A stretch of 64,000 nucleotides of DNA. Source: Terriglobia bacterium. Lineage in GTDB: Bacteria; Acidobacteriota; Terriglobia; Bryobacterales; Bryobacteraceae. The position numbers and the translations under genes are program-made. Under the pieces are notes generated by a model that saw only the letters and a program-made list of their open reading frames with translations, had not been told where the DNA came from and ran no database searches. Below, piece by piece: positions 1-64,000 of this stretch (its first letter is position 1; every line of letters starts with the position of its first letter). The stretch is from NCBI GenBank assembly GCA_020073145.1, contig JAIQFS010000001.1:310001-374000 (forward strand). Direction: 5' to 3'.

Positions 1-1
1 C

Positions 2-193
2 CCGAGGTACTACCGGCCCGCGGAAGTGGACGATCTGCGCGCCGATGCCTCCAAGGCGCACCGCGTTTTGGGATGGCGGCCTCGCGTGAGCTTTCCGGAG
101 CTGGTCCGCATGATGGTCGATGCCGATCTGGCGGCGCTCGAGCGCAAGCTCAAGGGCGGCATGGAAGCCGTGGCCCTCACCAAGGAACGGTAG
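2..193 (+). CDS. gmd: GDP-mannose 4,6-dehydratase, C-terminal end (partial)
   Basis: The window opens inside a reading frame of 63 codons ending in TAG at 191-193. It reads [13 protein letters not shown], then [15 protein letters not shown], then [11 protein letters not shown]. This matches the conserved tail of GDP-D-mannose 4,6-dehydratase, the short-chain dehydrogenase/reductase that makes GDP-4-keto-6-deoxymannose in the cytoplasm. The next gene, three bases downstream, is the enzyme of the following step, which supports the call. The catalytic part lies upstream of the window and cannot be checked. Confidence 0.88.
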
Positions 194-196
194 GCG

Positions 197-1174
197 ATGG
201 AGGGAAACGCCAGTCCCGCCAAGCTCGATCTCCGGCCGCGGCGCATTCTGGTCACCGGCGGCGGCGGGTTTCTCGGGTCCCACTTGGTGGAGCGCCTCCG
301 CCAGCACGGATGCCAACATGTGGCCGCGCCGCGCAAGCGGGACTTCGACCTGACGAATGCCGATGCCATCGAGCGCCTCTTTGCCGAATCCCGGCCCGAG
401 GTGGTCATCCACGCGGCCGCTTCGGTGGGCGGCATCGGCGCGAACCGCGAAAACCCAGGGCGCTTCTTTTACGAAAATGCCATCATGGGCATCCAGTTGA
501 TCGAGGCTTGCCGCCGCCACAAGGTCGAAAAGACCGTCGTGCTGGGCACCATCTGCGCCTATCCCAAGTTCACCCCCGTGCCCTTTCGGGAAGATGCCCT
601 CTGGGATGGGTACCCGGAAGAAACCAACGCCCCGTACGGCATCGCCAAAAAGGCTCTGCTGGTGCAATGTCAGGGATACCGGCAACAATACGGAATGAAC
701 GCCGTCTTCCTGCTGCCCGTGAACCTGTACGGACCGCGTGACAACTTCGATTTGAACTCTTCGCACGTGATCCCGGCGCTGATTCGCAAGTGCGTGGAAG
801 CGCAGGATCGCGGAGCCGTGGAAATCACGCTGTGGGGGGACGGCTCGCCCACCCGCGAGTTCCTGTATGTGGAAGACGCCGCGGAAGCCATCGTCATGGC
901 CACCGAGTCGTACAACCACGCGGACCCGGTGAACCTCGGAAGCGGAGAGGAAATCCCCATTCGCCGTTTAGCCGAAAAAATTGCCGCGCTCACCGGCTTC
1001 ACCGGCCGGATGGTCTGGGACACCGCCAAGCCCAATGGACAGCCGCGCCGCTGCCTGGACGTGAGCCGCGCGGCCCTCGAGTTCGGCTTCCGCGCGCGCA
1101 CCGGTCTGGACGCCGGCCTGCGCGCGACGCTCGATTGGTACCGAAGCCATCGGGCGGCGCCACTGGTCGTCTGA
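197..1174 (+). CDS. fcl: GDP-L-fucose synthase
   Basis: This 325-residue extended short-chain dehydrogenase has the NADP-binding GGGGFLG turn at residues 21-27 and the catalytic YxxxK pair (Tyr147, Lys151) in NAPYGIAKK. The GTICAYP stretch (117-123) corresponds to the Ser/Thr-Cys region of GDP-4-keto-6-deoxymannose epimerase-reductases. It converts the product of gmd to GDP-L-fucose for surface polysaccharide. The ATG lies 3 nt after the gmd stop, so the two are surely cotranscribed. The length is normal for the family. The gene ends only 13 nt from the convergent TauE-like gene. Confidence 0.93.
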
Positions 1175-1187
1175 TCGACCGCGCGTC

Positions 1188-1925
1188 TCAGGCCCGCGCC
1201 GCCTGGAATAAGAGCGCCGCCCCGAGCAGGACCAGCGCCACATGGACATAAAGCAGGAATCGCGGTCCGTCCAAACGCCGGTTGAGGGCGCGGCCGAGCA
1301 CGATGGCTCCCAGGACCACGGGCAAGGAATACAGGTAATACCGGCTGACTTGCACCGTCCAGTATCCGGTCACCCAGTAGCCGCCCATCACCGCCATGCT
1401 GGCCGGCAAGAAGTAACCTTGCAGGGTGGCCCGGAAGTGAATGGGAGACCATTTCCGGAGGGAGCCGTAAATCACTAGCGGCGGCCCGTTCATGCCGTAG
1501 GCGCCGCCCAGGATGCCGGCCCCAAAGCCAAACAGCCACGCCAGCCGGTCATTGCGCAATTCCTCGCGCCCCGGATTCGCGAGGAAGTACACCGAGAAGG
1601 CGATAATCACCACTCCCAGGATGGCTTTCACCAACCCTTCCGACGCGGTCTTCAACAAGACGAGGCCGAGCGGGATGCCGAGCACCGTCGAAAGCACCAG
1701 CCGGCCGGCGCTGCCCGCATGCACCTTCCGCCAGTCTTCGATCATCACGATGCCGGCAACTGTGATCGAGACCAGTGCCGCCACCGGCGCCGCGACCTCA
1801 ACCGGCATCAGTAGTGCGAGCAGGGGTACCGCGAACAAAGCCTCGCCGAATCCAAAGGTCGAACGAATGAGGGTGGCGAGGAACAGAACGGCGGGGACGG
1901 CCAGCGTGGCGATGGAGAGACTCAT
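1188..1925 (-). CDS. TauE/SafE-family membrane permease
   Basis: A 245-residue, almost entirely hydrophobic protein with about seven to eight predicted membrane segments. It shows the two-repeat layout of the TauE/SafE (DUF81) family, with the repeated glycine-rich turns [13 protein letters not shown] near residues 25-37 and [15 protein letters not shown] near 140-155. Members export sulfite, sulfoacetate or other small anions, but the substrate cannot be read from sequence. Its ATG overlaps the mnmE stop by 4 nt (1922-1925), so it is the last gene of the rpmH-to-mnmE transcription unit. Nothing nearby hints at sulfur metabolism. Confidence 0.85.
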
Positions 1926-3274
1926 TTGCCGATGCAGAAGGTGGAGAAGATCCGGTTCAGGATATCATCCGCGGTGGTGGCGCCGGTGATCGCGTCCATG
2001 GGGCGCAGCGCGGCGTACAGGTCGAGCAGCAGCATTTCGTGTGGGGTGCCCGAGCCGGCGGCATCCCGCACCTTTTCCAGATACTGGACGCACTCGCGCA
2101 GCAGTTGCTCGTGACGAAGGCTGGTGATGAAGCCGGTCTCCTGCTCCCATGCGCCCTGGGGCGCGACCGCTTCGAGGATCGCTTCCCGCAGCTGCGGTAT
2201 GCCCGCGCCGGAGCGCGCCGAAACCTGGATGACGGCTGCCGGAGCGTCGGGAGCGTGCGGCAAGTCGCTCTTATTCCCCGCCACGAGGCACCGGCCTTGC
2301 GTGCCGGCCCGGTCGATCAGCGCGCGGTCTTCAACCCCGGCGGGTTGCGAAAGGTCGACCACCACCAGGGTCAAGTCGGCGTCGGCCATGGCCTGGTAGC
2401 TGCGCTCGATGCCGAGCGTCTCCACCCGTTCGGTGGATTCGCGGATGCCGGCGGTGTCGTAGAGTTTCACCGGGATGCCGCCGATGGCGGCGGTTTCCGA
2501 AACCACATCGCGCGTGGTGCCCGGAATCTCGGTGACGATGGCGCGTTCCCGCTCCAACAGCGCATTGAACAGACTGCTCTTGCCGACGTTGGGCCGCCCG
2601 ACGATGGCCAGCGTCAGGCCGCTATGCACCAGGTTGCCGTAGCGGAAGCTGGCGGCGAGCTGCTGGACGCCCACAAAAACGGGTTCGATCCGGCGCAGAA
2701 TCTCGGAAGCCGGCGCCACGCTGACATCGTCTTCGGCGAAGTCGATGCCGGCTTCGAGCAGCGCGATCAGTTCCACCAGTTGCTCCTTGAGGGGGGCCAC
2801 TCGGCGCGAAACCGACCCGCCGGCCTGCTGCGCCGCGATGCGCGCCTGATACAGCGTGGTGGCTTCGATGAGGTCGCGCACGGCTTCCGCTTGCGGCAGG
2901 TCGATACGGCCGTTCAGATAGGCGCGTAGCGTGAACTCGCCCGGATTGGCCAGGCGCGCGCCCGCCTCCAGCGCCCGCTCCACGGCAAACCGGAGCACCA
3001 CCGGCGCGCCGTGGCAGCTGACTTCGACGACGTCTTCAGCCGTGTATGAGCGCGGCTTCTCAAAAAAGGTCGCGAGCACTTCATCGACCACGCGGCCTTC
3101 GCGGTCTACCAGGAGGGCCCGGCGCGCCTGCCATGGCTGCCAGCCGGTTCCCCTGGGGAATTGCAACAGCGTTTCCGCGATGGAGCGTGCCTGCGAGCCG
3201 GAGATTCGGATGACGCCCAAACCTCCACGGCCCGGAGGTGTCGAGAGGGCGACGATGGTGTCGGCAACAGGCAA
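1922..3274 (-). CDS. mnmE: tRNA uridine-5-carboxymethylaminomethyl modification GTPase MnmE
   Basis: 450 residues, the usual length. The N-terminal tetrahydrofolate-binding domain begins [15 protein letters not shown]. The central helical domain carries an inserted G domain with P-loop GRPNVGKSS at 226-234, the switch PGTTRD and NKSD. The protein ends in FCIGK, the conserved C-terminal CxGK with the catalytic Cys. With MnmG it installs the cmnm5 group on the wobble uridine of several tRNAs. It sits directly after jag (3-nt gap), the standard rpmH-rnpA-yidD-yidC-jag-mnmE order of many bacteria. Confidence 0.97.
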
Positions 3275-3277
3275 TGC

Positions 3278-3898
3278 TCAGCGGCGGGCGTCGCGCCGTG
3301 GGCCATCCCGCCGGGGGCCATCGCGACGCGGACCATCGCGCCGCGGGCCGCCTGGGCCGCGCCGGAATTCGGTCGACGGCGGTAGCTCGGGCAGGCTGGC
3401 CATCCCGGCCGGATAGACCACCACCTGCCGCGCCGGGCCAGAGCCTGCGCTCTCGCTGCGCACCGCGGTCTCGCCGCGCAACGCCAGATGGATCACGCGA
3501 CGCTCACGGCTATTCATGGGGTTGAAGCGGAACGGAACTCCGGTTCGTTTCACCTTGTCGGCCGCCGTGGTCGCGCTGAGGCGCAGCTCTTCGATCCGCA
3601 GCAGGCGGTAGTCGTTGGCGTCGAACGAAATCCGCGAGTGGTCCTCGGAGGGGACCCGCAGCGCCTCCATGGTCACGTGCTCCAGCGCCAGCAGCAGTTC
3701 GGCCCGGTTCGCCAGCAGTTGGTCGACGTCGGCGCCGGTGAATTTCACCACCACGTCAGGCGTCTCGAAATCGTCGGTCGCCGGCTCGGCATCGTGCACC
3801 TGGTACTGCACGTGAAATCCCCCGTTGTGGAGGACCGGGCGCAAAAATCCGCCGATCCGGTCGCCTATCGAAGCCACGCTATACTTTCGTTCAGTCAC
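3278..3898 (-). CDS. jag: Jag / KhpB-type KH-R3H RNA-binding protein
   Basis: 206 residues starting at a GTG two bases after the yidC stop. The middle fits a KH domain (DVVVKFTGADVDQLL and following). The R3H signature is clear around residues 130-150, where PMNSRERRVIHLAL contains the Arg and His that name the domain. The last 30 or so residues are unusual: a low-complexity tail of R-R-D-G-P units ending in RRDARR, encoded by imperfect 12-nt repeats at about 3289-3345. A basic RGG/RDG-like tail would add nonspecific RNA binding. Jag/KhpB proteins act as global RNA chaperones; the function here is inferred from family and context. Confidence 0.9.
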   Translation of the reverse strand: MTERKYSVASIGDRIGGFLRPVLHNGGFHVQYQVHDAEPATDDFETPDVVVKFTGADVDQLLANRAELLLALEHVTMEALRVPSEDHSRISFDANDYRLLRIEELRLSATTAADKVKRTGVPFRFNPMNSRERRVIHLALRGETAVRSESAGSGPARQVVVYPAGMASLPELPPSTEFRRGPGGPRRDGPRRDGPRRDGPRRDARR

Positions 3899-3900
3899 GA

Positions 3901-5637
3901 CTATTTCCTGCCGATCTTTTTCTTGGGCGCCGGCTGCACCGAACGGACGGCCTCCTGGGCGGTCTCGGTGCGGTTAAAAAACCACTGCTGCCCCATGCTG
4001 ACCAGGTTGCCGGTCAAGTAGTATAACACCAGACCGCTGGGGAAATTGTAGAACATAAATCCGAAAATCAACGGCATGAACATCATCATGCGCTGCTGGT
4101 TGGGATCCGCGCTCGGTGTCGGCATCATCTTCTGCGTCAGAAACTGCGTGATGATCATGGCAACGGGCAGAATCTTGATCGGCAGGTGCTCCGGCTGCGA
4201 CAGGTCGGTCACCCACAGCCAGCTCGCCCCGCGCATCTCCACCGCCACCTGGAACACTTTATAGAACGGAATGATGAGCAGCAGTGAGATCACCGTCGGC
4301 AGGCAGCCCCCCATGGGATTGACGCCATGTTTCTTGTACAGATCCATGGTCTCCTGCTGCTGCTCCGTCTTCTTCGGATCGTTGAACTTCAGGTTCTTGT
4401 ATTTGGAGTTGATGACGTCGATCTGCGGCTTGAGCGCCTGCATCTTGCGCATCGATTTCATGCTCGAGATGCGGATCGGGAACAGAACCATGTAAATGAG
4501 GATCGTGACCAGGACGATCGACCATCCGAAATTGTGCACGAACGCGTCATTGACAAAATTGGTGATGAGAAACAGCGGCTTGGCCAGGATGGAGAGCCAG
4601 CCGAAGTCCACCACGGCTTCCAGCTTCGGGTTGATGCCCTTGAGCACGTCCAGATCTTTGGGCCCCACAAACAGAGACAAGGCGCTGGCCGTGCCGGCGG
4701 AGATCGCCGCGCCCGGAAACGCGGCCGGCTTCTCTTCCAGTGCCGTCGCCACGGTATCGCTGAAAACGGTCTCCTGCATGGAGCTTCCGCCTTCCCGCAG
4801 AAAAACCGCCGCGAAGTATGTATCGGCAATGCCGGCGAACGTGTAATCGCCCGAGGAGGTGACCGGACCGTCCTTGGCGGTCTTGGCGTTCTGCTCCACC
4901 AGCTTGTTGTCGGCCGCGTTGAAGTAGAGCGCCCGCTGCGCGGCCGAAGGATTGGCGATCGTGAGATCGCCGAAGCCGCCGCGCCACGCAATCATGCTGG
5001 GGATCGGCCGCCCGTCCACCGTCACCTGAAACTTCACCTCTGAAACGTACTTGTTCTTTTGGAAGCGGAAGGACTTGCGGACCGTCGTGGGGCCATTCGT
5101 GTATTCGAACGCGATGCCCAGCCCGTCGGCGTCGGGCGTCTGCTTGTAATACGTCCAGTTGACGTTCTCGGCGGGTTTCTCGGCCGGAAAGTACAGGGAG
5201 AACGGCCACTCCATCTTGGCCGCCGAATTCATCAAATCGAGCGGCTTGCCGTCGTTGCCACGGTATTTCTTGAGCAGCCAGCTGCGCACCGTGGCGCCCT
5301 GGTTGTTGAACGCGATGCGATACAGGTCGGTATCGATAATGTACGGCGGCTGAGCCTGTTGCGGCGTTGCCGACGCCGACGCCGCCGGCCGTGCGGCGGG
5401 CTGCTGCGGAGCAGGCGCCGCGGCGGTCGCCGGAGCCGGAGCCGGAGCCGGTGCCGCCGGTGCGGCCGCCGCCGGGGTCTTCTTGGTCGGAGCCGGCGGC
5501 GGGCTCTTGTAGAAATAGGGCGTCAGGAACATCACCGCGCCCATCAACAGGAAGGCGAGCAGCAGCCGCACTTCCATCGACATTTCTTTCGGCGTTTCCG
5601 CCGCGTCTTTGTTACCGCCGTTTACGGACTGGGACAT
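3901..5637 (-). CDS. yidC: Membrane protein insertase YidC
   Basis: 578 residues. An N-terminal membrane anchor at about 22-42 is followed by an Ala/Pro-rich linker (about 45-95) and a large periplasmic beta-sandwich (about 97-345). The C-terminal 60-kDa inner-membrane-protein core holds about five membrane helices and contains the conserved GGCLPTVISLLLIIPFYKVF region. The tail is basic (KKKIGRK), as in ribosome-binding YidC proteins. It inserts and folds inner-membrane proteins with or without SecYEG. The periplasmic domain indicates the Gram-negative form. It lies between yidD and jag, the usual place. Confidence 0.97.
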   Translation of the reverse strand: MSQSVNGGNKDAAETPKEMSMEVRLLLAFLLMGAVMFLTPYFYKSPPPAPTKKTPAAAAPAAPAPAPAPATAAAPAPQQPAARPAASASATPQQAQPPYIIDTDLYRIAFNNQGATVRSWLLKKYRGNDGKPLDLMNSAAKMEWPFSLYFPAEKPAENVNWTYYKQTPDADGLGIAFEYTNGPTTVRKSFRFQKNKYVSEVKFQVTVDGRPIPSMIAWRGGFGDLTIANPSAAQRALYFNAADNKLVEQNAKTAKDGPVTSSGDYTFAGIADTYFAAVFLREGGSSMQETVFSDTVATALEEKPAAFPGAAISAGTASALSLFVGPKDLDVLKGINPKLEAVVDFGWLSILAKPLFLITNFVNDAFVHNFGWSIVLVTILIYMVLFPIRISSMKSMRKMQALKPQIDVINSKYKNLKFNDPKKTEQQQETMDLYKKHGVNPMGGCLPTVISLLLIIPFYKVFQVAVEMRGASWLWVTDLSQPEHLPIKILPVAMIITQFLTQKMMPTPSADPNQQRMMMFMPLIFGFMFYNFPSGLVLYYLTGNLVSMGQQWFFNRTETAQEAVRSVQPAPKKKIGRK

Positions 5638-5666
5638 TCTGCAATACCGTCAAGCGTCTTGGGCGC

Positions 5667-5861
5667 TTAGGACACTGGATCGAAACCGCCCGCGTGCCAC
5701 GGGTGGCACTTCAACAGCCGGCGCAACCCCTTCCCCACGCCCCTCGCAACGCCATGGCGTTCCACCGCCTGGCGCATATACTCCGAACACGTCGGATAGA
5801 AGCGGCACGCTGGAGGCAGCACCCTCGACAGGGTCGCCTGGTACAGGCGAAGCGCCCCCAC
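5667..5861 (-). CDS. yidD: Membrane protein insertion efficiency factor YidD
   Basis: Small protein of about 64 residues with the family core CRFYPTCSEYM, then AVERHG, then a basic stretch, then KCHPWHAGGFDPVS at the end. YidD assists YidC-dependent membrane insertion at the inner membrane. I place the start at GTG 5861-5859, which shares its first G with the rnpA stop (TAGTG), a classic stop-restart arrangement. In-frame codons farther upstream (LQW) are also family-like, so a non-ATG start slightly upstream inside rnpA is possible. It sits 29 nt before yidC. Confidence 0.88.
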   Translation of the reverse strand: MGALRLYQATLSRVLPPACRFYPTCSEYMRQAVERHGVARGVGKGLRRLLKCHPWHAGGFDPVS

Positions 5862-6205
5862 TACGAGCCACTGCAGCGGAGAAACAGACGCTCCACTTCC
5901 TTCTGCAGTTCCGTCATGGGAGCTTGCAGCGCTCGGAGCCGCGGATTGATGACGATGGACCACTGGGGATTCAGCCGATCGAGAGCGCCGCGGACCGCTT
6001 CCCGCAGCCGCCGCTTGATGCGATTGCGAACCACGGCCTTCCCGATCGCGCGGGGGACCGTAAAACCGATTCGCGGACCGCTGGCCTCCGCCTCCCGCAC
6101 GCAAAAGGCCGCAAAGCAAGGGCTCGTAAACCGGCTACCCTTGTCATAGACCCTTCGGAAGTCTTGCGATCGCAGCAGACGAACACGTTTTGGAAAACCA
6201 GCGAT
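5861..6205 (-). CDS. rnpA: Ribonuclease P protein component, probable ATC start
   Basis: The frame encodes FPKRVRLLRSQDF, RRVYDKGSRF, GPRIGFTVPRAIGKAVVRNR and IKRRLREAV, the full RnpA fold with the RNR motif that binds the catalytic P RNA. Together they process pre-tRNA 5' ends. A conventional caller would begin at GTG 6100 and lose the conserved N-terminal third. Between the rpmH stop (6214-6212, same frame) and 6100 there is no ATG, GTG or TTG. ATC at 6205-6203 lies 9 nt after GAGAGG and gives 114 residues, the normal size. I therefore propose an ATC start; CTG at 6178 or 6175 is the alternative, and a sequencing error the trivial explanation. Confidence 0.85.
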   Translation of the reverse strand: MAGFPKRVRLLRSQDFRRVYDKGSRFTSPCFAAFCVREAEASGPRIGFTVPRAIGKAVVRNRIKRRLREAVRGALDRLNPQWSIVINPRLRALQAPMTELQKEVERLFLRCSGS

Positions 6206-6211
6206 GGAACA

Positions 6212-6361
6212 CTACCTCTCGGAACTGACCGTGAGCTTCTTGCGCCCCCGGGCGCGGCGCCGCGACAGCACCGCACGGCCGTCCTGGGTCTTCATGCGAG
6301 TGCGGAAACCGTGCGTTTTGGCGCGCCGGCGATTATTGGGTTGAAACGTACGCTTCGGCAT
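6212..6361 (-). CDS. rpmH: 50S ribosomal protein L34
   Basis: A 49-residue, very basic protein beginning [13 protein letters not shown]. It continues with the diagnostic HGFRTRMKT and ends [14 protein letters not shown], a textbook L34 of the large ribosomal subunit. The ATG at 6361-6359 lies about 17 nt downstream of a promoter -10 box. It heads the rpmH-rnpA-yidD-yidC-jag-mnmE unit. dnaA and oriC, often next to rpmH, are not visible in the flanking DNA here. Confidence 0.96.
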
Positions 6362-6377
6362 TCTTGTTCAACTATTT

Positions 6378-6406
6378 AGTATAAAGCAGGCGGCGAGAAC
6401 CAGCAA
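6378..6406 (-). promoter_or_regulatory. Putative sigma-70 promoter of the rpmH-rnpA-yidD-yidC-jag-mnmE unit
   Basis: On the minus strand, TTGCTG (6406-6401) is followed by a 17-nt spacer and TATACT (6383-6378), ending about 16 nt before the rpmH ATG. Spacing is ideal and the -10 box matches five of six. The 246 nt between rpmH and the next gene hold nothing else I recognise. Confidence 0.5.
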
Positions 6407-6607
6407 ATCGGGTCGGACGGTAGGATCGCTGAAGTGGGCCAAAGGACGTGGCAGCCCAAGTCGCCCCCGCGCTCTGAGCTGCCATTCCCGAACGAACATC
6501 GCCAGTGATGCTTGCTGGCCGAAACTAGAGTACGACTGCCGGCGCCGCCTGGCAATACACGCTTTGGTTATAAGCAGGAAAACCGGCTGGACGAACCATC
6601 GGGGGAA

Positions 6608-7033
6608 TCACGCCGACGGTAGAGCCGCCGGCACGGCCCGGACTCCGGCCGTCGCAACCAGGGGTAAATCCGTGGTTTCCGGCGGAAGTTCCTCGCCTTG
6701 GCTCAACGGCAGTTCCTCTTGCATCCACCCGGTAATGGGAATGTTCCTCAGGTAGAGGCGCTCCTGGGTAATGACGGTAATCTCTACTCCCGTCGGTCCG
6801 GGAACGCGTCGCACAAAGCGCCGCCGCTCCATGCGCAGCTCGGCCAGTAGCTCCTCCACCCCCGGACGGCGGGCTTCGCACTCGCCCTCCACTTTCGCCA
6901 CCGCCGTCTGGTAGTGGGCCGTGAGTACCTGGAGCCGGGCCTGCATCAGGAGCCAAACTAAATACGCTGCCCCCACGGCTACCAGTCCGGGCAGAACAAT
7001 CCAAAAGACTAGTTCGGTCGCGAAGGTTGTCAC
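6608..7033 (-). CDS. Hypothetical membrane-anchored protein
   Basis: Not recognised. From GTG 7033 it would be 141 residues: a membrane segment at about 8-30, a charged helical stretch (ECEARRPGVEELLAELRMERRRF), then a short beta-like region (VEITVITQERLYLRNIP) and a Pro/Ala-rich end. The GTG has AGGG 5 nt upstream. A longer version starting at TTG 7108 would overlap the divergent HAD gene start, so the shorter one is preferred. The fold suggests an N-terminal anchor with a cytoplasmic or periplasmic coiled coil. Confidence 0.55.
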   Translation of the reverse strand: MTTFATELVFWIVLPGLVAVGAAYLVWLLMQARLQVLTAHYQTAVAKVEGECEARRPGVEELLAELRMERRRFVRRVPGPTGVEITVITQERLYLRNIPITGWMQEELPLSQGEELPPETTDLPLVATAGVRAVPAALPSA

Positions 7034-7107
7034 GATTACCCTATCGGCGGTAACGGGTGGCGGAATTAGTGGGTTGCCGCGTAGAACGTCCTCTAAAATG
7101 GAGAACA

Positions 7108-7902
7108 ATGATGACTTCTCTAGGGTTGCAGGCGATTCTGTTCGACATGGACGGGGTCCTCTACAATGCCGAGGAACCGATCGCCGGCGCCGCCGAGGCG
7201 CTTCGTTGGGTGGGCGCGCAGGGGATCCCCCACCTGTTTGTGACCAATACCAGCTCGCGCGGCCGGGCGGTCCTCGTCGACAAATTGCGCCGGTTCGGAA
7301 TCCCGGCAGGGGAAGATCTCATCCTCAACCCGGGCGTCACCACGGCCGCCTGGCTGCGCTCTCAGCCGCCCGGAACGGTGGCGCTTTTTGTGCGCCCCGC
7401 CGCTCGCGCCGACTTTGCGGGCCTGTCCCTGTTGCCGGACGACGCGGAGTCTGGCGCGGCCTACGTGGTGGTGGGCGACCTCGGGGAAGCGTGGGACTAC
7501 CGTACCCTCAACCGGGCGTTCCGCCTGCTGATCCACAATCCCGAGGCCCGGCTGATCGCTCTGGGGATGACCCGATTTTGGCACACTCCGGAGGGTCTCG
7601 CGCTGGATGTCGCGCCCTTCATTGTGGCGCTGGAGCACGCCACCGGGCGCAAGGCCCTCGTCTTAGGCAAGCCCGCCGCGGCCTTCTTCCGCGCCGCCGC
7701 CGAGCGTTTGGGGCTGCCTCCCGCCGCCGTGATGATGGTGGGGGACGACATTCAGACCGACATCGCCGGAGCGCAAGCTGCCGGGATGAAAGCTGCGCTG
7801 GTGAAAACTGGCAAGTTCCGCCCGTCCGATCTGAACGGCGGCGTGAAACCGGACTGGCTCTTGGAATCGGTGGCCCAGTTGCCCCGCTGCTGGAGCGCCT
7901 AA
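7108..7902 (+). CDS. HAD-superfamily (class IIA, NagD-like) phosphatase
   Basis: 264 residues with HAD motif I at FDMDGVLYN (nucleophile Asp13, acid Asp15), motif II Thr in FVTNTSS, Lys in LVLGKPAA and motif IV GDDIQTDIAGA. The cap between motifs II and III is of the C2 type, as in NagD/AraL and the eukaryotic LHPP/HDHD2 phosphatases. A cytoplasmic sugar- or nucleotide-phosphate phosphatase is likely, but the substrate cannot be assigned. ATG 7108 and ATG 7111 are both usable. Its 3' end overlaps the convergent response-regulator gene by 4 nt. Confidence 0.85.
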   Translation: MMTSLGLQAILFDMDGVLYNAEEPIAGAAEALRWVGAQGIPHLFVTNTSSRGRAVLVDKLRRFGIPAGEDLILNPGVTTAAWLRSQPPGTVALFVRPAARADFAGLSLLPDDAESGAAYVVVGDLGEAWDYRTLNRAFRLLIHNPEARLIALGMTRFWHTPEGLALDVAPFIVALEHATGRKALVLGKPAAAFFRAAAERLGLPPAAVMMVGDDIQTDIAGAQAAGMKAALVKTGKFRPSDLNGGVKPDWLLESVAQLPRCWSA

Positions 7903-8600
7903 ACCGGCTGGGCGATATCGACGCCGAGACCCACTCGCTCGAGCAGTTCGCGGGCGTGCCGCGCGTCCGCTTCCGCGACGAACAGGCCGTACGTCAGCTG
8001 CGCTTGCTCCTTTGGGCGAAACGCGTAATCGAGTCCCGCTGCCCGCAACGCCGCCGAATGCGCGGCCGCGATCGAAAAGGCGGCTCCCGTGTTCCGGTAG
8101 CCCATGATCTCCACAGTGCCCCCTGCGATCGCGTCGGACGCCTCCATCAGGCGGTCCCAGGCAAATGTGGATTCCCCCATGGCCGCGATTGTATCAGCGT
8201 GCGCGTCCGTTTGCGCCGGTTCCGGCCCCAACAATCGTCCGACGCGCTCGACCAGATCCCGCACGTCGAAAGGTTTGAGCAGGACGCGGTCGGGTGAACG
8301 GCGGCTGATGCTCTCGATGGCGACGCTGGACGAATATCCGGAGATGTACAGAATCTTCATGCCGGGCCGCTCGCGCTCCAGTTCGGCGGCCAAGTCCAGC
8401 CCGCTCATCCCCGGCATCACCATGTCAATCACGGCAAGGTCCACCGAAAGGGGCTCGGCCTGAAATACGGCCAAACCATGCGGCGCGCTCCCCGCTTCCA
8501 ATACCAGAAATCCGCTGTCGGCTAGGGTACGCGTCATCAGCCGGCGCAGCGCGCCGTTGTCTTCCACCACCAGAATCGTCGGTTGTGGGCTGCTGGCCAT
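7899..8600 (-). CDS. Response regulator with unusual C-terminal domain
   Basis: Residues about 8-125 form a receiver domain: acidic pair in VVEDNG, phosphoacceptor Asp59 in AVIDMVMPGMSG, and the conserved Lys in LLKPFD near 108. The remaining 100 or so residues (from about MGESTFAWDRL to the end) are not a DNA-binding, GGDEF or HD-GYP output domain I can name. They contain an alpha/beta stretch around EIMGYRNTGAAF and YGLFVAEADARHARELLERVG. No sensor kinase is adjacent, so this is an orphan regulator. The output may be protein-protein. Confidence 0.8.
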   Translation of the reverse strand: MASSPQPTILVVEDNGALRRLMTRTLADSGFLVLEAGSAPHGLAVFQAEPLSVDLAVIDMVMPGMSGLDLAAELERERPGMKILYISGYSSSVAIESISRRSPDRVLLKPFDVRDLVERVGRLLGPEPAQTDAHADTIAAMGESTFAWDRLMEASDAIAGGTVEIMGYRNTGAAFSIAAAHSAALRAAGLDYAFRPKEQAQLTYGLFVAEADARHARELLERVGLGVDIAQPV

Positions 8601-8706
8601 TTCGGTATTCGGCTCTCCTTAGAGTACACAATTGCGACGTCCTTGGGTTACGGGGGTGGGTTCTGCCGATTTGAGGATCTTCCGAGGGAGTACGTTGCTC
8701 GGACGA

Positions 8707-8970
8707 TTAGGCCGTCTTTTCCGGCGTCACGCCACCCGAACGCGGATGACCCAGGGCGCTTGGGGAGCCCAAATTGGCTTCGCTTGGAACCGAATCCGGC
8801 ATCGGGCAGTCGCGCCAACAATCCGCTAGTGGTTTCACGATATACACGTGCCGGCGGCAGTGGGAGCAACGCCAGTAGATCACCAACTGGCGGTCCGCGG
8901 TGAGCCCGACTTCGCGCAGTCGGGTCGGCTCCTGGCCGCACTCGCACAAAAGTGGGATTTGCTGATACAT
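8707..8970 (-). CDS. Small zinc-ribbon-like hypothetical protein
   Basis: An 87-residue frame starting at ATG 8970 with Cys9, Cys11, Cys35 and Cys38 (CECG and CSHC), spaced like a zinc ribbon, followed by a polar Pro/Ser-rich tail. Bases at the preceding AAGG are only weakly placed as a Shine-Dalgarno. I do not recognise a family. The Cys pattern argues that it is real, but small size and GC-rich sequence make it uncertain. About 100 nt on its 3' side up to the response regulator hold nothing evident. Confidence 0.5.
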   Translation of the reverse strand: MYQQIPLLCECGQEPTRLREVGLTADRQLVIYWRCSHCRRHVYIVKPLADCWRDCPMPDSVPSEANLGSPSALGHPRSGGVTPEKTA

Positions 8971-9073
8971 GGCCTTGTGGGCGGTCCCGGCCTCCTCGGA
9001 CGCAACGAGAAGATCCTCCTAATCCAATAGAATTCGGGACCGCAGCAGCAATCATGACGCCCCGGCCCCGCCT

Positions 9074-9100
9074 TCGGGCAGGACTAAGGGTACTGCCCGA
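9074..9100. other. Inverted repeat in the 210-nt gap between two minus-strand genes
   Basis: TCGGGCAG (9074-9081) and CTGCCCGA (9093-9100) form a perfect 8-bp stem with an 11-nt loop. On the plus strand a T-run (TTTTTT, about 9111-9116) follows after a 10-nt gap, too far for a standard terminator. On the minus strand there is no U tract. It may end transcription of the metal-binding-domain gene weakly or be a regulatory hairpin. No gene is apparent in 8971-9180. Confidence 0.3.
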
Positions 9101-9180
9101 GTTCCAGGACTTTTTTCGTCATTTCAATGAACCATGTGTGGGCTAGGCCGAATAGACTCACGCCGGCGGTGCCTCCGCGC

Positions 9181-10086
9181 CTAGCCCAGTTCTTTCACCG
9201 GGACATCGAAGTGAGCGGTGTTGACCACTCCGCGGCGCTGGAACTGGACCCAGATCCGAAACGTCCGGGCGCGCGGAAAGACCAAAGTGAACTGGACTTG
9301 GGGGCCGCCGTCCGCAACCAGAGGATGGGTGTGGATCATGTCGATCACGTCATCGCTGGCCACCAGCATGTGGGCCCAGGCGCCCAGATACTTTTCCAGG
9401 CCGTCGGCCGGGTTGAGCTGAAAATACACCAGCGTCGGCTGGCCGGCGATGGGCTGTTCCGGATCGGTCCGAATCGCCACCTGCATGTTTCCGCCGTCCT
9501 TGGTGGAGTAATCGCGAGGAGGTGTCGTGGTCACCGGCGGTTTTCCGGGGACAATCAGAGACTTGACGATCAGTTGCGGCGTGGCGCCATCCGGATAAAA
9601 ATCGCCCACCACCCGGTACAGGCCGGGTTTGGGCAAGACGATGTCGTAATAGAAGTCGCCGCTCGCGTCGGGCCCGATGGGATGGTCGTGCACGAAGAAC
9701 TGCAGATCCTGGCTGACCACGAACATATGGAACAGCTTTTCGTGGACAATCTGAAACTGCGTGACCGGGCGATCTTTCCAGGGGTCGTGGATGGCGAAGT
9801 TCAGCCGCGCCTTCTCGCCCGCCTGCAGCCGGTGGGGAGTCGTGGTCAGGTCCACATGATACTCGACCGGGTCCGGAAGTCCTGCTACCAGCTTCATGCC
9901 GCAGCGGGAGCACACGCCGGGCCTGGTGCCGCGGACGTCGGGGTCCATGGGGCACACATAAATCGCGTTCGCCGCCGTGGCTGCGGCCGGGGCCTGCTGG
10001 GCTCGTAGCCTGCTCAGCCAGGGCCCCACCAGCGCACTGCCGGCCTGATACAGTACAATCCGACGGGTCGGGCGCATGTCGATCAT
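9181..10086 (-). CDS. Secreted protein with heavy-metal-binding (HMBD) domain
   Basis: 301 residues. A basic N-terminus (PTRRIVLYQAGSAL) and Ala-rich stretch suggest export. Residues about 42-70 carry the small heavy-metal-binding domain YVCPMDPDVRG with the CSRCGMKL pair, known from CusB/CzcB efflux adaptors and Cu-ATPases. The rest is all-beta, in two Ig-like halves rich in His (HDHPIG, DMIHTHPL, AWAHML), suggesting more metal ligands. It probably binds copper or a related metal in the periplasm. No efflux pump is adjacent. The ATG at 10077 is an alternative start. Confidence 0.7.
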   Translation of the reverse strand: MIDMRPTRRIVLYQAGSALVGPWLSRLRAQQAPAAATAANAIYVCPMDPDVRGTRPGVCSRCGMKLVAGLPDPVEYHVDLTTTPHRLQAGEKARLNFAIHDPWKDRPVTQFQIVHEKLFHMFVVSQDLQFFVHDHPIGPDASGDFYYDIVLPKPGLYRVVGDFYPDGATPQLIVKSLIVPGKPPVTTTPPRDYSTKDGGNMQVAIRTDPEQPIAGQPTLVYFQLNPADGLEKYLGAWAHMLVASDDVIDMIHTHPLVADGGPQVQFTLVFPRARTFRIWVQFQRRGVVNTAHFDVPVKELG

Positions 10087-10127
10087 TATCTACCCGCGCC
10101 GGGAAGTCATGCAATGCAGAGGGCCTC

Positions 10128-10547
10128 TCAGTCCAGCGCGATGGTAATGGCCCCCGCCACGATCAAAAGCCCGCCGATCCCCTTGCCCCAGCTCAGCCCT
10201 TCACCCAGAAACAGCGCGCCGAACACGATCACCAGCGCCACGCTGAGCTTGTCAATGGGGGCCACGCGCGAGGCGGGGCCCACTTGCAGGGCGTGAAAGT
10301 AGCACAGCCAGGACAGGCCCGTGGCCAGGCCCGAGAGGGCCAGGAACAGCCAGGTTCGTCCCGAGAACAACTGGAACGCATTCGGCTGGCGCGTGAGCAG
10401 AGCCAGCAGCCACGTGAACCCGACCACCACCGAGGTTCGGACGGCTGTCGCCAGATTGGCGTCCACGCCGGCGACGCCGAGTTTCGCCAGGATCGCGGTC
10501 ACGGCCGCGAAGAAGGCGGACAGTAGGGCCCATGTAAACCAAGTCAT
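10128..10547 (-). CDS. Half-size EamA/DMT-family transporter
   Basis: 139 residues forming one EamA repeat: about five hydrophobic helices, the conserved start WFTWALLSAFFAAVTAILAK, and the end VIVFGALFLGEGLSWGKGIGGLLIVAG. Single-repeat members act as dimers in drug/metabolite transport; the substrate is unknown. The start at ATG 10547 fits the family N-terminus. The gene stands alone between the metal-domain protein and the NMT1-like protein. Confidence 0.82.
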   Translation of the reverse strand: MTWFTWALLSAFFAAVTAILAKLGVAGVDANLATAVRTSVVVGFTWLLALLTRQPNAFQLFSGRTWLFLALSGLATGLSWLCYFHALQVGPASRVAPIDKLSVALVIVFGALFLGEGLSWGKGIGGLLIVAGAITIALD

Positions 10548-10573
10548 GCCCTCAAAACTAGCATGACCGGCGA

Positions 10574-11467
10574 TCAGACCGACTGCGCCGCGGCCGGAGA
10601 AGCACAGACCGCGTCATAGGGATGACGGCTCTGGATTTCGCCCGCAGCCTCGAAAACGTTCAGCGCTTGCTCGTACAAATCGCGCGGGATGTCGGTGCCA
10701 CCTTCCCAGTTGCCTACGGCCTGGTAGCCCCGGATGGCGGCGGCCAGCACCTCGGTTGCAATGCCCGGGAAAAAGCTGGCTTCTGCCCGCGCCACTTCGG
10801 CGGGCGGGGCGCTGCGCACCCACTCTCGCGATTCGCGGTACGCCTGGAGGAACGCGCGGCAGGTGTCGGTGCCCAGAAATTCGCGCGAGCAGCACAGGCT
10901 GCTGAACGCCACCGGCGCCATGGATGCTCCCACCGAGGCCACCACGCTGCCCGCCCCGTCTGCTTCGATTTGGTGCGAGTAGGGCGCCTGGAGGTGAACG
11001 TAGTCCCCCTCTCCGGCTCGAAAACGCTCCTGCATCTCATCCGGCGTGCCGGCGTTCATCAGGCGGATGCGGCTCCAGTCCACGCCATTGGTCTTGGTCG
11101 CGTACTTCAGCATGGTGATGGGCTGGAGCCCGTGATCGGCGATCAGCGTGCTTCCTTCGAGTTTTTTCCAGTCGAATGCCGCATCGGGCTTCCGGCCGGC
11201 CAGGAAAAAGCCATCGCGCTGATTGATCTGGGCGAAGTGCACGGGCAGCGGCGATTCGCCGGCCTCCATCGGTTTCCAGTTCGAAGCCACCGCCGATTGC
11301 ATAATGTCGACAGCGCCCTCGCGGATCAGCACGCTGGACTTCTGGCCCTTAGCGAGTACGCCATATTCGGCGGAGAGCCCGTGGCGCTCCAGGAATCCGC
11401 CGGCGATCGTCGAAATCAGCGGGCTATAGAAGACGGAGTGTCGGGATACGATGATGCGCAGTGCCAT
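10574..11467 (-). CDS. NMT1/THI5-like (ABC substrate-binding fold) protein without signal peptide
   Basis: 297 residues of the periplasmic-binding-protein fold used by NMT1/THI5 and SsuA/TauA proteins: an N-terminal strand RIIVSRHSVFYSPL, a GQKSSVLIREGAVDI motif and a hinge LEGSTLIADHGLQP. It begins directly with the first beta strand (MALRIIV), so there is no signal peptide or lipobox. No permease or ATPase is adjacent. Either the protein works in the cytoplasm, as eukaryotic THI5 enzymes do, or the true start is missed. A Cys pair (CCSREF) occurs at about 190. The 180 nt between it and the ADOP gene contain nothing obvious. Confidence 0.65.
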   Translation of the reverse strand: MALRIIVSRHSVFYSPLISTIAGGFLERHGLSAEYGVLAKGQKSSVLIREGAVDIMQSAVASNWKPMEAGESPLPVHFAQINQRDGFFLAGRKPDAAFDWKKLEGSTLIADHGLQPITMLKYATKTNGVDWSRIRLMNAGTPDEMQERFRAGEGDYVHLQAPYSHQIEADGAGSVVASVGASMAPVAFSSLCCSREFLGTDTCRAFLQAYRESREWVRSAPPAEVARAEASFFPGIATEVLAAAIRGYQAVGNWEGGTDIPRDLYEQALNVFEAAGEIQSRHPYDAVCASPAAAQSV

Positions 11468-11647
11468 AGCCCTTGAGTGTATCGCGGACGCCGGGCGGGG
11501 GATTCGCCGGCCCTGCTGGTGGCCTCTGAAAACCGGCCCCTTCCGTCGTCAGCGCTTGCCCACAGCAGCCGCCCCTTTCCACACGCGGTGCCGCGGGCAT
11601 CTCAAAGTCCCGTGGATTGTCGCGGCTGGGAACGGGCCGGGGGAGTT

Positions 11648-14377
11648 CTACTCATTGCGCAGGGTCCGCGCCGGATCCACTTGAAAAGCGCGGCGCGCGG
11701 GTAAGAAACACGCCAGCAGGGCAACCGCAAGGAACAGCAGCGAGACTGCCATAAAGGTTGCTGGGTCCGTCGGTGCCGTGCCCCACAATTGCGAGGCGAT
11801 CAGGCGGGTGAGCGCCAGCGATCCCGCGAGTCCCAGGGCAAGGCCCGCGGTGATCGGAAGCGCCACTGGCCGGCCCACGAATCGCACAATGTGACGGGCT
11901 TCCGCCCCCAGGGCCATCCGGATTCCGATCTCGCGCGTCTGCCGGGCCACCGCGTACGCCATGACTCCGTAAATGCCGATCGCGGCAAGAACCGCTGCCG
12001 CCAGCGCGAAAATGCCCGCCGCCCACGCATAGTCCCGCTGCTCCCGGATGCGCCCGTCCAGAATCCGTTCAATGGTGGCGACGCGGGCGAGTGGAAGATC
12101 GGGTTCCACCTCCGACACTGCCTGGCGGGCGGCCGCTAGCAAGCTCCTGGGATCGCCGGAGGTCCGGAGCACGAACGTCATTTGCCCGAACATATTGGCC
12201 GACCGGCCCCGGTACCGCGCGGGCTGCTGCGCATACGAGGTGTAGATGACCGGCCTCGGGCCCGTCTCAATGCGTCTCAGGGGGATGTCGGGCGCCACCC
12301 CGACCACTTCGCGCGGCCGCTCTTGCGAGCCGGTATCCAGAGTGAAGTGTTGGCCGATGGGATTCTGGCCGGGCCAGAAACGGCGTGCGGCGGTTTCATT
12401 GACTATCGCGACCCACGGCCGTTCGACGGTATCGCTGGGGGCGATCTCGCGGCCCTGCAGGAGAGGGGATTTCATCGTGGCGAAGAAGTTCGGAGTGACC
12501 AGAAAATAGGCTGCGCTCCGCACCCTCCGTTCGGCATCGTTCTCCGGGGCCGGCCGGCCCTCCAGGATGGCGGTGACGGAAGGCAGAATGAAACTGTTGA
12601 CCGGACGAAACGAAACGCCGGCCACCGACTCGGCGCCGGTCAGGTTTTGCAGGCGGTCATACACCCGGCTGATGGCTTGCGAAGGTGGCGGATCGAATTC
12701 CACCAGCGGCACACCGTGATCCGTGCCCAGATCGTGCTGGTACCTCTGCCCGGGAAGGTGAATCTCGAACGTCAGCAGACCGTGCGGGTCGAAATGAAGG
12801 TCGCGGCCGACCATCCGAAGGAAGCTGCGGTTCAGCAGGCCGGCCCCGATCAGCAGGACGAAGGCCAAGGCGATTTGGACCGTGACGAGTGCGCCGCGAA
12901 ACCGCGGGCGCCTCCAACCGAGCCCGAGGCTGGGTACCGATTCCTTCAGAGACTGGTTGAGATCCAGATGGAAGGCGGCGAGGGCCGGGGCCAGGCCGAA
13001 GGCCAGACCCGTTGCCACCGACAGCATTCCCGTGAGAGCCAGCGCGCGGGCGTCGAGGCCGGCCGTGAGGTGCGGCAACCCCGGCGGCGGGGTCAGGGCC
13101 GGCAGACTGTGTAGCGCCTCCCAGGCCACCAGCACGCCCCACACGCCGCCGCCCAGTGACAGAAGCAGGCTCTCGGTCAGTAGCTGGCGGAAAATGCGCC
13201 CGCGCCCGGCTCCCAGCGCCACCCGCAGTGCCATCTCCGGACGTCGTGCCGCCCCGCGGGCCAGCAGCAGCCCGGCCACGTTGGCACACGCGATCAACAG
13301 GATCAATCCGACGGCGGCCTCCAGCGTGTAGAGCGGCTCCGCCAGCCATCCAAACCAGGCCTTGCGCAGCGGCAGGACTTGCGCGCCCCGCCCTCGATCC
13401 CGGTTTCGGATTTGCCGGGCGGCCGCATCGAGCATCGACTGCGCCTGGTCTGCGGACACGCCCCTTCGGAGCCGCGCGGTCACCAGGAAAAACGGCGTCG
13501 CCTCCGCCATCGCGCGCTGCCGGGCAGAAAGGGGCGCCCAGTAGTCCTCGTGTTCCGTCGGGTATTGAAAGCCCATCGGCATCACCCCGATGATGGAGGT
13601 TGCGTTCCCGTTCACCGGCACGCGTCGTCCGACGATGTGCGGATCACTCCCGAACCGCCGTTGCCAAAGCCGGTGACTGATCACCAGCACCGCGGCTGGC
13701 TGGCCGCCCGAATCTTCCGCTTCCGTGAACACGCGGCCGAGCATCGGCTGGACGCCGAGAGTTCGAAATAACTCCCAGGACGCGGCTTGTCCCGCGATTC
13801 GCTCTGCGGGAGTTCCCTCCGAGTCCGGGCCAAAATCCCTCTGCTCGTTCAGAGAGATTCCCATGGACTCAAAGGCGGAGGTTTGGCGTTTCCAGGTGAG
13901 GGATTCGGCGCCCGAGGCGTTGTTGTTCTGGAAAGGGTTCTCTGCGGGAGCGCTTCGGACGATCGCCACGCGGCTGGCGTCCGGGAACGGTAGGCTGGCC
14001 CGCAGCACCGCGTCGGCCACGCCCAGGATGGCGGCGTTGCCCCCGATTCCCAGTGCGAGCGAGGTCACGGCGATGGCCGTGAATCCCGGGCTCTTGCGAA
14101 GCATGCGCAGCCCGTAAACCACGTCCTGCCGCAGATCGTGAAGCCAGGCGACCCTGCGGTGGTCGCGGCACTCGTCTTCCAGGGTCGCCAGATTCCCGAA
14201 GGCTCGCCGCGCCGCCCGGCGCGCCTCTGCCCGAGTCATGCCGTCGCCGGTGTGCTCTTGCACCAACTGTTCGAAGTGGAGTGCGAGCTCCCGGCCGAGC
14301 TCCGCATCCATTTCCTCGTGGTGAGAGACGGACCGGAGCCGCTGCCGCGCAATCCTCAGGAGTCGCGATGGGGTCAC
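11648..14377 (-). CDS. ADOP-family (MacB/FtsX-type) orphan permease 1
   Basis: 909 residues. The N-terminal 75 form the ADOP leader helix region (RLLRIARQRLRSV, LALHFEQLVQEH, ARRAARRAFGN). After the motif DLRQDVVYGLRMLRKSPGFT come two tandem MacB periplasmic-core plus FtsX membrane units, each with an N-terminal helix (LALGIGGNAA) and three C-terminal helices; YAVARQTREIGIRMALGA is the FtsX signature. No ATPase partner is nearby, hence orphan. GTG 14377 follows the padR stop by 3 nt, so padR and this gene form one operon and PadR likely controls it. The substrate is unknown. Confidence 0.88.
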   Translation of the reverse strand: MTPSRLLRIARQRLRSVSHHEEMDAELGRELALHFEQLVQEHTGDGMTRAEARRAARRAFGNLATLEDECRDHRRVAWLHDLRQDVVYGLRMLRKSPGFTAIAVTSLALGIGGNAAILGVADAVLRASLPFPDASRVAIVRSAPAENPFQNNNASGAESLTWKRQTSAFESMGISLNEQRDFGPDSEGTPAERIAGQAASWELFRTLGVQPMLGRVFTEAEDSGGQPAAVLVISHRLWQRRFGSDPHIVGRRVPVNGNATSIIGVMPMGFQYPTEHEDYWAPLSARQRAMAEATPFFLVTARLRRGVSADQAQSMLDAAARQIRNRDRGRGAQVLPLRKAWFGWLAEPLYTLEAAVGLILLIACANVAGLLLARGAARRPEMALRVALGAGRGRIFRQLLTESLLLSLGGGVWGVLVAWEALHSLPALTPPPGLPHLTAGLDARALALTGMLSVATGLAFGLAPALAAFHLDLNQSLKESVPSLGLGWRRPRFRGALVTVQIALAFVLLIGAGLLNRSFLRMVGRDLHFDPHGLLTFEIHLPGQRYQHDLGTDHGVPLVEFDPPPSQAISRVYDRLQNLTGAESVAGVSFRPVNSFILPSVTAILEGRPAPENDAERRVRSAAYFLVTPNFFATMKSPLLQGREIAPSDTVERPWVAIVNETAARRFWPGQNPIGQHFTLDTGSQERPREVVGVAPDIPLRRIETGPRPVIYTSYAQQPARYRGRSANMFGQMTFVLRTSGDPRSLLAAARQAVSEVEPDLPLARVATIERILDGRIREQRDYAWAAGIFALAAAVLAAIGIYGVMAYAVARQTREIGIRMALGAEARHIVRFVGRPVALPITAGLALGLAGSLALTRLIASQLWGTAPTDPATFMAVSLLFLAVALLACFLPARRAFQVDPARTLRNE

Positions 14378-14380
14378 CAG

Positions 14381-14710
14381 TCAGGCCCTCTTCAAAAGCA
14401 GGCCGACCGCCGATGAAAGCCGGTCCCAGCTTTCCAGTTCGCGTTCCAGCTGCCGCTTCCCGTCGCGCGTCAGCGCATAAAACTTGGCGTTGCGGCCCAG
14501 ATCGGTGTCTTTCCATTCGGCCGCGATCCAGCCCTGTTGTTCCAGCCGGTGCAGCGCCGGATACAGCGAACCTTGCTGCACCGAGAGCACGTCGCCGGAA
14601 AGCTGCAAAATGCGCTTCGAGATCCCCCACCCATGCAGCGGCTCGCGCGCCAGCGTCTTGAGGATCAGCAGGTCGAGCGTTCCTTGCAGCAGGTCGGAGG
14701 GTTTGGGTAT
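14381..14710 (-). CDS. PadR-family transcriptional regulator, probable ATA start
   Basis: The frame gives PKPSDLLQGTLDLLILKTLA, HGWGISKRI, VQQGSLYPALHRLEQQGWI and a basic C-terminal helix, a complete winged-helix PadR of 109 residues. Callers would start at TTG 14608 and lose the first helices. Upstream, the in-frame region holds no ATG, GTG or TTG before a TGA. The codon where family members have Met is ATA (14710-14708), 5 nt after a perfect AGGAGG (14721-14716). I propose ATA initiation. It overlaps nothing, is followed by the ADOP gene, and its promoter carries an element shared with the second ADOP gene. Confidence 0.85.
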   Translation of the reverse strand: MPKPSDLLQGTLDLLILKTLAREPLHGWGISKRILQLSGDVLSVQQGSLYPALHRLEQQGWIAAEWKDTDLGRNAKFYALTRDGKRQLERELESWDRLSSAVGLLLKRA

Positions 14711-14720
14711 AACGGCCTCC

Positions 14721-14755
14721 TGACGATCATACTTAGATCATCGACACGCGGTCAA
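14721..14755 (-). promoter_or_regulatory. padR promoter with putative PadR operator
   Basis: Minus strand: TTGACC (14755-14750), 18-nt spacer, TATGAT (14731-14726). The spacer contains TGTCGAT, two variable bases, then TCTA. The block at 14721-14746 matches the one at 17326-17351, in front of the second ADOP gene, at 21 of 26 positions, and the -35 hexamers are identical. The -10 box lies so close to the gene that the transcript would start within or next to the AGGAGG. Confidence 0.6.
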
Positions 14756-14818
14756 AGTGGAGCCGGCCTCTGGTTCATGACAGCCCCGCCGGTACCGTCG
14801 GGGGCCCGGCACACCACC

Positions 14819-17317
14819 CTACTCGTGCCGCAACGCCGTCATCGGGTCCACCCGCATCGCGCGCCGCGCCGGCAGATAGCAGGCGAACAGTGCCACCAAT
14901 GCCAGCAGCGCCGGAACGGCAACCAACGCGACCGGATCGGCGGCGGAGGCGTTCAGCAGAAACCGCGCCAGCACGCGCCTCAGCGCGATCGCGCCGGCCA
15001 GGCCAATCGCTACCCCCGTGATGATCAGCCCCACGCCCTGGTTCAATATGATGCGCAGGACGGCCTGCGGAGTGGCGCCCAACGCCATCCGAATGCCGAT
15101 CTCGCGCGTTCGTTGTGCCGCCCCGTAAGACACCACCCCGTAGACGCCGACCAGCGCCAGGATCAGCCCGAGGGCCCCCATGGCTCCGGCCTGGATGGCT
15201 CCGATCCGGAACATCAAAAAACCTTGAGGACCATTCACCAGACGATCCATGGTCTCGAGATCGGCTACCGGCATGTTGGGATCGAGCGCCTGGATTTCTC
15301 GCTCCAGCCGGGCCCGCAACAAATCCGGCGCGACCGTGGTGCGCAGCTGCAACACCCGCATCGGATCGAAGTTTTGCGCGTCCGCAAGGTAGAAATAGGG
15401 CAATGCTCCTTCAAAGACAGCCAGATACTTGCCGTTGCGGGCCACGCCCACCACCTCCGTCAGCGGCGCTTGGTCGAGCGTCTCCTGCGGTCCGGCTCGG
15501 AAGCGTTTCCCAATCGGATCTTGACCCGGCCAGAAGCGGTCGGCCATGGTCTGGTTGATGAGGGCCACGTGCGGCGCGCTTTCGTCGTCCGACTCGCGGA
15601 ACGCCCGGCCGCGCACGATGGGAATCCGCATCGTCGCAAAGTAGGTGGTATCCACATAGTTGCAGCCGATCAGAGGCGCCTGCTGGCCGGGTGGAACGGG
15701 GCGCCCAAGGATCTCGACCGGCATCCCGGCGCCGTACATCCCCATCGGCGCGCTGAACGCGATGCTGGCCGACTGCACCTCGGGCCAGGCCCGCACGCGC
15801 CGTTTGAGCTCGCGATAGAAATCCCGCGTTCGCGGCTCGCTATAACCGGCCCAGCGCGGATTCAAGCGGACATTGAGGACATGGTCCTTCGCGAATCCCA
15901 CATCCACGCTCTGCGCGCTGCGCAAGCTGTGCACGAACACGCCGGCGCACACCAGCAACACCAGCGACCCGGCCACCTGCCCGACCACCAGCAGCGCCCG
16001 CACGCGCTGCCGCTCCGGCCCCCCGGAATTGCTGCGCCCTCCATCGTGCAACGCCGCCCCGGCGTCGGCTTGCGACGCGCGCAAGGCGGGCCAGATGCCG
16101 ATGAATACGCCGGTGAATAGCGCCGCCCCCAACGAGTACAAAAAAACGCGCCAGTCGAAACTGAGATCCAGCAAGAACGGCAGGTCCGTGGCCAGATCGA
16201 TCGAACTCACAAACGTCTGGCTGGTCCACTGCCCCAACACCGTTCCGGCGACGGCTCCCAGCAGCGCCAGCATCGTGCTCTCGGCCAGCATCTGCCGGAT
16301 CAGCCGCACCCGGCCCGACCCCAGCGCCGCCCGAATGGCCATCTCCCGCTGCCGCACCGTCGCGCGCACCAGCAGCAGGTTCGCTACGTTCATGCACGCC
16401 AGAAGCAGCACCAGCCCCGCCAGCAGAAGCAGCACGAACCGAATGAGCGGCAGGATGTCCACCACAAACCGCATCGGCAGCGGCCGTGCCAGCAGTTCCG
16501 GAACCACCCGGATTCCCACCCCTCGATCGGTATCGGGATACTGCTGTTCCATCCGCCGCGCCAACTCGCTCATGAAGGTCTGCGCCTGCTTCACGCTGAC
16601 GCCCGGCTTCAACCGGCCAAACAGCGTCAGGGAACGCACCGCGCGGCTGGAGAAGATGCCGCGGGCCGCGCCTGCGTCGTCGGAGAAGAAGCTCGCAAGG
16701 GGCATGTACCCATCCATGTCCGCCACCGAGTAAAGACCGTGAAACTCCTTCGGAGCCACTCCGATCACCGTGGCCGCCTGGCCGTCCACCCGAACCTGGC
16801 GGCCCACCACCGCGGGGTCGCCGCCAAATTTCTTCTGCCAGAATGAGTAGCCCAGCACCACCGTCAGTGGCGCCGTGGCGCTTTCGCCTTCTCCGGGCTG
16901 GAAGAACCGTCCCAGGGCCGGTCGAAGGCCGAGCGCGGAAAAGTAGTTTCCCGTCACCACACTGTAAAAGAACTGCCCGCTCTTGCTGCCGGTGGAAAAG
17001 CCGCGAAGGTTGACAGCCCAACCGAAGACGTCGCTGAACGGCGTGGCCTGCCGGCGGAAATCCTGCAGAACCGCATAGGGGAAGCGGGTCCGCAAGCCCG
17101 TCTCATCCCCTTTCATATCGGCCGCCAGCACCACCAGGCGCGCCGGTTCCTTCACCGGCAGCGGCCGCCACAGGCCATTCAACATGCTGTAGATGCCCGT
17201 GTTGGCGCCCAGCCCCAGCGCCAGCGATGCCACCGCAATCGCCGTCGTGCCCGGGTTCTTGCGCAGGATCCGCAAGCCGTACAGGATGTCCTGCCGAAGA
17301 TCAGCGAACCAACTCAC
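14819..17317 (-). CDS. ADOP-family (MacB/FtsX-type) orphan permease 2
   Basis: 832 residues beginning at GTG 17317 (SWFADLRQDILYGLRILRKNPGTT), so it lacks the roughly 75-residue N-terminal region of its paralogue but has the same two MacB-core/FtsX units. The signature YGAAQRTREIGIRMALGA appears near residue 730. No ATPase partner is adjacent. The promoter is almost identical to that of padR, so PadR should regulate both ADOP genes although they are separate transcription units. It ends about 65 nt before the padR promoter. Acidobacterial genomes carry many such proteins of unknown substrate. Confidence 0.88.
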   Translation of the reverse strand: MSWFADLRQDILYGLRILRKNPGTTAIAVASLALGLGANTGIYSMLNGLWRPLPVKEPARLVVLAADMKGDETGLRTRFPYAVLQDFRRQATPFSDVFGWAVNLRGFSTGSKSGQFFYSVVTGNYFSALGLRPALGRFFQPGEGESATAPLTVVLGYSFWQKKFGGDPAVVGRQVRVDGQAATVIGVAPKEFHGLYSVADMDGYMPLASFFSDDAGAARGIFSSRAVRSLTLFGRLKPGVSVKQAQTFMSELARRMEQQYPDTDRGVGIRVVPELLARPLPMRFVVDILPLIRFVLLLLAGLVLLLACMNVANLLLVRATVRQREMAIRAALGSGRVRLIRQMLAESTMLALLGAVAGTVLGQWTSQTFVSSIDLATDLPFLLDLSFDWRVFLYSLGAALFTGVFIGIWPALRASQADAGAALHDGGRSNSGGPERQRVRALLVVGQVAGSLVLLVCAGVFVHSLRSAQSVDVGFAKDHVLNVRLNPRWAGYSEPRTRDFYRELKRRVRAWPEVQSASIAFSAPMGMYGAGMPVEILGRPVPPGQQAPLIGCNYVDTTYFATMRIPIVRGRAFRESDDESAPHVALINQTMADRFWPGQDPIGKRFRAGPQETLDQAPLTEVVGVARNGKYLAVFEGALPYFYLADAQNFDPMRVLQLRTTVAPDLLRARLEREIQALDPNMPVADLETMDRLVNGPQGFLMFRIGAIQAGAMGALGLILALVGVYGVVSYGAAQRTREIGIRMALGATPQAVLRIILNQGVGLIITGVAIGLAGAIALRRVLARFLLNASAADPVALVAVPALLALVALFACYLPARRAMRVDPMTALRHE

Positions 17318-17324
17318 GTTGTTC

Positions 17325-17360
17325 TTGACAATGATACCTAGAATATCGACAATCGGTCAA
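17325..17360. promoter_or_regulatory. Divergent promoter/operator between ADOP 2 and the TIGR03435 gene
   Basis: Minus strand: TTGACC (17360-17355), 18-nt spacer and TATCAT (17336-17331) drive ADOP 2, with the -10 ending 13 nt before GTG. Plus strand: TTGACA (17325-17330), 17-nt spacer and GACAAT (17348-17353) could drive the TIGR03435 gene. The region holds the conserved block seen at padR (ATAC, then TAGA, then ATCGACA on the plus strand). One bound regulator could therefore affect both directions. Confidence 0.55.
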
Positions 17361-17388
17361 GGGGATTCGTCCCCGGGGAGGACTCGCA

Positions 17389-18153
17389 ATGGGGCGCGCC
17401 GTTTCCTGTTGGAGTGGGGCCGTCTTCCTCGCTGCCGCGGCCTTCGGCCAGCCTGTGCCCGCGCCCGCGACATTCGATGTGGCCTCCATCCGCGCGGCCC
17501 AGACTCCCCAGGGGCCCGGCCTCACCGCCCTGCGCGAAACCATTGAGCCTGCGGCGGGAAGTCTCACCATGCGCAATGTCACTCTCGCCACCTGCATCCG
17601 CTGGGCCTACAATCTGAAGGTGTATGAGCTGTCCGGGCCGCCCTGGCTCGCCGACGAGCGATTCGATATCGCCGCCAAAGCGGCGGCCCCTGTCGCTCCG
17701 GACCAGCTCCGGCCCATGCTCCAGGCCCTTCTCGCGGACCGCTTCCATCTGGCCGCCCATCGGCAGACCAAGGAACTTCCGGCCTATGCGCTCGTCGTTG
17801 GGAAAAACGGGACCAAGCTCCACCCCGCGGAGGGCGCAGGCGCCGGCAGCATGACCGGCGCCGCCCTGGTCTTTCAGGGCCACAAGATGCCGCTGTCCCG
17901 CCTCGCCGAGATTCTATCGAGCGCCCTCAAGGTTCCGGTGCTCGAAATGACTGGATTGGAGGGCCATTACGATTTCGTCCTGGACCTTCGTCCGTACATC
18001 CTGCAGCGCCAGCCCGGCGACCCGCCCCTCGACCTGCTCAGCATCGCGATTACCGCCCTGCAGGACGAATTGGGTTTGAAACTCGAGTCGCGCAAGGCCG
18101 ACCTCGAGGTCCTCGTCGTCGACCGCGTGGAGAAAACTCCCACCGAAAACTAG
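17389..18153 (+). CDS. TIGR03435-family secreted protein (acidobacterial)
   Basis: 254 residues with an N-terminal signal peptide (VSCWSGAVFLAAAAFGQ). It has the family motifs ATFDVASIR near the start, NVTLATCIRWAYNL, GPPWLADERFDIAAKA, LLADRFHLAAHRQTKELPAYALVVGKNG, and a C-terminus ending in VVDRVEKTPTEN. The family is restricted mainly to Acidobacteriota and its function is unknown. GGGGAGGA lies 6 nt before the ATG. It is divergent from ADOP 2 and shares its control region. A decayed relative lies at about 60850-61386. Confidence 0.9.
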   Translation: MGRAVSCWSGAVFLAAAAFGQPVPAPATFDVASIRAAQTPQGPGLTALRETIEPAAGSLTMRNVTLATCIRWAYNLKVYELSGPPWLADERFDIAAKAAAPVAPDQLRPMLQALLADRFHLAAHRQTKELPAYALVVGKNGTKLHPAEGAGAGSMTGAALVFQGHKMPLSRLAEILSSALKVPVLEMTGLEGHYDFVLDLRPYILQRQPGDPPLDLLSIAITALQDELGLKLESRKADLEVLVVDRVEKTPTEN

Positions 18154-18192
18154 CGATACTCTGAGGTGTGGCGCCCTCGAGCGCCGCGATCC

Positions 18193-19353
18193 GTGAGAGT
18201 CCTCATCATTGGCGGCGGTATCGGCGGGTTGACGGCAGCCATCGCGCTGCGCAAGGCGGGGCTCGATCCGCAAGTCTACGAGCGCGCTTCCGCCTTGCGC
18301 GAGGTCGGAGCCGGCATCGGACTGATGGCCAACGCCGTGCAAGCGCTGGACGCCCTCGGCTTGGGTGGCGCCATTCGGGCGCTGAGCCTCGCCGGAATGC
18401 AAGGCGGCCTTCGAAACTCGAAAGGCGAGGCTCTGATGGAGGTCCCGGCCGACGAATTCTCCCGCCAGTTCGGCGCCATGGCGGTGATGCACCGCGCCGC
18501 CCTGCTTTCTGCTCTGGAGTCGGAGCTGGACGCCGCACGGCTTCATCTCAACCACGAATTCGTCCGCTTCGATCAGGAGGACCACGGCGTCACTGCGCAT
18601 TTCAACGGTGGCGGCGCCCAACGCGGAGAGGTCCTGATCGGCGCCGACGGGCTGCGCAGCGCGGTTCGCGCGCAATTGTTCGGAGCCCGCGCTCCCCGCT
18701 ATGCCGGCTATACCGCCTGGCGTGCGGTGGTGCCGTTCGAGCCCTTGCCGCTGGTCACGGGTGAAACCTGGGGCCGCGGACGCCGCTTTGGAATTGTCCC
18801 CATGGCCGGAGGACGGGTCTATTGGTTCGCCACCGCCAACGCGCGCGAAGGAGAGCGCGATCCCGCCGGCCAGACCAAATCGAATCTGCTGCGATCGTTC
18901 CTTGGATGGCATCGCCCGATTGAGGCATTGATTGAAGCGGCCGACGAATCGTCGATCCTGCGCAACGATATCTACGACCTCGACCCCCTCACCGCTTGGA
19001 CCCAGGGCCGGGTTACGTTGCTGGGCGACGCCGCCCACCCCATGACGCCCAACCTCGGCCAAGGCGCGTGTCAGGCCATGGAAGATGCCGTGGTCCTGGC
19101 GGTCTGCCTCAAACCGGCGGCTCGGCCCGAGAACGGCTTGGCCGAATATCAACGCCGCCGGATTCCGCGGACCCGCGCTATCGTGCTCCAGTCGCGCCGC
19201 TTCGGACAGATCGCACAGTGGCAAAGCCCCTTCCTGTGCGGACTGCGCGATCGGGCCGTTCGGATGACACCCCGAGCCCTGGCGGTGCGCTCTCTGAAAG
19301 ACCTGGTCGCCTACCATCCCTTGTCCCCCGGCGATCGGTCGCTGTTGGGCTGA
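18193..19353 (+). CDS. FAD-dependent aromatic-hydroxylase-type monooxygenase
   Basis: About 386 residues from GTG 18193 (VRVLIIGGGIGGLTAA). It has the GxGxxG dinucleotide-binding fold, a DG motif in IGADGLRSAVR, and the GD motif GDAAHPMTPNLGQGACQAMEDA that contacts FAD ribose. This is the class A flavoprotein monooxygenase group (salicylate and p-hydroxybenzoate hydroxylases, zeaxanthin epoxidase). The cytoplasmic enzyme uses NAD(P)H and O2; the substrate is unknown. It precedes a polysaccharide deacetylase, an ACP and a ketosynthase on the same strand, so it may belong to a small biosynthetic operon. GTG 18166 is an alternative start. Confidence 0.85.
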   Translation: MRVLIIGGGIGGLTAAIALRKAGLDPQVYERASALREVGAGIGLMANAVQALDALGLGGAIRALSLAGMQGGLRNSKGEALMEVPADEFSRQFGAMAVMHRAALLSALESELDAARLHLNHEFVRFDQEDHGVTAHFNGGGAQRGEVLIGADGLRSAVRAQLFGARAPRYAGYTAWRAVVPFEPLPLVTGETWGRGRRFGIVPMAGGRVYWFATANAREGERDPAGQTKSNLLRSFLGWHRPIEALIEAADESSILRNDIYDLDPLTAWTQGRVTLLGDAAHPMTPNLGQGACQAMEDAVVLAVCLKPAARPENGLAEYQRRRIPRTRAIVLQSRRFGQIAQWQSPFLCGLRDRAVRMTPRALAVRSLKDLVAYHPLSPGDRSLLG

Positions 19354-19407
19354 TTCGTCTGCGCCCGTTTCGGGCCCGCCGGATATCGCGTATACAATGG
19401 ATTCTTC

Positions 19408-20130
19408 ATGGAACCGCAGCGCCTGCGCCAGTTCGGAACGGTCGCGGCCGGGGCCTGCGCGGCCGCCGGCTTCTTGACCTGGGCCGTCCGCGGGCGTTCG
19501 GCCGCCGTATTCGGCCCTTCCGTGTGGCGCGGGCCGCGCGACAGGCGCGCCCTCGCCCTTACCTTCGATGACGGGCCGAGCGAGGACACTCCGCGTCTGC
19601 TCGAGATTCTCGCCGCTCATCATGTGCCCGCCACGTTCTTTCAAATCGGTGCCAACGTCGAGCGCCTGCCGGCGGTGGCGCGCGCCGTGGCCGAAGCCGG
19701 CCATACCCTCGGCAACCACAGCTACTCCCATCCTCTGTTCTCCCTCCGTAGCCGCGGGTTTATCGAGGGCGAGCTCCGCCGCGCCCAGGAAGCCATCGAA
19801 GAGCACACCGGCGTCCGCCCCCATTGGTTTCGCGCTCCCTACGGCGTGCGCTGGTTCGGGGTAGGAGCGGCCCAGCGCCGATTGCGGCTCATGGGCGTGA
19901 TGTGGACCGTAATCGGCTATGATTGGAATCTTGAGGCCGGCGCGATCGTGAAGCGCGTCGCCGGGAGCGCCGCCAATGGCGCCATTCTGTGCCTTCACGA
20001 TGGGCGGGAGCTTCGCGCCAAGCCGGATATCGGCCCAACAGTCGAAGCCGTCCGCCGCCTGGTACCCATGCTTCTCGACCAGGGCTATCAATTCGAAACG
20101 GTAGGCCGACTGATATGTCCCAAGAATTAA
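19408..20130 (+). CDS. NodB-domain polysaccharide deacetylase
   Basis: 240 residues. An N-terminal membrane anchor/signal (GTVAAGACAAAGFLTWAV) is followed by the NodB homology domain: TFDDGP at 52-57 with the catalytic Asp pair, the metal ligands His104 and His108 in HSYSHP, the RAPYG motif, and LHDG near the end. Such CE4 enzymes remove N- or O-acetyl groups from chitin-like oligomers, peptidoglycan or other glycans outside the cytoplasm. The 3' end overlaps the ACP gene by 16 nt, so translation is coupled to it. Confidence 0.9.
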   Translation: MEPQRLRQFGTVAAGACAAAGFLTWAVRGRSAAVFGPSVWRGPRDRRALALTFDDGPSEDTPRLLEILAAHHVPATFFQIGANVERLPAVARAVAEAGHTLGNHSYSHPLFSLRSRGFIEGELRRAQEAIEEHTGVRPHWFRAPYGVRWFGVGAAQRRLRLMGVMWTVIGYDWNLEAGAIVKRVAGSAANGAILCLHDGRELRAKPDIGPTVEAVRRLVPMLLDQGYQFETVGRLICPKN

Positions 20131-20381
20131 CCGAACGCGTCCTGAAAACGATCGCCACTTCCAAGCGGATTCCCCTCGAGCAGGTGACCATCGACAGCGA
20201 ATTCCAGCAGTTGGGCATCGATTCCATGGACGCCGTGGAGATCCTGTTCGCCCTGGAAAACGAATTCGATATTTCCATCCCCGATGAGGAAGTGCGCAAC
20301 GTGCGCAATGTCCGCCAGATGGTCGAGGGCGTCGAGAAGCTGGTGGCCGCCAAAGCCGCCGGTGCGCCGGCCAGCCAGTAG
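20115..20381 (+). CDS. Acyl carrier protein
   Basis: 88 residues with the four-helix carrier fold and the phosphopantetheine attachment site GIDSMD (Ser37). The acidic helix II (AVEILFALENEFDISIPDEEV) is typical of ACPs that deal with FabF-type synthases. The start ATG 20115 lies inside the end of the deacetylase gene. The stop is followed after 2 nt by the ketosynthase start. Since primary-metabolism ACPs usually sit in fab clusters, this is more likely a specialised ACP paired with its neighbour synthase. Confidence 0.92.
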   Translation: MSQELTERVLKTIATSKRIPLEQVTIDSEFQQLGIDSMDAVEILFALENEFDISIPDEEVRNVRNVRQMVEGVEKLVAAKAAGAPASQ

Positions 20382-20383
20382 CG

Positions 20384-21592
20384 ATGCGTCGTGTTGCTAT
20401 CACCGGCCTGGGCGCCATTTGCGCGCTCGGCCGCACCGTTCCGGAGTTTGCTGCCTCCCTCTGCCAGGGCCGCTCGGGGATCGGCCCCATCCAATCCACC
20501 GACGCCTCTCACTTGCGCTTCCAGAACGGCGCCGAAGTCCACGGCTATACCCACCAGCCGTATTTTGAGGATCGCCGCGCCGATTTTATCGATCGCTTCG
20601 CGCAGTTTGCCGTGATTGCCGCCCGCGAAGCCGTCGCCTCGGCCGGCGTCGAGTGGACTCCCCAGTTGCGCGAGAACGCCGCCATCATCACCGGTTCGTG
20701 CGTGGGAGGGCAGAGCACCGAAGACATCGGATTTCAGGAAGTGTACAAGCTCGGCCACAACCGCGTGCATCCGCTGACCATTCCCAAGACCATGGCCAAC
20801 GCGGGCGCCAGCCATATCTCCATGGAGTTCGGCATCACCGGCCCCAGCTTCACCATTTCCACGGCCTGCTCCTCGGCCGCGCACGCCATCGGCCAGGCCT
20901 ATTGGATGGTGCGCAGCGGAGTAGCCGACCTGGCCATCACCGGCGGCAGCGAAGCCCCCTTCAGCTTCGGCATCCTCAAGGCGTGGGAAGCCATGCGCGT
21001 GGTTTCGCCCGAGACCTGCCGGCCCTTCTCCAGGGACCGCCGCGGCATGATTCTGGGCGAAGGGGCGGCCATGTTCGTCCTCGAGCCGCTGGAAGCCGCG
21101 CGCGCCCGCGGCGCGTCCATTCACGCCGAGATCGTCGGGCTCGGTATGTCCGCCGACGCCGGCCACATTACCCAGCCCTCGGCCGAAGGCGCCGCCCGCG
21201 CTCTGCGCGCCGCTCTGCGCGATGCCTCGCTCGCTCCCGAACAGATCGGGTACATCAACGCTCACGGCACCGCGACGCCGGCCAACGACGTTGCCGAGAC
21301 GACCGCCATCCGCGCCGTTTTTGGCGCGCTCGCCGATCGCCTGCCGGTGAGCTCCACCAAATCGATGCATGGCCATGCCCTCGGAGCGGCCGCCGCCCTG
21401 GAGTGCCTGGCCGCCACCCTGGCCTTGCGCGACGGCTTTCTCCCCCCCACCGCGAACTTCACCGAGCCCGATCCCGAGTGCAATCTCGACGTCATCCCCA
21501 ACCACTCCCGCCGCGTTCAGGTGGAATACGCGCTCTCCAATTCCTTCGCCTTCGGCGGCCTGAACGCCGTGCTGGCCTTGCGCAAAGCCTAG
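20384..21592 (+). CDS. Beta-ketoacyl-ACP synthase II (FabF/NodE-like)
   Basis: 402 residues, thiolase fold. The Cys-His-His triad is intact: Cys162 in STACSSAAHAIG, His in NAHGTATPANDVAE and His in SMHGHALGAA. It condenses malonyl-ACP with acyl-ACP. Being separate from fabD/fabG and next to its own ACP and a deacetylase, it looks like a dedicated pathway rather than housekeeping fatty-acid synthesis. It starts two bases after the ACP stop. Alternatives are chain elongation for an unusual lipid or a short polyene; no ketoreductase or dehydratase is adjacent. Confidence 0.9.
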   Translation: MRRVAITGLGAICALGRTVPEFAASLCQGRSGIGPIQSTDASHLRFQNGAEVHGYTHQPYFEDRRADFIDRFAQFAVIAAREAVASAGVEWTPQLRENAAIITGSCVGGQSTEDIGFQEVYKLGHNRVHPLTIPKTMANAGASHISMEFGITGPSFTISTACSSAAHAIGQAYWMVRSGVADLAITGGSEAPFSFGILKAWEAMRVVSPETCRPFSRDRRGMILGEGAAMFVLEPLEAARARGASIHAEIVGLGMSADAGHITQPSAEGAARALRAALRDASLAPEQIGYINAHGTATPANDVAETTAIRAVFGALADRLPVSSTKSMHGHALGAAAALECLAATLALRDGFLPPTANFTEPDPECNLDVIPNHSRRVQVEYALSNSFAFGGLNAVLALRKA

Positions 21593-21685
21593 CCGCGCGT
21601 GGAGCAGGCCGGTGCGCCTGCCCAAGCCGCCCTGATTGCCAGTCACCCGCGAACGTGAAACAATCTCAGAAGATCCGAGGTCTCC

Positions 21686-22975
<1,290 letters not shown>

Positions 22976-23000
22976 CGATCGCGGCCGGAAATGGCGGGCC

Positions 23001-24095
23001 CTAATCGCCAGGGACCCGCTCGGGCTTCGGAGCGAACATCCAGCCGAAACTAGGCCGCAGCGAGCCCAGCCGATACCGTTTCGTCTTGGCGGTGGAGATC
23101 GCCAGCATCAGCAGGATCACGGCCCCTGCCGCAACCAGCGTCTGGGTCACGGTCAGGCTGCCTTTGAGGAACCAGAGCCAGCGCCCATAGATCAACTCGA
23201 CGTGTACCCAGTAGACCAGCAGAGAAGTTGTGCCGAACTGCCGCACCCAGCTCCAGCCGCCCGTGGCCGCGTACCGGGCCCACAGGAACGCGAACGCCGT
23301 CAGCACCAGCGTCACTCCCTGTTTGATCAGCACTTGTGCCGGGCTGTTGAGCCAGAAGTCCGACTGGGCATACACCGAAAACGGCAGGTTCGCCACGTAT
23401 TGGCAGCCGAAAATCAGGGCGCCGCCCAGCAAGGCCGCCCATTGCATCACGCGTTCGGTCGCTTCTTTCGGGACCATCCGGATGATGCTGCCGGCGCTGA
23501 CCCCAAACGCCAGGTATGCCGCCCAGGGGAAGAAGCCAAAAAAGTTGTAATCCGGAACTACGTAGTTTCGCGCGATCGCCGGTGCCCACGACCAATCGAT
23601 CTGGCTGATCAGCGGAGACGCGAAGGCGATTCCCAGTCCCACCGCGGCGCTCAGCCGCGCCCGTTCCGCCGTCCGGAACAGCGCCATCAGCGACATCACC
23701 GCGATGGCGAATCCCATCGCATTCAGGATGTCGACGCGAAATAGGTCGGTCCACGGCGATTTCGGCCAGCCGAAGATCCAAAGTTGCAGTCGGAACGCGA
23801 ATGCCAGCCCGAACAGGTAACCGGAGCGCCGGAACGCCGCCATCATTCGCTCCACCGGCCCCAGCCCTTTCCGCTCCGTGCTGTCCATCAGGAACGCTAG
23901 GGTGATTCCGGTGAGAAACAGGAAGATGGCCGGCGGCATCCCGCCCAGGAATTGCGACAGCATGAACGGGCCGCCGCCGCGCAATTCCGGTTTGGTGAAC
24001 GAATCGAACACGTGGCCTTGCAGCATGATCACCGCGGCCAGGCCGCGAAGCCAGTCCAGATACTGCAGCCGGTCGGAGCTGGTCTTGGTTTTCAT
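23001..24095 (-). CDS. DUF1624/HGSNAT-like multi-pass membrane acyltransferase
   Basis: 364 residues with about ten membrane helices. The start motif RLQYLDWLRGLAAVIMLQGHVFDSF has the conserved Asp, Arg and His of heparan-alpha-glucosaminide N-acetyltransferase-like and acyltransferase-3-like proteins, and GTTSLLVYWVHVELIYGR near the end is also conserved. It probably transfers an acyl group across the inner membrane to a glycan. The substrate is not inferable. Its ATG is 5 nt downstream of the LolA-like gene stop. Confidence 0.75.
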   Translation of the reverse strand: MKTKTSSDRLQYLDWLRGLAAVIMLQGHVFDSFTKPELRGGGPFMLSQFLGGMPPAIFLFLTGITLAFLMDSTERKGLGPVERMMAAFRRSGYLFGLAFAFRLQLWIFGWPKSPWTDLFRVDILNAMGFAIAVMSLMALFRTAERARLSAAVGLGIAFASPLISQIDWSWAPAIARNYVVPDYNFFGFFPWAAYLAFGVSAGSIIRMVPKEATERVMQWAALLGGALIFGCQYVANLPFSVYAQSDFWLNSPAQVLIKQGVTLVLTAFAFLWARYAATGGWSWVRQFGTTSLLVYWVHVELIYGRWLWFLKGSLTVTQTLVAAGAVILLMLAISTAKTKRYRLGSLRPSFGWMFAPKPERVPGD

Positions 24096-24100
24096 GCTGC

Positions 24101-24799
24101 TTACTTCTGGGGATACTCCCGCTTGACGCCCTTGGGCAGGTTCAGCTTGACAGCCGAATCGGGAAGATTGGGGTTGATCATGATGTTGCTATAGGTGGCT
24201 ACGTGGGTATCGCCGCTCGGCTCGGTGAGCTTCTGCTGCACCGGCACCCCCGTGGCATCCGAGATCCAGAGCTCGATCTTCTTGAAGTACTTCAATATCT
24301 CGGGAGATTTCGGTATCAGCTCCAGACGCATGGTCTTGTCCGTGCCCACGGTTTCCGCGCCCCCGGCCGATATCGCATAACCGCTTTGGAGATCCTCGGA
24401 TGTGCTGCCGAACCCCAACAGGAGAAATTGATCCACCATCGACTTGTACTCGCCGAGACGGTACTCCTGCACGACGTTCGCCACGGGATGATAAATCTCC
24501 ACCTTCCGCGTGTCGATCGCCACCTTTTCGGCATCCGGCTCTTTGATGTCCCACAGCACGAGCACCTCGTGCGCCTTGGGGCGCTTCAGAAGGAAAATTC
24601 CCGTGTCCGTGCTGTCTTCGTTGAGGACGGCCGTGTGCGCCACCTTACGAAAATTGGCCGAGATGCCCGTGAACCCGGCGGCCGCCCGGTCCATCCGTGC
24701 GAACGTGCCTTGCAGCGAGCTGTCTGCCGCGCTCGCGCTCATGGCGGCCACGCTTGCCAGAACCGCCTTGCCCAGCCAGTGTGACGCCACTCGGTTCAT
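24101..24799 (-). CDS. LolA-like outer-membrane lipoprotein-sorting protein
   Basis: 232 residues with a signal peptide (GKAVLASVAAMSASAAD), then a LolA/LolB-type half-barrel: FRKVAHTAVLNEDSTDTGIFLLKRPKAHEVLVLW, DTRKVEIYHPVANVVQEYRL, and a C-terminal LNLPKGVKREYP. It is a periplasmic protein that could carry lipoproteins or other lipids to the outer membrane. The ATG overlaps the end of the upstream small gene by 4 nt (24796-24799). It is more divergent than a canonical LolA, so a related lipid-carrier role is possible. Confidence 0.75.
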   Translation of the reverse strand: MNRVASHWLGKAVLASVAAMSASAADSSLQGTFARMDRAAAGFTGISANFRKVAHTAVLNEDSTDTGIFLLKRPKAHEVLVLWDIKEPDAEKVAIDTRKVEIYHPVANVVQEYRLGEYKSMVDQFLLLGFGSTSEDLQSGYAISAGGAETVGTDKTMRLELIPKSPEILKYFKKIELWISDATGVPVQQKLTEPSGDTHVATYSNIMINPNLPDSAVKLNLPKGVKREYPQK

Positions 24800-25146
24800 G
24801 GACGCGCGAATGCCATATAGCCTTGGAGTTCGCCTTCTGAATCCAAAATCGGTTCTACCCGCGTTACCCGCAGCCGGGGATCGCCGCTCCGCTGTTGCAG
24901 CGACCGCGTCAGCCGGGCCGCCCGTTGCGCGCTGGGCACACCCTCCAGGAGTTCCGAACTGACGAAGAAGACCGAGCTGCCCTTGTCCGAGGGCAGTGCC
25001 GCAATGCTGCTGGCTGTCGGAACACGAGGCTGATCGTGGAACCACGCCCGCGGCGTCAGGAAAATGAACGCCAGGATGATCCCGACCATCACGTCGTACT
25101 GCCAACTGGCTCGCGGGTAGTCCCAGAGGATGAAACGCTTCAACAT
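24796..25146 (-). CDS. Small membrane-anchored hypothetical protein upstream of the LolA-like gene
   Basis: 116 residues from ATG 25146 (MLKRFILWDYPRASWQYD), with one membrane segment at about 19-33 (VMVGIILAFIFLTPRAWF) and a roughly 75-residue periplasmic domain ending in DSEGELQGYMAFARP. ATG 25161 and 25215 are alternative starts. I know no function. Translational overlap with the LolA-like gene and the small size suggest a partner in the same envelope process. Confidence 0.65.
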   Translation of the reverse strand: MLKRFILWDYPRASWQYDVMVGIILAFIFLTPRAWFHDQPRVPTASSIAALPSDKGSSVFFVSSELLEGVPSAQRAARLTRSLQQRSGDPRLRVTRVEPILDSEGELQGYMAFARP

Positions 25147-25219
25147 GCCAATCGTACCCATTCTATCAAGACCGCGTACTCCGATGCTGCGGAAATCAGG
25201 TCTGAAAGCACACAAGCGA

Positions 25220-26101
25220 CTAGAACACCACCACCGGATGGTACACGTGCGGTAACACGGCCTCGCCGATGGCGATCAGCTCGCCCTTTCGGCTCAACGC
25301 TTTGACCTGGCGGGCTGCCGGCTCGGCCCGGAACGGCGAGGCCGCGAAGTTCCGGCCGTTGCGAATTTCCGCAATCATTCGGTCGTCCACCAAGACGGCC
25401 GGAAAGCCCGGAAGCAGGTCCTCCGGGGGCACGAGCGCATCCAACAAACGGTCCTCCCCGGCCAACGACTGGAGTTGCGCCAAACTTCGCGCCTGGGCCA
25501 GTTGGAACTCGCCGCTCGAGGTCCGCCGCAATTCCCGCAAATGTGCTCCGCAGCCCATCGCCTGGCCGAGATCGTGCGCGATCGAGCGGAGGTATGTCCC
25601 TCCGGAACAGTGCGCGCGCAACTGAGCTTCGGCGCCCGTCACCTCCAGCAGCGTCAGCTCGTAGACCTGCACCCGAACCGGCTCCAGTTCCACCGCCACC
25701 GCCTTGCGGGCCAGTTCGTAGGCCCGGCGGCCGTCCACCTTCTTGGCCGACACCGCTGGCGGAGTCTGCAGGAACTCGCCGCGAAAACGCTCTAAATAGC
25801 GCTCGAGTTCCGTGCGATCCAGAGTGACATCCACCTGGGGGCTGGTGGGAACTCCCTCCCGGTCGTAGGTGTCCGTCGACCAGCCGAACCGCACCACCCC
25901 TTCATAGACTTTGTCGCTGCGCGTGTAAAACTGAGCCAGGCGCGTGGCCCGGCCGATCACCAGGGGCAGAACCCCCGTGGCCATGGGATCAAGCGTCCCC
26001 AGGTGCCCCACCCTTTTGGTCGCGGCGATGCCTCGAGCCTTCGCCACCACGTCGTGGGAGGTCCATCCTTCGGGTTTGTCGACTACGATGACTCCGTCCA
26101 A
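25220..26101 (-). CDS. truB: tRNA pseudouridine(55) synthase TruB
   Basis: 293 residues: the start DGVIVVDKPEGWTSHDVV, then the catalytic Asp38 in HLGTLDPMATGVLPL, then GGTYLRSIAHDLG. It makes pseudouridine 55 in the T loop of tRNAs. The PUA-like C-terminal region is present. The initiator appears to be TTG (26101-26099) with no clear Shine-Dalgarno, and the N-terminus begins exactly where the family does. It is divergent from the RodZ-like gene. Confidence 0.95.
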   Translation of the reverse strand: MDGVIVVDKPEGWTSHDVVAKARGIAATKRVGHLGTLDPMATGVLPLVIGRATRLAQFYTRSDKVYEGVVRFGWSTDTYDREGVPTSPQVDVTLDRTELERYLERFRGEFLQTPPAVSAKKVDGRRAYELARKAVAVELEPVRVQVYELTLLEVTGAEAQLRAHCSGGTYLRSIAHDLGQAMGCGAHLRELRRTSSGEFQLAQARSLAQLQSLAGEDRLLDALVPPEDLLPGFPAVLVDDRMIAEIRNGRNFAASPFRAEPAARQVKALSRKGELIAIGEAVLPHVYHPVVVF

Positions 26102-26168
26102 CGCGATTCAAGGCCCCCAAGGCCACCGCTTATGCTACCAAGTTCAGCAAAAATGTTCGCCAAATCGG

Positions 26169-26197
26169 TTGCCGTTGTGAGCTAGGCCCTGTACTAT
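26169..26197 (+). promoter_or_regulatory. Putative promoter of the RodZ-like gene
   Basis: TTGCCG (26169-26174), 17-nt spacer, TACTAT (26192-26197). The upstream ATG at 26196 lies inside this -10 box, so it cannot be the translation start if the promoter is real. That supports ATG 26229 instead. Confidence 0.5.
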
Positions 26198-26228
26198 GAT
26201 TAAGTTAGAGGCCAGGAAGGCCGACGGC

Positions 26229-27212
26229 ATGACGTCCCTTGGCGATACGCTGCGTCGCGCGCGGCTAAAGCGCAATCTCGAGCTGAACCGCATCGCCGAT
26301 GAATTGAAGATCTCTGCCAGCATGCTGAAGGCCATCGAAGACGAGCGCTTCGACAAGCTGCCAGGGGGTGTTTTCGTACGCAGCTTTGTCCGCCAATACG
26401 CGCGCTTCCTCGAACTCGACGAAGACGAAATGGTCGGCGAATTGCGCCGCGTGCTCGAGCCCGACGCGGTCCCGCTACCTGTCTCCAACGCCACTCACGT
26501 TCCGGATTCGAATATTCCTCTGCCGCGCATGCAGGGCTGGCAGGCGGTAAAGGACCGCGGCATGCGCTGGTCTTCCTCCCTCATGGCGCTGGCTCTCGTG
26601 GTAGTCGTCATGCTGGCGTGTGCCGCCGCCTACGCTTGGTGGCAGCGTGGGCGACGTCCGGTATCGGCGAACGGAAATACCACTGTCCAGGCACAGACCA
26701 AGGCTTCCCAGCCGCCTGCGGACCTGCCTTCTCTTCAAGAGCCTGTGGTTCCAGCCGCAACGACGCCCTCGGCTCCCGTGAGCCCCGTGGCGGAACAGAA
26801 AACTCCCGATTTCACTCCGCCGGCCGCGAATTCCGAGACGCCCACTCCTGCTCCGGCGTCTACCGTCCCGCTCGCCGCCGTGAATCCCGACGCCGCCGTG
26901 CGCGTCGACGTGACCGCGGAGGAATCCGTCTGGATTTCGATCCGCGCCGACGGACAGTCTTCCTTCACCGGCGTTCTGGATGCCAATCAAACCCGCACCG
27001 TCGCCGCCAACAAAACCGTGTGGCTGAAGGTGGGCAATGCCGGCGGCATTAGCGTCCTCTTGAATGGAAAGCCCATCGGGCCCTTGGGCGAAAAAGGCGC
27101 CGTGCGGACTCTTCAGCTCACCTCGGGTGGCTTTAAGATCCTGCCGCCCGACGTCCCCAAGCCAGCAGCCCCTCCCACTGATTTGCCCACGGATTCCCCC
27201 GACCCTCGCTGA
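26229..27212 (+). CDS. RodZ-like HTH membrane protein
   Basis: 327 residues from ATG 26229, which has AGGAAGG 8 nt upstream. An N-terminal HTH_25 domain (LGDTLRRARLKRN, LNRIADELKISASMLKAIEDE) runs over residues 4-70. A membrane helix lies near 118-138, then a Pro/Ala/Thr-rich linker and a beta-rich DUF4115-type C-terminal domain (VDVTAEESVWISIRADGQS, NKTVWLKVGNAG). That is the architecture of RodZ, the cytoskeletal partner of MreB in rod shape. Other HTH/DUF4115 proteins exist, so the shape role is inferred. The last 100 nt overlap pgsA on the other strand. Confidence 0.82.
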   Translation: MTSLGDTLRRARLKRNLELNRIADELKISASMLKAIEDERFDKLPGGVFVRSFVRQYARFLELDEDEMVGELRRVLEPDAVPLPVSNATHVPDSNIPLPRMQGWQAVKDRGMRWSSSLMALALVVVVMLACAAAYAWWQRGRRPVSANGNTTVQAQTKASQPPADLPSLQEPVVPAATTPSAPVSPVAEQKTPDFTPPAANSETPTPAPASTVPLAAVNPDAAVRVDVTAEESVWISIRADGQSSFTGVLDANQTRTVAANKTVWLKVGNAGGISVLLNGKPIGPLGEKGAVRTLQLTSGGFKILPPDVPKPAAPPTDLPTDSPDPR

Positions 27213-27838
27213 CGCCGCAGTTGAGCGCGTTGGCTCTTTCGCTCGAGCTGCAGAAGTTCCCGCCGCCGGCGCTTCTTGATGCTCTCATCCACCTTGCGCC
27301 AGAACTTGCGGAAGTAGCTGATGGCGGACAGCATCGCAAAGAAAACCACGCCCCACATCAGAATCATGCCCGGCAGCCGCATCGCGGCGTGCCGCACGCT
27401 GAGCAGCATGCAGGAAATCGCCGCTACCTGCGAAAACATCTTGGTCTTGCCTAGATCGCTGGCCTTGATCGTATAGCCTTCGGCGGCCGCGATACTGCGC
27501 AGCCCCGATACCGCGAACTCTCGCCCCACGATGAGAATCGCCATCCAGCCCGGAAGCACTCGCACCTGCACCAGCGAGATCAGCGCGGCTGACACCAGCA
27601 GCTTATCGGCGATCGGATCCAGCAAAGTCCCGATCGTGGTCACCTGACGCCACCGCCGCGCCAGGTAACCGTCCAGCGAATCGGTTGCCGCGGCTGTCAG
27701 AAAAATCGCCAGGGCCACCCATTCTTTGGTGACCGTGTAACCGCCGATGCTGAACAGAATTTTCTCCTGCACCAGTGCCGCCACCAGCAGCGGCACGAAG
27801 AAAATGCGGAGAATCGTCAGCGAGTTGGGAAGATTCAT
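27113..27838 (-). CDS. pgsA: CDP-diacylglycerol-glycerol-3-phosphate 3-phosphatidyltransferase
   Basis: 241 residues with four or more membrane helices and the CDP-alcohol phosphotransferase motif D-x2-D-G-x2-A-R-x8-G-x3-D-x3-D at Asp53 to Asp78 (DSLDGYLARRW to LLDPIADK). It makes phosphatidylglycerol phosphate at the inner membrane. The enzyme core ends near residue 185. A basic extension (SIKKRRRREL and onward) follows, and its last third is antisense to the 3' end of the RodZ-like gene. The extension could be real or the result of a lost earlier stop. Confidence 0.93.
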   Translation of the reverse strand: MNLPNSLTILRIFFVPLLVAALVQEKILFSIGGYTVTKEWVALAIFLTAAATDSLDGYLARRWRQVTTIGTLLDPIADKLLVSAALISLVQVRVLPGWMAILIVGREFAVSGLRSIAAAEGYTIKASDLGKTKMFSQVAAISCMLLSVRHAAMRLPGMILMWGVVFFAMLSAISYFRKFWRKVDESIKKRRRRELLQLERKSQRAQLRRQRGSGESVGKSVGGAAGLGTSGGRILKPPEVS

Positions 27839-27906
27839 CGCTCAAACCAAATATAATTCGGCGCGAGCCCCGCCAACAACCACCGAGGCCCGTCCCTGCA
27901 TCTCAT

Positions 27907-28803
27907 CTAAGTCTGGCCCACCCAATCCGGGGCGGCCTTCGCGCGCCAGCGCTCTCGGATCGCTTGTATCTCGGCCGTGCCGAGCGGGCCCGCTTCCAGC
28001 AGGCGCGCATTCGACGCCCAACGGCCCGGCTGCGTCGTCCCCACAATTGCCGTGGCGACTCCCGGCTGCGCCAGCGTAAACCGCAGCGCCTTCGAAATGG
28101 ATTGACTGAGATCGCCGTCGAGGAAATCGTATTGGAGCACTTCCAGCCGTCGCCAGTATTCCTGGTGATACGGGTTGCCTGGCTTGGATCCTGTCTTCCA
28201 GGCGGCATTGGCAATCGGCCGCTTGGCGATCACTCCCATCCCTTGCCGCACCGCCAGTGGCAAGGTCAGGTCAATCGCTTCTCCATCGGCGATGCTGACC
28301 GACGTCTGCAGCGTATCGAACACACCGCTCTCGATCGCGTAGACTGCGTTCTGGCCGTCGCCGCTATACCCGATGAATCGGGTCTTGCCGGCCTCCCGCG
28401 CCTTCTGCAGCACTCCGATGGCGTCTCCGCGCTCTAGTACGGCTTGGGAACAACTATGGAGCTGCACCAGGTCCACGTGATCCACCCGCAGCCGCTGCAG
28501 GCTGCGGTCAATCTGCATCTCGAGCATGCGCGGGTCCCAGTCGGGCAAGTCCAAACCCGAGGCGTGCCCGCACTTGGTGAACAGGAAGTAGTCCTTCCGG
28601 CGGCCGCTCACCGCGCGCCCGATCATCTCTTCGCTGCCCGGGTAGCACTCCGCCGTGTCGATCAGATTCAGCCCCGCGTCGAGGGCGGCGTGCAGCAGGC
28701 GCTCCACTTGGTCGAACGGAACGTTTTCGTAGCCGATCTCGGCCGCGCCGAAACCAAGAACCGTGACGGCCATGCCCGTCCTGCCCAGAACACGCTTTTC
28801 CAT
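27907..28803 (-). CDS. Aldo/keto reductase
   Basis: 298 residues, (beta/alpha)8 barrel: MEKRVLGRTGMAVTVLGFGAAEIGY, NLIDTAECYPGSEEMIGRA (with the catalytic Asp and Tyr), YFLFTKCGH with the catalytic Lys, and VDLVQLHSCS with the active-site His. An NAD(P)H-dependent reductase of unknown carbonyl substrate, in the cytoplasm. ATG 28803 matches the family start; a longer frame to 28896 is not needed. It is encoded after the MFS gene on the same strand but about 150 nt away. Confidence 0.88.
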   Translation of the reverse strand: MEKRVLGRTGMAVTVLGFGAAEIGYENVPFDQVERLLHAALDAGLNLIDTAECYPGSEEMIGRAVSGRRKDYFLFTKCGHASGLDLPDWDPRMLEMQIDRSLQRLRVDHVDLVQLHSCSQAVLERGDAIGVLQKAREAGKTRFIGYSGDGQNAVYAIESGVFDTLQTSVSIADGEAIDLTLPLAVRQGMGVIAKRPIANAAWKTGSKPGNPYHQEYWRRLEVLQYDFLDGDLSQSISKALRFTLAQPGVATAIVGTTQPGRWASNARLLEAGPLGTAEIQAIRERWRAKAAPDWVGQT

Positions 28804-28950
28804 AGGGTGGATTCTTCGAAGATAGCAAATCACCAGGTTCACGGGCACTGGAGCAGTAGGCTGCTTCTGTGAGCCGCGCGCGCGGTTGCCCGCCACGAAC
28901 CGGCCCCGCCGGCTTCTCCCGGGGAACGAGGCTGCTTTTTTCAGCCTTCG

Positions 28951-30153
28951 CTACACCGATCCCGCCGCCGGCAGGGCCCCCGCTGGCTTGCCCGGGCGCC
29001 AGAAGCTGGCCGCCAGCGCGATCGTCACCATCTGCACCCCCGCGATCAACGCCACGCAAGCCGGCCATCCGCCCCGGTTCCAGAAATAGGCGGGCAGCAC
29101 CGCGCCCACACTGCCGCCGATGTAATAAAACAGGACGTACAGCCCTACCGCCGCCGCCCGCGCCTCCGAGGCCACCGTCCCGATGTAGCTATTCGACGCC
29201 GATTGCGCCACGAACACGGCCGTGCAGCACAACGCCAGCCCCACCAGAATCACGGGCAGGGAAGACACCAAGGTCAGCAGGATGCCGCCAATCGCGCCGC
29301 CGTACGCCACCGTGAGCGTCACCCGATGGCCGGCTCGATCGATCCAGTGCCCGGCCATCGGGGCCCCCACCGCTCCCGCCAGGTAGACCACAAACAGCAG
29401 CCCGAGCGCCGCCGGGCTCAACCCGAACGGCGGGGCCGCCAGATAAAAATTCACGTACGTAAACGTGGCCAGCATCGAGAACAGCACGCAGAATCCCACC
29501 GCGTAGGTTGCCACTAGCCGCGGGTTCTTCAAATGCCGGCTCATTGCCCGCAGCGTGGCCGCCGCGCTCGCGGCCCGCTGAAAGTGCCGGCCGGGCGGCA
29601 GCCATGCCCACACCGCCAGCCCTCCCATGCCGCACACCAGTCCCAGCACGACGAAGGCCCAGCGCCAGGAGACCTGCGTGGCGATAAATCCTGCGACGAT
29701 CCGCCCGCTAAAGCCCCCCAGCACCGTGCCCGACACGTAGGCCCCCATGGCCGACCCCGTCCCTTCCTGCCATTCCTCGTTGATATACGCGGGCACCACC
29801 ACCGCCAGCCCGGGGGTGAAGACGCCCTGCCAGAACCGCCAGAACAGGAGTTCATGCAAGCCGGTGGCCCGGGCCGCCAGCACCGTGGGCACTCCCAGCA
29901 GCAGAGCCGCCGGAACAATCACGCGCTTCCGGCCCATCTGATCGGCCAGAATTCCTGCCAGCGGCGCCGCCACCGCCACCCCCAGCGTCGAGGCCGTCAG
30001 CATCAGGCTGATGCCGGCCACCGTCGTCTGGAATTCGGCCGCCAGCATGGGCAGCAGCGGTTGGGGCGCGTAGAGCGTCACGAACGCGCAAAAACCGGCC
30101 AGCGCAATCGTAAGAGTGCGCTGATCGGGGCGTCTGTCTTTTGGGAAAGTCAA
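28951..30153 (-). CDS. MFS transporter, YnfM-like
   Basis: 400 residues with about 12 membrane helices. MFS loop 2-3 motif GILADQMGRKRVIVPA is at residues 68-83. The start has FCAFVTLYAPQPLLPMLAAEFQ, typical of the YnfM/CynX-like inner-membrane exporters. The substrate is unknown. It lies 30 nt downstream of bioA but may be a separate gene; a role in biotin-precursor transport is only a guess. Confidence 0.85.
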   Translation of the reverse strand: MTFPKDRRPDQRTLTIALAGFCAFVTLYAPQPLLPMLAAEFQTTVAGISLMLTASTLGVAVAAPLAGILADQMGRKRVIVPAALLLGVPTVLAARATGLHELLFWRFWQGVFTPGLAVVVPAYINEEWQEGTGSAMGAYVSGTVLGGFSGRIVAGFIATQVSWRWAFVVLGLVCGMGGLAVWAWLPPGRHFQRAASAAATLRAMSRHLKNPRLVATYAVGFCVLFSMLATFTYVNFYLAAPPFGLSPAALGLLFVVYLAGAVGAPMAGHWIDRAGHRVTLTVAYGGAIGGILLTLVSSLPVILVGLALCCTAVFVAQSASNSYIGTVASEARAAAVGLYVLFYYIGGSVGAVLPAYFWNRGGWPACVALIAGVQMVTIALAASFWRPGKPAGALPAAGSV

Positions 30154-30184
30154 AAGGGGATCGGGTGGCGCTTCGCGCTTTTGA

Positions 30185-31492
30185 TTATATGCTGGCCAGC
30201 ACTTCGCTGATCTGGGTCAGCACCCACCCCACCTCGCCTTCCGTGATCGCGTAGGGCGGCATGAAGTAGAGGACGTTGCCGAGCGGACGCAGCAACAGGC
30301 CGCGTTCGAGAAAAGCCGCGGCCAGCCGCGGGCCCAGTTGATCCAGATAGCCTGCCGACTCCGATTCCAGCTCGACGATGCCGACCCCGCCGATCGTCCG
30401 CACGTCGCCCACGCCCGCCAACCCGCGCAGCGGCTCCAGACCCGCGCGCAACTGGCGTTCCAACGCCTGGACGCGCTCAAGCACCCCGTTTTCCCGGAAC
30501 AGGTCCAGGCTGGCCAGCCCTACCGCGCACGCCAGCGGGTTGGCCGTATAAGAGTGCCCGTGGAAGAACGTCTTGCCGCGGTCCTCGCTGAGGAATGCTT
30601 CGTAGAGCGTTTCGGTGGCCGCTGTCGCGCCCATCGGCAAATACCCGGCCGTCAGCGCTTTCGAAAGACACACCAGGTCCGGCCGGATCGCGGCATGCTC
30701 GCACGCGAACATGCGCCCGGTCCGCCCGAATCCCGTCAGCACTTCATCGGCGATCAGCAGCGTGCCGTATCGGTCAGAGAGACGACGGGCCCCCGCCAGA
30801 AACTCGGCCGGCCACACAATCATGCCGCCCGCGGCTTGCAGCATCGGCTCGATCAGAACGCCCGCAATGGAATCGCCTCCCTCCTGCAACTGGCGTTCGA
30901 GATCGCCCAGGCAATCGATCTGGCACGTGGCCCGCGTGAGGCCCATAGGACAGCGGTAGCAGTATGGCGCGTGCGCCCGCGCCACCGGGAACAGCAGCGC
31001 TGCAAACGCGCGCGTGAACAGGGAATCCTCGCTGGCCGACATCGCGCCCACTGTGTCCCCGTGATACGCGTGGTGCAGAGTCACGAACCTCTGTCGTTGC
31101 GGTTGGCCGAGGTTGCGCCAATATTGGCAAGCGATCTTGAGCGCCACTTCCACGGCGGTGGACCCGTTATCCGAATAGAAAATGCGCGTCAGGCCCGGCG
31201 GCAACAATTGCAGCAGCCGCTCCGCCAGTTCCACCGCTGGTCGATGCGTGCATCCCGCGAAGACCACCTGCTCCAGTTCGCGCGCTTGTGCCGCCAGGGC
31301 CGCGTTCAGCTTCGGATGCGAGTGCCCGTGAATGTTGACCCACCACGAGGAGATCCCATCGAGAATGCGCCGTCCGTCTTCCGTATAGAGATACACGCCC
31401 TCTGCGCGCACCACGGGCAGCGGGGGCGGCTGCGTCAGAGCCTGCGTATAGGGATGCCACAGGCAGGCGCGGTCGCGATCGAGCAGGCTCAT
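30185..31492 (-). CDS. bioA: Adenosylmethionine-8-amino-7-oxononanoate aminotransferase
   Basis: 435 residues, class III PLP aminotransferase. It begins DRACLWHPYTQA and has the DAPA-synthase features ISSWWVNIHGHSHPKLN, YSDNGSTAVEVALKIA, HHAYHGDTVGAMS, the PLP Asp in LIADEVLTGFGRTG and the Schiff-base Lys in LSKALTAGYLPMG. It converts 8-amino-7-oxononanoate to 7,8-diaminononanoate using SAM. The start ATG 31492 overlaps the bioD stop by 4 nt. It is the last gene of the bioBFDA operon. Confidence 0.96.
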   Translation of the reverse strand: MSLLDRDRACLWHPYTQALTQPPPLPVVRAEGVYLYTEDGRRILDGISSWWVNIHGHSHPKLNAALAAQARELEQVVFAGCTHRPAVELAERLLQLLPPGLTRIFYSDNGSTAVEVALKIACQYWRNLGQPQRQRFVTLHHAYHGDTVGAMSASEDSLFTRAFAALLFPVARAHAPYCYRCPMGLTRATCQIDCLGDLERQLQEGGDSIAGVLIEPMLQAAGGMIVWPAEFLAGARRLSDRYGTLLIADEVLTGFGRTGRMFACEHAAIRPDLVCLSKALTAGYLPMGATAATETLYEAFLSEDRGKTFFHGHSYTANPLACAVGLASLDLFRENGVLERVQALERQLRAGLEPLRGLAGVGDVRTIGGVGIVELESESAGYLDQLGPRLAAAFLERGLLLRPLGNVLYFMPPYAITEGEVGWVLTQISEVLASI

Positions 31493-32154
31493 TGCAGGAG
31501 GTCCAGTAGCCGGGCTTGCGGGTCCAATTCCGCGCACGCCCACTCCCCCAGCGCCCCCGCGTCGAGCGGCTGGAAGTTCGGCATTTCCCCGACCACTGCG
31601 ACATCGCCGTAGTGTTCGATGGCCGCGCGGTTCTCGGCGTCCTTGTCCCCAGCCATCACCACTCCGGCGATCCGCAGCGATCGCGCCCGCAGCGCCTCCA
31701 GCGTGAGCAGGGTGTGGTTGATCGTGCCCAGTCCCGACCGCGCCACCACCAGCACCGGCAGGGCCAGCGCCTGCATGAGATCGGTCATCAGGGCGCTGTC
31801 GTTGAGCGGGACCAGAGCCCCGCCCGCGCCCTCGACAATCCATCGCGCCGCGTCCGCGCCCGGCCCCGTCCAACCGGTCAGTTCCTCGATCGCGATCGTG
31901 CGCCCGCTCCACCGGGCCGCCAGATGCGGAGAAACCGGCCGCGGCAGCCGGATGCCCTCGGCGAAAACCTCATCGTCACGGCACACCCCGAGGCGCCGGA
32001 CCTCCGCCGTGTCATCGTCCTGTTCGATGCCGGTCTGCACCGGTTTCCAATAGCGCAAGGGCAGCACCTGCCGGTACCGATGTAGCAGAGCGGCGCACGT
32101 CACCGTCTTGCCGATCCCGGTGTCCGTGCCGGTTACGAAGAGGCCGCGGAGCAT
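31489..32154 (-). CDS. bioD: ATP-dependent dethiobiotin synthetase
   Basis: 221 residues with the P-loop GTDTGIGKTVTCAAL at the start and IVEGAGGALVPL in the middle, both typical of BioD, which carboxylates and cyclises diaminononanoate to dethiobiotin. It overlaps the end of bioF by 22 nt and the start of bioA by 4 nt, so the operon is translated as a tightly coupled set. Confidence 0.95.
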   Translation of the reverse strand: MLRGLFVTGTDTGIGKTVTCAALLHRYRQVLPLRYWKPVQTGIEQDDDTAEVRRLGVCRDDEVFAEGIRLPRPVSPHLAARWSGRTIAIEELTGWTGPGADAARWIVEGAGGALVPLNDSALMTDLMQALALPVLVVARSGLGTINHTLLTLEALRARSLRIAGVVMAGDKDAENRAAIEHYGDVAVVGEMPNFQPLDAGALGEWACAELDPQARLLDLLQ

Positions 32155-33290
32155 ACGGCGGCCTCCTGGAGCGCGTCCGCCAGCACCGCCACGAAACGGT
32201 CGAGCGTGGCCTCGGAAAGATCGGTATTGACCGAAAGCCGCAGGCGGGCCGTGCCCGGCGCGACACTGGGCGGCCGGATGGCGCGCGCGTCAAAGCCCTC
32301 CCGCTGCAGCGCGGCCGCCACGCGCAGCGCGCGTTCGTTCTCGCCCAGCATCACCGGAATGATCTGGGACACGCCCGCGGTCACCGGCACTCCGGCCTCA
32401 CCCAGCTTGCGGCGTAGGAAACCCGCGCGATCCCGTAGCAACTCCCGCCGCCACGGCTCGCGCTCGATCAGCTCCAGGCTCGCCTCCAGCGCCGCCGCCA
32501 CCGCCGGCGGCGCCGCGGTCGAGAAAATAAACGGACGCCCTTGCTGGATCAGTGACTCGATCGCCCAGGCGGGGCCGGCGGCAAACGCTCCACTCACCCC
32601 CAGCGCTTTACCCGCCGTATTGACAGAGACCAAAGCCTCGATCCCGTCGGCTTCGATCAAGCCCGACCCGCGGTCTCCGTAAATCCCCACCGCATGCGCT
32701 TCGTCCACGATCAGCGCCGCTCCGTGCGCGCGGCACAACGCGGCATAGTCGGCCAGCGGCGCCACATCGCCGTCCATGCTGAACAGCGACTCGGTGACGA
32801 CGAACCTCTGCCCCCCGCCGCTCTCCTGCCGAAGAAGCCTCTCCAGCCCTTCCGCGTCGGTGTGCGGGAAGATGACGCGGCGCGCCCGTGACAGCCGCAT
32901 GCCGTCGATCAGGCTGGCGTGGTTGCGTTCGTCGGAGTAAATCACGTCCCCGTCTTCCGCCAGGACGGTCAGCACCGCCAGGTTCGCCAGATAGCCGCTG
33001 GAAAAATAGAGCGCCCGCTCGGCTCCCTTAAAGGCCGCGAATCGTTGTTCCAGATGCGTGAAACACTCGCGCTCTCCGCGCAGCAGGCGCGAACCCGTGC
33101 TCCCGCATCCTTCGCGCGCCACCGCCTCGGCCATCCGCTCTTTCAGCGATGGATGCCTGGAGAGACACAGGTAGTCGTTCGACGAGAGGTCGATGCCGCG
33201 CGGAGCCTGCAGCCTCCGCGTGAGCCCTCCGGCGTCCCGTTCCGCCAGACGCGCTCGCAGCCGCCGCTCCAGTTCGCTACTGCCGGCCAT
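32133..33290 (-). CDS. bioF: 8-amino-7-oxononanoate synthase
   Basis: 385 residues from ATG 33290. A PLP alpha-oxoamine synthase: [59 protein letters not shown] and the Lys in [13 protein letters not shown]. It condenses pimeloyl-ACP (or -CoA) with alanine. It overlaps the bioB 3' end by 14 nt. The upstream pimeloyl genes (bioC/bioH type) are not in this window. Confidence 0.95.
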
Positions 33291-34263
33291 CGCCGACCTT
33301 CTCCGCCAGCCGCACTCCCAGCTTCGCAAACAGACGCGTATCGGCATCCTCGCCCGGATTCGGCGTCGTCAGCAACCGGTCTCCCAGAAACACCGAATTG
33401 GCTCCCGCCAGAAAACACAACGCCTGCGCTTCTTCGGATAGCGAAACGCGTCCCGCGCTCAGCCGCACCATCGACCGCGGCATCAGGATCCGCGCCGTGG
33501 CGATCGTGCGCACCAGTTCCAGCGGATCGAGCGCTGCCTGATCCGCCAGCGGCGTCCCGTCCACCCGCATCAACAGGTTGATCGGCACGCTCTCCGGATG
33601 AGGATTCAGCCACGCAAGCTGTTGCAGCAATCCATAGCGCACGGCGCGGTCTTCTCCCATCCCGATAATGCCGCCGCAGCATACCGTGATGCCGGCCCGC
33701 CGCACCCGCGCCAGCGTATCCAGCCGGTCCTGATAGGTGCGGGTGTGAATGATCTGCCCGTAAAACTCGGGCGATGTGTCCAGATTGTGGTTGTAGGCGC
33801 TCAACCCCGCCTCCGCCAGCGCTTCGGCCTGCTTGTCCGTGAGCATCCCGAGCGTGCAGCAGGCCTCCATGCCCAGCGCGCGCACTCCGCGTACCATGTC
33901 GAGCACCCTCGCGAAGGCCGCACCCTGCGGCACGCTGCGCCACGCTGCCCCCATGCAGAAGCGCGTGGCCCCGGCTGCCTGCGCCTGTCGCGCCGCCGCC
34001 AGCGTTTCGTCGACGTTCATCAATTCGCGGCGCGTCAGCTCGGTATCGTAGTGCGCCGATTGCGAACAATAGCCGCAGTCTTCCGGACATCCCCCTGTCT
34101 TGATGCTGAGCAGCATGCAGCCCTGTACCTCGTTGGCGCGGTGATGCGCGCGATGCAGTTGCTGCGCCTCGAATACCAGTTCCAGCAGAGGCGTTGTGTA
34201 GATCGCCTCGATTTCCTCAATGGTCCAATTGTGCCGAATTGCCAGGGTCGCGGTCGTCGCCAT
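33277..34263 (-). CDS. bioB: Biotin synthase
   Basis: 328 residues, radical-SAM enzyme with the 4Fe-4S motif Cys59-Cys63-Cys66 in [14 protein letters not shown], followed by the BioB signature [12 protein letters not shown] and the 2Fe-2S cluster ligands farther on. It inserts sulfur into dethiobiotin. First gene of bioBFDA. A TATAAT box lies just 14 nt before the ATG with no Shine-Dalgarno, suggesting a very short leader. I see no BirA-type operator. Confidence 0.96.
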
Positions 34264-34277
34264 GCCGGTGAAGCCTC

Positions 34278-34283
34278 ATTATA
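34278..34283 (-). promoter_or_regulatory. Putative -10 box of the bioBFDA operon
   Basis: Perfect TATAAT on the minus strand (34283-34278), embedded in TATATAAT, ending 14 nt before the bioB ATG. The -35 region is poor. Transcription from it would give a leader of about 7-8 nt. Confidence 0.4.
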
Positions 34284-34331
34284 TATGGTGGCCGCGTGAG
34301 GCCGGTTTCCGGAGCCCCGGCCCGCGCCGCC

Positions 34332-35222
34332 CTACAACTCGATGAGCCGCGTCACCAGATCCCGCGCCTTTTCCCCCGGCGGATCCTCTTCCAGCGCCAA
34401 CCGTGCCCGCAGGTACCACTCATTCCACGGCTCGGTCGGGTTGCGCTGCCGCTCCTCCAGCCGGGCCCAGGCATCCGACGCAATGTACTTCCTCCAATGC
34501 GCCGCCATCGCCCGCGCCATGAACTCGATCGCTCGCTCTACCTCGAACTCGTCCACCTTCTGCCGCAGCGGCGCCGGCCAATGCGCTCGGTCTTTCCAGG
34601 CTTCCAGAGCGCCCGCCTGCACGTCCGGATTGCCCGTGGCGGTCTGGCCCACCGCCTTCATCAGCCGCTCTTTGATCTCCTGCGCCGCTTCCCCCAACGG
34701 GTCGGCGTCCCGCCCGGCCGCAATCTCGCGGAACACCTCCTGCATCTCCGGCGACGGCCACTGCTCGTAGTGGTGTTCGCGTTGAGCCCAGGCTCCGTCG
34801 CTGTAATACTTCTTCATTACCGATAAGTCATTCTGCATATCGATCGCCTCTCGGATTCGTTTCCACAGGCCGGCGTCCGGTGTCTTGCCGGCTTCCAGGT
34901 CCCGTTCCGCGCTATCGATGGCTCGAAGCGCCCGTTCGATCAGCCGCTGCTGTCTCTCCAGGACCGACCTCTGCCGCCGCAGCGTATCGCGCAGCGTGGG
35001 AGCCGTGGGTTGCAGCAGCGCCTTGACCTGCTTCAACGGAACGCCCAGGCTCTTGAGCGCCGCGATCTGCTCCAGCAGTTCCCGGTCGCGTTCCGTATAC
35101 AAACGGTACCCGGCCTCGGTGCGCCGTGGCTTCAGCAAGCCCAGCCGGTCATACAGATACAGGGCCTTCACGGTGGTGCCGGCCCATCCGGCGAACTCTT
35201 GCACCCGGTACAGTCGGTTCAA
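34332..35222 (-). CDS. MerR-family regulator with TipAS-like C-terminal domain
   Basis: 296 residues. The N-terminal MerR winged helix (YRVQEFAGWAGTTVKALYLYDRLGLLKPRRTEAGYRLY) covers residues 5-75, then a long dimerisation helix to about 125. The C-terminal all-helical region (YYSDGAWAQREHHYEQWPSPEMQEVFREIAAG and following) matches the TipAS antibiotic-recognition type, which binds drug-like ligands. It probably regulates its own operon with the thioredoxin gene, whose stop it overlaps by 4 nt (35219-35222). Confidence 0.88.
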   Translation of the reverse strand: MNRLYRVQEFAGWAGTTVKALYLYDRLGLLKPRRTEAGYRLYTERDRELLEQIAALKSLGVPLKQVKALLQPTAPTLRDTLRRQRSVLERQQRLIERALRAIDSAERDLEAGKTPDAGLWKRIREAIDMQNDLSVMKKYYSDGAWAQREHHYEQWPSPEMQEVFREIAAGRDADPLGEAAQEIKERLMKAVGQTATGNPDVQAGALEAWKDRAHWPAPLRQKVDEFEVERAIEFMARAMAAHWRKYIASDAWARLEERQRNPTEPWNEWYLRARLALEEDPPGEKARDLVTRLIEL

Positions 35223-35569
35223 TCGGTCTTCTCCTTACGCGCTAAATGCGCGTCCAGCATCTTTTGGATCTCCGCCAGAGGCGCCGCGCCGGTATATTGC
35301 GCCACCACCTTCCCGTCCTGGAACAGCAGCAGCGTCGGGATGCGCCGGATTTGATAGCGGATCGCGATGCCGGTGTGAGCCCCCACATCAAGCTTGCCGA
35401 CTCTCGCCCGGCCGGCGTACTCTCGGGCGATGCGGTCCACCGTCGGCGCCAACTGCCGGCATCCCCCGCATCCCTCGCTCCAAAAGTCGACCAGCACCGG
35501 CAGCTCCGAGCGCAATACCTCCGCATCGAATGCCGCTTCGCTGAAGTGCAGCGGTTCTTCGCCGTCCAT
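35219..35569 (-). CDS. Thioredoxin-like protein with CGGC active site
   Basis: 116 residues from ATG 35569 (GEEPLHFSEAAFDAEVL). Thioredoxin fold with LVDFWSEGCGGCRQLAP (Cys34, Cys37), GKLDVGAHTGIAIRYQIRRIPTLLLFQDGK and the cis-Pro in RIPT. The active site is CGGC rather than CGPC, which raises the redox potential in known variants. A longer frame from 35623 is unlikely. It is cotranscribed with the MerR-TipAS gene, suggesting a stress-linked role. Confidence 0.85.
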   Translation of the reverse strand: MDGEEPLHFSEAAFDAEVLRSELPVLVDFWSEGCGGCRQLAPTVDRIAREYAGRARVGKLDVGAHTGIAIRYQIRRIPTLLLFQDGKVVAQYTGAAPLAEIQKMLDAHLARKEKTD

Positions 35570-35626
35570 CGCGTGTCCCCCCTCCGCTAGGCTCGGGCCT
35601 ACCCCAAGGGCGGAGTCAAGCACAAT

Positions 35627-36538
35627 TTAGGAGGAGCGCCCCTGGCTCTTGCGGATTTCCAGTTCCTCCAGCGTGCGCGGCCAATCTTCGCGCAACAGGC
35701 GGGACAGCCCGCGGTCCGCCAGCAGCTTCCCATTGGTCTGGCAGGCCACGCAATAGTTGGCTTCGTTCGACGCGTAGCGGATGCGCTGGATTTTCGAGCC
35801 GCACTGGGGGCACGGCTGGCCATAGCGGCCATGCACCGCCATGCCCTCGCGGAACGCCGTGACCTTCTCCGGAAACCGGCCCGCCGCCTCCGCCCGCAGC
35901 CGGTCCACCCACAATCGCAGCGTCTCGCGCACGGCCTGGTACAGCCGCTCCACTTCGTCCGCCTTGAGTTTCTGAGTCAGCGCCAAGGGCGAGAGCCGCG
36001 CCCGGTGCAGAATCTCGTCCGAATACGCGTTGCCGATCCCGCTGAACAGGTGCGGATCGGTGAGCGCGCGCTTGAGCGTGTGGTTGGCGCCAGTCAGCGC
36101 CGCGGTGAACCCGGCCAGATTGGTCTCCAGCGGTTCCACTCCGCCGGCATCCAGCGCGCACAGCCCTTCCTCCCCGCGGGCCATGTGCAGCCCGGCCCGG
36201 TGCTGCGATCCCGCTTCCGTCAGTTGCAGGATCCCCGAATCGAATGCAAAGGTAGCCAGCGTATTTCGCGAGCCGGACTTGCCGTCGCTGCTGCGCCAGT
36301 GCAACCGCCCGGCGATCATCAGGTGCAGCACCAGCCACAGGTCTTCTTCGAAACCGATAGCGATGCGCTTGCCCACCCGGCGCACCTCCCGCACTTCCTT
36401 CCCGGTTACGGCTTCTATGGGTGGAGTGGTGGAGCGCAGCAGAAACGGCCCGCGGATCAAAGCGCGCTGCAGGCGGTGTCCGATCACCCGCTCCCGCAGA
36501 GCTTCCACATAAACCACGACATCGGGAAGCTCCGGCAT
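35627..36538 (-). CDS. mutM: Formamidopyrimidine-DNA glycosylase family protein (MutM/Fpg-like)
   Basis: 303 residues starting PELPDVVVYVEAL, so the catalytic Pro2 and Glu3 are present. The helix-two-turn-helix (TNLAGFTAALTGANHTLKRALTDPHLFSGIGNAYSDEIL) and a C-terminal zinc finger (CPQCGS, then CVACQTNGK with the closing pair) follow. It excises oxidised purines or opens abasic sites in DNA. The PELPD start is a variant seen in several phyla, so its substrate range could differ from E. coli Fpg. Slightly longer than typical (270 residues). Confidence 0.9.
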   Translation of the reverse strand: MPELPDVVVYVEALRERVIGHRLQRALIRGPFLLRSTTPPIEAVTGKEVREVRRVGKRIAIGFEEDLWLVLHLMIAGRLHWRSSDGKSGSRNTLATFAFDSGILQLTEAGSQHRAGLHMARGEEGLCALDAGGVEPLETNLAGFTAALTGANHTLKRALTDPHLFSGIGNAYSDEILHRARLSPLALTQKLKADEVERLYQAVRETLRLWVDRLRAEAAGRFPEKVTAFREGMAVHGRYGQPCPQCGSKIQRIRYASNEANYCVACQTNGKLLADRGLSRLLREDWPRTLEELEIRKSQGRSS

Positions 36539-36556
36539 GATTGAGGGCCGATCTGT

Positions 36557-37036
36557 CTAGAGGAAGCCGATGGCCCGGCCGCCTACGCCGACTCCGAACC
36601 ACAGCACCAGCGCCAGCACCGCCGTGATGCGGGCGTACCCTGGGCTCGAGTCCACTTTGTCCGACGTGGTGGCCTTGTGATACACGGTCACCTGGAAAAT
36701 CAGCGCGAAAAACAGGCACGCCATCTTGAACCGGAACGACGGGCTGTCAAAACACTTCAGCGCCTCCGATGCGAAAAGCATGAAACCTGTCACCAGCATG
36801 GTGACGATGCTCGTCCACGTGAACGGCCGCAAATCCGTGGCCAGATCGCGCGTCGATTCGTGCTTCAGAATGAAGCCGAACAGGCGCAGGCTGATGATCA
36901 CCATGATCCCCAGCAGCACCGTCAGCCCCAACAGGTGGATCGCCTCGATGATGGGAAATAGGTATTTCGAGCCCCGGATCGTCTCGGCGACCCAGGTGCC
37001 GTCGCACCACTTGAAAAAAGGGAAAAGGTAGCTCAC
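36557..37036 (-). CDS. Four-helix membrane protein (DUF6644-like), copy B
   Basis: 159 residues with four membrane helices. Key features are WVAETIRGSKYLFPIIEAIHLLGLTVLLG with a His in helix 1, ADLRPFTWTSIVTMLVTGFMLF and VYHKATTSDKV. It is clearly paralogous to the next upstream gene. I know of no function; the conserved His suggests a possible heme b or metal site, as in small cytochrome-like families. It ends 18 nt before mutM and starts 23 nt after its paralogue, so one operon is likely. Confidence 0.7.
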   Translation of the reverse strand: MSYLFPFFKWCDGTWVAETIRGSKYLFPIIEAIHLLGLTVLLGIMVIISLRLFGFILKHESTRDLATDLRPFTWTSIVTMLVTGFMLFASEALKCFDSPSFRFKMACLFFALIFQVTVYHKATTSDKVDSSPGYARITAVLALVLWFGVGVGGRAIGFL

Positions 37037-37059
37037 TGGAAATCCTCTTGGTCCCGGCT

Positions 37060-37551
37060 CTAGAAGTTATACGCCATGGTTCTGCCGCAGATGATAATTC
37101 CGATCCACAGCACGATCGACGCCCACCCCGCGAAGCGGGCGCGCGCCGGTGGCGGCATCGCCTTGTCCCATTCGTCCATCTTGAGGTAAATCGTCGAGTG
37201 ATACGCGATCGCATTCACCGCCGCCAGAACCAGCATCGCGATCTTCATCTTGAAGAAGATGCTGTTGTACGCCTTGACCGCCTGACACCAGAACAGGAAG
37301 ATTCCGGTGATGGTCATGATGGTGAAGCCGATCAGGGTCCAGGGCAGCACCGAACGCGACACTTGCGACATCGGCTGTTTCTTCATGAACGTGCCGGTCA
37401 GCCGCAGATCCATCCAGAACAGGGTTCCCACCGACAGAGAAAGCGCCAGAACGTGAGTGCTCTCGACGATAGGGAACATCCAGATCGACTCGCGCAGGCC
37501 GGTTCCGATCGGCGTATCCTGAATCCATTGGCAAATACTTAGCAGAGACAT
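37060..37551 (-). CDS. Four-helix membrane protein (DUF6644-like), copy A
   Basis: 163 residues, same plan as its neighbour: GTGLRESIWMFPIVESTHVLALSLSVGTLFWMDLRLTG, RSVLPWTLIGFTIMTITGIFLFW and a His in AIAYHSTIY. Adjacent tandem paralogues imply duplication or an obligate heterodimer. The promoter is identified about 140 nt upstream, leaving a leader of around 130 nt in which I see no conserved motif. Confidence 0.7.
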   Translation of the reverse strand: MSLLSICQWIQDTPIGTGLRESIWMFPIVESTHVLALSLSVGTLFWMDLRLTGTFMKKQPMSQVSRSVLPWTLIGFTIMTITGIFLFWCQAVKAYNSIFFKMKIAMLVLAAVNAIAYHSTIYLKMDEWDKAMPPPARARFAGWASIVLWIGIIICGRTMAYNF

Positions 37552-37692
37552 GCTGCAGAGACCTTTCGATTCCTAGTTCTCGCGGACCACGCCGGAAAAC
37601 CGCTCCACCGGCGTCTCGATACTCCCGTGCGCAGGCAATCGAAGGCTGCCCGTTGCCCTAAGACCGCTGGATGTCGTGTGGACGAATACAAA

Positions 37693-37722
37693 ACTATAAT
37701 ACCCGCTGTTGCCGCCCGTCAA
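37693..37722 (-). promoter_or_regulatory. Putative promoter for the paired DUF6644-like genes
   Basis: Minus strand TTGACG (37722-37717), 18-nt spacer, TATAGT (37698-37693). The ATG of copy A is at 37551, so the 5' leader would be about 135 nt. That is unusually long compared with other genes in this window. Confidence 0.5.
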
Positions 37723-37739
37723 CCAGCCCGGCCCGCAAA

Positions 37740-37779
37740 ACAGACAAAACGGTATCGTTTTCGGGCGGTCCTTGTCTGT
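37740..37779 (-). terminator. Putative terminator of the FMN oxidase gene
   Basis: ACAGACAA (minus strand, 37779-37772) pairs with TTGTCTGT (37747-37740), and inside it AAAACG and CGTTTT can form a second hairpin. Four T residues follow on the minus strand. It lies 28 nt after the FMN oxidase stop, the right place for a terminator. The U tract is short, so it is moderate at best. Confidence 0.4.
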
Positions 37780-37806
37780 ATGTAGGCGCTGGGGATGGCG
37801 TGCCGG

Positions 37807-38997
37807 TTACAGCCGCGTCGGGGCGGCCATGAGGGAAGCCCCCGTGATCTGCCGGATCGACGGCGTGCCGCACTGCCGCATGGTTAACTGCAGCTCGGCA
37901 TGCAAAATATCGACCACCTGCTCCACGCCTTCCTGCCCAAACGCGCTCAATCCCCAGATGTACGGGCGTCCAATGCCCACCCCGCGGGCCCCTAGCGCGA
38001 GCGCTTTAAAAACATCGGTCCCGCGCCGGAAGCCGCCATCCACCAGGACCGGGATCTGGCTGCCCGCCGCGTCCACCACCTCTCCCAACGCTTCGATCGT
38101 GCCGCGCCCCGTCTCCGTCGACCGCCCTCCGTGGTTCGACACAATGATGCCGTCGATGCCGTGCTCGCGCGCCAGTCGCGCGTCCTCCCGTGTGTCGATG
38201 CCCTTGATCAGCACCTTCATCTTCGTCAGCTTCTTCAGCCGGTCCAGGTACTCCCAGGTCGCCGCCGCCGGGTTCATCCCGCCCGGAATCCCTTTCAGCA
38301 TCGGCAATTCGTCCACCGCCCGGCCTCCGCGCGCTGTCGCGTGGCACGACAAACAGTCCCGTGTGTCCAGGCGCCGAAACCGCTCGGCCGTTTCCATGTT
38401 GCGTCCCGCCAGCAGATCCACCGTCCAGACCAGTACCGGGCACCCCGCCTCCTCCACCCGCCGTACCAGCTTCTCGGTACCTTCCCAACGGTTCGGCATG
38501 TAGAGCTGGTACCAAAGCGGCGATCCCAACGCGTGCGCCACATCCTCCACCGGAATGGACGTCGCGGTCGACAAGATCTGCGTGGTCTTCTTGGCCTTGG
38601 CCGCCCGCGCCACCGCCACTTCCCCGTCCGCGTGAAACATCCGCTGCCCGCCCACCGGGCAGAGAAAGATCGGCGACTCCCAGACCGTTCCGAAGATCTC
38701 CGTCTTCAGGTCCGGCTTGCTCACGTCCACCAGCCGGCGCGGCCGCAGTTGAAAACGTTGGAATCCGTCCCGGTTGGCCTTGATCGTCAGATCGTCGTCC
38801 ACGCCGCTGGCCATGTACCCCCAGTGCGCCGGCGGCAGCACTTGGCGCGCCGCCTCCTCGAAGTCCATGAGGTCCACCGCATCTTTCGCATGGGCGATCA
38901 CAGACCGGGACGGCTGCCCCATCACTCGCGGAAACAGAGGGCTCGCCGCCAGAAACCTCAGAAAGTGCCGGCGGCTGGCGGAAATCGAGGGATTCAT
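37807..38997 (-). CDS. Tat-exported FMN-dependent alpha-hydroxy-acid oxidase with a CxxCH motif
   Basis: 396 residues from ATG 38997. An SRRHFLRFLAASPLF twin-arginine signal is followed by the (beta/alpha)8 FMN domain of the glycolate oxidase/lactate dehydrogenase family: WESPIFLCPVGGQRMFHADGEVAVA, IIVSNHGGRSTE with the catalytic His, and VLVDGGFRRGTDVFKALALGA. In the loop at 210-225 the protein carries CLSCH (215-219), a heme c attachment motif that is not part of the canonical fold. Tat export lets the flavin load in the cytoplasm; heme would attach in the periplasm. Substrate unknown. Confidence 0.85.
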   Translation of the reverse strand: MNPSISASRRHFLRFLAASPLFPRVMGQPSRSVIAHAKDAVDLMDFEEAARQVLPPAHWGYMASGVDDDLTIKANRDGFQRFQLRPRRLVDVSKPDLKTEIFGTVWESPIFLCPVGGQRMFHADGEVAVARAAKAKKTTQILSTATSIPVEDVAHALGSPLWYQLYMPNRWEGTEKLVRRVEEAGCPVLVWTVDLLAGRNMETAERFRRLDTRDCLSCHATARGGRAVDELPMLKGIPGGMNPAAATWEYLDRLKKLTKMKVLIKGIDTREDARLAREHGIDGIIVSNHGGRSTETGRGTIEALGEVVDAAGSQIPVLVDGGFRRGTDVFKALALGARGVGIGRPYIWGLSAFGQEGVEQVVDILHAELQLTMRQCGTPSIRQITGASLMAAPTRL

Positions 38998-39086
38998 AGC
39001 GGCCAATTGTATCATCGGCCGAGTGGCGCACGGCGGAAATCACCCGCTGCCAGCGCCTTGCACGCGCCCGCGGCCCTGCCGCTCGT

Positions 39087-40382
39087 CTATTCGTGTTCGG
39101 CCCGGATCTCCATCAGCACGAACGCCAGCTCCCGATGGTCGCCCGCCGGACGGTACTCCGGATCGCATTCCGCTTCCATCACAAACGTCTCTGCCAGCGG
39201 AACCTCGCAAGTCGCTTCCAGTTCGAACACGCCGCGTCCCACCGCCATCCATGCCGCCTCCGTGCCGTTGATCCGCACCGTCACCTCCGCCGATTCCGGC
39301 GCGTCATCCGCGCGCCAGCCCCGCAATCGCAGTGCCGTCACCGGGCGCAGTGGCTGGACCTTCAGTTCGATCCGCCGCCGGGTCCACCCGTCGGCGTACA
39401 GTCCCGTCGATCCGCCCTGCTGCATCACGTATCCGGTCAGCGGCGCGCGGACCCGGTTTAGCAGGTCCTGCACGTAGGCAGCTTGCTCGGCCACCTGGCC
39501 GCTCTTCACCAGTTCCAGGTTCTGGTAAAACTCCACCCACTTGTCCCGGCGATCGGCCGCGTGAACCAGGTACCGGCAGTCCTCTTCGCTGAGGACGTGT
39601 CCCGGCTCCACCCACTCCGGCAACGGGCGTTGCACATAGAACGTGCTGTGCATTGGGGCCACTTCTTCGGCCGGCCTCTCCCGGGTATAGAGATAAATCG
39701 ACACCGACTTCCGCGAGCGGTGCCGCTCCTCGGGCGGCAGCTCAATCCTCGGGAAGCCGTGCCACGAGTGTTCGTTCGTCTCAAACAACACTGCGGTGTT
39801 GAACCCCGGGTTGTACGCCCGGATCCGGTTCTCCGCTGGCTTCCGGGGATTCGAATGCAGCTCCAGCGCTCCGCCCCACTCCGCGCGCCAGCCTTTGTTG
39901 AGATACACAATCAGATTCAAGCGCCGGTGCAGCCGCTGCGCCTGATCGTAGTTGAAATCCACGTGCGGATCCAGGTCCTGCCCGTGCAGGTTCTCGTGCG
40001 TTCCGCCGCCGTAAAGCTGCGGGTCGAAGATCAGATCCGGGATCCCGGTGATCTCCTCGATGACTCCCAAAAACGCCCGCGATTCGATCGCTTCGTAGAG
40101 TCGGCGGTAGACCGGGCCGATCTCCCGGATGCGCGTGTTCACGGCCTTGCCCCACACTCCGCCGTAAATCTCGTTTTTCGCCAGTTCCGGATTGAAGACG
40201 GGAAAGCCGGCCAGCAGTTCCTCCGCGAATTCCGGCTCGAAGAAACCGTCGATCGCCACGTGCCGGAAAGGCTCCGCCCGCAGAAAATTCTCGCGGTAGG
40301 CCTTCACCTTTTGCAGGACTCGTTGCGCGATCGGCGGCGCCGGATCGCCTCGCACCGATTGCGGTTCGGAGGCGTCACTCAT
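39087..40382 (-). CDS. 2-oxoglutarate/Fe(II)-dependent dioxygenase with extra C-terminal domain
   Basis: 431 residues. The N-terminal half is a prolyl-4-hydroxylase-like double-stranded beta helix with the iron triad HVD (in DPHVDFN, near residue 140) and a distal His in EHSWHGF, and with the cosubstrate Arg in SRKSVSIYLYTRE. The C-terminal 180 residues form a separate beta-rich, carbohydrate-binding-like region (MQQGGSTGLYADGWT, ALRLRGWRADDAP). Related proteins hydroxylate glycan- or peptide-linked residues. It is divergent from the methyltransferase-ACP-KASIII set, so it may modify the same product. Confidence 0.82.
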   Translation of the reverse strand: MSDASEPQSVRGDPAPPIAQRVLQKVKAYRENFLRAEPFRHVAIDGFFEPEFAEELLAGFPVFNPELAKNEIYGGVWGKAVNTRIREIGPVYRRLYEAIESRAFLGVIEEITGIPDLIFDPQLYGGGTHENLHGQDLDPHVDFNYDQAQRLHRRLNLIVYLNKGWRAEWGGALELHSNPRKPAENRIRAYNPGFNTAVLFETNEHSWHGFPRIELPPEERHRSRKSVSIYLYTRERPAEEVAPMHSTFYVQRPLPEWVEPGHVLSEEDCRYLVHAADRRDKWVEFYQNLELVKSGQVAEQAAYVQDLLNRVRAPLTGYVMQQGGSTGLYADGWTRRRIELKVQPLRPVTALRLRGWRADDAPESAEVTVRINGTEAAWMAVGRGVFELEATCEVPLAETFVMEAECDPEYRPAGDHRELAFVLMEIRAEHE

Positions 40383-40521
40383 CGGTCGCCCGCATCTCCA
40401 CGCTCGTATGGTAACCCGATCTCCGGCGACACGGAATCACGCGCCCGTCGGCCCAGCGGCTCAATCGCGTTAGAATACGTTCAGTGAAGCCCATTCTGGA
40501 CCTCCAGGGATTCGCAGTCGC

Positions 40522-41289
40522 ATGATCAAGAGCGCCGGCGCGCAGCAGCGCCTCAAAGAACTCGGCCCCTGGTTCTACGATTTTGATTTGGGAGAATTGG
40601 GCCACACCACTTCGGAGCTGCCGGACGACGTGCGGCCCATTCACCAGACCCGTCTGGCCATGGTCGAACGCGTCGTCGACGAGCATTTTCGCGGCCGGAT
40701 CCAGCAGGTTCGCTGCATTGATATCGGCTGCCACGAAGGATTTTACGCGGTCGCCATGGCCCGCAAGGGCATGCGGGAAGTGCGCGGCATCGATGTCCGC
40801 GCCGCCAGTCTCAACAAGGCCCGCTTCGTCGCCGACGCTCTGGCACTCCCCAACGTCACGTACGAGGAGCGCAACGTCGAGGAGATGCCTGCCGATACCG
40901 AGCCCTTCGATCTGTGTCTGTTTCTGGGAGTCCTCTATCACCTGGAGAACCCGATCCGCAGTCTGCGCGCCATCAGCCGCATCACCAGGGAAGTCTGCAT
41001 TGTCGAAACTCAGGTCGTCGACGAAGTGGAAGGCGTCGCCGAATGGGGCGCGCGCGCCTGGACCCGCCCGTATCACGGCGTCCTCGCCTTGATCGACGAG
41101 TCCGGCGAGTTCTATAACCAGAATTCGGAAACCGGCGCGTCTCCCATCGCCACCTGTCCCTCCCCCAAGGCCCTCGACTTTATGCTCCGCCAGGCCGGCT
41201 TCCGCCGCACCGAAATCGTGGAGCCGCCGGCCGGCGCCTATGAGCAGCACCGCCGCGGCAAGCGCGTGGTCTGCGCGGCCTACAAATGA
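40522..41289 (+). CDS. Class I SAM-dependent methyltransferase (DUF1698/CmoB-like)
   Basis: 255 residues. SAM motif I is CIDIGCHEGFYAVAMARKG, motif II is VRGIDVRAASL and motif III is DLCLFLGVLYHLENP. It resembles the CmoB/DUF1698 branch, which also includes natural-product and glycan methyltransferases. The substrate is unknown. ATG 40522 lies after a short leader in the divergent gap with the 2OG oxygenase. Its stop overlaps the following carrier-protein gene by 4 nt (ATGA), so the two are cotranslated. Confidence 0.85.
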   Translation: MIKSAGAQQRLKELGPWFYDFDLGELGHTTSELPDDVRPIHQTRLAMVERVVDEHFRGRIQQVRCIDIGCHEGFYAVAMARKGMREVRGIDVRAASLNKARFVADALALPNVTYEERNVEEMPADTEPFDLCLFLGVLYHLENPIRSLRAISRITREVCIVETQVVDEVEGVAEWGARAWTRPYHGVLALIDESGEFYNQNSETGASPIATCPSPKALDFMLRQAGFRRTEIVEPPAGAYEQHRRGKRVVCAAYK

Positions 41290-41531
41290 CCGACGCCGAG
41301 AGGAGAACGGCCATTCGGGACATCGTGCGCCAATTCGCGGCCGAAGCCCGCGAGCCCGAGCCCACCGAGTCCCTCTTCGATTCTGGCCTGATCGATTCCT
41401 TTGTGCTCCCGCAGTTGGTGACGGCCCTCGAAGAGGCCTTCCATATCCGAATCCCCGATTCCGATTTGAATCCCCGCCAGTTCGAGTCGTTGGCGAGGAT
41501 TGAGGCCTATCTCTCCACCCGGGCGGAATAA
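41286..41531 (+). CDS. Acyl-carrier-like protein
   Basis: 81 residues, four-helix carrier fold with the phosphopantetheine site DSGLIDSFVLPQLV (Ser38). It is more acidic and more divergent than fatty-acid ACP, and closer to standalone carriers of specialised pathways such as DltC. It overlaps the methyltransferase gene by 4 nt and its TAA shares a base with the KASIII-like ATG (TAATG at 41531). A dedicated carrier for the downstream synthase or the membrane O-acyltransferase is the natural reading. Confidence 0.85.
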   Translation: MTDAERRTAIRDIVRQFAAEAREPEPTESLFDSGLIDSFVLPQLVTALEEAFHIRIPDSDLNPRQFESLARIEAYLSTRAE

Positions 41532-42463
41532 TGGCCTTCATCGAGGCGTTTGCGTCGTACCTGCCCGAAAAGGTGGTGACCAACGCCGAACTCGCCGCCC
41601 GCCTGGACTGCGACCCCGCCTGGATTACCCGAGCCTCCGGCATTGAGCAGCGCCGCTATGCGGCGGACACCGAGAGCGTAGTGGATCTCGCCGTGGCCGC
41701 CGCCCAGGCGTGCTTGACCCGGGCCGCCCGCGCGCCTTCCGATGTCCAGTTGCTGGTCGTGGCCAGCGCATCGGACCCCACCCGATTCCCCGGCCCCGCT
41801 TCTCTCGTCGCGCACCGGCTCGGCCTGGAGCAGACGCCTGCGCTCGACGTTCCCGTGGCCAGTGCCGGCGGCCTGATCGGCATGATCTTGGGCAATGCTC
41901 TGGCGGATACCTACTCCGTCGTGTTGGTGGTGGCGGCGGAAAAAATGTCGAGCCTCGCCCTGCGCGAGCCGCTTGATCCCAACGTCGCCATCCTCTTCGG
42001 GGATGGCGCCGGAGCCTGCCTCCTGAGTTCCGCCCGCGGCCGCGCCCGCATCGCCGATCACGTGCTGCATTCCGATGGCGCGTTCGCCGGCTCTCTCGCC
42101 TGGCGCGCCGATGGAACATTCTCGATGGATGGGCGCTCGGTGCTGTTACAGGCCTCCCGCAAGTTTCCGCGAGTCATCGCGGAGCTCCTGGAGCGTAACG
42201 CCTTAAACGCCTCCGAAGTGCCCGTCTTCTTGATGCACCAGGCCAACCAGAACCTGATGGATGCCACCGCGCGCGCGTTGGGGGTCCCTGCTCCCCGCTT
42301 TTTCTCGAACATCCGCGCCTACGGCAATACGTCTTCGGCCTCCCTCTTCATCGCGGCCGCCGATTGGCAGCAGAGCGCGGGTTTCCAGAGCGGTGTTCCC
42401 GTGGTCTTCGCCGCCTTTGGCGCCGGCTTCCATTGGGGCGCTGTCCTCGCCCGCGGCCTCTAG
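41531..42463 (+). CDS. KASIII (FabH)-like protein with Ser in place of the catalytic Cys
   Basis: 310 residues, thiolase fold, aligning along its length with FabH. The His and Asn of the triad are present (His236 in FLMHQANQNL, Asn266 in AYGNTSSAS). The nucleophile position, which is Cys in E. coli FabH (AAACAGF), reads VASAGGL here, giving Ser111. Such variants are known as acyltransferases rather than condensing enzymes; DpsC of daunorubicin synthesis uses Ser. It may load an acyl group onto the preceding carrier protein or onto an acceptor hydroxyl. Start ATG 41531. Confidence 0.88.
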   Translation: MAFIEAFASYLPEKVVTNAELAARLDCDPAWITRASGIEQRRYAADTESVVDLAVAAAQACLTRAARAPSDVQLLVVASASDPTRFPGPASLVAHRLGLEQTPALDVPVASAGGLIGMILGNALADTYSVVLVVAAEKMSSLALREPLDPNVAILFGDGAGACLLSSARGRARIADHVLHSDGAFAGSLAWRADGTFSMDGRSVLLQASRKFPRVIAELLERNALNASEVPVFLMHQANQNLMDATARALGVPAPRFFSNIRAYGNTSSASLFIAAADWQQSAGFQSGVPVVFAAFGAGFHWGAVLARGL

Positions 42464-42519
42464 ATCCCTTGTAGGGCAGTCCGGCGCGCCGGCAGCGGGT
42501 AGAAACGCCCGCCCCGAAT

Positions 42520-42547
42520 TCGACCTCTGCCTCCGGTAGGCTAGAAT
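42520..42547 (+). promoter_or_regulatory. Weak putative promoter upstream of the MBOAT gene
   Basis: TCGACC (42520-42525), 16-nt spacer, TAGAAT (42542-42547). It would separate the MBOAT/SGNH pair transcriptionally from the KASIII-like gene, though read-through remains possible. The 196-nt gap also contains a GC-rich palindrome (CCGGCGCGCCGG, about 42481-42492). Confidence 0.3.
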
Positions 42548-42659
42548 AGCGTGCAGATGGCCAGTGCCGACCTGCTTGTGTGCGAAGACTCGCTTGCCCC
42601 TGCGTCTGCCTCTGCCCTCCAGCCCTTCGCTCGCTGTCACGATCGCCTGAAATTCGCTC

Positions 42660-44090
42660 ATGGTTTTCAATAGCTACGAGTTTGTCCTGGAGTTCCTGCC
42701 GGTCGCCTGCGTCGTCTATTTCCTTCTCGCCCGGTCCCCGCGCTGGGGCACCTGGTGGCTGGTGGTCGCCTCCCTGTTCTTCTACGCCTATCACCGCTCC
42801 GGAGGCCTCTGGCTCCTGATCGCCAGCGTCCTGTTCAACTACGGAATCTCGTTGCTGCTGCATCGCGCGGACCGCCGAAAGCGCTACTTGGTGGCCGGTG
42901 TGCTGGTCAATCTCCTGCTCCTCAGTCTCTTCAAATACCGGCCGATCCTCGCCAACCTCGCCGCGCCCAATCAGCCCTGGTTCTCTTTGCTTTCGCAGGC
43001 CGCCTTCCCGCTCGGCATCTCTTTCTTTACGTTCTCCCAGATCTCCTACCTGGTCGACACCTATCGCGGCCAGGATCGCCCCGCCGGCTTGCGCAACTAC
43101 GCCCTCTTCGTCACCTTCTTCCCGCACCTGCTTTCCGGCCCCATCCTCCGCCATCGGGATATGATCCCGCAGTTCGACAGCCTGCTCCGCCGTCGTCCGC
43201 TTCCCCGCTATCTCGCCCGCGGCGCCGCCCTCATCGTCATCGGGCTCGTCAAGAAAGTTTGGATCGCCGATCCCCTGGCGCCTCTGGTGGCCAGGGCCTT
43301 CGACTCCACCGGCCCCCTCGATCCCGGCGTCGCCTGGCTGGGAACGCTGGCGTACACCTTCCAGCTCTACAACGATTTCAGCGGGTACGCCGACATCGCC
43401 GTCGGCGTCGCCTTCCTCTTCAATATCCGCATTCCCGAAAACTTTCGTGCCCCCTACCGCTCCACGTCCATTCAGGAGTTTTGGCGGCGCTGGCACATCT
43501 CCCTCTCCAACTGGTTGCGCGACTATGTCTACTTTGCACTTCCCGGCGTGCGCTCCAAATGGAAGTTCGTCCCCTACTTGAACGCCGTCATCACCATGGC
43601 CGTCTGCGGCCTGTGGCATGGCGCCGGATGGACGTTTCTGGTGTGGGGCCTCCTTCATGGCTTCGCCGTGGCCGCCTGCGCGTTCTGGCGTCGCCTGCGC
43701 TGGCGCATGCCCAATGTTCTGGGCTGGGCACTCACCTTTACCTTCGTCATGCTGAGCTGGGTCGTGTTTCGAGCCTCCGACCTGGCGGCCTCGGTCCGTG
43801 TGTTCCGCTCCCTGTTCTCGGCCGTTCCCTGGACTCCTTTGATGGCCTGGTGGCGCGCTTCCGGACTCGCGCTGGTGCAAAGGCCTCTGTCCGATTGGTC
43901 TCTCGACACCGATTTCGGCCGCCTCGTCCTCCTGGTCGCCGTGCTCCTTGTGGCCGTGCCTTCCTACAGCTTCCTCCTCGTGCGCAGGATGAAGCCCAGT
44001 CCCTGGACGGCCTGCCTCGGCGCTGTGCTTCTGACCGCCTGTGTCCTGCGTTTTTCCTCCGTCACCCATTTCCTCTACTACTTCTTTTGA
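42660..44090 (+). CDS. MBOAT-family membrane O-acyltransferase (AlgI/DltB-like)
   Basis: 476 residues with about ten membrane helices. It has conserved features of prokaryotic MBOATs: FFPHLLSGPILRHRDMIPQ, NDFSGYADIAVGV, FWRRWHISLSNWLRDYVY with His279, and the catalytic His320 in CGLWHGAGWTF. It moves an acyl group across the inner membrane for transfer to a glycan or other acceptor outside, as AlgI and DltB do. ATG 42660 and the following SGNH gene (3-nt gap) form a two-gene unit just after a carrier-protein/KASIII set. Confidence 0.92.
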   Translation: MVFNSYEFVLEFLPVACVVYFLLARSPRWGTWWLVVASLFFYAYHRSGGLWLLIASVLFNYGISLLLHRADRRKRYLVAGVLVNLLLLSLFKYRPILANLAAPNQPWFSLLSQAAFPLGISFFTFSQISYLVDTYRGQDRPAGLRNYALFVTFFPHLLSGPILRHRDMIPQFDSLLRRRPLPRYLARGAALIVIGLVKKVWIADPLAPLVARAFDSTGPLDPGVAWLGTLAYTFQLYNDFSGYADIAVGVAFLFNIRIPENFRAPYRSTSIQEFWRRWHISLSNWLRDYVYFALPGVRSKWKFVPYLNAVITMAVCGLWHGAGWTFLVWGLLHGFAVAACAFWRRLRWRMPNVLGWALTFTFVMLSWVVFRASDLAASVRVFRSLFSAVPWTPLMAWWRASGLALVQRPLSDWSLDTDFGRLVLLVAVLLVAVPSYSFLLVRRMKPSPWTACLGAVLLTACVLRFSSVTHFLYYFF

Positions 44091-44093
44091 TCC

Positions 44094-45224
44094 ATGCGAT
44101 CTCTCACCAGTTCGAGGAAGTGGTGGCGTTGGTGCCGGTGGCTCGGCGCTGCCAGTTTGTTTCTCATGGGATGCGCCGCCGGCTTTACCCTGTGGATCGA
44201 TCCCTACCAGGTCTATCACCCGGTCCGCGGCGGGCATCCTCGCTTCAACCGCTACTTGCAGCGGTACTTCGTTCCCGGCCTCGCGCGCCACGGCGATTAC
44301 CAGATCGCGCTCGCCGGAACCTCCATGCTGGAAAATATCGCCAACAGCTCCGTCGAGCGCTTGTGCGGCGCTCCCGCCGTCAACCTCTGCATGAACGGCG
44401 CATCCATCCACGAAGAGACTCTGGCCTTGCGGCTCGTGCTCCAGCACCCCGGCACCACGACCGCCATCCTCACCATGGACTACAATTCGTTATCCGGAGG
44501 CGCCACGGATCCCGTCGTGGGAAGCAACAATGTCTTCCCGGCCTATTTGTACGACGATTCGATCCTCGACAAGTTTCCCTACCTTCTTTCCTTCGATTCC
44601 CTCTGGACCGCCTACCGGCTTCGATACAGGCCCGCCCTGCCGGAAGAGACGCTCAACGCCGACTTTCCGTGGAAATTTCCCGACACCGCCGTATTCAGCG
44701 CCTCGACCGCCGTCAAGGGCATCGATCCCGCCAACATCAACCGCTCCTTCGGCCTTCCCAATCTCAAGTTGGAACTGCTCCAATCGGCATTTGCCGCCAA
44801 TATGTTCCCCTTGCTGGCCAACAATAAGAGCGTCCGGATTCACTTCGTGTTCCCGCCCTATTCCATCCTGGTCTGGCACGATTTCGCGCAACGCTCGCAG
44901 ATCGCGACTTACTTCGCTTTCAAAAAATGGCTGATTGAGCAATCCGAACGCTTCGGCAATTTCGACGTGGTCGACTATCAGGACCGCGCCGGCATCATCA
45001 CCAATCTCTCGCTCTACGCCGATATCTATCACTACAACGAGGAGATCCTAGAGCGCGTCGTGCGCAGCGCCTGCGTCGGTGATGCGCGGCTGACCCGCGA
45101 CAACTTCGACGCTCGCACCGAAAGTCTCCTCCACTTGGTGAATTCTACGAACCCGGCCGACATCGTACGCCAGGCCTTAGGCGATGGAGCGAAATCGGTG
45201 GCAGCGCCGGCGGCCCGGCCTTGA
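44094..45224 (+). CDS. Membrane-anchored SGNH-like protein, partner of the MBOAT
   Basis: 376 residues. One N-terminal membrane anchor (about 16-36, WLGAASLFLMGCAAGFTLWI), then an extracytoplasmic domain. It shows an SGNH catalytic layout: Ser77 in the GTSM motif after strand 1, and Asp310/His313 in ADIYHYN near the end. AlgJ/AlgX and DltD, which finish MBOAT O-acylation in the periplasm, have the same design. It starts 3 nt after the MBOAT stop. The 100 nt beyond its stop are non-coding. Confidence 0.82.
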   Translation: MRSLTSSRKWWRWCRWLGAASLFLMGCAAGFTLWIDPYQVYHPVRGGHPRFNRYLQRYFVPGLARHGDYQIALAGTSMLENIANSSVERLCGAPAVNLCMNGASIHEETLALRLVLQHPGTTTAILTMDYNSLSGGATDPVVGSNNVFPAYLYDDSILDKFPYLLSFDSLWTAYRLRYRPALPEETLNADFPWKFPDTAVFSASTAVKGIDPANINRSFGLPNLKLELLQSAFAANMFPLLANNKSVRIHFVFPPYSILVWHDFAQRSQIATYFAFKKWLIEQSERFGNFDVVDYQDRAGIITNLSLYADIYHYNEEILERVVRSACVGDARLTRDNFDARTESLLHLVNSTNPADIVRQALGDGAKSVAAPAARP

Positions 45225-45328
45225 ACCTGCCGTCTCGTCCAGACGAGGTCGCCCGCTACGCCCGGGATCGGCACGGCTTGCCTCTACCCAGCTACACTGA
45301 GCTCAGGACTCTCCATGGAGCACGCTGA

Positions 45329-45784
45329 ATGACGGCGATGAGGCTCGCTTGCCTGATGCTCGCTTGCCTGCCTCTGTTCGCCCAGACGTCCGGAGTATTG
45401 CCGGTTACCAAAGCCCCCGGCGACGAGGTGACGTTGGAAGTCTCCGCTACCTCGCAGCCGGCAAATGCGCCCATCGTCTTGAAATGGGACGTGATCTTCC
45501 CAGCGCAAGTAATGGATCTGGAAACCGTCGATCCCGGCAGCGCCGCAACCCATTCTGGCAAATCGCTTCAGTGCACGGCTCGGAAGCCATACCTCTATGC
45601 CTGTGTGCTCTCCGGAGGGCAGAATCCGATCGAAAACGGTCTGATCGTGACCTATCGTTTCAAAATCAAGTCCACCGCCCCTGCTGGGTCAACGACCCTC
45701 AGGGTCGAAAACGCCGAGTCTACGACGGCGGATTCGAAAAAGTGGACCTTGAACCCCACCGGGACGATTGTCATCGTCCGCTAG
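45329..45784 (+). CDS. Secreted cohesin-like beta-sandwich protein
   Basis: 151 residues with a signal peptide (RLACLMLACLPLFAQ), then one beta-sandwich resembling a type I cohesin: VTKAPGDEVTLEVSATSQPANAPIVLKWDVIFPAQ, GLIVTYRFKIKSTAPAGSTTLRVENAE. Two Cys residues (CTARKPYLYAC) may pair. Solitary cohesin-like modules occur in acidobacterial secreted proteins without cellulosomes. Function unknown; a role in binding envelope partners is inferred. ATG 45338 is an alternative start. Confidence 0.68.
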   Translation: MTAMRLACLMLACLPLFAQTSGVLPVTKAPGDEVTLEVSATSQPANAPIVLKWDVIFPAQVMDLETVDPGSAATHSGKSLQCTARKPYLYACVLSGGQNPIENGLIVTYRFKIKSTAPAGSTTLRVENAESTTADSKKWTLNPTGTIVIVR

Positions 45785-45847
45785 TCCGGACCTTACTCAT
45801 GACTTCGCCGGAGCCCGCGTGTTGCCGTGGTCCCGGTCCGCCCTTCT

Positions 45848-47143
45848 CTATGGCAGCCGGCCCTCGGCCTGTCCTGGAACCACTCGCGCGCTGACCGCGC
45901 AGGGGAGTTGTAGATAGCCGTACACCGGTTTCTCGCCCGCCAGCACGTCGAGCGTCACCGCCCGCTCCACACGGTCGCACATCCGGTACTCCGTCAGGTC
46001 GCCGTCGGCGATGGCGGCGGTAAACGTGTACCGGTCCGGCGCCAGTTCTGGCAGTTTCAGATGGAAGTCAAAGGTGCGGATCTCGCCCGGCGCCAGCGGA
46101 GCGACCGGAATATTCAACCGCGCCGTATTCGTCCCCGAAAGGTCGATTCCCTGCTCGGTGTGCAGGAGCAGGCCTACGATCGGCCACTCGATCGGCTGCT
46201 TCGCCTGCAGGCTCACCCGCACCACAATCTCCGCCGGCGTTCGCACCGTGTCCATTGAACGTCCATCGCTATCGGTGACCGCCACTCCCAGTACTTCGGC
46301 GCGGCGATCGCCATAGCGTTGCACGCCCGCCGGCAGGCCGATGATCACTTCCGGGGGTGCTTCGGGAGTCCGATGTTCCTGGAACTCGGCCGCCTGGCGT
46401 TGATGCCACCGCTGCGAATCCTTTTCGAGCAGCGCGGCCTGATACCGGTGCGCGACGTCGGTCACATCGCCCAGTTCGCGCATCCGCCCGCCCTCCAGCC
46501 ACAGCGCCCGATGGCCGAGTGCCTTGATTTCCGAAACATCGTGGGTCACGTACACCACCGTCACGCCCTGCGATCGCAGCTCGTGAATCTTGCGCATGCA
46601 CCGGTGCCGGAAATAGATGTCCCCCACCGCCAGCGCCTCGTCCACCACCAGAATCTCCGGGTGCAGGTGAACTGCCAGTGCAAACCCCAGCCGCACAACC
46701 ATTCCGCTCGAGTACGTTTTCACCGGCTGGTCGATATACGAACCGATCTCGGCAAAATCCAGAATGCCGGCCAGGCTCTGCTCTACTTCCCGCGGCGCCA
46801 GCCCGAGAATCGCGCCGTTCAAAAACAGGTTCTGCCGTCCCGTGAACTCCGGATTGAATCCCGCGCCCAGCTCCAGCAGGGCCGTCAGTCGGCCATGGAC
46901 AGCAATGTTGCCCAACGTGGGTTCCACAATCCCCGCGATCAGCTTGAGCAGTGTGCTCTTCCCCGATCCGTTCTCCCCCACGATGCAGAACGTCTCGCCT
47001 TTTTTGATTTCGAGCGTCACATCCCGCAGCGCCCAGTGCTCCCGAAACCGCCGCCGGCGTCCCAGCGTCAGCGCTTCTTTCAGCCGGTCGGCGGGATGTT
47101 GATACAACTTGTACATCTTCGAGACGCCGTCGACCTCGATCAT
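45848..47143 (-). CDS. ABC-2-type polysaccharide export ATPase (Wzt-like, with C-terminal substrate-binding domain)
   Basis: 431 residues from ATG 47143. The ATPase domain (1-250) has Walker A GENGSGKST (56-64), the LELGAGFNPEFTGRQN polysaccharide-ATPase Q region, signature YSSGM, Walker B ILVVDEALAVGD and H-loop VTHD. The C-terminal 170 residues (from EVIIGLPAGVQRYGDRRAEV) form the Ig-like Wzt domain that recognises the glycan end. It energises O-antigen or similar export. No permease (Wzm) is encoded within the window, so it is an orphan here. Confidence 0.88.
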   Translation of the reverse strand: MIEVDGVSKMYKLYQHPADRLKEALTLGRRRRFREHWALRDVTLEIKKGETFCIVGENGSGKSTLLKLIAGIVEPTLGNIAVHGRLTALLELGAGFNPEFTGRQNLFLNGAILGLAPREVEQSLAGILDFAEIGSYIDQPVKTYSSGMVVRLGFALAVHLHPEILVVDEALAVGDIYFRHRCMRKIHELRSQGVTVVYVTHDVSEIKALGHRALWLEGGRMRELGDVTDVAHRYQAALLEKDSQRWHQRQAAEFQEHRTPEAPPEVIIGLPAGVQRYGDRRAEVLGVAVTDSDGRSMDTVRTPAEIVVRVSLQAKQPIEWPIVGLLLHTEQGIDLSGTNTARLNIPVAPLAPGEIRTFDFHLKLPELAPDRYTFTAAIADGDLTEYRMCDRVERAVTLDVLAGEKPVYGYLQLPCAVSARVVPGQAEGRLP

Positions 47144-47308
47144 GCTACCGATGGTAGCACCGCCCGCCGCAGGAACCCTCTGCAGATCAACCGCGCGCCT
47201 ACAACGGCGCCTGTCCTGTCTCTTCAGCCGCGGTCCTTCAGGGCGCGGGCCCGCCTTACGGATATTCGGACAGCCGGCCAACGCGCCGCTCCGCGCGATA
47301 ATGTGGCT

Positions 47309-48382
47309 ATGCGCAAGGGAGGCCAGCACCGCTCGGCTGCGCGGCCGTCGGGCCGCGTCCTGGGGCGCGTCTCCGCCGCCCTGCTCTTGCTCGCCTGCGT
47401 CCTCCACGCCGCTGCGCCGCGCGACTACCGGGACCACGTCGGCGTGTATGTGTGGGGCAAGCTCGCCGGCGGTCTCGACGCCGCAGCCGCGGACGTGAAG
47501 CGTCTCGGCGCCGACCGCGTCGTTCGCCTCTACATCGGCCCCGCCGCCTTATGGGACCCGGCTGCCGCCAACGACAACTCCCCCCTCGATGTGAAGGTCC
47601 GCCGCCCCGACTACCGCGCCTTCCTCGCCGCCTTTCCCGTGGTCATGCTGACCGCCTACGACCGCGCCTCCTACGACCGATACAAGAAGGGTCCGCTCGA
47701 CTCAGCCCATCTGGCCGCCACCCAGGATGAGTTCCGCCGCTTCACTCTCGAACTGACCAAGACCCCCGGGCGCAAGATCGTCTCCAATTGGGAGTTTGAG
47801 AATGACTGCGCCGCTCCTCAATGGCCGGCCTGCCGCCAATACTACCAGGCCCGCCTCGATGGCATCGCCCAAGGGCGCAAGCAGGCCAAAGCGCTGGGCT
47901 ATCCCGGCGAAGTCTTCACCGCCTTCGAATTCACCGTCGTCCCCGGTTTCAAGGGAAAGCCCTCCGGTCTCGTCGACGTCGCCGCCCGCCTCCACGGCGT
48001 CGACTTCCTCTCCTACAGTTCCTGGTGGTCCATCGCCTGGGATGCGGATGCCTCCAAGGTCTACAAGGATTTCGCTTACCTGGCGGGTTTCCTCCGCAAT
48101 GCCGCGGCGGAGCGCAAGCTGACCACCAGGTTGATCGTGGGTGAGTTCGGGGAGTATTGGAACAACCATCCCAATGCCGAGCGCATGAAGTCCCTCATCG
48201 ATGCCAGCCTCGATAACGGCGTCGAGTACCTCTTCAGTTGGGTGCTCTACGACCAGCCCGGCAACAAGGACGAGTGGGGGCGCGATGCCTCTCATTTTGG
48301 CAAGTACCGCCTGGATCGCATGCTCACCTCACAGGGCCTCGCCTTTCAGCGCTGGTTCACCGGCGCTCCACCGAAACCCTGA
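47309..48382 (+). CDS. Secreted TIM-barrel glycoside-hydrolase-like protein
   Basis: 357 residues from ATG 47309 with a signal peptide (SAALLLLACVLHAAAPR). The mature part reads as a (beta/alpha)8 barrel: VGVYVWGKLAGGL, VRLYIGP, KIVSNWEFENDC with two acidic residues at a strand end, VDFLSYSSWWSI and LIVGEFGEYWNN with a Glu that could be the nucleophile. This fits clan GH-A in outline, but I cannot assign a family. It is adjacent to polysaccharide export and acyltransferase genes, so a glycan substrate is plausible. Confidence 0.62.
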   Translation: MRKGGQHRSAARPSGRVLGRVSAALLLLACVLHAAAPRDYRDHVGVYVWGKLAGGLDAAAADVKRLGADRVVRLYIGPAALWDPAAANDNSPLDVKVRRPDYRAFLAAFPVVMLTAYDRASYDRYKKGPLDSAHLAATQDEFRRFTLELTKTPGRKIVSNWEFENDCAAPQWPACRQYYQARLDGIAQGRKQAKALGYPGEVFTAFEFTVVPGFKGKPSGLVDVAARLHGVDFLSYSSWWSIAWDADASKVYKDFAYLAGFLRNAAAERKLTTRLIVGEFGEYWNNHPNAERMKSLIDASLDNGVEYLFSWVLYDQPGNKDEWGRDASHFGKYRLDRMLTSQGLAFQRWFTGAPPKP

Positions 48383-48384
48383 TC

Positions 48385-49524
48385 ATGACTCCCCCCACCG
48401 CTGGTTCCGCCGCGCCCGCAGCCGCCATCCCCAAGCCGGCCGGCCCGCGCATTTCGGAATTAGACGGGTTGCGCGGCATCGCCATCCTCATGGTGCTGTG
48501 CTTTCACTACACCCCGCGCTCGGGGCCTCTGTCTTTCTTGGTCAACGTTTTCCAGTTGGGCTGGACCGGCGTGGATTTGTTCTTCGTCTTGAGCGGTTAC
48601 CTCATCACCGGCATTCTCGTCGATAGCGTCGGCCGTCGCGCCTACTACCGCAACTTCATCGTCCGCCGGTGCCTCCGGATTTTTCCGGCCTACTACGTCT
48701 CCCTAATCATCTGCTGCATCCTCACCTACTACCCCTCTTTCCCCAAATGGGGCGAGTTCCTTCGCCTCGGCGGATGGTGGTACGTCGCCTACCTGGGCAA
48801 CGTCAAGGTCTTTCTGGATGTCGCCTTTCCGCCTCTGGCAATCCTGACGCCCCTCTGGTCCTTGCAGGTCGAAGAGCAGTTCTATCTGACCTTCCCGCTG
48901 CTCGTCTGGGCCGTGCGGCGAAAGACCTTGGCCCAGATCCTGGCGGTTTCCGTGGTGGCCGCCCTGGCTTTGCGCATCGCGCTGACCGTAGCCGTGCCGC
49001 GCAATATGTTCGGCGTCTATACCCTCATGCCCTGCCGCATGGATTCGCTCGCGATGGGCGGCCTCATCGCCATCGCCCAGCGCGACTGGCCGCACTGGCT
49101 CAAAGGTCGCTGGATCGGCTGGATCACTCTGCTCTCCGCCGCAACCTTTGCCGCCGTCATCCTGTACTACTCCAACAGCGATCCCTGGCCCGTCGGCATG
49201 CGCACCCTCGGCTACACCGCGCTCGATCTGACCTTTGCCGGGATTCTGGTGATGCTGATGGCGTGGCGCCACCCGCTGCTCCTCAAGCTGTGCCGCCTCC
49301 GCTTCTTGGGCTGGCTCGGCACCATCTCGTACGGACTGTATCTGCTCCACGTGCCCGCCGAGCTGATCGGCCGGCGCTTGGCCGCGCGCCTCGTCACCCT
49401 CACGCCCTCCGGCTCGGCCGAGTTCTTCGTGTCCCTGAGCATGGCGCTCGCCATGGCTTGGCTTTCGTGGACACTCTTGGAATCGCGGATTCTGAAACTC
49501 AAAGACCGCTTCACCGTCCGCTGA
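48385..49524 (+). CDS. Acyltransferase-3 family membrane protein (OafA/YrhL-like)
   Basis: 379 residues with about ten membrane helices. The family start ISELDGLRGIAILMVLCFHY carries the conserved Arg30 and His41; GVDLFFVLSGYLITGIL and FIVRRCLRIFPAYYV follow. Such proteins O-acetylate or acylate surface glycans at the inner membrane. The start ATG 48385 is 2 nt after the glycosidase-like stop. With the MBOAT and the DUF1624-like proteins it is the third membrane acyltransferase in the window. Confidence 0.9.
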   Translation: MTPPTAGSAAPAAAIPKPAGPRISELDGLRGIAILMVLCFHYTPRSGPLSFLVNVFQLGWTGVDLFFVLSGYLITGILVDSVGRRAYYRNFIVRRCLRIFPAYYVSLIICCILTYYPSFPKWGEFLRLGGWWYVAYLGNVKVFLDVAFPPLAILTPLWSLQVEEQFYLTFPLLVWAVRRKTLAQILAVSVVAALALRIALTVAVPRNMFGVYTLMPCRMDSLAMGGLIAIAQRDWPHWLKGRWIGWITLLSAATFAAVILYYSNSDPWPVGMRTLGYTALDLTFAGILVMLMAWRHPLLLKLCRLRFLGWLGTISYGLYLLHVPAELIGRRLAARLVTLTPSGSAEFFVSLSMALAMAWLSWTLLESRILKLKDRFTVR

Positions 49525-49600
49525 CCGCCCGGATCGCCCGGTGCCTGTGAGTCGATCCAGCCCCGCTCGTCAGGCTCCGTGCCCCGGCCCTGGCTGCGGT

Positions 49601-50953
49601 TCAGCCCTTGGGTTCAAGGATGAAGGTCGGCGCCAGCCCTTCGGCTGAAGAGAATCCGCTCGTGCCGCTCGAAAGCCAGCTCGAGCAGCCTTGCACTTTC
49701 CCCATGTACGCGTGCGGCCGCACATCCACTTGCAGCTCGCGGAACTCCAGCGTCCCAAAGCTCATCAGCGGAAATACCGAGCGTACCGCTTCCACCTTTT
49801 CCTGCACCACGTACGGCGTGCGCATCGCCTGCTTCAACGCCCGTTCCCACCCGCTGTCATCCATCTCCCAGCCCAGATACGTGTGCTGGTCGTTGTAATC
49901 GTCGTTGGGCTTCAGAGTCAGGCGCGCCCGGTTGCGCGTAATGAAATCGGCCAGGTCGATGGTGCGGTCGTCGTACGTCGTCTTGGTGGCCGCCACCAGC
50001 CGCGTCCACGGCACGTGCTCGCGGATCGCCTTGCGCTCCGCCGCCGGAAACTTCGCCACCACCGCTTCATCCGTCAGCAGGCCGAACATCGCCTTCTTGT
50101 GCGCCAGTTCCGAGCGAAAACTGTTCACCACGCACACGGCCCGGTCTCGATACGCCTGCACTAACGGATGGCTGAGGTCGAACCGGATCAGGAACTCCTG
50201 CACCCCCAACCGCCGGTAGATTAGATGGATCTCGAACGCGCCCTTGCGCAGCACTCCGTTGCGGTATTCCAACTGCTCCGGCGAGACGATTTCCACCGCG
50301 TAGCCTTCGTCGCGAAAATAATCCCGCAGTAACTGGTATTCGCTCTCGCCCGAATGATAAGTAGACCGAAACTCCACGATTGCGATGTTCGGTTTCTTCG
50401 CTCCGCCGAATTGTTTATACGCCTTTAACAGCGCCTGCAAAAAATACTTTCTGCCGCCCACCCGGCTGAGCGAGTACTTCTTGCGCAGTTCCTTCACCGG
50501 AGGTGCGTCATAGAACAGCTCCGCCAGCACGTCCGCATAGCCCGTGCCCGCCGGTAAATCGGCGTTGTATTGCACAAAGTGCAAATGCCCGTTGCGTACG
50601 TGCGAATCCAGGCGGGCCGCGACTTGCAGGGACGGATAGCCCGGGTCGATCGACGCCAGCATCTTCTCCGCCGGCAGCAATTCCAGGCGCGCCAGCAGCG
50701 CCGGATTGTTCAGAACCATCTGCTCCATGCGCCCGATGGCGCCCAGCAGCGCTTCTCCGCCTTTGACTAAGTGGTCATACTGCCGCCGCGAGACAAAATT
50801 CGGCCGCAAGAAGGGACAAATCAGCCGCCCGCCCGCCGACAGGCCGCTCTCTTCCATCCGCTGATGTAACCCTTCGGCCCACGAAAGGTCTCGATACGGG
50901 CCATTCTCTAAGGACTTGTTGTATCTGACGACGGCGTCGTCCAAATAGGACAT
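49601..50953 (-). CDS. Circularly permuted ATP-grasp-like protein
   Basis: 450 residues from ATG 50953 (SYLDDAVVRYNKSL). It matches the layout of the circularly permuted ATP-grasp family related to glutathionylspermidine synthase: IAIVEFRSTYHSGESEYQLLRDYF in the middle and a catalytic-like end AMRTPYVVQEKVEAVRS, MSFGTLEFRELQVDVRPHAYMGKV. An ATP-dependent carboxylate-amine ligase is expected, but the substrate is unknown. No alpha-E partner is adjacent. The 207-nt upstream region holds a 10-codon frame with three Cys-region codons that I do not call a gene. Confidence 0.75.
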   Translation of the reverse strand: MSYLDDAVVRYNKSLENGPYRDLSWAEGLHQRMEESGLSAGGRLICPFLRPNFVSRRQYDHLVKGGEALLGAIGRMEQMVLNNPALLARLELLPAEKMLASIDPGYPSLQVAARLDSHVRNGHLHFVQYNADLPAGTGYADVLAELFYDAPPVKELRKKYSLSRVGGRKYFLQALLKAYKQFGGAKKPNIAIVEFRSTYHSGESEYQLLRDYFRDEGYAVEIVSPEQLEYRNGVLRKGAFEIHLIYRRLGVQEFLIRFDLSHPLVQAYRDRAVCVVNSFRSELAHKKAMFGLLTDEAVVAKFPAAERKAIREHVPWTRLVAATKTTYDDRTIDLADFITRNRARLTLKPNDDYNDQHTYLGWEMDDSGWERALKQAMRTPYVVQEKVEAVRSVFPLMSFGTLEFRELQVDVRPHAYMGKVQGCSSWLSSGTSGFSSAEGLAPTFILEPKG

Positions 50954-51160
50954 TGTTGACTTGCGATCCTGCTCTACCTCCGAGTATCCCACACCACTGC
51001 AAAAAACGATAGGTTTACGCTCGCCAACCCCCGCACAACGTGCACATATTAAAGGAGTTACTGGAATTTAAGGAAGTCGTGCAGATGCCCTCCCCAGGGC
51101 CTGTGAGGTACGAAATGAGGCAAATATCCGGCGCCGCCCGCGCGGACTCGCCGGCCTGAC

Positions 51161-53194
51161 TTACTTCTGTCCGGTCTCTTTGGCAAGCCGGACGCGGGCG
51201 CTTTCCAGCTTCTTGTTGATCTTCGCGATGTCTTCCGGATCGTTGTCCGCCGGGGCGCCGGCCTGATATCTCCGCAACGACGTCTGCCATTGCGTGATCG
51301 CGTCCTTGGTCTTCCCCATCTTCAAATACAGATCGCCCAAGTGGTCGTGTACCGTCGGATCGTCTCCGATTTTACCGGCGGCGCGGACCAACTCGCTCTC
51401 CGCCTCCGTCAGTTTTCCCTGCTGGTAATAAACCCAACCCAGGCTGTCCAGGTATGCTCCGTTGTCCGGATCCGTTTCCAGCGCTTTGCTGATCAGTCGG
51501 TGGGCTTCGTCCAGCCGCATGTTGCGGAAGGCCAGCATATAGCCCAGATAGTTCATCGCGCCGGAATTGTCCGGATCTAATTTCAGCACCTTGCCGAATT
51601 CCGCTTCAGCCCCGTCGTAATTCTTCATGCGCTCGTACATCGCCCCGCGCATGAACAGCACTCGGACTTTATCCTGATCCCCCGTCGCGCTCTTCTCGGC
51701 TTCGTCGATCGCTTTGGCCTCGTTGGCGAAGCGCTTTCCCTTGTCGTAGACCTGCGCCAGGGCCAGTTGCGTATCCAGGTCGGGTGCCGCTTTCACCAAC
51801 GTGCGAATCTCGGCCGCGGCATCGTCCGTCTTGCCCCGGTCGGCCAGCACCGATGCGTGCGCCAGCACCACAATCTTTTCGTTGGGGAATTTCTTCTTGG
51901 CCGCCTCGGCTTCCCGCGCCGCGCTCTCGTAGTCTTTCGCCGTCTGATACGTCTCGATAATCTGCGCCGCCACTTGCGGAGCGCGCTCCGCATCCAGCGG
52001 AATGATCTGCCGGAAGGTCTCGACCGCCTGCTCGTATTGATCGGCCTTGGCGTAGAGAAGCCCCAGTCTCTCTAGCAGGCGCACCCGGCTGTCGGACTCC
52101 GCGGCCGAATACGTCTTGCGCGCGGTTTCCTCCAGCAGGCCCTTCAATACCCCAATCGCCTGGTCCGTCTTCCCTTGCGCGTCCAGCAGAGAAATCTCCG
52201 CATAGCGCACGTCCAGATTGTCCGGCTCCAGCGCCTTGGCCCGGGCAAAGGCTTCCTGCGACTTGGGGAAGTCCCGCTTCGCGCGGTACAGTTCGCTGAT
52301 CCGCAGCCAGTTCGTCGTGTCTTTCGGATCTTCGCTGGCAAGCTGTTGATACACCGCCAGTGCTTCGTCATACTGCTGGGCCGCGAACAGGTCCCGCGCC
52401 AGGTTCTGCCGCAGCCGCGTGTTGTCCGCCGACAGACCCACCGCCTGCTTCAGCACCGCCGCCGCGTTCTTGTAATCGTGGATCTGTTCGTAGGCTAGCG
52501 CTAAGGCCATCAGCGTCCGCTCGTTGGGGTTTCGATCCGTGGCCGATTTCAGCTTGTCGATCGCCTTGTTGATGTCCCCCAGATCCAGGTACAACTGCGC
52601 TAGCCCCGTCAACGCATCTTCGTTGTCCGGTTCCGCCTTCAGCGCCGCGTTAAACGCCTTCTCTTCGTCCGCCGAGTTGTTCGCAACCCGGTACAGACGG
52701 CCCAGAATCACCCAGCTGTCGGCGTCCTTCGGATCCTTCTCGGTGATCTTCTGATACTGCTCCATGGCCCGGCGCAGCATCTCTTCGTTGATCTTTCCCT
52801 GCTGCGGGTCCCCCAGCATCCGCGTGTAGATCCGCCCCAGCATCCTCCGCGCTTCCAGGTTGTCCGGATTCTGCTTCAGCATGTCCTCCGCCTGCGTCAC
52901 CGCGTCCCGCAGCCGGTTAGTCTGAATGTAGAGGTCTGTTAATTCTTCGAAAATGAAGCTGGCCGAGGGATCCTGCTTCAGGGCGTCCTGGTAGTGTTGA
53001 ATCGCCTTGGCAATGTATTCGCGGCTGTTTCCCGACGAGGCCGCCAGTTCCGTATACAGCCGCCCCATGGCAAAGTTGTAGTAGGCTCCGGCGCGATTAT
53101 CGGCCGGTCCGTTGGCGGTTGCCGCAGGGGTCTGCGCGTACACCACACAGCCGAGCCCCACAATCAGGAGAAGCGCTCTACCGAAGCCTGTCAT
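51161..53194 (-). CDS. Secreted tetratricopeptide-repeat protein
   Basis: 677 residues from ATG 53194. Signal peptide (GRALLLIVGLGCVVYAQ), then about 14 TPR units filling residues 40-620, for example NEDALTGLAQLYLDLGDINKAIDKLKSA and NSGAMNYLGYMLAFRNMRLDEAHRLI. It is a solenoid scaffold in the periplasm, typical of acidobacterial secretion or assembly proteins; no enzyme domain is present. A longer frame that runs through the divergent miaA gene is an artefact. The end (NDPEDIAKINKKLESARVRLAKE) is helical. Confidence 0.85.
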   Translation of the reverse strand: MTGFGRALLLIVGLGCVVYAQTPAATANGPADNRAGAYYNFAMGRLYTELAASSGNSREYIAKAIQHYQDALKQDPSASFIFEELTDLYIQTNRLRDAVTQAEDMLKQNPDNLEARRMLGRIYTRMLGDPQQGKINEEMLRRAMEQYQKITEKDPKDADSWVILGRLYRVANNSADEEKAFNAALKAEPDNEDALTGLAQLYLDLGDINKAIDKLKSATDRNPNERTLMALALAYEQIHDYKNAAAVLKQAVGLSADNTRLRQNLARDLFAAQQYDEALAVYQQLASEDPKDTTNWLRISELYRAKRDFPKSQEAFARAKALEPDNLDVRYAEISLLDAQGKTDQAIGVLKGLLEETARKTYSAAESDSRVRLLERLGLLYAKADQYEQAVETFRQIIPLDAERAPQVAAQIIETYQTAKDYESAAREAEAAKKKFPNEKIVVLAHASVLADRGKTDDAAAEIRTLVKAAPDLDTQLALAQVYDKGKRFANEAKAIDEAEKSATGDQDKVRVLFMRGAMYERMKNYDGAEAEFGKVLKLDPDNSGAMNYLGYMLAFRNMRLDEAHRLISKALETDPDNGAYLDSLGWVYYQQGKLTEAESELVRAAGKIGDDPTVHDHLGDLYLKMGKTKDAITQWQTSLRRYQAGAPADNDPEDIAKINKKLESARVRLAKETGQK

Positions 53195-53284
53195 GCCATT
53201 AACTTTCTTTCGACCGGTGGGAAGCTCCACGGGTCGAAGCCCATCTTGTCTATTGTATAACGGCCTAAGGCCGGGTGATTCCTG

Positions 53285-54283
53285 ATGCCGCCGGATCCAT
53301 ACCACGCCTCTCTGATCTCTGACGCGCCCCAGCGTCCCCTGGTTGCTGTCGTCGGCGCTACCGGCTCCGGCAAGAGCGCCCTCGCGCTCGGCCTCGCCCA
53401 GGCCTTTGCCGGTGAAATCGTCAACTGCGACTCCCTGCAGGTCTACCGCCATTTCGACCTCGGCACCGCCAAATTGGCCCCCGCCGAGCGCCAAGGCATT
53501 CCCCACCACCTCATCGACATCGTCAATCCCGATGAGCTTTTCTCCGCCGGCGAGTACGCCCGCCGCGCCCGCGACGTCATCGCCGCCCTCTCCGCAGTCG
53601 GACGCCTCCCCATCATCGTCGGAGGCACCGGCTTCTATCTCCGTGCCTTGCTGGATGGCCTGTTTGAAGGGCCCGTTCGCGACGAGCCCCTGCGTGATCG
53701 TCTGGCTGCCCGCGAGCAGCGCTGTCCCGGCAGCCTGCACCGCCTCCTCGCCCGCTTCGATGCCGAAGCCGCCCGCCGCATCCACCCCCATGACGTCCCC
53801 AAGGTCACCCGCGCGCTCGAAGTCTGTTTGCTGGCCCGCCGCCCCGTCTCGGAATTGTTCCGCACTGGACGAAGCGCCCTGCGGGGCTACCGCCCCCTGA
53901 AGATCGGCCTCTCCCCTGACCGTGAGCTCTTGTACCAGCGCCTCGATCTTCGCTGCCAGGCGATGTTCGACGCCGGCCTGGTCGACGAAGTCCGCGCCAT
54001 CCTCGCCCTCGGGTATCCCCCCTCTTCCAAACCCTTCGAGTCCCACGGCTACAAACAAGCCCTGCAACTGGTGAACGGCGAGTTGACTCTCAAAGAGGCC
54101 GTGTTTTACGCCCAGCGGAATACGCGCCGCTATGCCAAACGCCAAGTCACCTGGTTCCGCCAGGAACCGGGGGTGGTCTGGTTACACGGCTTCGGCGACG
54201 ATGCCTCGGTCAGCCGCGCCGCTGCCGCCCGCGTCCGTGACTTTTTTACAATTCCCCCCCACAAACCCCCGGAACATTTTTGA
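53285..54283 (+). CDS. miaA: tRNA dimethylallyltransferase
   Basis: 332 residues with the P-loop GATGSGKSALAL near residue 24, then VNCDSLQVYRHFDLGTAKL, HHLIDIVNPDELFSAGEYA, GGTGFYLRALLDGL and the C-terminal NTRRYAKRQVTWFR. It adds the dimethylallyl group to A37 of tRNAs reading U-starting codons. It is divergent from the TPR gene. The start at ATG 53285 gives a somewhat long N-terminus. Confidence 0.95.
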   Translation: MPPDPYHASLISDAPQRPLVAVVGATGSGKSALALGLAQAFAGEIVNCDSLQVYRHFDLGTAKLAPAERQGIPHHLIDIVNPDELFSAGEYARRARDVIAALSAVGRLPIIVGGTGFYLRALLDGLFEGPVRDEPLRDRLAAREQRCPGSLHRLLARFDAEAARRIHPHDVPKVTRALEVCLLARRPVSELFRTGRSALRGYRPLKIGLSPDRELLYQRLDLRCQAMFDAGLVDEVRAILALGYPPSSKPFESHGYKQALQLVNGELTLKEAVFYAQRNTRRYAKRQVTWFRQEPGVVWLHGFGDDASVSRAAAARVRDFFTIPPHKPPEHF

Positions 54284-54350
54284 GGCTCCCCCGTCTTACC
54301 CGTTGTAGTTCAGATCTCGCAAAACAAACTCAGCTCGAAAGGAAACGGGG

Positions 54351-54668
54351 ATGAAGTGGAAAATTCTGCTCGCGATTAGTGTGTTCGGAGTGGCCGTCGC
54401 CAGCGCTAAATCATATTCGGTCAATCTGTCTCAGCCCGCTCTTCTTGGCACCACCGAACTCGCCGCCGGCGATTACAAGGTGGAGGTCAATGACCAGAAG
54501 GCCGTGATTCGCAACGGCAAAATCCAGACCGAGTGTCCGGTCAAGGTCGAAAGTGCCGGCAACAAATACAATGCCACCGCGGTGCGCTATAGCACCACCG
54601 ACGGTAAAATGCACATTCAGGAAATCCACATCGGGGGGACCAATACCAAGCTCGTCTTCAATGAGTAA
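54351..54668 (+). CDS. Small secreted beta-rich protein
   Basis: 105 residues: signal peptide (KILLAISVFGVAVASA), then a short beta-rich domain KSYSVNLSQPALLGTTELAAGDYKVEVNDQKAVIRNG with a C-terminal HIQEIHIGGTNTKLVF. The ATG follows GGAAACGGGG (SD-like). This kind of small periplasmic protein is common in Acidobacteriota and has no known function. It stands between miaA and a TPR lipoprotein-like gene. Confidence 0.78.
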   Translation: MKWKILLAISVFGVAVASAKSYSVNLSQPALLGTTELAAGDYKVEVNDQKAVIRNGKIQTECPVKVESAGNKYNATAVRYSTTDGKMHIQEIHIGGTNTKLVFNE

Positions 54669-54727
54669 CCTTCGATAACTCCACCGGGGCCGGCTCCACC
54701 CGCCCCGGTCCGCTACACTGGAAGTTC

Positions 54728-55924
54728 ATGCGACGGTTGCTTGCCGTGGTGGCGCTTCTGTGCGGTTCGCTTCATGCCGAAACCGTTCTGGTCCTCCCGT
54801 TCTTCAACCATTCCCGCCAGCCCAACTTGGACTGGATCGGAGAGAGTATCTCCGAATCGTTGCATGACACTCTGTCTTCCGAGGGTTTCCTGGCCCTCGA
54901 CCGCGACGACCGCCTCGAAGCCTACCGGCGCTTGTCGGTTCGCCCTGGAGCCGAGTTGACCCATGCCTCCGTCATTAAAATCGGACAGTCGCTCGATGCC
55001 TCCCGCGTGATCTATGGCTACTACGAAGTCATTCCCGCTGCTGGATCCGCCAGTGGCTCCGCCAATAACCCCGCCAACAGTTCCTTGCGCGTTCGGGCCC
55101 GCATTCTTGACCTCAAGCGGCTCCACCAGCTGCCCGAGTTCACCGAACTTCGCGGCCTCCAGGACTTGGCCGCCCTTCAGGCCCACCTGGGTTGGCAGGC
55201 TCTTCAAAATCTGAATTTCAAGACCTCCGAGACCGAGCAGGAATTCATGCGGGCCCGCCCTCCCGTGCGCCTGGATGCTGTCGAAAGTTATATCCGCGGA
55301 TTACTCGCCCAGTCTGCCGACCAGCGCCAGCGCCTCTTTACCCAATCCGCCCGTCTGGATGAGCACTATTCGCCGCCCGGTTTTCAATTGGGGAAAACCT
55401 ACTGGGCCAGTGGCGATTACCAGACTGCCGCCGGATGGCTGGCCCGCGTGGACCGCTCCAACCCTCACTACTTCGAAGCCCAGTTCTTCCTCGGTCTTTG
55501 CTCGTACAACACCGGCGATTTTGCCCGCGCTGGGCAGGCCTTCCAGTTGGTCGCAGCCGCCGTGCCGCTCAATGAAGTCTTCAATGACCTCGGGGCTGCC
55601 CAGGTCCGCCAGAACAACCTCCCCGCCGCGTTGGCCAGCTTCCAAAAGGCCTTGGAGGGTGACACCGCTGACCCCGACTATCACTTCAACCTCGGCTATG
55701 TCCTTTGGAAATCCGGTAAATTCGCGGAGGCGGTCCGGAGCCTTCGCGCCGCCGTCGAACGCGATCCCACCGATCAGGAGGCCACTTCTTTGCTGGGACG
55801 CTCCTTGAAATCCGAGGGCCCCCGTCCCGGAGATCCCAAAACCGAGGCCCTCGAACGGATCAAGACCAACTACGAGGAAGCCGCCTACCGGCAGCTCCAG
55901 GCCGAGCTCCAGGCCGCGAAGTAG
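54728..55924 (+). CDS. Secreted TPR protein with FlgO/TolB-like N-terminal domain
   Basis: 398 residues. A signal peptide (RRLLAVVALLCGSLHAE) is followed by an alpha/beta region of about 110 residues (VLVLPFFNHSRQPNLDWIGESISESLHDTL, ASRVIYGYYEV) of the type found in FlgO and adenylate-cyclase-associated TolB-N domains. Then come about five TPRs (PHYFEAQFFLGLCSYNTGDFARAGQAFQLV and others). It is probably a periplasmic scaffold. It precedes the cyclophilin gene by 45 nt and may be cotranscribed. Confidence 0.8.
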   Translation: MRRLLAVVALLCGSLHAETVLVLPFFNHSRQPNLDWIGESISESLHDTLSSEGFLALDRDDRLEAYRRLSVRPGAELTHASVIKIGQSLDASRVIYGYYEVIPAAGSASGSANNPANSSLRVRARILDLKRLHQLPEFTELRGLQDLAALQAHLGWQALQNLNFKTSETEQEFMRARPPVRLDAVESYIRGLLAQSADQRQRLFTQSARLDEHYSPPGFQLGKTYWASGDYQTAAGWLARVDRSNPHYFEAQFFLGLCSYNTGDFARAGQAFQLVAAAVPLNEVFNDLGAAQVRQNNLPAALASFQKALEGDTADPDYHFNLGYVLWKSGKFAEAVRSLRAAVERDPTDQEATSLLGRSLKSEGPRPGDPKTEALERIKTNYEEAAYRQLQAELQAAK

Positions 55925-55969
55925 CCCTCGAGAAATCGGGATAGAATGGGGTTCTTACGGGAGAATCCA

Positions 55970-56635
55970 ATGAAACGGCTTGCCTTCTTCGCTCTGATCG
56001 CTGCGTGTGCTCTGGCCCAGGCTCCGCCCGCCGCGCCCCCCGCCGGCTCCGCGCCCGCCGCCAAGCTCGACCCCGGCCTCTACGCCGTGTTCAACACGTC
56101 CATGGGCGCGATCACCGCCAAACTCTTCGAGCAGGAGACCCCGGTCACCGTGGCCAACTTCGTGGCCCTCGCGCGCGGCCGCAAGGCTTGGAAGGACCCC
56201 AGCTCCGGCGCCATGGTGGCCAAGCCGCTCTATAACAACATTACCTTTCACCGCGTGATTCCGAATTTCATGATTCAGACCGGCGATCCCACCGCCACCG
56301 GTTCCCACGATTGCGGCATCAAGATCAAAGACGAAATCGTGCCCTCTCTCAAATTCGACCAGCCCGGACGCCTCGGCATGGCCAACATCGGTGCGCCCAA
56401 CACCGGCGGCTGCCAGTTCTTCATCACCGAAGTGCCCTACCCTTCGCTCAATGGCGGTTATACGCTGTTCGGGCAGGTGGTCGACGGCCAGGACCTCGTC
56501 GGGAAGATCGCTCGCGTGCCACGCGACGGAAGCGACAAACCCCGCACCCCCGTCAAGCTGATCAGCGTCACCATCAAACGCGAAGGCCCGCCTCCGGCCG
56601 CGGCGCCCGCCAAAAAGGCCCCCGCGAAAAAGTAG
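55970..56635 (+). CDS. Secreted cyclophilin-type peptidyl-prolyl isomerase
   Basis: 221 residues from ATG 55970 (GGGAG 6 nt upstream). Signal peptide (RLAFFALIAACALAQA), an Ala/Pro linker, then the cyclophilin fold: VFNTSMGAITAKLFEQETPVTVANFVALA, FHRVIPNFMIQTGDPTATGSHDCG with the catalytic Arg, and GGCQFFITEVPY. It speeds folding of periplasmic proteins. A Lys/Ala tail (APAKKAPAKK) ends the protein. Confidence 0.92.
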   Translation: MKRLAFFALIAACALAQAPPAAPPAGSAPAAKLDPGLYAVFNTSMGAITAKLFEQETPVTVANFVALARGRKAWKDPSSGAMVAKPLYNNITFHRVIPNFMIQTGDPTATGSHDCGIKIKDEIVPSLKFDQPGRLGMANIGAPNTGGCQFFITEVPYPSLNGGYTLFGQVVDGQDLVGKIARVPRDGSDKPRTPVKLISVTIKREGPPPAAAPAKKAPAKK

Positions 56636-56695
56636 TGGCATCAGGCCTGGTGCCGGCGAGTCGGCGCTGCCGGCTCGCCCGAGCCCGCCGCTATC

Positions 56696-59353
<2,658 letters not shown>

Positions 59354-59360
59354 CACCCTG

Positions 59361-59366
59361 ATTATA
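59361..59366 (-). promoter_or_regulatory. Putative -10 box of acnA, implying a leaderless mRNA
   Basis: TATAAT (minus strand 59366-59361) is followed by seven bases (CAGGGTG) and then the acnA ATG. Transcription would begin at or within two bases of the start codon. The -35 region has no good TTGACA match, so confidence is limited. Confidence 0.4.
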
Positions 59367-59437
59367 TTGGATGCGGCCCGGCCACTTGGTCTGCGCGAGA
59401 CGGGATCGGTGATTCCCAGCCTGCCCGCTAGCCTGGC

Positions 59438-59866
59438 CTAACGAGTGACTTTGAGCGTCAAGCTCTCTGTGGCGCTGTGTCCGGCGTCATCTTCCGCCAC
59501 CAGCTTGAACTGGGTGCTCTGCCGCGGCGCAACCTCCCAGCAATAGCTCAACGCCGGGTACAGTTTCTTCACCGGCGGCTCGAGGCGTACCCGTTTGGCG
59601 TTCACCACGCTGTAGCAGAGGCGCGTCCGTTCTCCCGCCCGAAGGACGCTCGGCATCGCGTAGAAGTTCAGAATCTTGAGGTCCACGCCCCCCATCAACT
59701 CCAGGGCCCGCCGCGCGCTCTCGGCTTCTTTCTCCGCCCGCTGCCGCTCCATCTGCCGCGTGCGATCCCATCGCTCGTAGAACACCCAGCCGTCATACAG
59801 CAGGGCTGCCAGCAGGACCGTCGAAAGATACGGCAACACGCGCCGGATTTGCGCGGTCGCGCTCAC
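59438..59866 (-). CDS. Membrane-anchored protein with an Ig-like C-terminal domain
   Basis: 142 residues starting at GTG 59866 (SATAQIRRVLPYL), with one membrane helix near 10-30, a short coiled region rich in Arg/Glu (RTRQMERQRAEKEAESARRALEL) and a C-terminal beta domain (LKILNFYAMPSVLRAGERTRLCYSVVNAKRVRLEP, TQFKLVAEDDAGHSATESLTLKV) of the bacterial Ig-like type seen in many acidobacterial envelope proteins. Its start G is the last base of the previous gene's TAG (TAGTG), so the two are coupled. Function unknown. Confidence 0.72.
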   Translation of the reverse strand: MSATAQIRRVLPYLSTVLLAALLYDGWVFYERWDRTRQMERQRAEKEAESARRALELMGGVDLKILNFYAMPSVLRAGERTRLCYSVVNAKRVRLEPPVKKLYPALSYCWEVAPRQSTQFKLVAEDDAGHSATESLTLKVTR

Positions 59867-60651
59867 TATCCCCGCGCCAGCAACGAGCCGTAGCCCTTCA
59901 CTTGCCCGCTCAGCCCCAGCAGACGCACGCTCGCCCAAAATGCGTGCGGCAGGCTTGAAACTACCGGCACCTTGCAGCGCTGCTCCAGCGGAGCCAGAAT
60001 TTCCAGCGTCTTCAGCGCCCCGCAGGAGATCAACAGCGAGTCTGCCTTCGGCACGCTCTCCCGCACCCCGGCGCTGAACGCCTGCAGGCCCTCCCGCGTC
60101 ACCGGCGGCGAGTCTTCAAACCGCTCGATCCCCAGGCCCTTTACCGTCAGCACTTCGAATCCCGATTCCTGCAGAAACACCCGCAGCCGCTCGTTCACCA
60201 CATCGTTGTAGGCCGTGGCCACCGCCACCCGCCGCGCGCCCACGGTCTTGAGCCCTTCCACGATGGCCGTGCTCATGGTGGTCGCGCGCAGGCCCGTCGC
60301 CTTCGTCACGCTGGCCTTCAGCTCTTCGTTGAACGCCGCGCCTTTGTAGAAGGTCAGCGACGTTCCCATGATCGAGATCGCCTGCGCCCCCTGCTTTTTC
60401 AAATCCACCGCTGCCGGAATAATCTTCGGAACCACTTTGTCGTACCCTGCCGGCGTCATCCGCTCCAGGCCCACGCCCTCCGCCAGAAACTTCACTCCGG
60501 CCGGGTACATCAGCTGGGCCTCCGGCGGAACCGGGTAGTTCGCCGGCGGAAAGATCATGCCCAGCACTGGCTCGCGGCCTGCCCCCCAAGCCACGGCCGC
60601 GGCTCCGGCACTGCCGATCTTCAGAAACTGCCGGCGCGAATTCACAATCAT
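59866..60651 (-). CDS. Tat-exported arylmalonate-decarboxylase-like protein (Asp/Glu racemase superfamily)
   Basis: 261 residues with a twin-arginine signal (NSRRQFLKIGSAGAAAVAWGAG). The mature domain closely follows Bordetella arylmalonate decarboxylase: GMIFPPANY, SIMGTSLTFYKGAAF, TTMSTAI, VALATAY-like VAVATAY, NERL, and ISCGALKTLEIL with the catalytic Cys210, whereas true racemases have two Cys. The Gly of MGTS sits where a Gly-to-Cys change gives racemase activity. Substrate here is unknown; location in the periplasm is inferred from the signal. GGGAG lies 6 nt before the ATG. Confidence 0.85.
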   Translation of the reverse strand: MIVNSRRQFLKIGSAGAAAVAWGAGREPVLGMIFPPANYPVPPEAQLMYPAGVKFLAEGVGLERMTPAGYDKVVPKIIPAAVDLKKQGAQAISIMGTSLTFYKGAAFNEELKASVTKATGLRATTMSTAIVEGLKTVGARRVAVATAYNDVVNERLRVFLQESGFEVLTVKGLGIERFEDSPPVTREGLQAFSAGVRESVPKADSLLISCGALKTLEILAPLEQRCKVPVVSSLPHAFWASVRLLGLSGQVKGYGSLLARG

Positions 60652-60849
60652 AGAGGGCTCCCCCTCACAGCAGTATAGACCCTTCGCGGGGCAGGCCATC
60701 GGTGTTAAGAGATAGGTTGTGGTGACGGGAAGAACGGCTTCACCCCAGTACAGAGCCCCGAAGCGCGCTGTGTTCCGCAGCTCCGGTGCCCTCGATTTGA
60801 CGGGATCCTCTCCAAAGGTGATCCAGCGCGCAGCAGAACGAGGACAGGT

Positions 60850-61386
60850 TTGGAGTGGACATTTTCTGAAGATAAACTGATCCATACCTGCCTTTAACTT
60901 GGTGCTCGTGAGTGTCGGAAAATGGGACCGCAGCTAAGACTCAGCACCGATGAGGAAGGATGCGCGGGGCCCCTGAGTGCCGATGCATTACCGGCATCAC
61001 GACCGGCGGAGCCAACATCTAAATCGGGGTTGCAGCTTCCACCGATCCCTTGCGGCTCCATCGGGCAGATTTCGGCCAGCGCCTCCGGCAACGGGCGCAT
61101 CGGTGGCCGGAAGGTGACCATGGAGAGAATTGCAGGGTTCCTGACAAATCCATTCACCGGCGTCGATCGTCCGGTGCTGGATCGGACTGGCCTTGCTGGA
61201 ACGTTTGACTTTAGCCTGGAATGGTCCCCGGAAAACGCCCTTACCGCACCGCCCGATCAAGCTCCAGCCGTCGGACCTGACTTTTTCGAGGCCCTGCGAA
61301 GCCAGTTGGGCCTCAAACTGGTGGCGACGACTGCGCCAAGTGATACGCTCATCCTCGATAGTATTCAACGTCCCGATGAGAACTGA
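60850..61386 (+). pseudogene. Decayed TIGR03435-family gene
   Basis: The open frame at 60922-61386 (to TGA 61384-61386) encodes the family's middle and end: GGRKVTMERIAGFLTN, DRPVLDRTGLAGTFDFSLEW, FEALRSQLGLKLVATTAP and DSIQRPDEN. Upstream, matching pieces lie in other frames: EDRFGVDIF at about 60850 followed by stops, then IPAFNLVLVSVGK at 60884-60922 in a frame shifted by one or two bases. No signal peptide or N-terminal half is found. At least two frameshifts and stops make it a pseudogene; the start coordinate is approximate. Confidence 0.75.
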
Positions 61387-61440
61387 TTGCCCCTGGTTTG
61401 GTTCGAAGAGAGCGCAATTCCATCGGGCGGCGATGCTCGT

Positions 61441-62178
61441 TTATTCCCGTTGGGCGCGAACTTCGGCGGCCACAACCAGAGGGTTCACAGTTCGGGCGTT
61501 GCGATAGGTGCGTAGCAGGACCGGATGCGGGAATCCAGCGGCTTGAAACTCCTGGAGGAAGCCGCCCGCTTCCTTGGCCCCGGCGATTCAGGCGAACCAA
61601 TTCGATTCGCTCTGGCGCTGATCCGGCGACAACGGCTCCCGCAGGATCAACTCGGCGGCATAAACCGCTCCGCCAGGCCTCACCACGCGGCCGAGTTCGC
61701 GAAAAATGGCCGCTCGGTCGGGATTCAGGTTGAAGATGCCATTGACCAGCGCGACATCAATAGAGCCATCGGGTAGGGGGAGTCTTTCCGCATCAGCCCG
61801 GCAGAACCAGACCTGTTCCGCTCCGGATTCAAACCTAGCCTGGCGCGCGCGCTCCAGCATGCTGGCACTAAAATCCATCCCCACAACGTGTCCCGCCCCA
61901 CCGGCTCGATCCGCAGCAATCAGGGAATCCAAGCCCGCGCCGCATCCCAGATCCAATACCCTCGCGCCGCCGGCGATCTCCGCAAAAACTGATACATTGG
62001 ACACACCCGTAAATGCCTCGACGGAGATGGCCGGGGCGCGGTTGAGGATCTCGGCTGAGTAGCCCACCGCTTCCGCAAAAGCGCGGCCTACCGGAAACGG
62101 GTGCGGGCCGTCCGGATGTGCCGCTGCATCCGAATAGGCGGCATTTACATTCCGCCGAAGCTCCACCGCCTGCGTCAC
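61441..62178 (-). CDS. ArsM-like SAM methyltransferase, candidate selenoprotein (in-frame TGA = Sec197)
   Basis: A class I methyltransferase of the arsenite-methyltransferase group: motif I LDLGCGAGLDSLIAA, FCRADAERLPLPDGSIDVALVNGIFNL, VLRPGG-like VVRPGG. The frame meets TGA at 61590-61588 in NWFA-TGA-IAGAKE, where ArsM-like proteins have Cys (WxxC followed by V/I-AGA). After it the same frame runs 48 codons to TAA 61443-61441 with family-typical sequence (GGFLQEFQAAGF, RTYRNARTVNP, VVAAEVRA), so the TGA looks coding. A SECIS-like hairpin follows. Start GTG 62178 is preferred; TTG 62187 has no room for a Shine-Dalgarno. Total 245 residues with Sec. Confidence 0.72.
61556..61574 (-). other. 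SECIS-like hairpin after the methyltransferase TGA
   Basis: On the mRNA, AGGAAGC (61574-61568), loop GGGCG, GCTTCCT (61562-61556): a perfect 7-bp stem starting 13 nt after the UGA, apical loop 20 nt after it, loop beginning with G. This fits the general bacterial SECIS layout (a stem-loop a short distance downstream of UGA with a G near the start of the apical loop, as in E. coli fdhF). Confidence 0.6.
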
Positions 62179-62197
62179 GAGCCGCAACCTTCCCGAT

Positions 62198-62227
62198 GTT
62201 ATATAATCGCACCCAATTCAATGCCAA
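62198..62227 (-). promoter_or_regulatory. Putative promoter of the ArsM-like gene
   Basis: Minus strand TTGGCA (62227-62222), 18-nt spacer, TATAAC (62203-62198); both hexamers match consensus at five of six. Transcription would begin at about 62191, giving a 12-13 nt leader before GTG 62178. A TATAAT also reads on the plus strand at 62202-62207, so the region could fire both ways. Confidence 0.5.
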
Positions 62228-62313
62228 TCGTAACAATCGGGAATAAATTGGGCTGGTTTACCGTTTTCCTCCCGTTTTCTCGTTTTATAGGGCGAGTGGG
62301 CTGACCGCACCAG

Positions 62314-63759
62314 ATGGAGCCGGAACGCTGGAAGCAACTCGAAGAACTCTTTCACGCGGCGCTCGACCGCGATGAGCACGAACGCGCCGCTTTTCTCGAC
62401 CAGGTCTGCGCAGGAGAGCCGGGATTGCGGCGCGAACTCGAGTTACTCCTGGCACATGAAGCCCACCGGACGGGAAGTCTGATACCGGCCGGGAAGAGTG
62501 AGGCCGCGGAGCCCCCGCTGGCCCTGGATAAGGCTCTCGAGTCGGGAAAAACCGTATCCCATTACCGCGTCCTGGAAAAAATCGGGGGTGGCGGGATGGG
62601 CGTCGTCTACAAGGCCGAGGACACGAAGCTCGGCCGTCTGGTGGCGCTAAAATTCCTGCCCGATCAGCTCGCCCGGCAGCGCGAAGCCGTCTCGCGGTTC
62701 CAGCGGGAAGCCCGTGCCGCCTCCGCTCTCAACCACCCGCACATCTGTATCATCCACGACATCGAGAACCACGGCCCCCATCCGTTCATCGTCATGGAAC
62801 TGCTGGAAGGCAAGACTCTCAAGCATGCCATCTCTGGAAAACCCCTGGCAGTGGCGCAGATTCTGGAAATGGGCATTCAGATCGCCGACGCTCTCGAGAC
62901 CGCCCACCGGAAAGGCATCATCCATCGGGACATCAAGCCCGCCAACGTTTTCCTTACCGAGCGCGGACAGATCAAGATCCTGGATTTCGGTCTGGCCAAG
63001 CTGAGCGCAGCCGCCGGCGCCGAGGCAGCCGCCAAAACGGCCGAAGTGCATCCCGCGGAATCCGGAACCGCCGCTACCTTGGACGATACGCTCACCCGCC
63101 CTGGCCTGGCCATCGGAACCGTCGCTTACATGTCGCCTGAGCAAGCCAAAGGCGAGGAGTTGGACGCGCGCACCGACCTGTTTTCTTTTGGCGCCGTGCT
63201 CTATGAGATGGCGACCGGGAAGAAGGCCTTCGCTAGCGGAAACACCGCCGTCGCCTTCCGCGCCATCCTCCAGGACACGCCCGACTCCCCCCGCACCCTG
63301 AATCCGGCGATCCCCGCGCGGCTGGAAGAAGTCATTCTGAAAGCCCTCGAGAAGGACCGCGACGTTCGCTACCAGAGCGCCTCCGATATGCGGGTCGACC
63401 TGAAGCGCCTGCAGCGCGCGGAGGACTCGGCGCAGGCCACCACGACGCAGGCTGCTGCGCGCGCGCCGCAGCGCCGCCTCCCTTGGTGGAACGGCGCCGC
63501 CTTGGCCGCCGGTCTCGGCATCGCTGGCATCGTGGGAGTCCGGCTGGGTTGGTTCGGCATGCCGGGCGCAAAGCCATTTCCCGAACCCGCCACCCAGCAG
63601 ATCACCTTCAATCCCACCGAGCAGCCGGTTTTTCTGTCGGCCATTTCGCCCGATGGCAAGTACCTCGCCTACGGCGACTCGGGCGGCATCCACTTGCGCC
63701 AGACCGCCACCGGCGAAACCCACCTCCTGCCCGTGCCGCCGGGCTTCTGCTTTCATTGA
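62314..63759 (+). CDS. Ser/Thr protein kinase, interrupted before its TolB/WD40-like propeller
   Basis: 481 codons to an in-frame TGA (63757-63759). The N-terminal 75 residues are a helical region ([28 protein letters not shown]) of the sort found in acidobacterial kinases. The kinase domain follows: [14 protein letters not shown] at 90-103, Lys113 in [14 protein letters not shown] at 204-211, DFG at 224-226, then [27 protein letters not shown] membrane helix (about 393-412) leads to the start of a beta-propeller ([16 protein letters not shown]). The frame continues past the TGA with propeller sequence to the window end, so the full gene is broken, or the TGA is read through. Confidence 0.85.
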
Positions 63760-64000
63760 CCAAGCCTCGCCTGGTTCCAGGATGGAACCAAACTGCTGGC
63801 CAGTGGACCGGCCGAAGCTTCGCTCGGCATCTGGTCAGTCTCGGTCGTAGGTGCAGAGTCCCGCAAGCTGCGCGACGATGCCTGGCTGGCGACGCCCTCC
63901 CCGGATGGTTCGAAGATAGCCTACTTATCTCCAGATTACCGGGAGCTCTGGTTGATGAATTCCTATGGCCAGGACGCCCGCCGTCTCCAGGTCATTGCCG
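63760..64000 (+). pseudogene. Continuation of the kinase beta-propeller downstream of the in-frame TGA (partial)
   Basis: In the kinase frame the sequence after the TGA reads PSLAWFQDGTKLLASG, LGIWSVSVVGAESRKLRDDAW, ATPSPDGSKIAYLS and runs open to the end of the window. These are propeller blades (WFxDGTKLL, SPDGxxIAY) that belong to the same protein. So the reading frame is intact apart from the TGA, and the gene is either a recent nonsense allele or is decoded at this TGA. Confidence 0.7.
63772..63790 (+). other. Hairpin after the in-frame TGA of the kinase gene
   Basis: TGGTTCC (63772-63778), loop AGGAT, GGAACCA (63784-63790): a perfect 7-bp stem starting 12 nt after the TGA. The stem overlaps codons for the conserved WFxDGT propeller motif, which favours this palindrome by chance, so its meaning is uncertain. 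Confidence 0.35.

Follow-up and report, generated by a model that had tools for sequence, protein, structure and literature searches.

A predicted selenocysteine-containing relative of arsenite methyltransferases with a reduced active site, and a probable second selenoprotein beside it, in a Terriglobia bacterium

The closest described relatives of the gene analysed here are the arsenite methyltransferases of the ArsM type. In CmArsM, as set out in PMC3877260, arsenite is bound by three cysteines, methylarsenite by two and dimethylarsenite by one, and the C174A and C224A variants are inactive, the former on both arsenite and methylarsenite. An ArsM survey (PMC5552862, in excerpt) applied the criterion of at least three of four conserved cysteines, at residues 44, 72, 174 and 224. 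Selenocysteine (Sec) forms are also on record: Table 1 of a 2026 review (PMC13188914), citing Fomenko et al. 2007, names a Sec arsenite methyltransferase with the motif UxxG, and the excerpted part of the same review lists three multi-Sec ArsM-like families.

The window, by which we mean the whole 64,000-nucleotide stretch of DNA that was analysed, carries on its minus strand a gene whose product is placed by Pfam and NCBIfam models among the class I SAM methyltransferases, nearest ArsM, with the SAM-binding motif present. Its three best models are NF041537 (ArsM/AhpD), NF041536 (ArsM/DUF2284) and NF047649 (methyltransferase/UXPK-star), selenoprotein families that reportedly go back to work by Haft and Tolstoy in 2025. 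All 30 subfamily members scanned match these ArsM-like selenoprotein models at E 1e-20 or better. However, the models are longer (283-459 positions) and their names refer to two-domain proteins with several Sec residues, whereas the window protein is a single domain of ~245 residues with one predicted Sec. ArsM-like selenoproteins are already known, and the window protein falls below the NCBIfam cut-offs, with 185 against 510 bits for NF041537, of which it covers only profile positions 13-224 of 345, 163 against 460 bits for NF047649, and 154 against 575 bits for NF041536. Below, we discuss the features that probably define it as an ArsM-fold SAM methyltransferase in which UGA 197 would be read as Sec through SelB, tRNA-Sec and a SECIS element, and which would act on a soft substrate needing one ligand. 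The features of the locus are collected in Table 1.

Table 1. Positions of the features of the locus within the window
Feature	Position	Strand	Remarks
C-terminal piece of a TIGR03435 family protein	60922..61386	+	matches positions 142-241 of a 241-position profile; outside the system
Predicted selenoprotein methyltransferase, coding sequence	61441..62178	-	245 aa; GTG start 62178-62176, TAA stop 61443-61441
SECIS-like hairpin of the methyltransferase gene	61556..61574	-	7-bp stem, loop GGGCG; loop begins 20 nt after UGA
TGA read as selenocysteine 197	61588..61590	-	aligned with Cys224 of CmArsM
Ser/Thr kinase with C-terminal beta-propeller	62314..64000, continuing past the window end to L056:10302	+	996-codon frame, TGA at codon 482
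In-frame TGA of the kinase gene, probable second selenocysteine codon	63757..63759	+	motif CFHU
SECIS-like hairpin of the kinase gene	63772..63790	+	TGGTTCCA-GGA-TGGAACCA

The reduced active site and its relatives

The subfamily comprises 34 members, the window protein included: a search of 150 family genomes gave 24, in 23 genomes, while six come from named contigs and four from a phylum-wide search. Labels on the named contigs read Acidobacteriaceae, Terriglobia, Chloroflexi (two), Proteobacteria and Magnetocorallium, the last of which a taxonomy look-up places in Nitrospirota. Among the 33 other members, 29 are 52-82% identical to the window protein and the remaining four 58-64%; a paralogue in the same genome, at 82% identity, carries the same TGA. 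All counts exclude G029, a broken copy with one TGA and two TAG codons, as well as L023, which covers residues 6-101 only, and L024, which is 28% identical.

The fold predicted from a seven-row alignment (pLDDT 88.9, pTM 0.89) has CrArsM as its closest structural match, with Z 25.1 and 2.0 Å over 202 residues. Its likeness to CmArsM, CrArsM and AS3MT extends to the SAM motif and to a chalcogen at position 224, whereas Val, Gly and Sec in the window protein replace Cys72, Cys174 and Cys224; in a profile alignment, V59, G147 and U197 fall on CmArsM 72, 174 and 224. These three positions are so occupied in 30 of 30 members, and Gly stands at the Cys174 position in all 34, including four later members of group A. 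When Sec proteins are aligned with ordinary ArsM, both partner cysteines are missing wherever Sec stands (35 of 35 proteins) and in none of 20 ordinary ArsM proteins: the former (30 from group A and five from group B) all have V or I, G and U, whereas the latter, from the same family and taken from ~118 stop-free matches listed, have Cys at the equivalents of CmArsM 72, 174 and 224 without exception. In group D, which consists of eight further Sec proteins found elsewhere in the phylum, in other families, Gly stands at the second place throughout, and the one group D member that was aligned has Thr at the first.

The reduced site also occurs with cysteine. Cys occupies the Sec site in five of five Cys proteins examined, namely L124 in genome G154 and four proteins on Chelatococcus and haloarchaeal plasmids, the latter being the four compared out of 58 plasmid records matched. 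These plasmid proteins, annotated as methyltransferase domain-containing proteins, have the V/G/chalcogen site in four of four and are 37-40% identical to the window protein; they differ from it in having Cys for Sec and, in the haloarchaea, in their neighbours, which are OsmC, CMD and DUF1059. On contig C123 of G154, two reduced-site methyltransferases, L122 with Sec and L124 with Cys, lie ~1.2 kb apart, and the Cys version extends into a further, apparently membrane-associated part. In the tree, the 34 rows of group A form one clade (100/100), and the reduced-site proteins are split from three-cysteine ArsM at 100/99, in an analysis whose bootstrap is not fully settled and which leaves out the four plasmid proteins. 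A FastTree calculation that includes those four places all 52 reduced-site proteins on one side of a branch with modest support (0.81); its group A split reads 0.52, a value to be read with the caution that re-rooting may have displaced the support labels.

Set against the cysteine criterion of the ArsM survey, the window protein has V, G and U at 72, 174 and 224, the positions tested, in a comparison without residue 44. Like the Sec arsenite methyltransferase listed in the excerpt of PMC13188914, it is of the ArsM type and would have its Sec in U-x-x-G (UIAG in the window), but it differs in scoring 150 bits against the 263-bit cut-off of the ArsM model NF008823 and in lacking equivalents of Cys174 and Cys72. 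The tested positions speak against the ArsM label, though the enzyme may work in a related way. The excerpted parts of PMC13188914, PMC9312934, PMC5552862, PMC3877260, PMC8938466 and PMC12013277 contain no statement of this pattern of Sec with lost cysteines; Haft and Tolstoy 2025 fell outside the scope of the comparison. The pattern suggests that selenoproteins named 'arsenite methyltransferase' may include enzymes with a different, one-ligand chemistry.

Candidate substrates and gene neighbourhoods

In the mechanism we propose, the genome's own SelB and tRNA-Sec would decode UGA codon 197 with the help of an in-frame SECIS hairpin just downstream, and Sec197 would, by homology, lie near the SAM methyl donor as Cys224 does in ArsM. 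Because the equivalents of Cys72 and Cys174 are absent, we infer a substrate held by one selenium atom and not by three sulfurs. A bound soft atom that needs one chalcogen ligand would then take the methyl group of SAM, and candidate substrates would include dimethylated arsenic, a selenol or thiol, or another organometalloid. It is rather doubtful that the substrate is arsenic in any form. The preliminary description had proposed a selenocysteine enzyme acting on arsenic; the selenocysteine part has held up, and the arsenic part is not established, two partner cysteines being missing.

The gene neighbourhoods were surveyed by scanning 82 of 124 neighbouring ORFs, which are mechanical calls, some of them spurious, from loci of which a few end at contig edges. 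Only a nucleoside phosphorylase was matched in more than three members. This phosphorylase, PNP_UDP_1, stands beside the Sec gene in either gene order, as at L069, L064, L071, L075, L076, L070, L074 and others. In the window itself, a protein encoded at 59866-60885 on the minus strand scores above the NCBIfam arylmalonate decarboxylase cut-off (270 against 225 bits).

A role in redox metabolism or detoxification is conceivable, if on balance improbable. The enzyme would here methylate an oxidised or electrophile-derived thiol, a selenol or a peroxide product, alongside enzymes of the OsmC or AhpD type. Consistent with this, the Cys counterparts with the V/G/chalcogen site directly follow an OsmC gene in three of three haloarchaeal plasmids (L150, L151 and L152), with an AhpD-like CMD protein upstream in one and DUF1059 in two, and the NCBIfam model nearest to the window protein is an ArsM/AhpD fusion selenoprotein. 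However, neither OsmC nor AhpD is found among the 25 most frequent of the 85 neighbour families, which come mostly from neighbours of the Sec subfamily, and on the Chelatococcus plasmid neither type of gene lies beside the Cys methyltransferase.

We regard it as unlikely that the window protein methylates arsenite or methylarsenite as a genuine ArsM does, with the higher reactivity of a single Sec compensating for the two missing cysteines and glutathione or some other small thiol perhaps serving as a further ligand. The fold and the best NCBIfam matches are of the ArsM type, the excerpt of PMC13188914 lists a Sec form with the motif UxxG, and an ArsR-type regulator domain is present in two of the 82 neighbour ORFs scanned. 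Against these points, CmArsM with C174A is inactive (PMC3877260, in excerpt), and it is at this very position that every member has Gly. The genome moreover has other ArsM genes, at least two of them of the ordinary three-cysteine type (own32 and own18), and no arsenic pump or reductase appears among the 25 most frequent of the 85 neighbour Pfam families in the 82 ORFs.

A nucleoside-linked function receives a similarly low probability. Either the phosphorylase would clear a nucleoside by-product of methylation, or the two proteins would act jointly on an arseno-, seleno- or thio-nucleoside. In 9 of 30 loci, no more than ~0.8 kb separates PNP_UDP_1 from the Sec gene, and in seven of these the two are on the same strand and within ~132 nt. 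They also co-occur by genome: full-length matches are found in 14 of 23 carrier genomes and 16 of 127 others (p = 2e-6), or, by genus, in 8 of 14 against 12 of 62 (p = 0.007), both values being uncorrected for relatedness. When three partial matches are counted as present, the comparison becomes 14 of 23 against 19 of 127. The genome of the window, however, has no such phosphorylase at E 1e-30, and no ArsM-like gene was found in 20 stretches where the phosphorylase stands away from a Sec gene. A literature search combining arsenosugars and nucleoside phosphorylase gave no useful lead. The phosphorylase and OsmC contexts are two hints that point in different directions.

Selenocysteine decoding of the in-frame TGA

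The decoding of the TGA as selenocysteine, which the preliminary description had proposed, is now well supported by the Sec machinery, the fixed TGA, purifying selection and a SECIS-like stem. The frame from 62178 to 61441 contains this single TGA, at codon 197, and gives 245 residues when it is read as Sec. The strand had earlier gone unmentioned; re-reading the minus strand gives the 48 codons past the in-frame TGA and the closing TAA that had been described, and the context NWFA-TGA-IAGA matches exactly. The paralogue has ATG at the place of the GTG at 62178, which makes this GTG the likelier start codon. The mechanical ORF under table 11 has 199 aa; this table ends such genes at the TGA, so they are easily mistaken for truncated genes.

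All four components of the Sec machinery that had been proposed as a check are found in the genome (6.3 Mb, completeness 100): tRNA-Sec at 74.2 bits, above the Rfam cut-off and with anticodon TCA, SelB at 351.9 bits, SelA at 488.4 bits and SelD at 355.9 bits, the last with an in-frame TGA of its own (L088, G000:C68). SelB is present in 20 of the 23 genomes that carry the Sec methyltransferase and was not found in the other three, G003, G018 and, by elimination, G137, which are assemblies of 530-610 contigs. Since SelB occurs in 129 of the 150 family genomes anyway, its co-occurrence with carriers cannot discriminate.

The alignment of homologues that had been suggested earlier gives a clear picture: where 20 of 20 ordinary ArsM proteins have Cys, the TGA is fixed in 34 of 34 subfamily members. 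Of 30 tails measured after Sec, 24 have 47 residues and six have 48-53. Between the window gene and its paralogue, dN and dS (NG86) are 0.106 and 0.305 before the TGA and 0.050 and 0.474 after it; selection downstream of the TGA is purifying. The main alternative of the preliminary description, a Cys codon turned into a stop by mutation in a dying gene next to a decayed one (which is the TIGR03435 piece of Table 1 and does fit a truncated gene), has practically no probability left and is already refuted because the same TGA is conserved across the subfamily, in all 33 other members found, with the purifying selection after it and the Sec machinery of the genome also standing against it.

Several observations bear on the hairpin. 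Firstly, the perfect 7-bp stem (AGGAAGC/GCTTCCT) with a 5-nt loop, GGGCG, starting 13 nt past the TGA, is present as had been described. The excerpt of PMC13188914 gives as bSECIS constraints a hairpin 16-37 nt after the UGA and a G within the first two loop positions, and the window hairpin agrees with both in its spacing and its loop G. Secondly, a stem of at least 6 bp within ~38 nt of the TGA is found in 26 of 30 members, compared with a mean of 14.4 and a maximum of 22 in 1000 synonymous shuffles, and the mean stem of 7.0, against 5.6 in the shuffles, is reached by none of the 1000; a perfect 6-bp stem is absent in the other four members. Individually, most stems are unremarkable for the peptide encoded, and the stem of the window gene is equalled in 0.656 of shuffles. 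All 30 members encode the Lys or Arg at the base of the stem by AAG, AGG or CGG. Finally, in nine of nine members with a 4-nt-loop register, codons +6 and +9 pair through their wobble bases, as A-T, G-C, T-A, C-G and G-T. These nine were chosen for pairing in that register; in terms of codons, they are the members that have Ala at +7 and lack Gly at +9. The window gene and its paralogue, the other two with Ala at codon +7, pair in a 5-nt-loop register. Permutation of the wobble pairing gives 297 of 200000, a figure conditional on the choice of members with the 4-nt-loop register. The folding energy of the entire span after the TGA has a mean z of -0.44 relative to synonymous shuffles and lies below zero in 19 of 30 members. 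The informative test is that of stem length against synonymous shuffles; the folding-energy z-scores are weak. The covariance-model check proposed earlier turned out negative: with Rfam there was no SECIS match, and the sole match up to E 10 was a miRNA family at E 9.8.

The divergent kinase gene

The start of the methyltransferase gene lies ~135 bp from that of a Ser/Thr kinase gene on the opposite strand, which is probably a second selenoprotein gene and possibly an undescribed one. The kinase gene seems to end at 63759, at a TGA that is the only one in its frame of 996 codons. A search of the 150 family genomes gave 36 matches to its region, and 30 of these matches were aligned. Eight of the 30, from eight genomes, have the TGA, all in the motif CF(H/Q/R)U, and the other 22 lack the Cys as well as the TGA; together with five further matches from the phylum that lack both, no Cys form occurs among 27 other homologues. 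In the seven TGA-containing genes whose 3' end lies inside a contig, the frame runs on for ~500 residues past the TGA. An identical 8-bp hairpin follows the kinase TGA in five of the eight, and identical residues are encoded by identical codons in 66 of 91 cases after the TGA, compared with 4486 of 10306 elsewhere. The mean stem is 7.25 against 4.96 in synonymous shuffles, none of 1000 of which reach it. One of the eight, in G117, has no such stem, and in G017 the longest stem lies elsewhere; the folding-energy z-scores range from -1.5 to 0.6.

In the excerpts of PMC13188914 and of the deep-Sep paper, 'kinase' refers to tRNA-Sec kinase only, and the latter excerpt lists a SelO-like protein. 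A literature search returned no Sec-containing protein kinase among the matches listed. SelO is a known selenoprotein with a kinase-like fold and belongs to another family than the window kinase. If the kinase is truly a selenoprotein, its family, in which no Cys form was seen, would escape searches that rely on Cys/Sec pairs; if confirmed, it would bring selenocysteine into transmembrane signalling.

In our reading of its sequence, the kinase protein would have a membrane segment and an outward-facing propeller. By eye, one of the eight, in G038 (L185), has a CxxU propeller on a winged-helix DNA-binding domain and a membrane segment, which there replace the kinase; this suggests a sensor module used with different outputs. 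A joint role for the two predicted selenoprotein genes is a speculative and rather improbable extension: a class of methyltransferases with a single chalcogen and a substrate other than arsenite would stand beside a receptor kinase whose CxxU propeller, with no Cys form seen, senses redox state or metalloids, and soft-element or redox stress could be perceived by the kinase and countered by the methyltransferase. Among the loci compared, the genome of the window alone has the two genes side by side; in G032 they lie ~57 kb apart.
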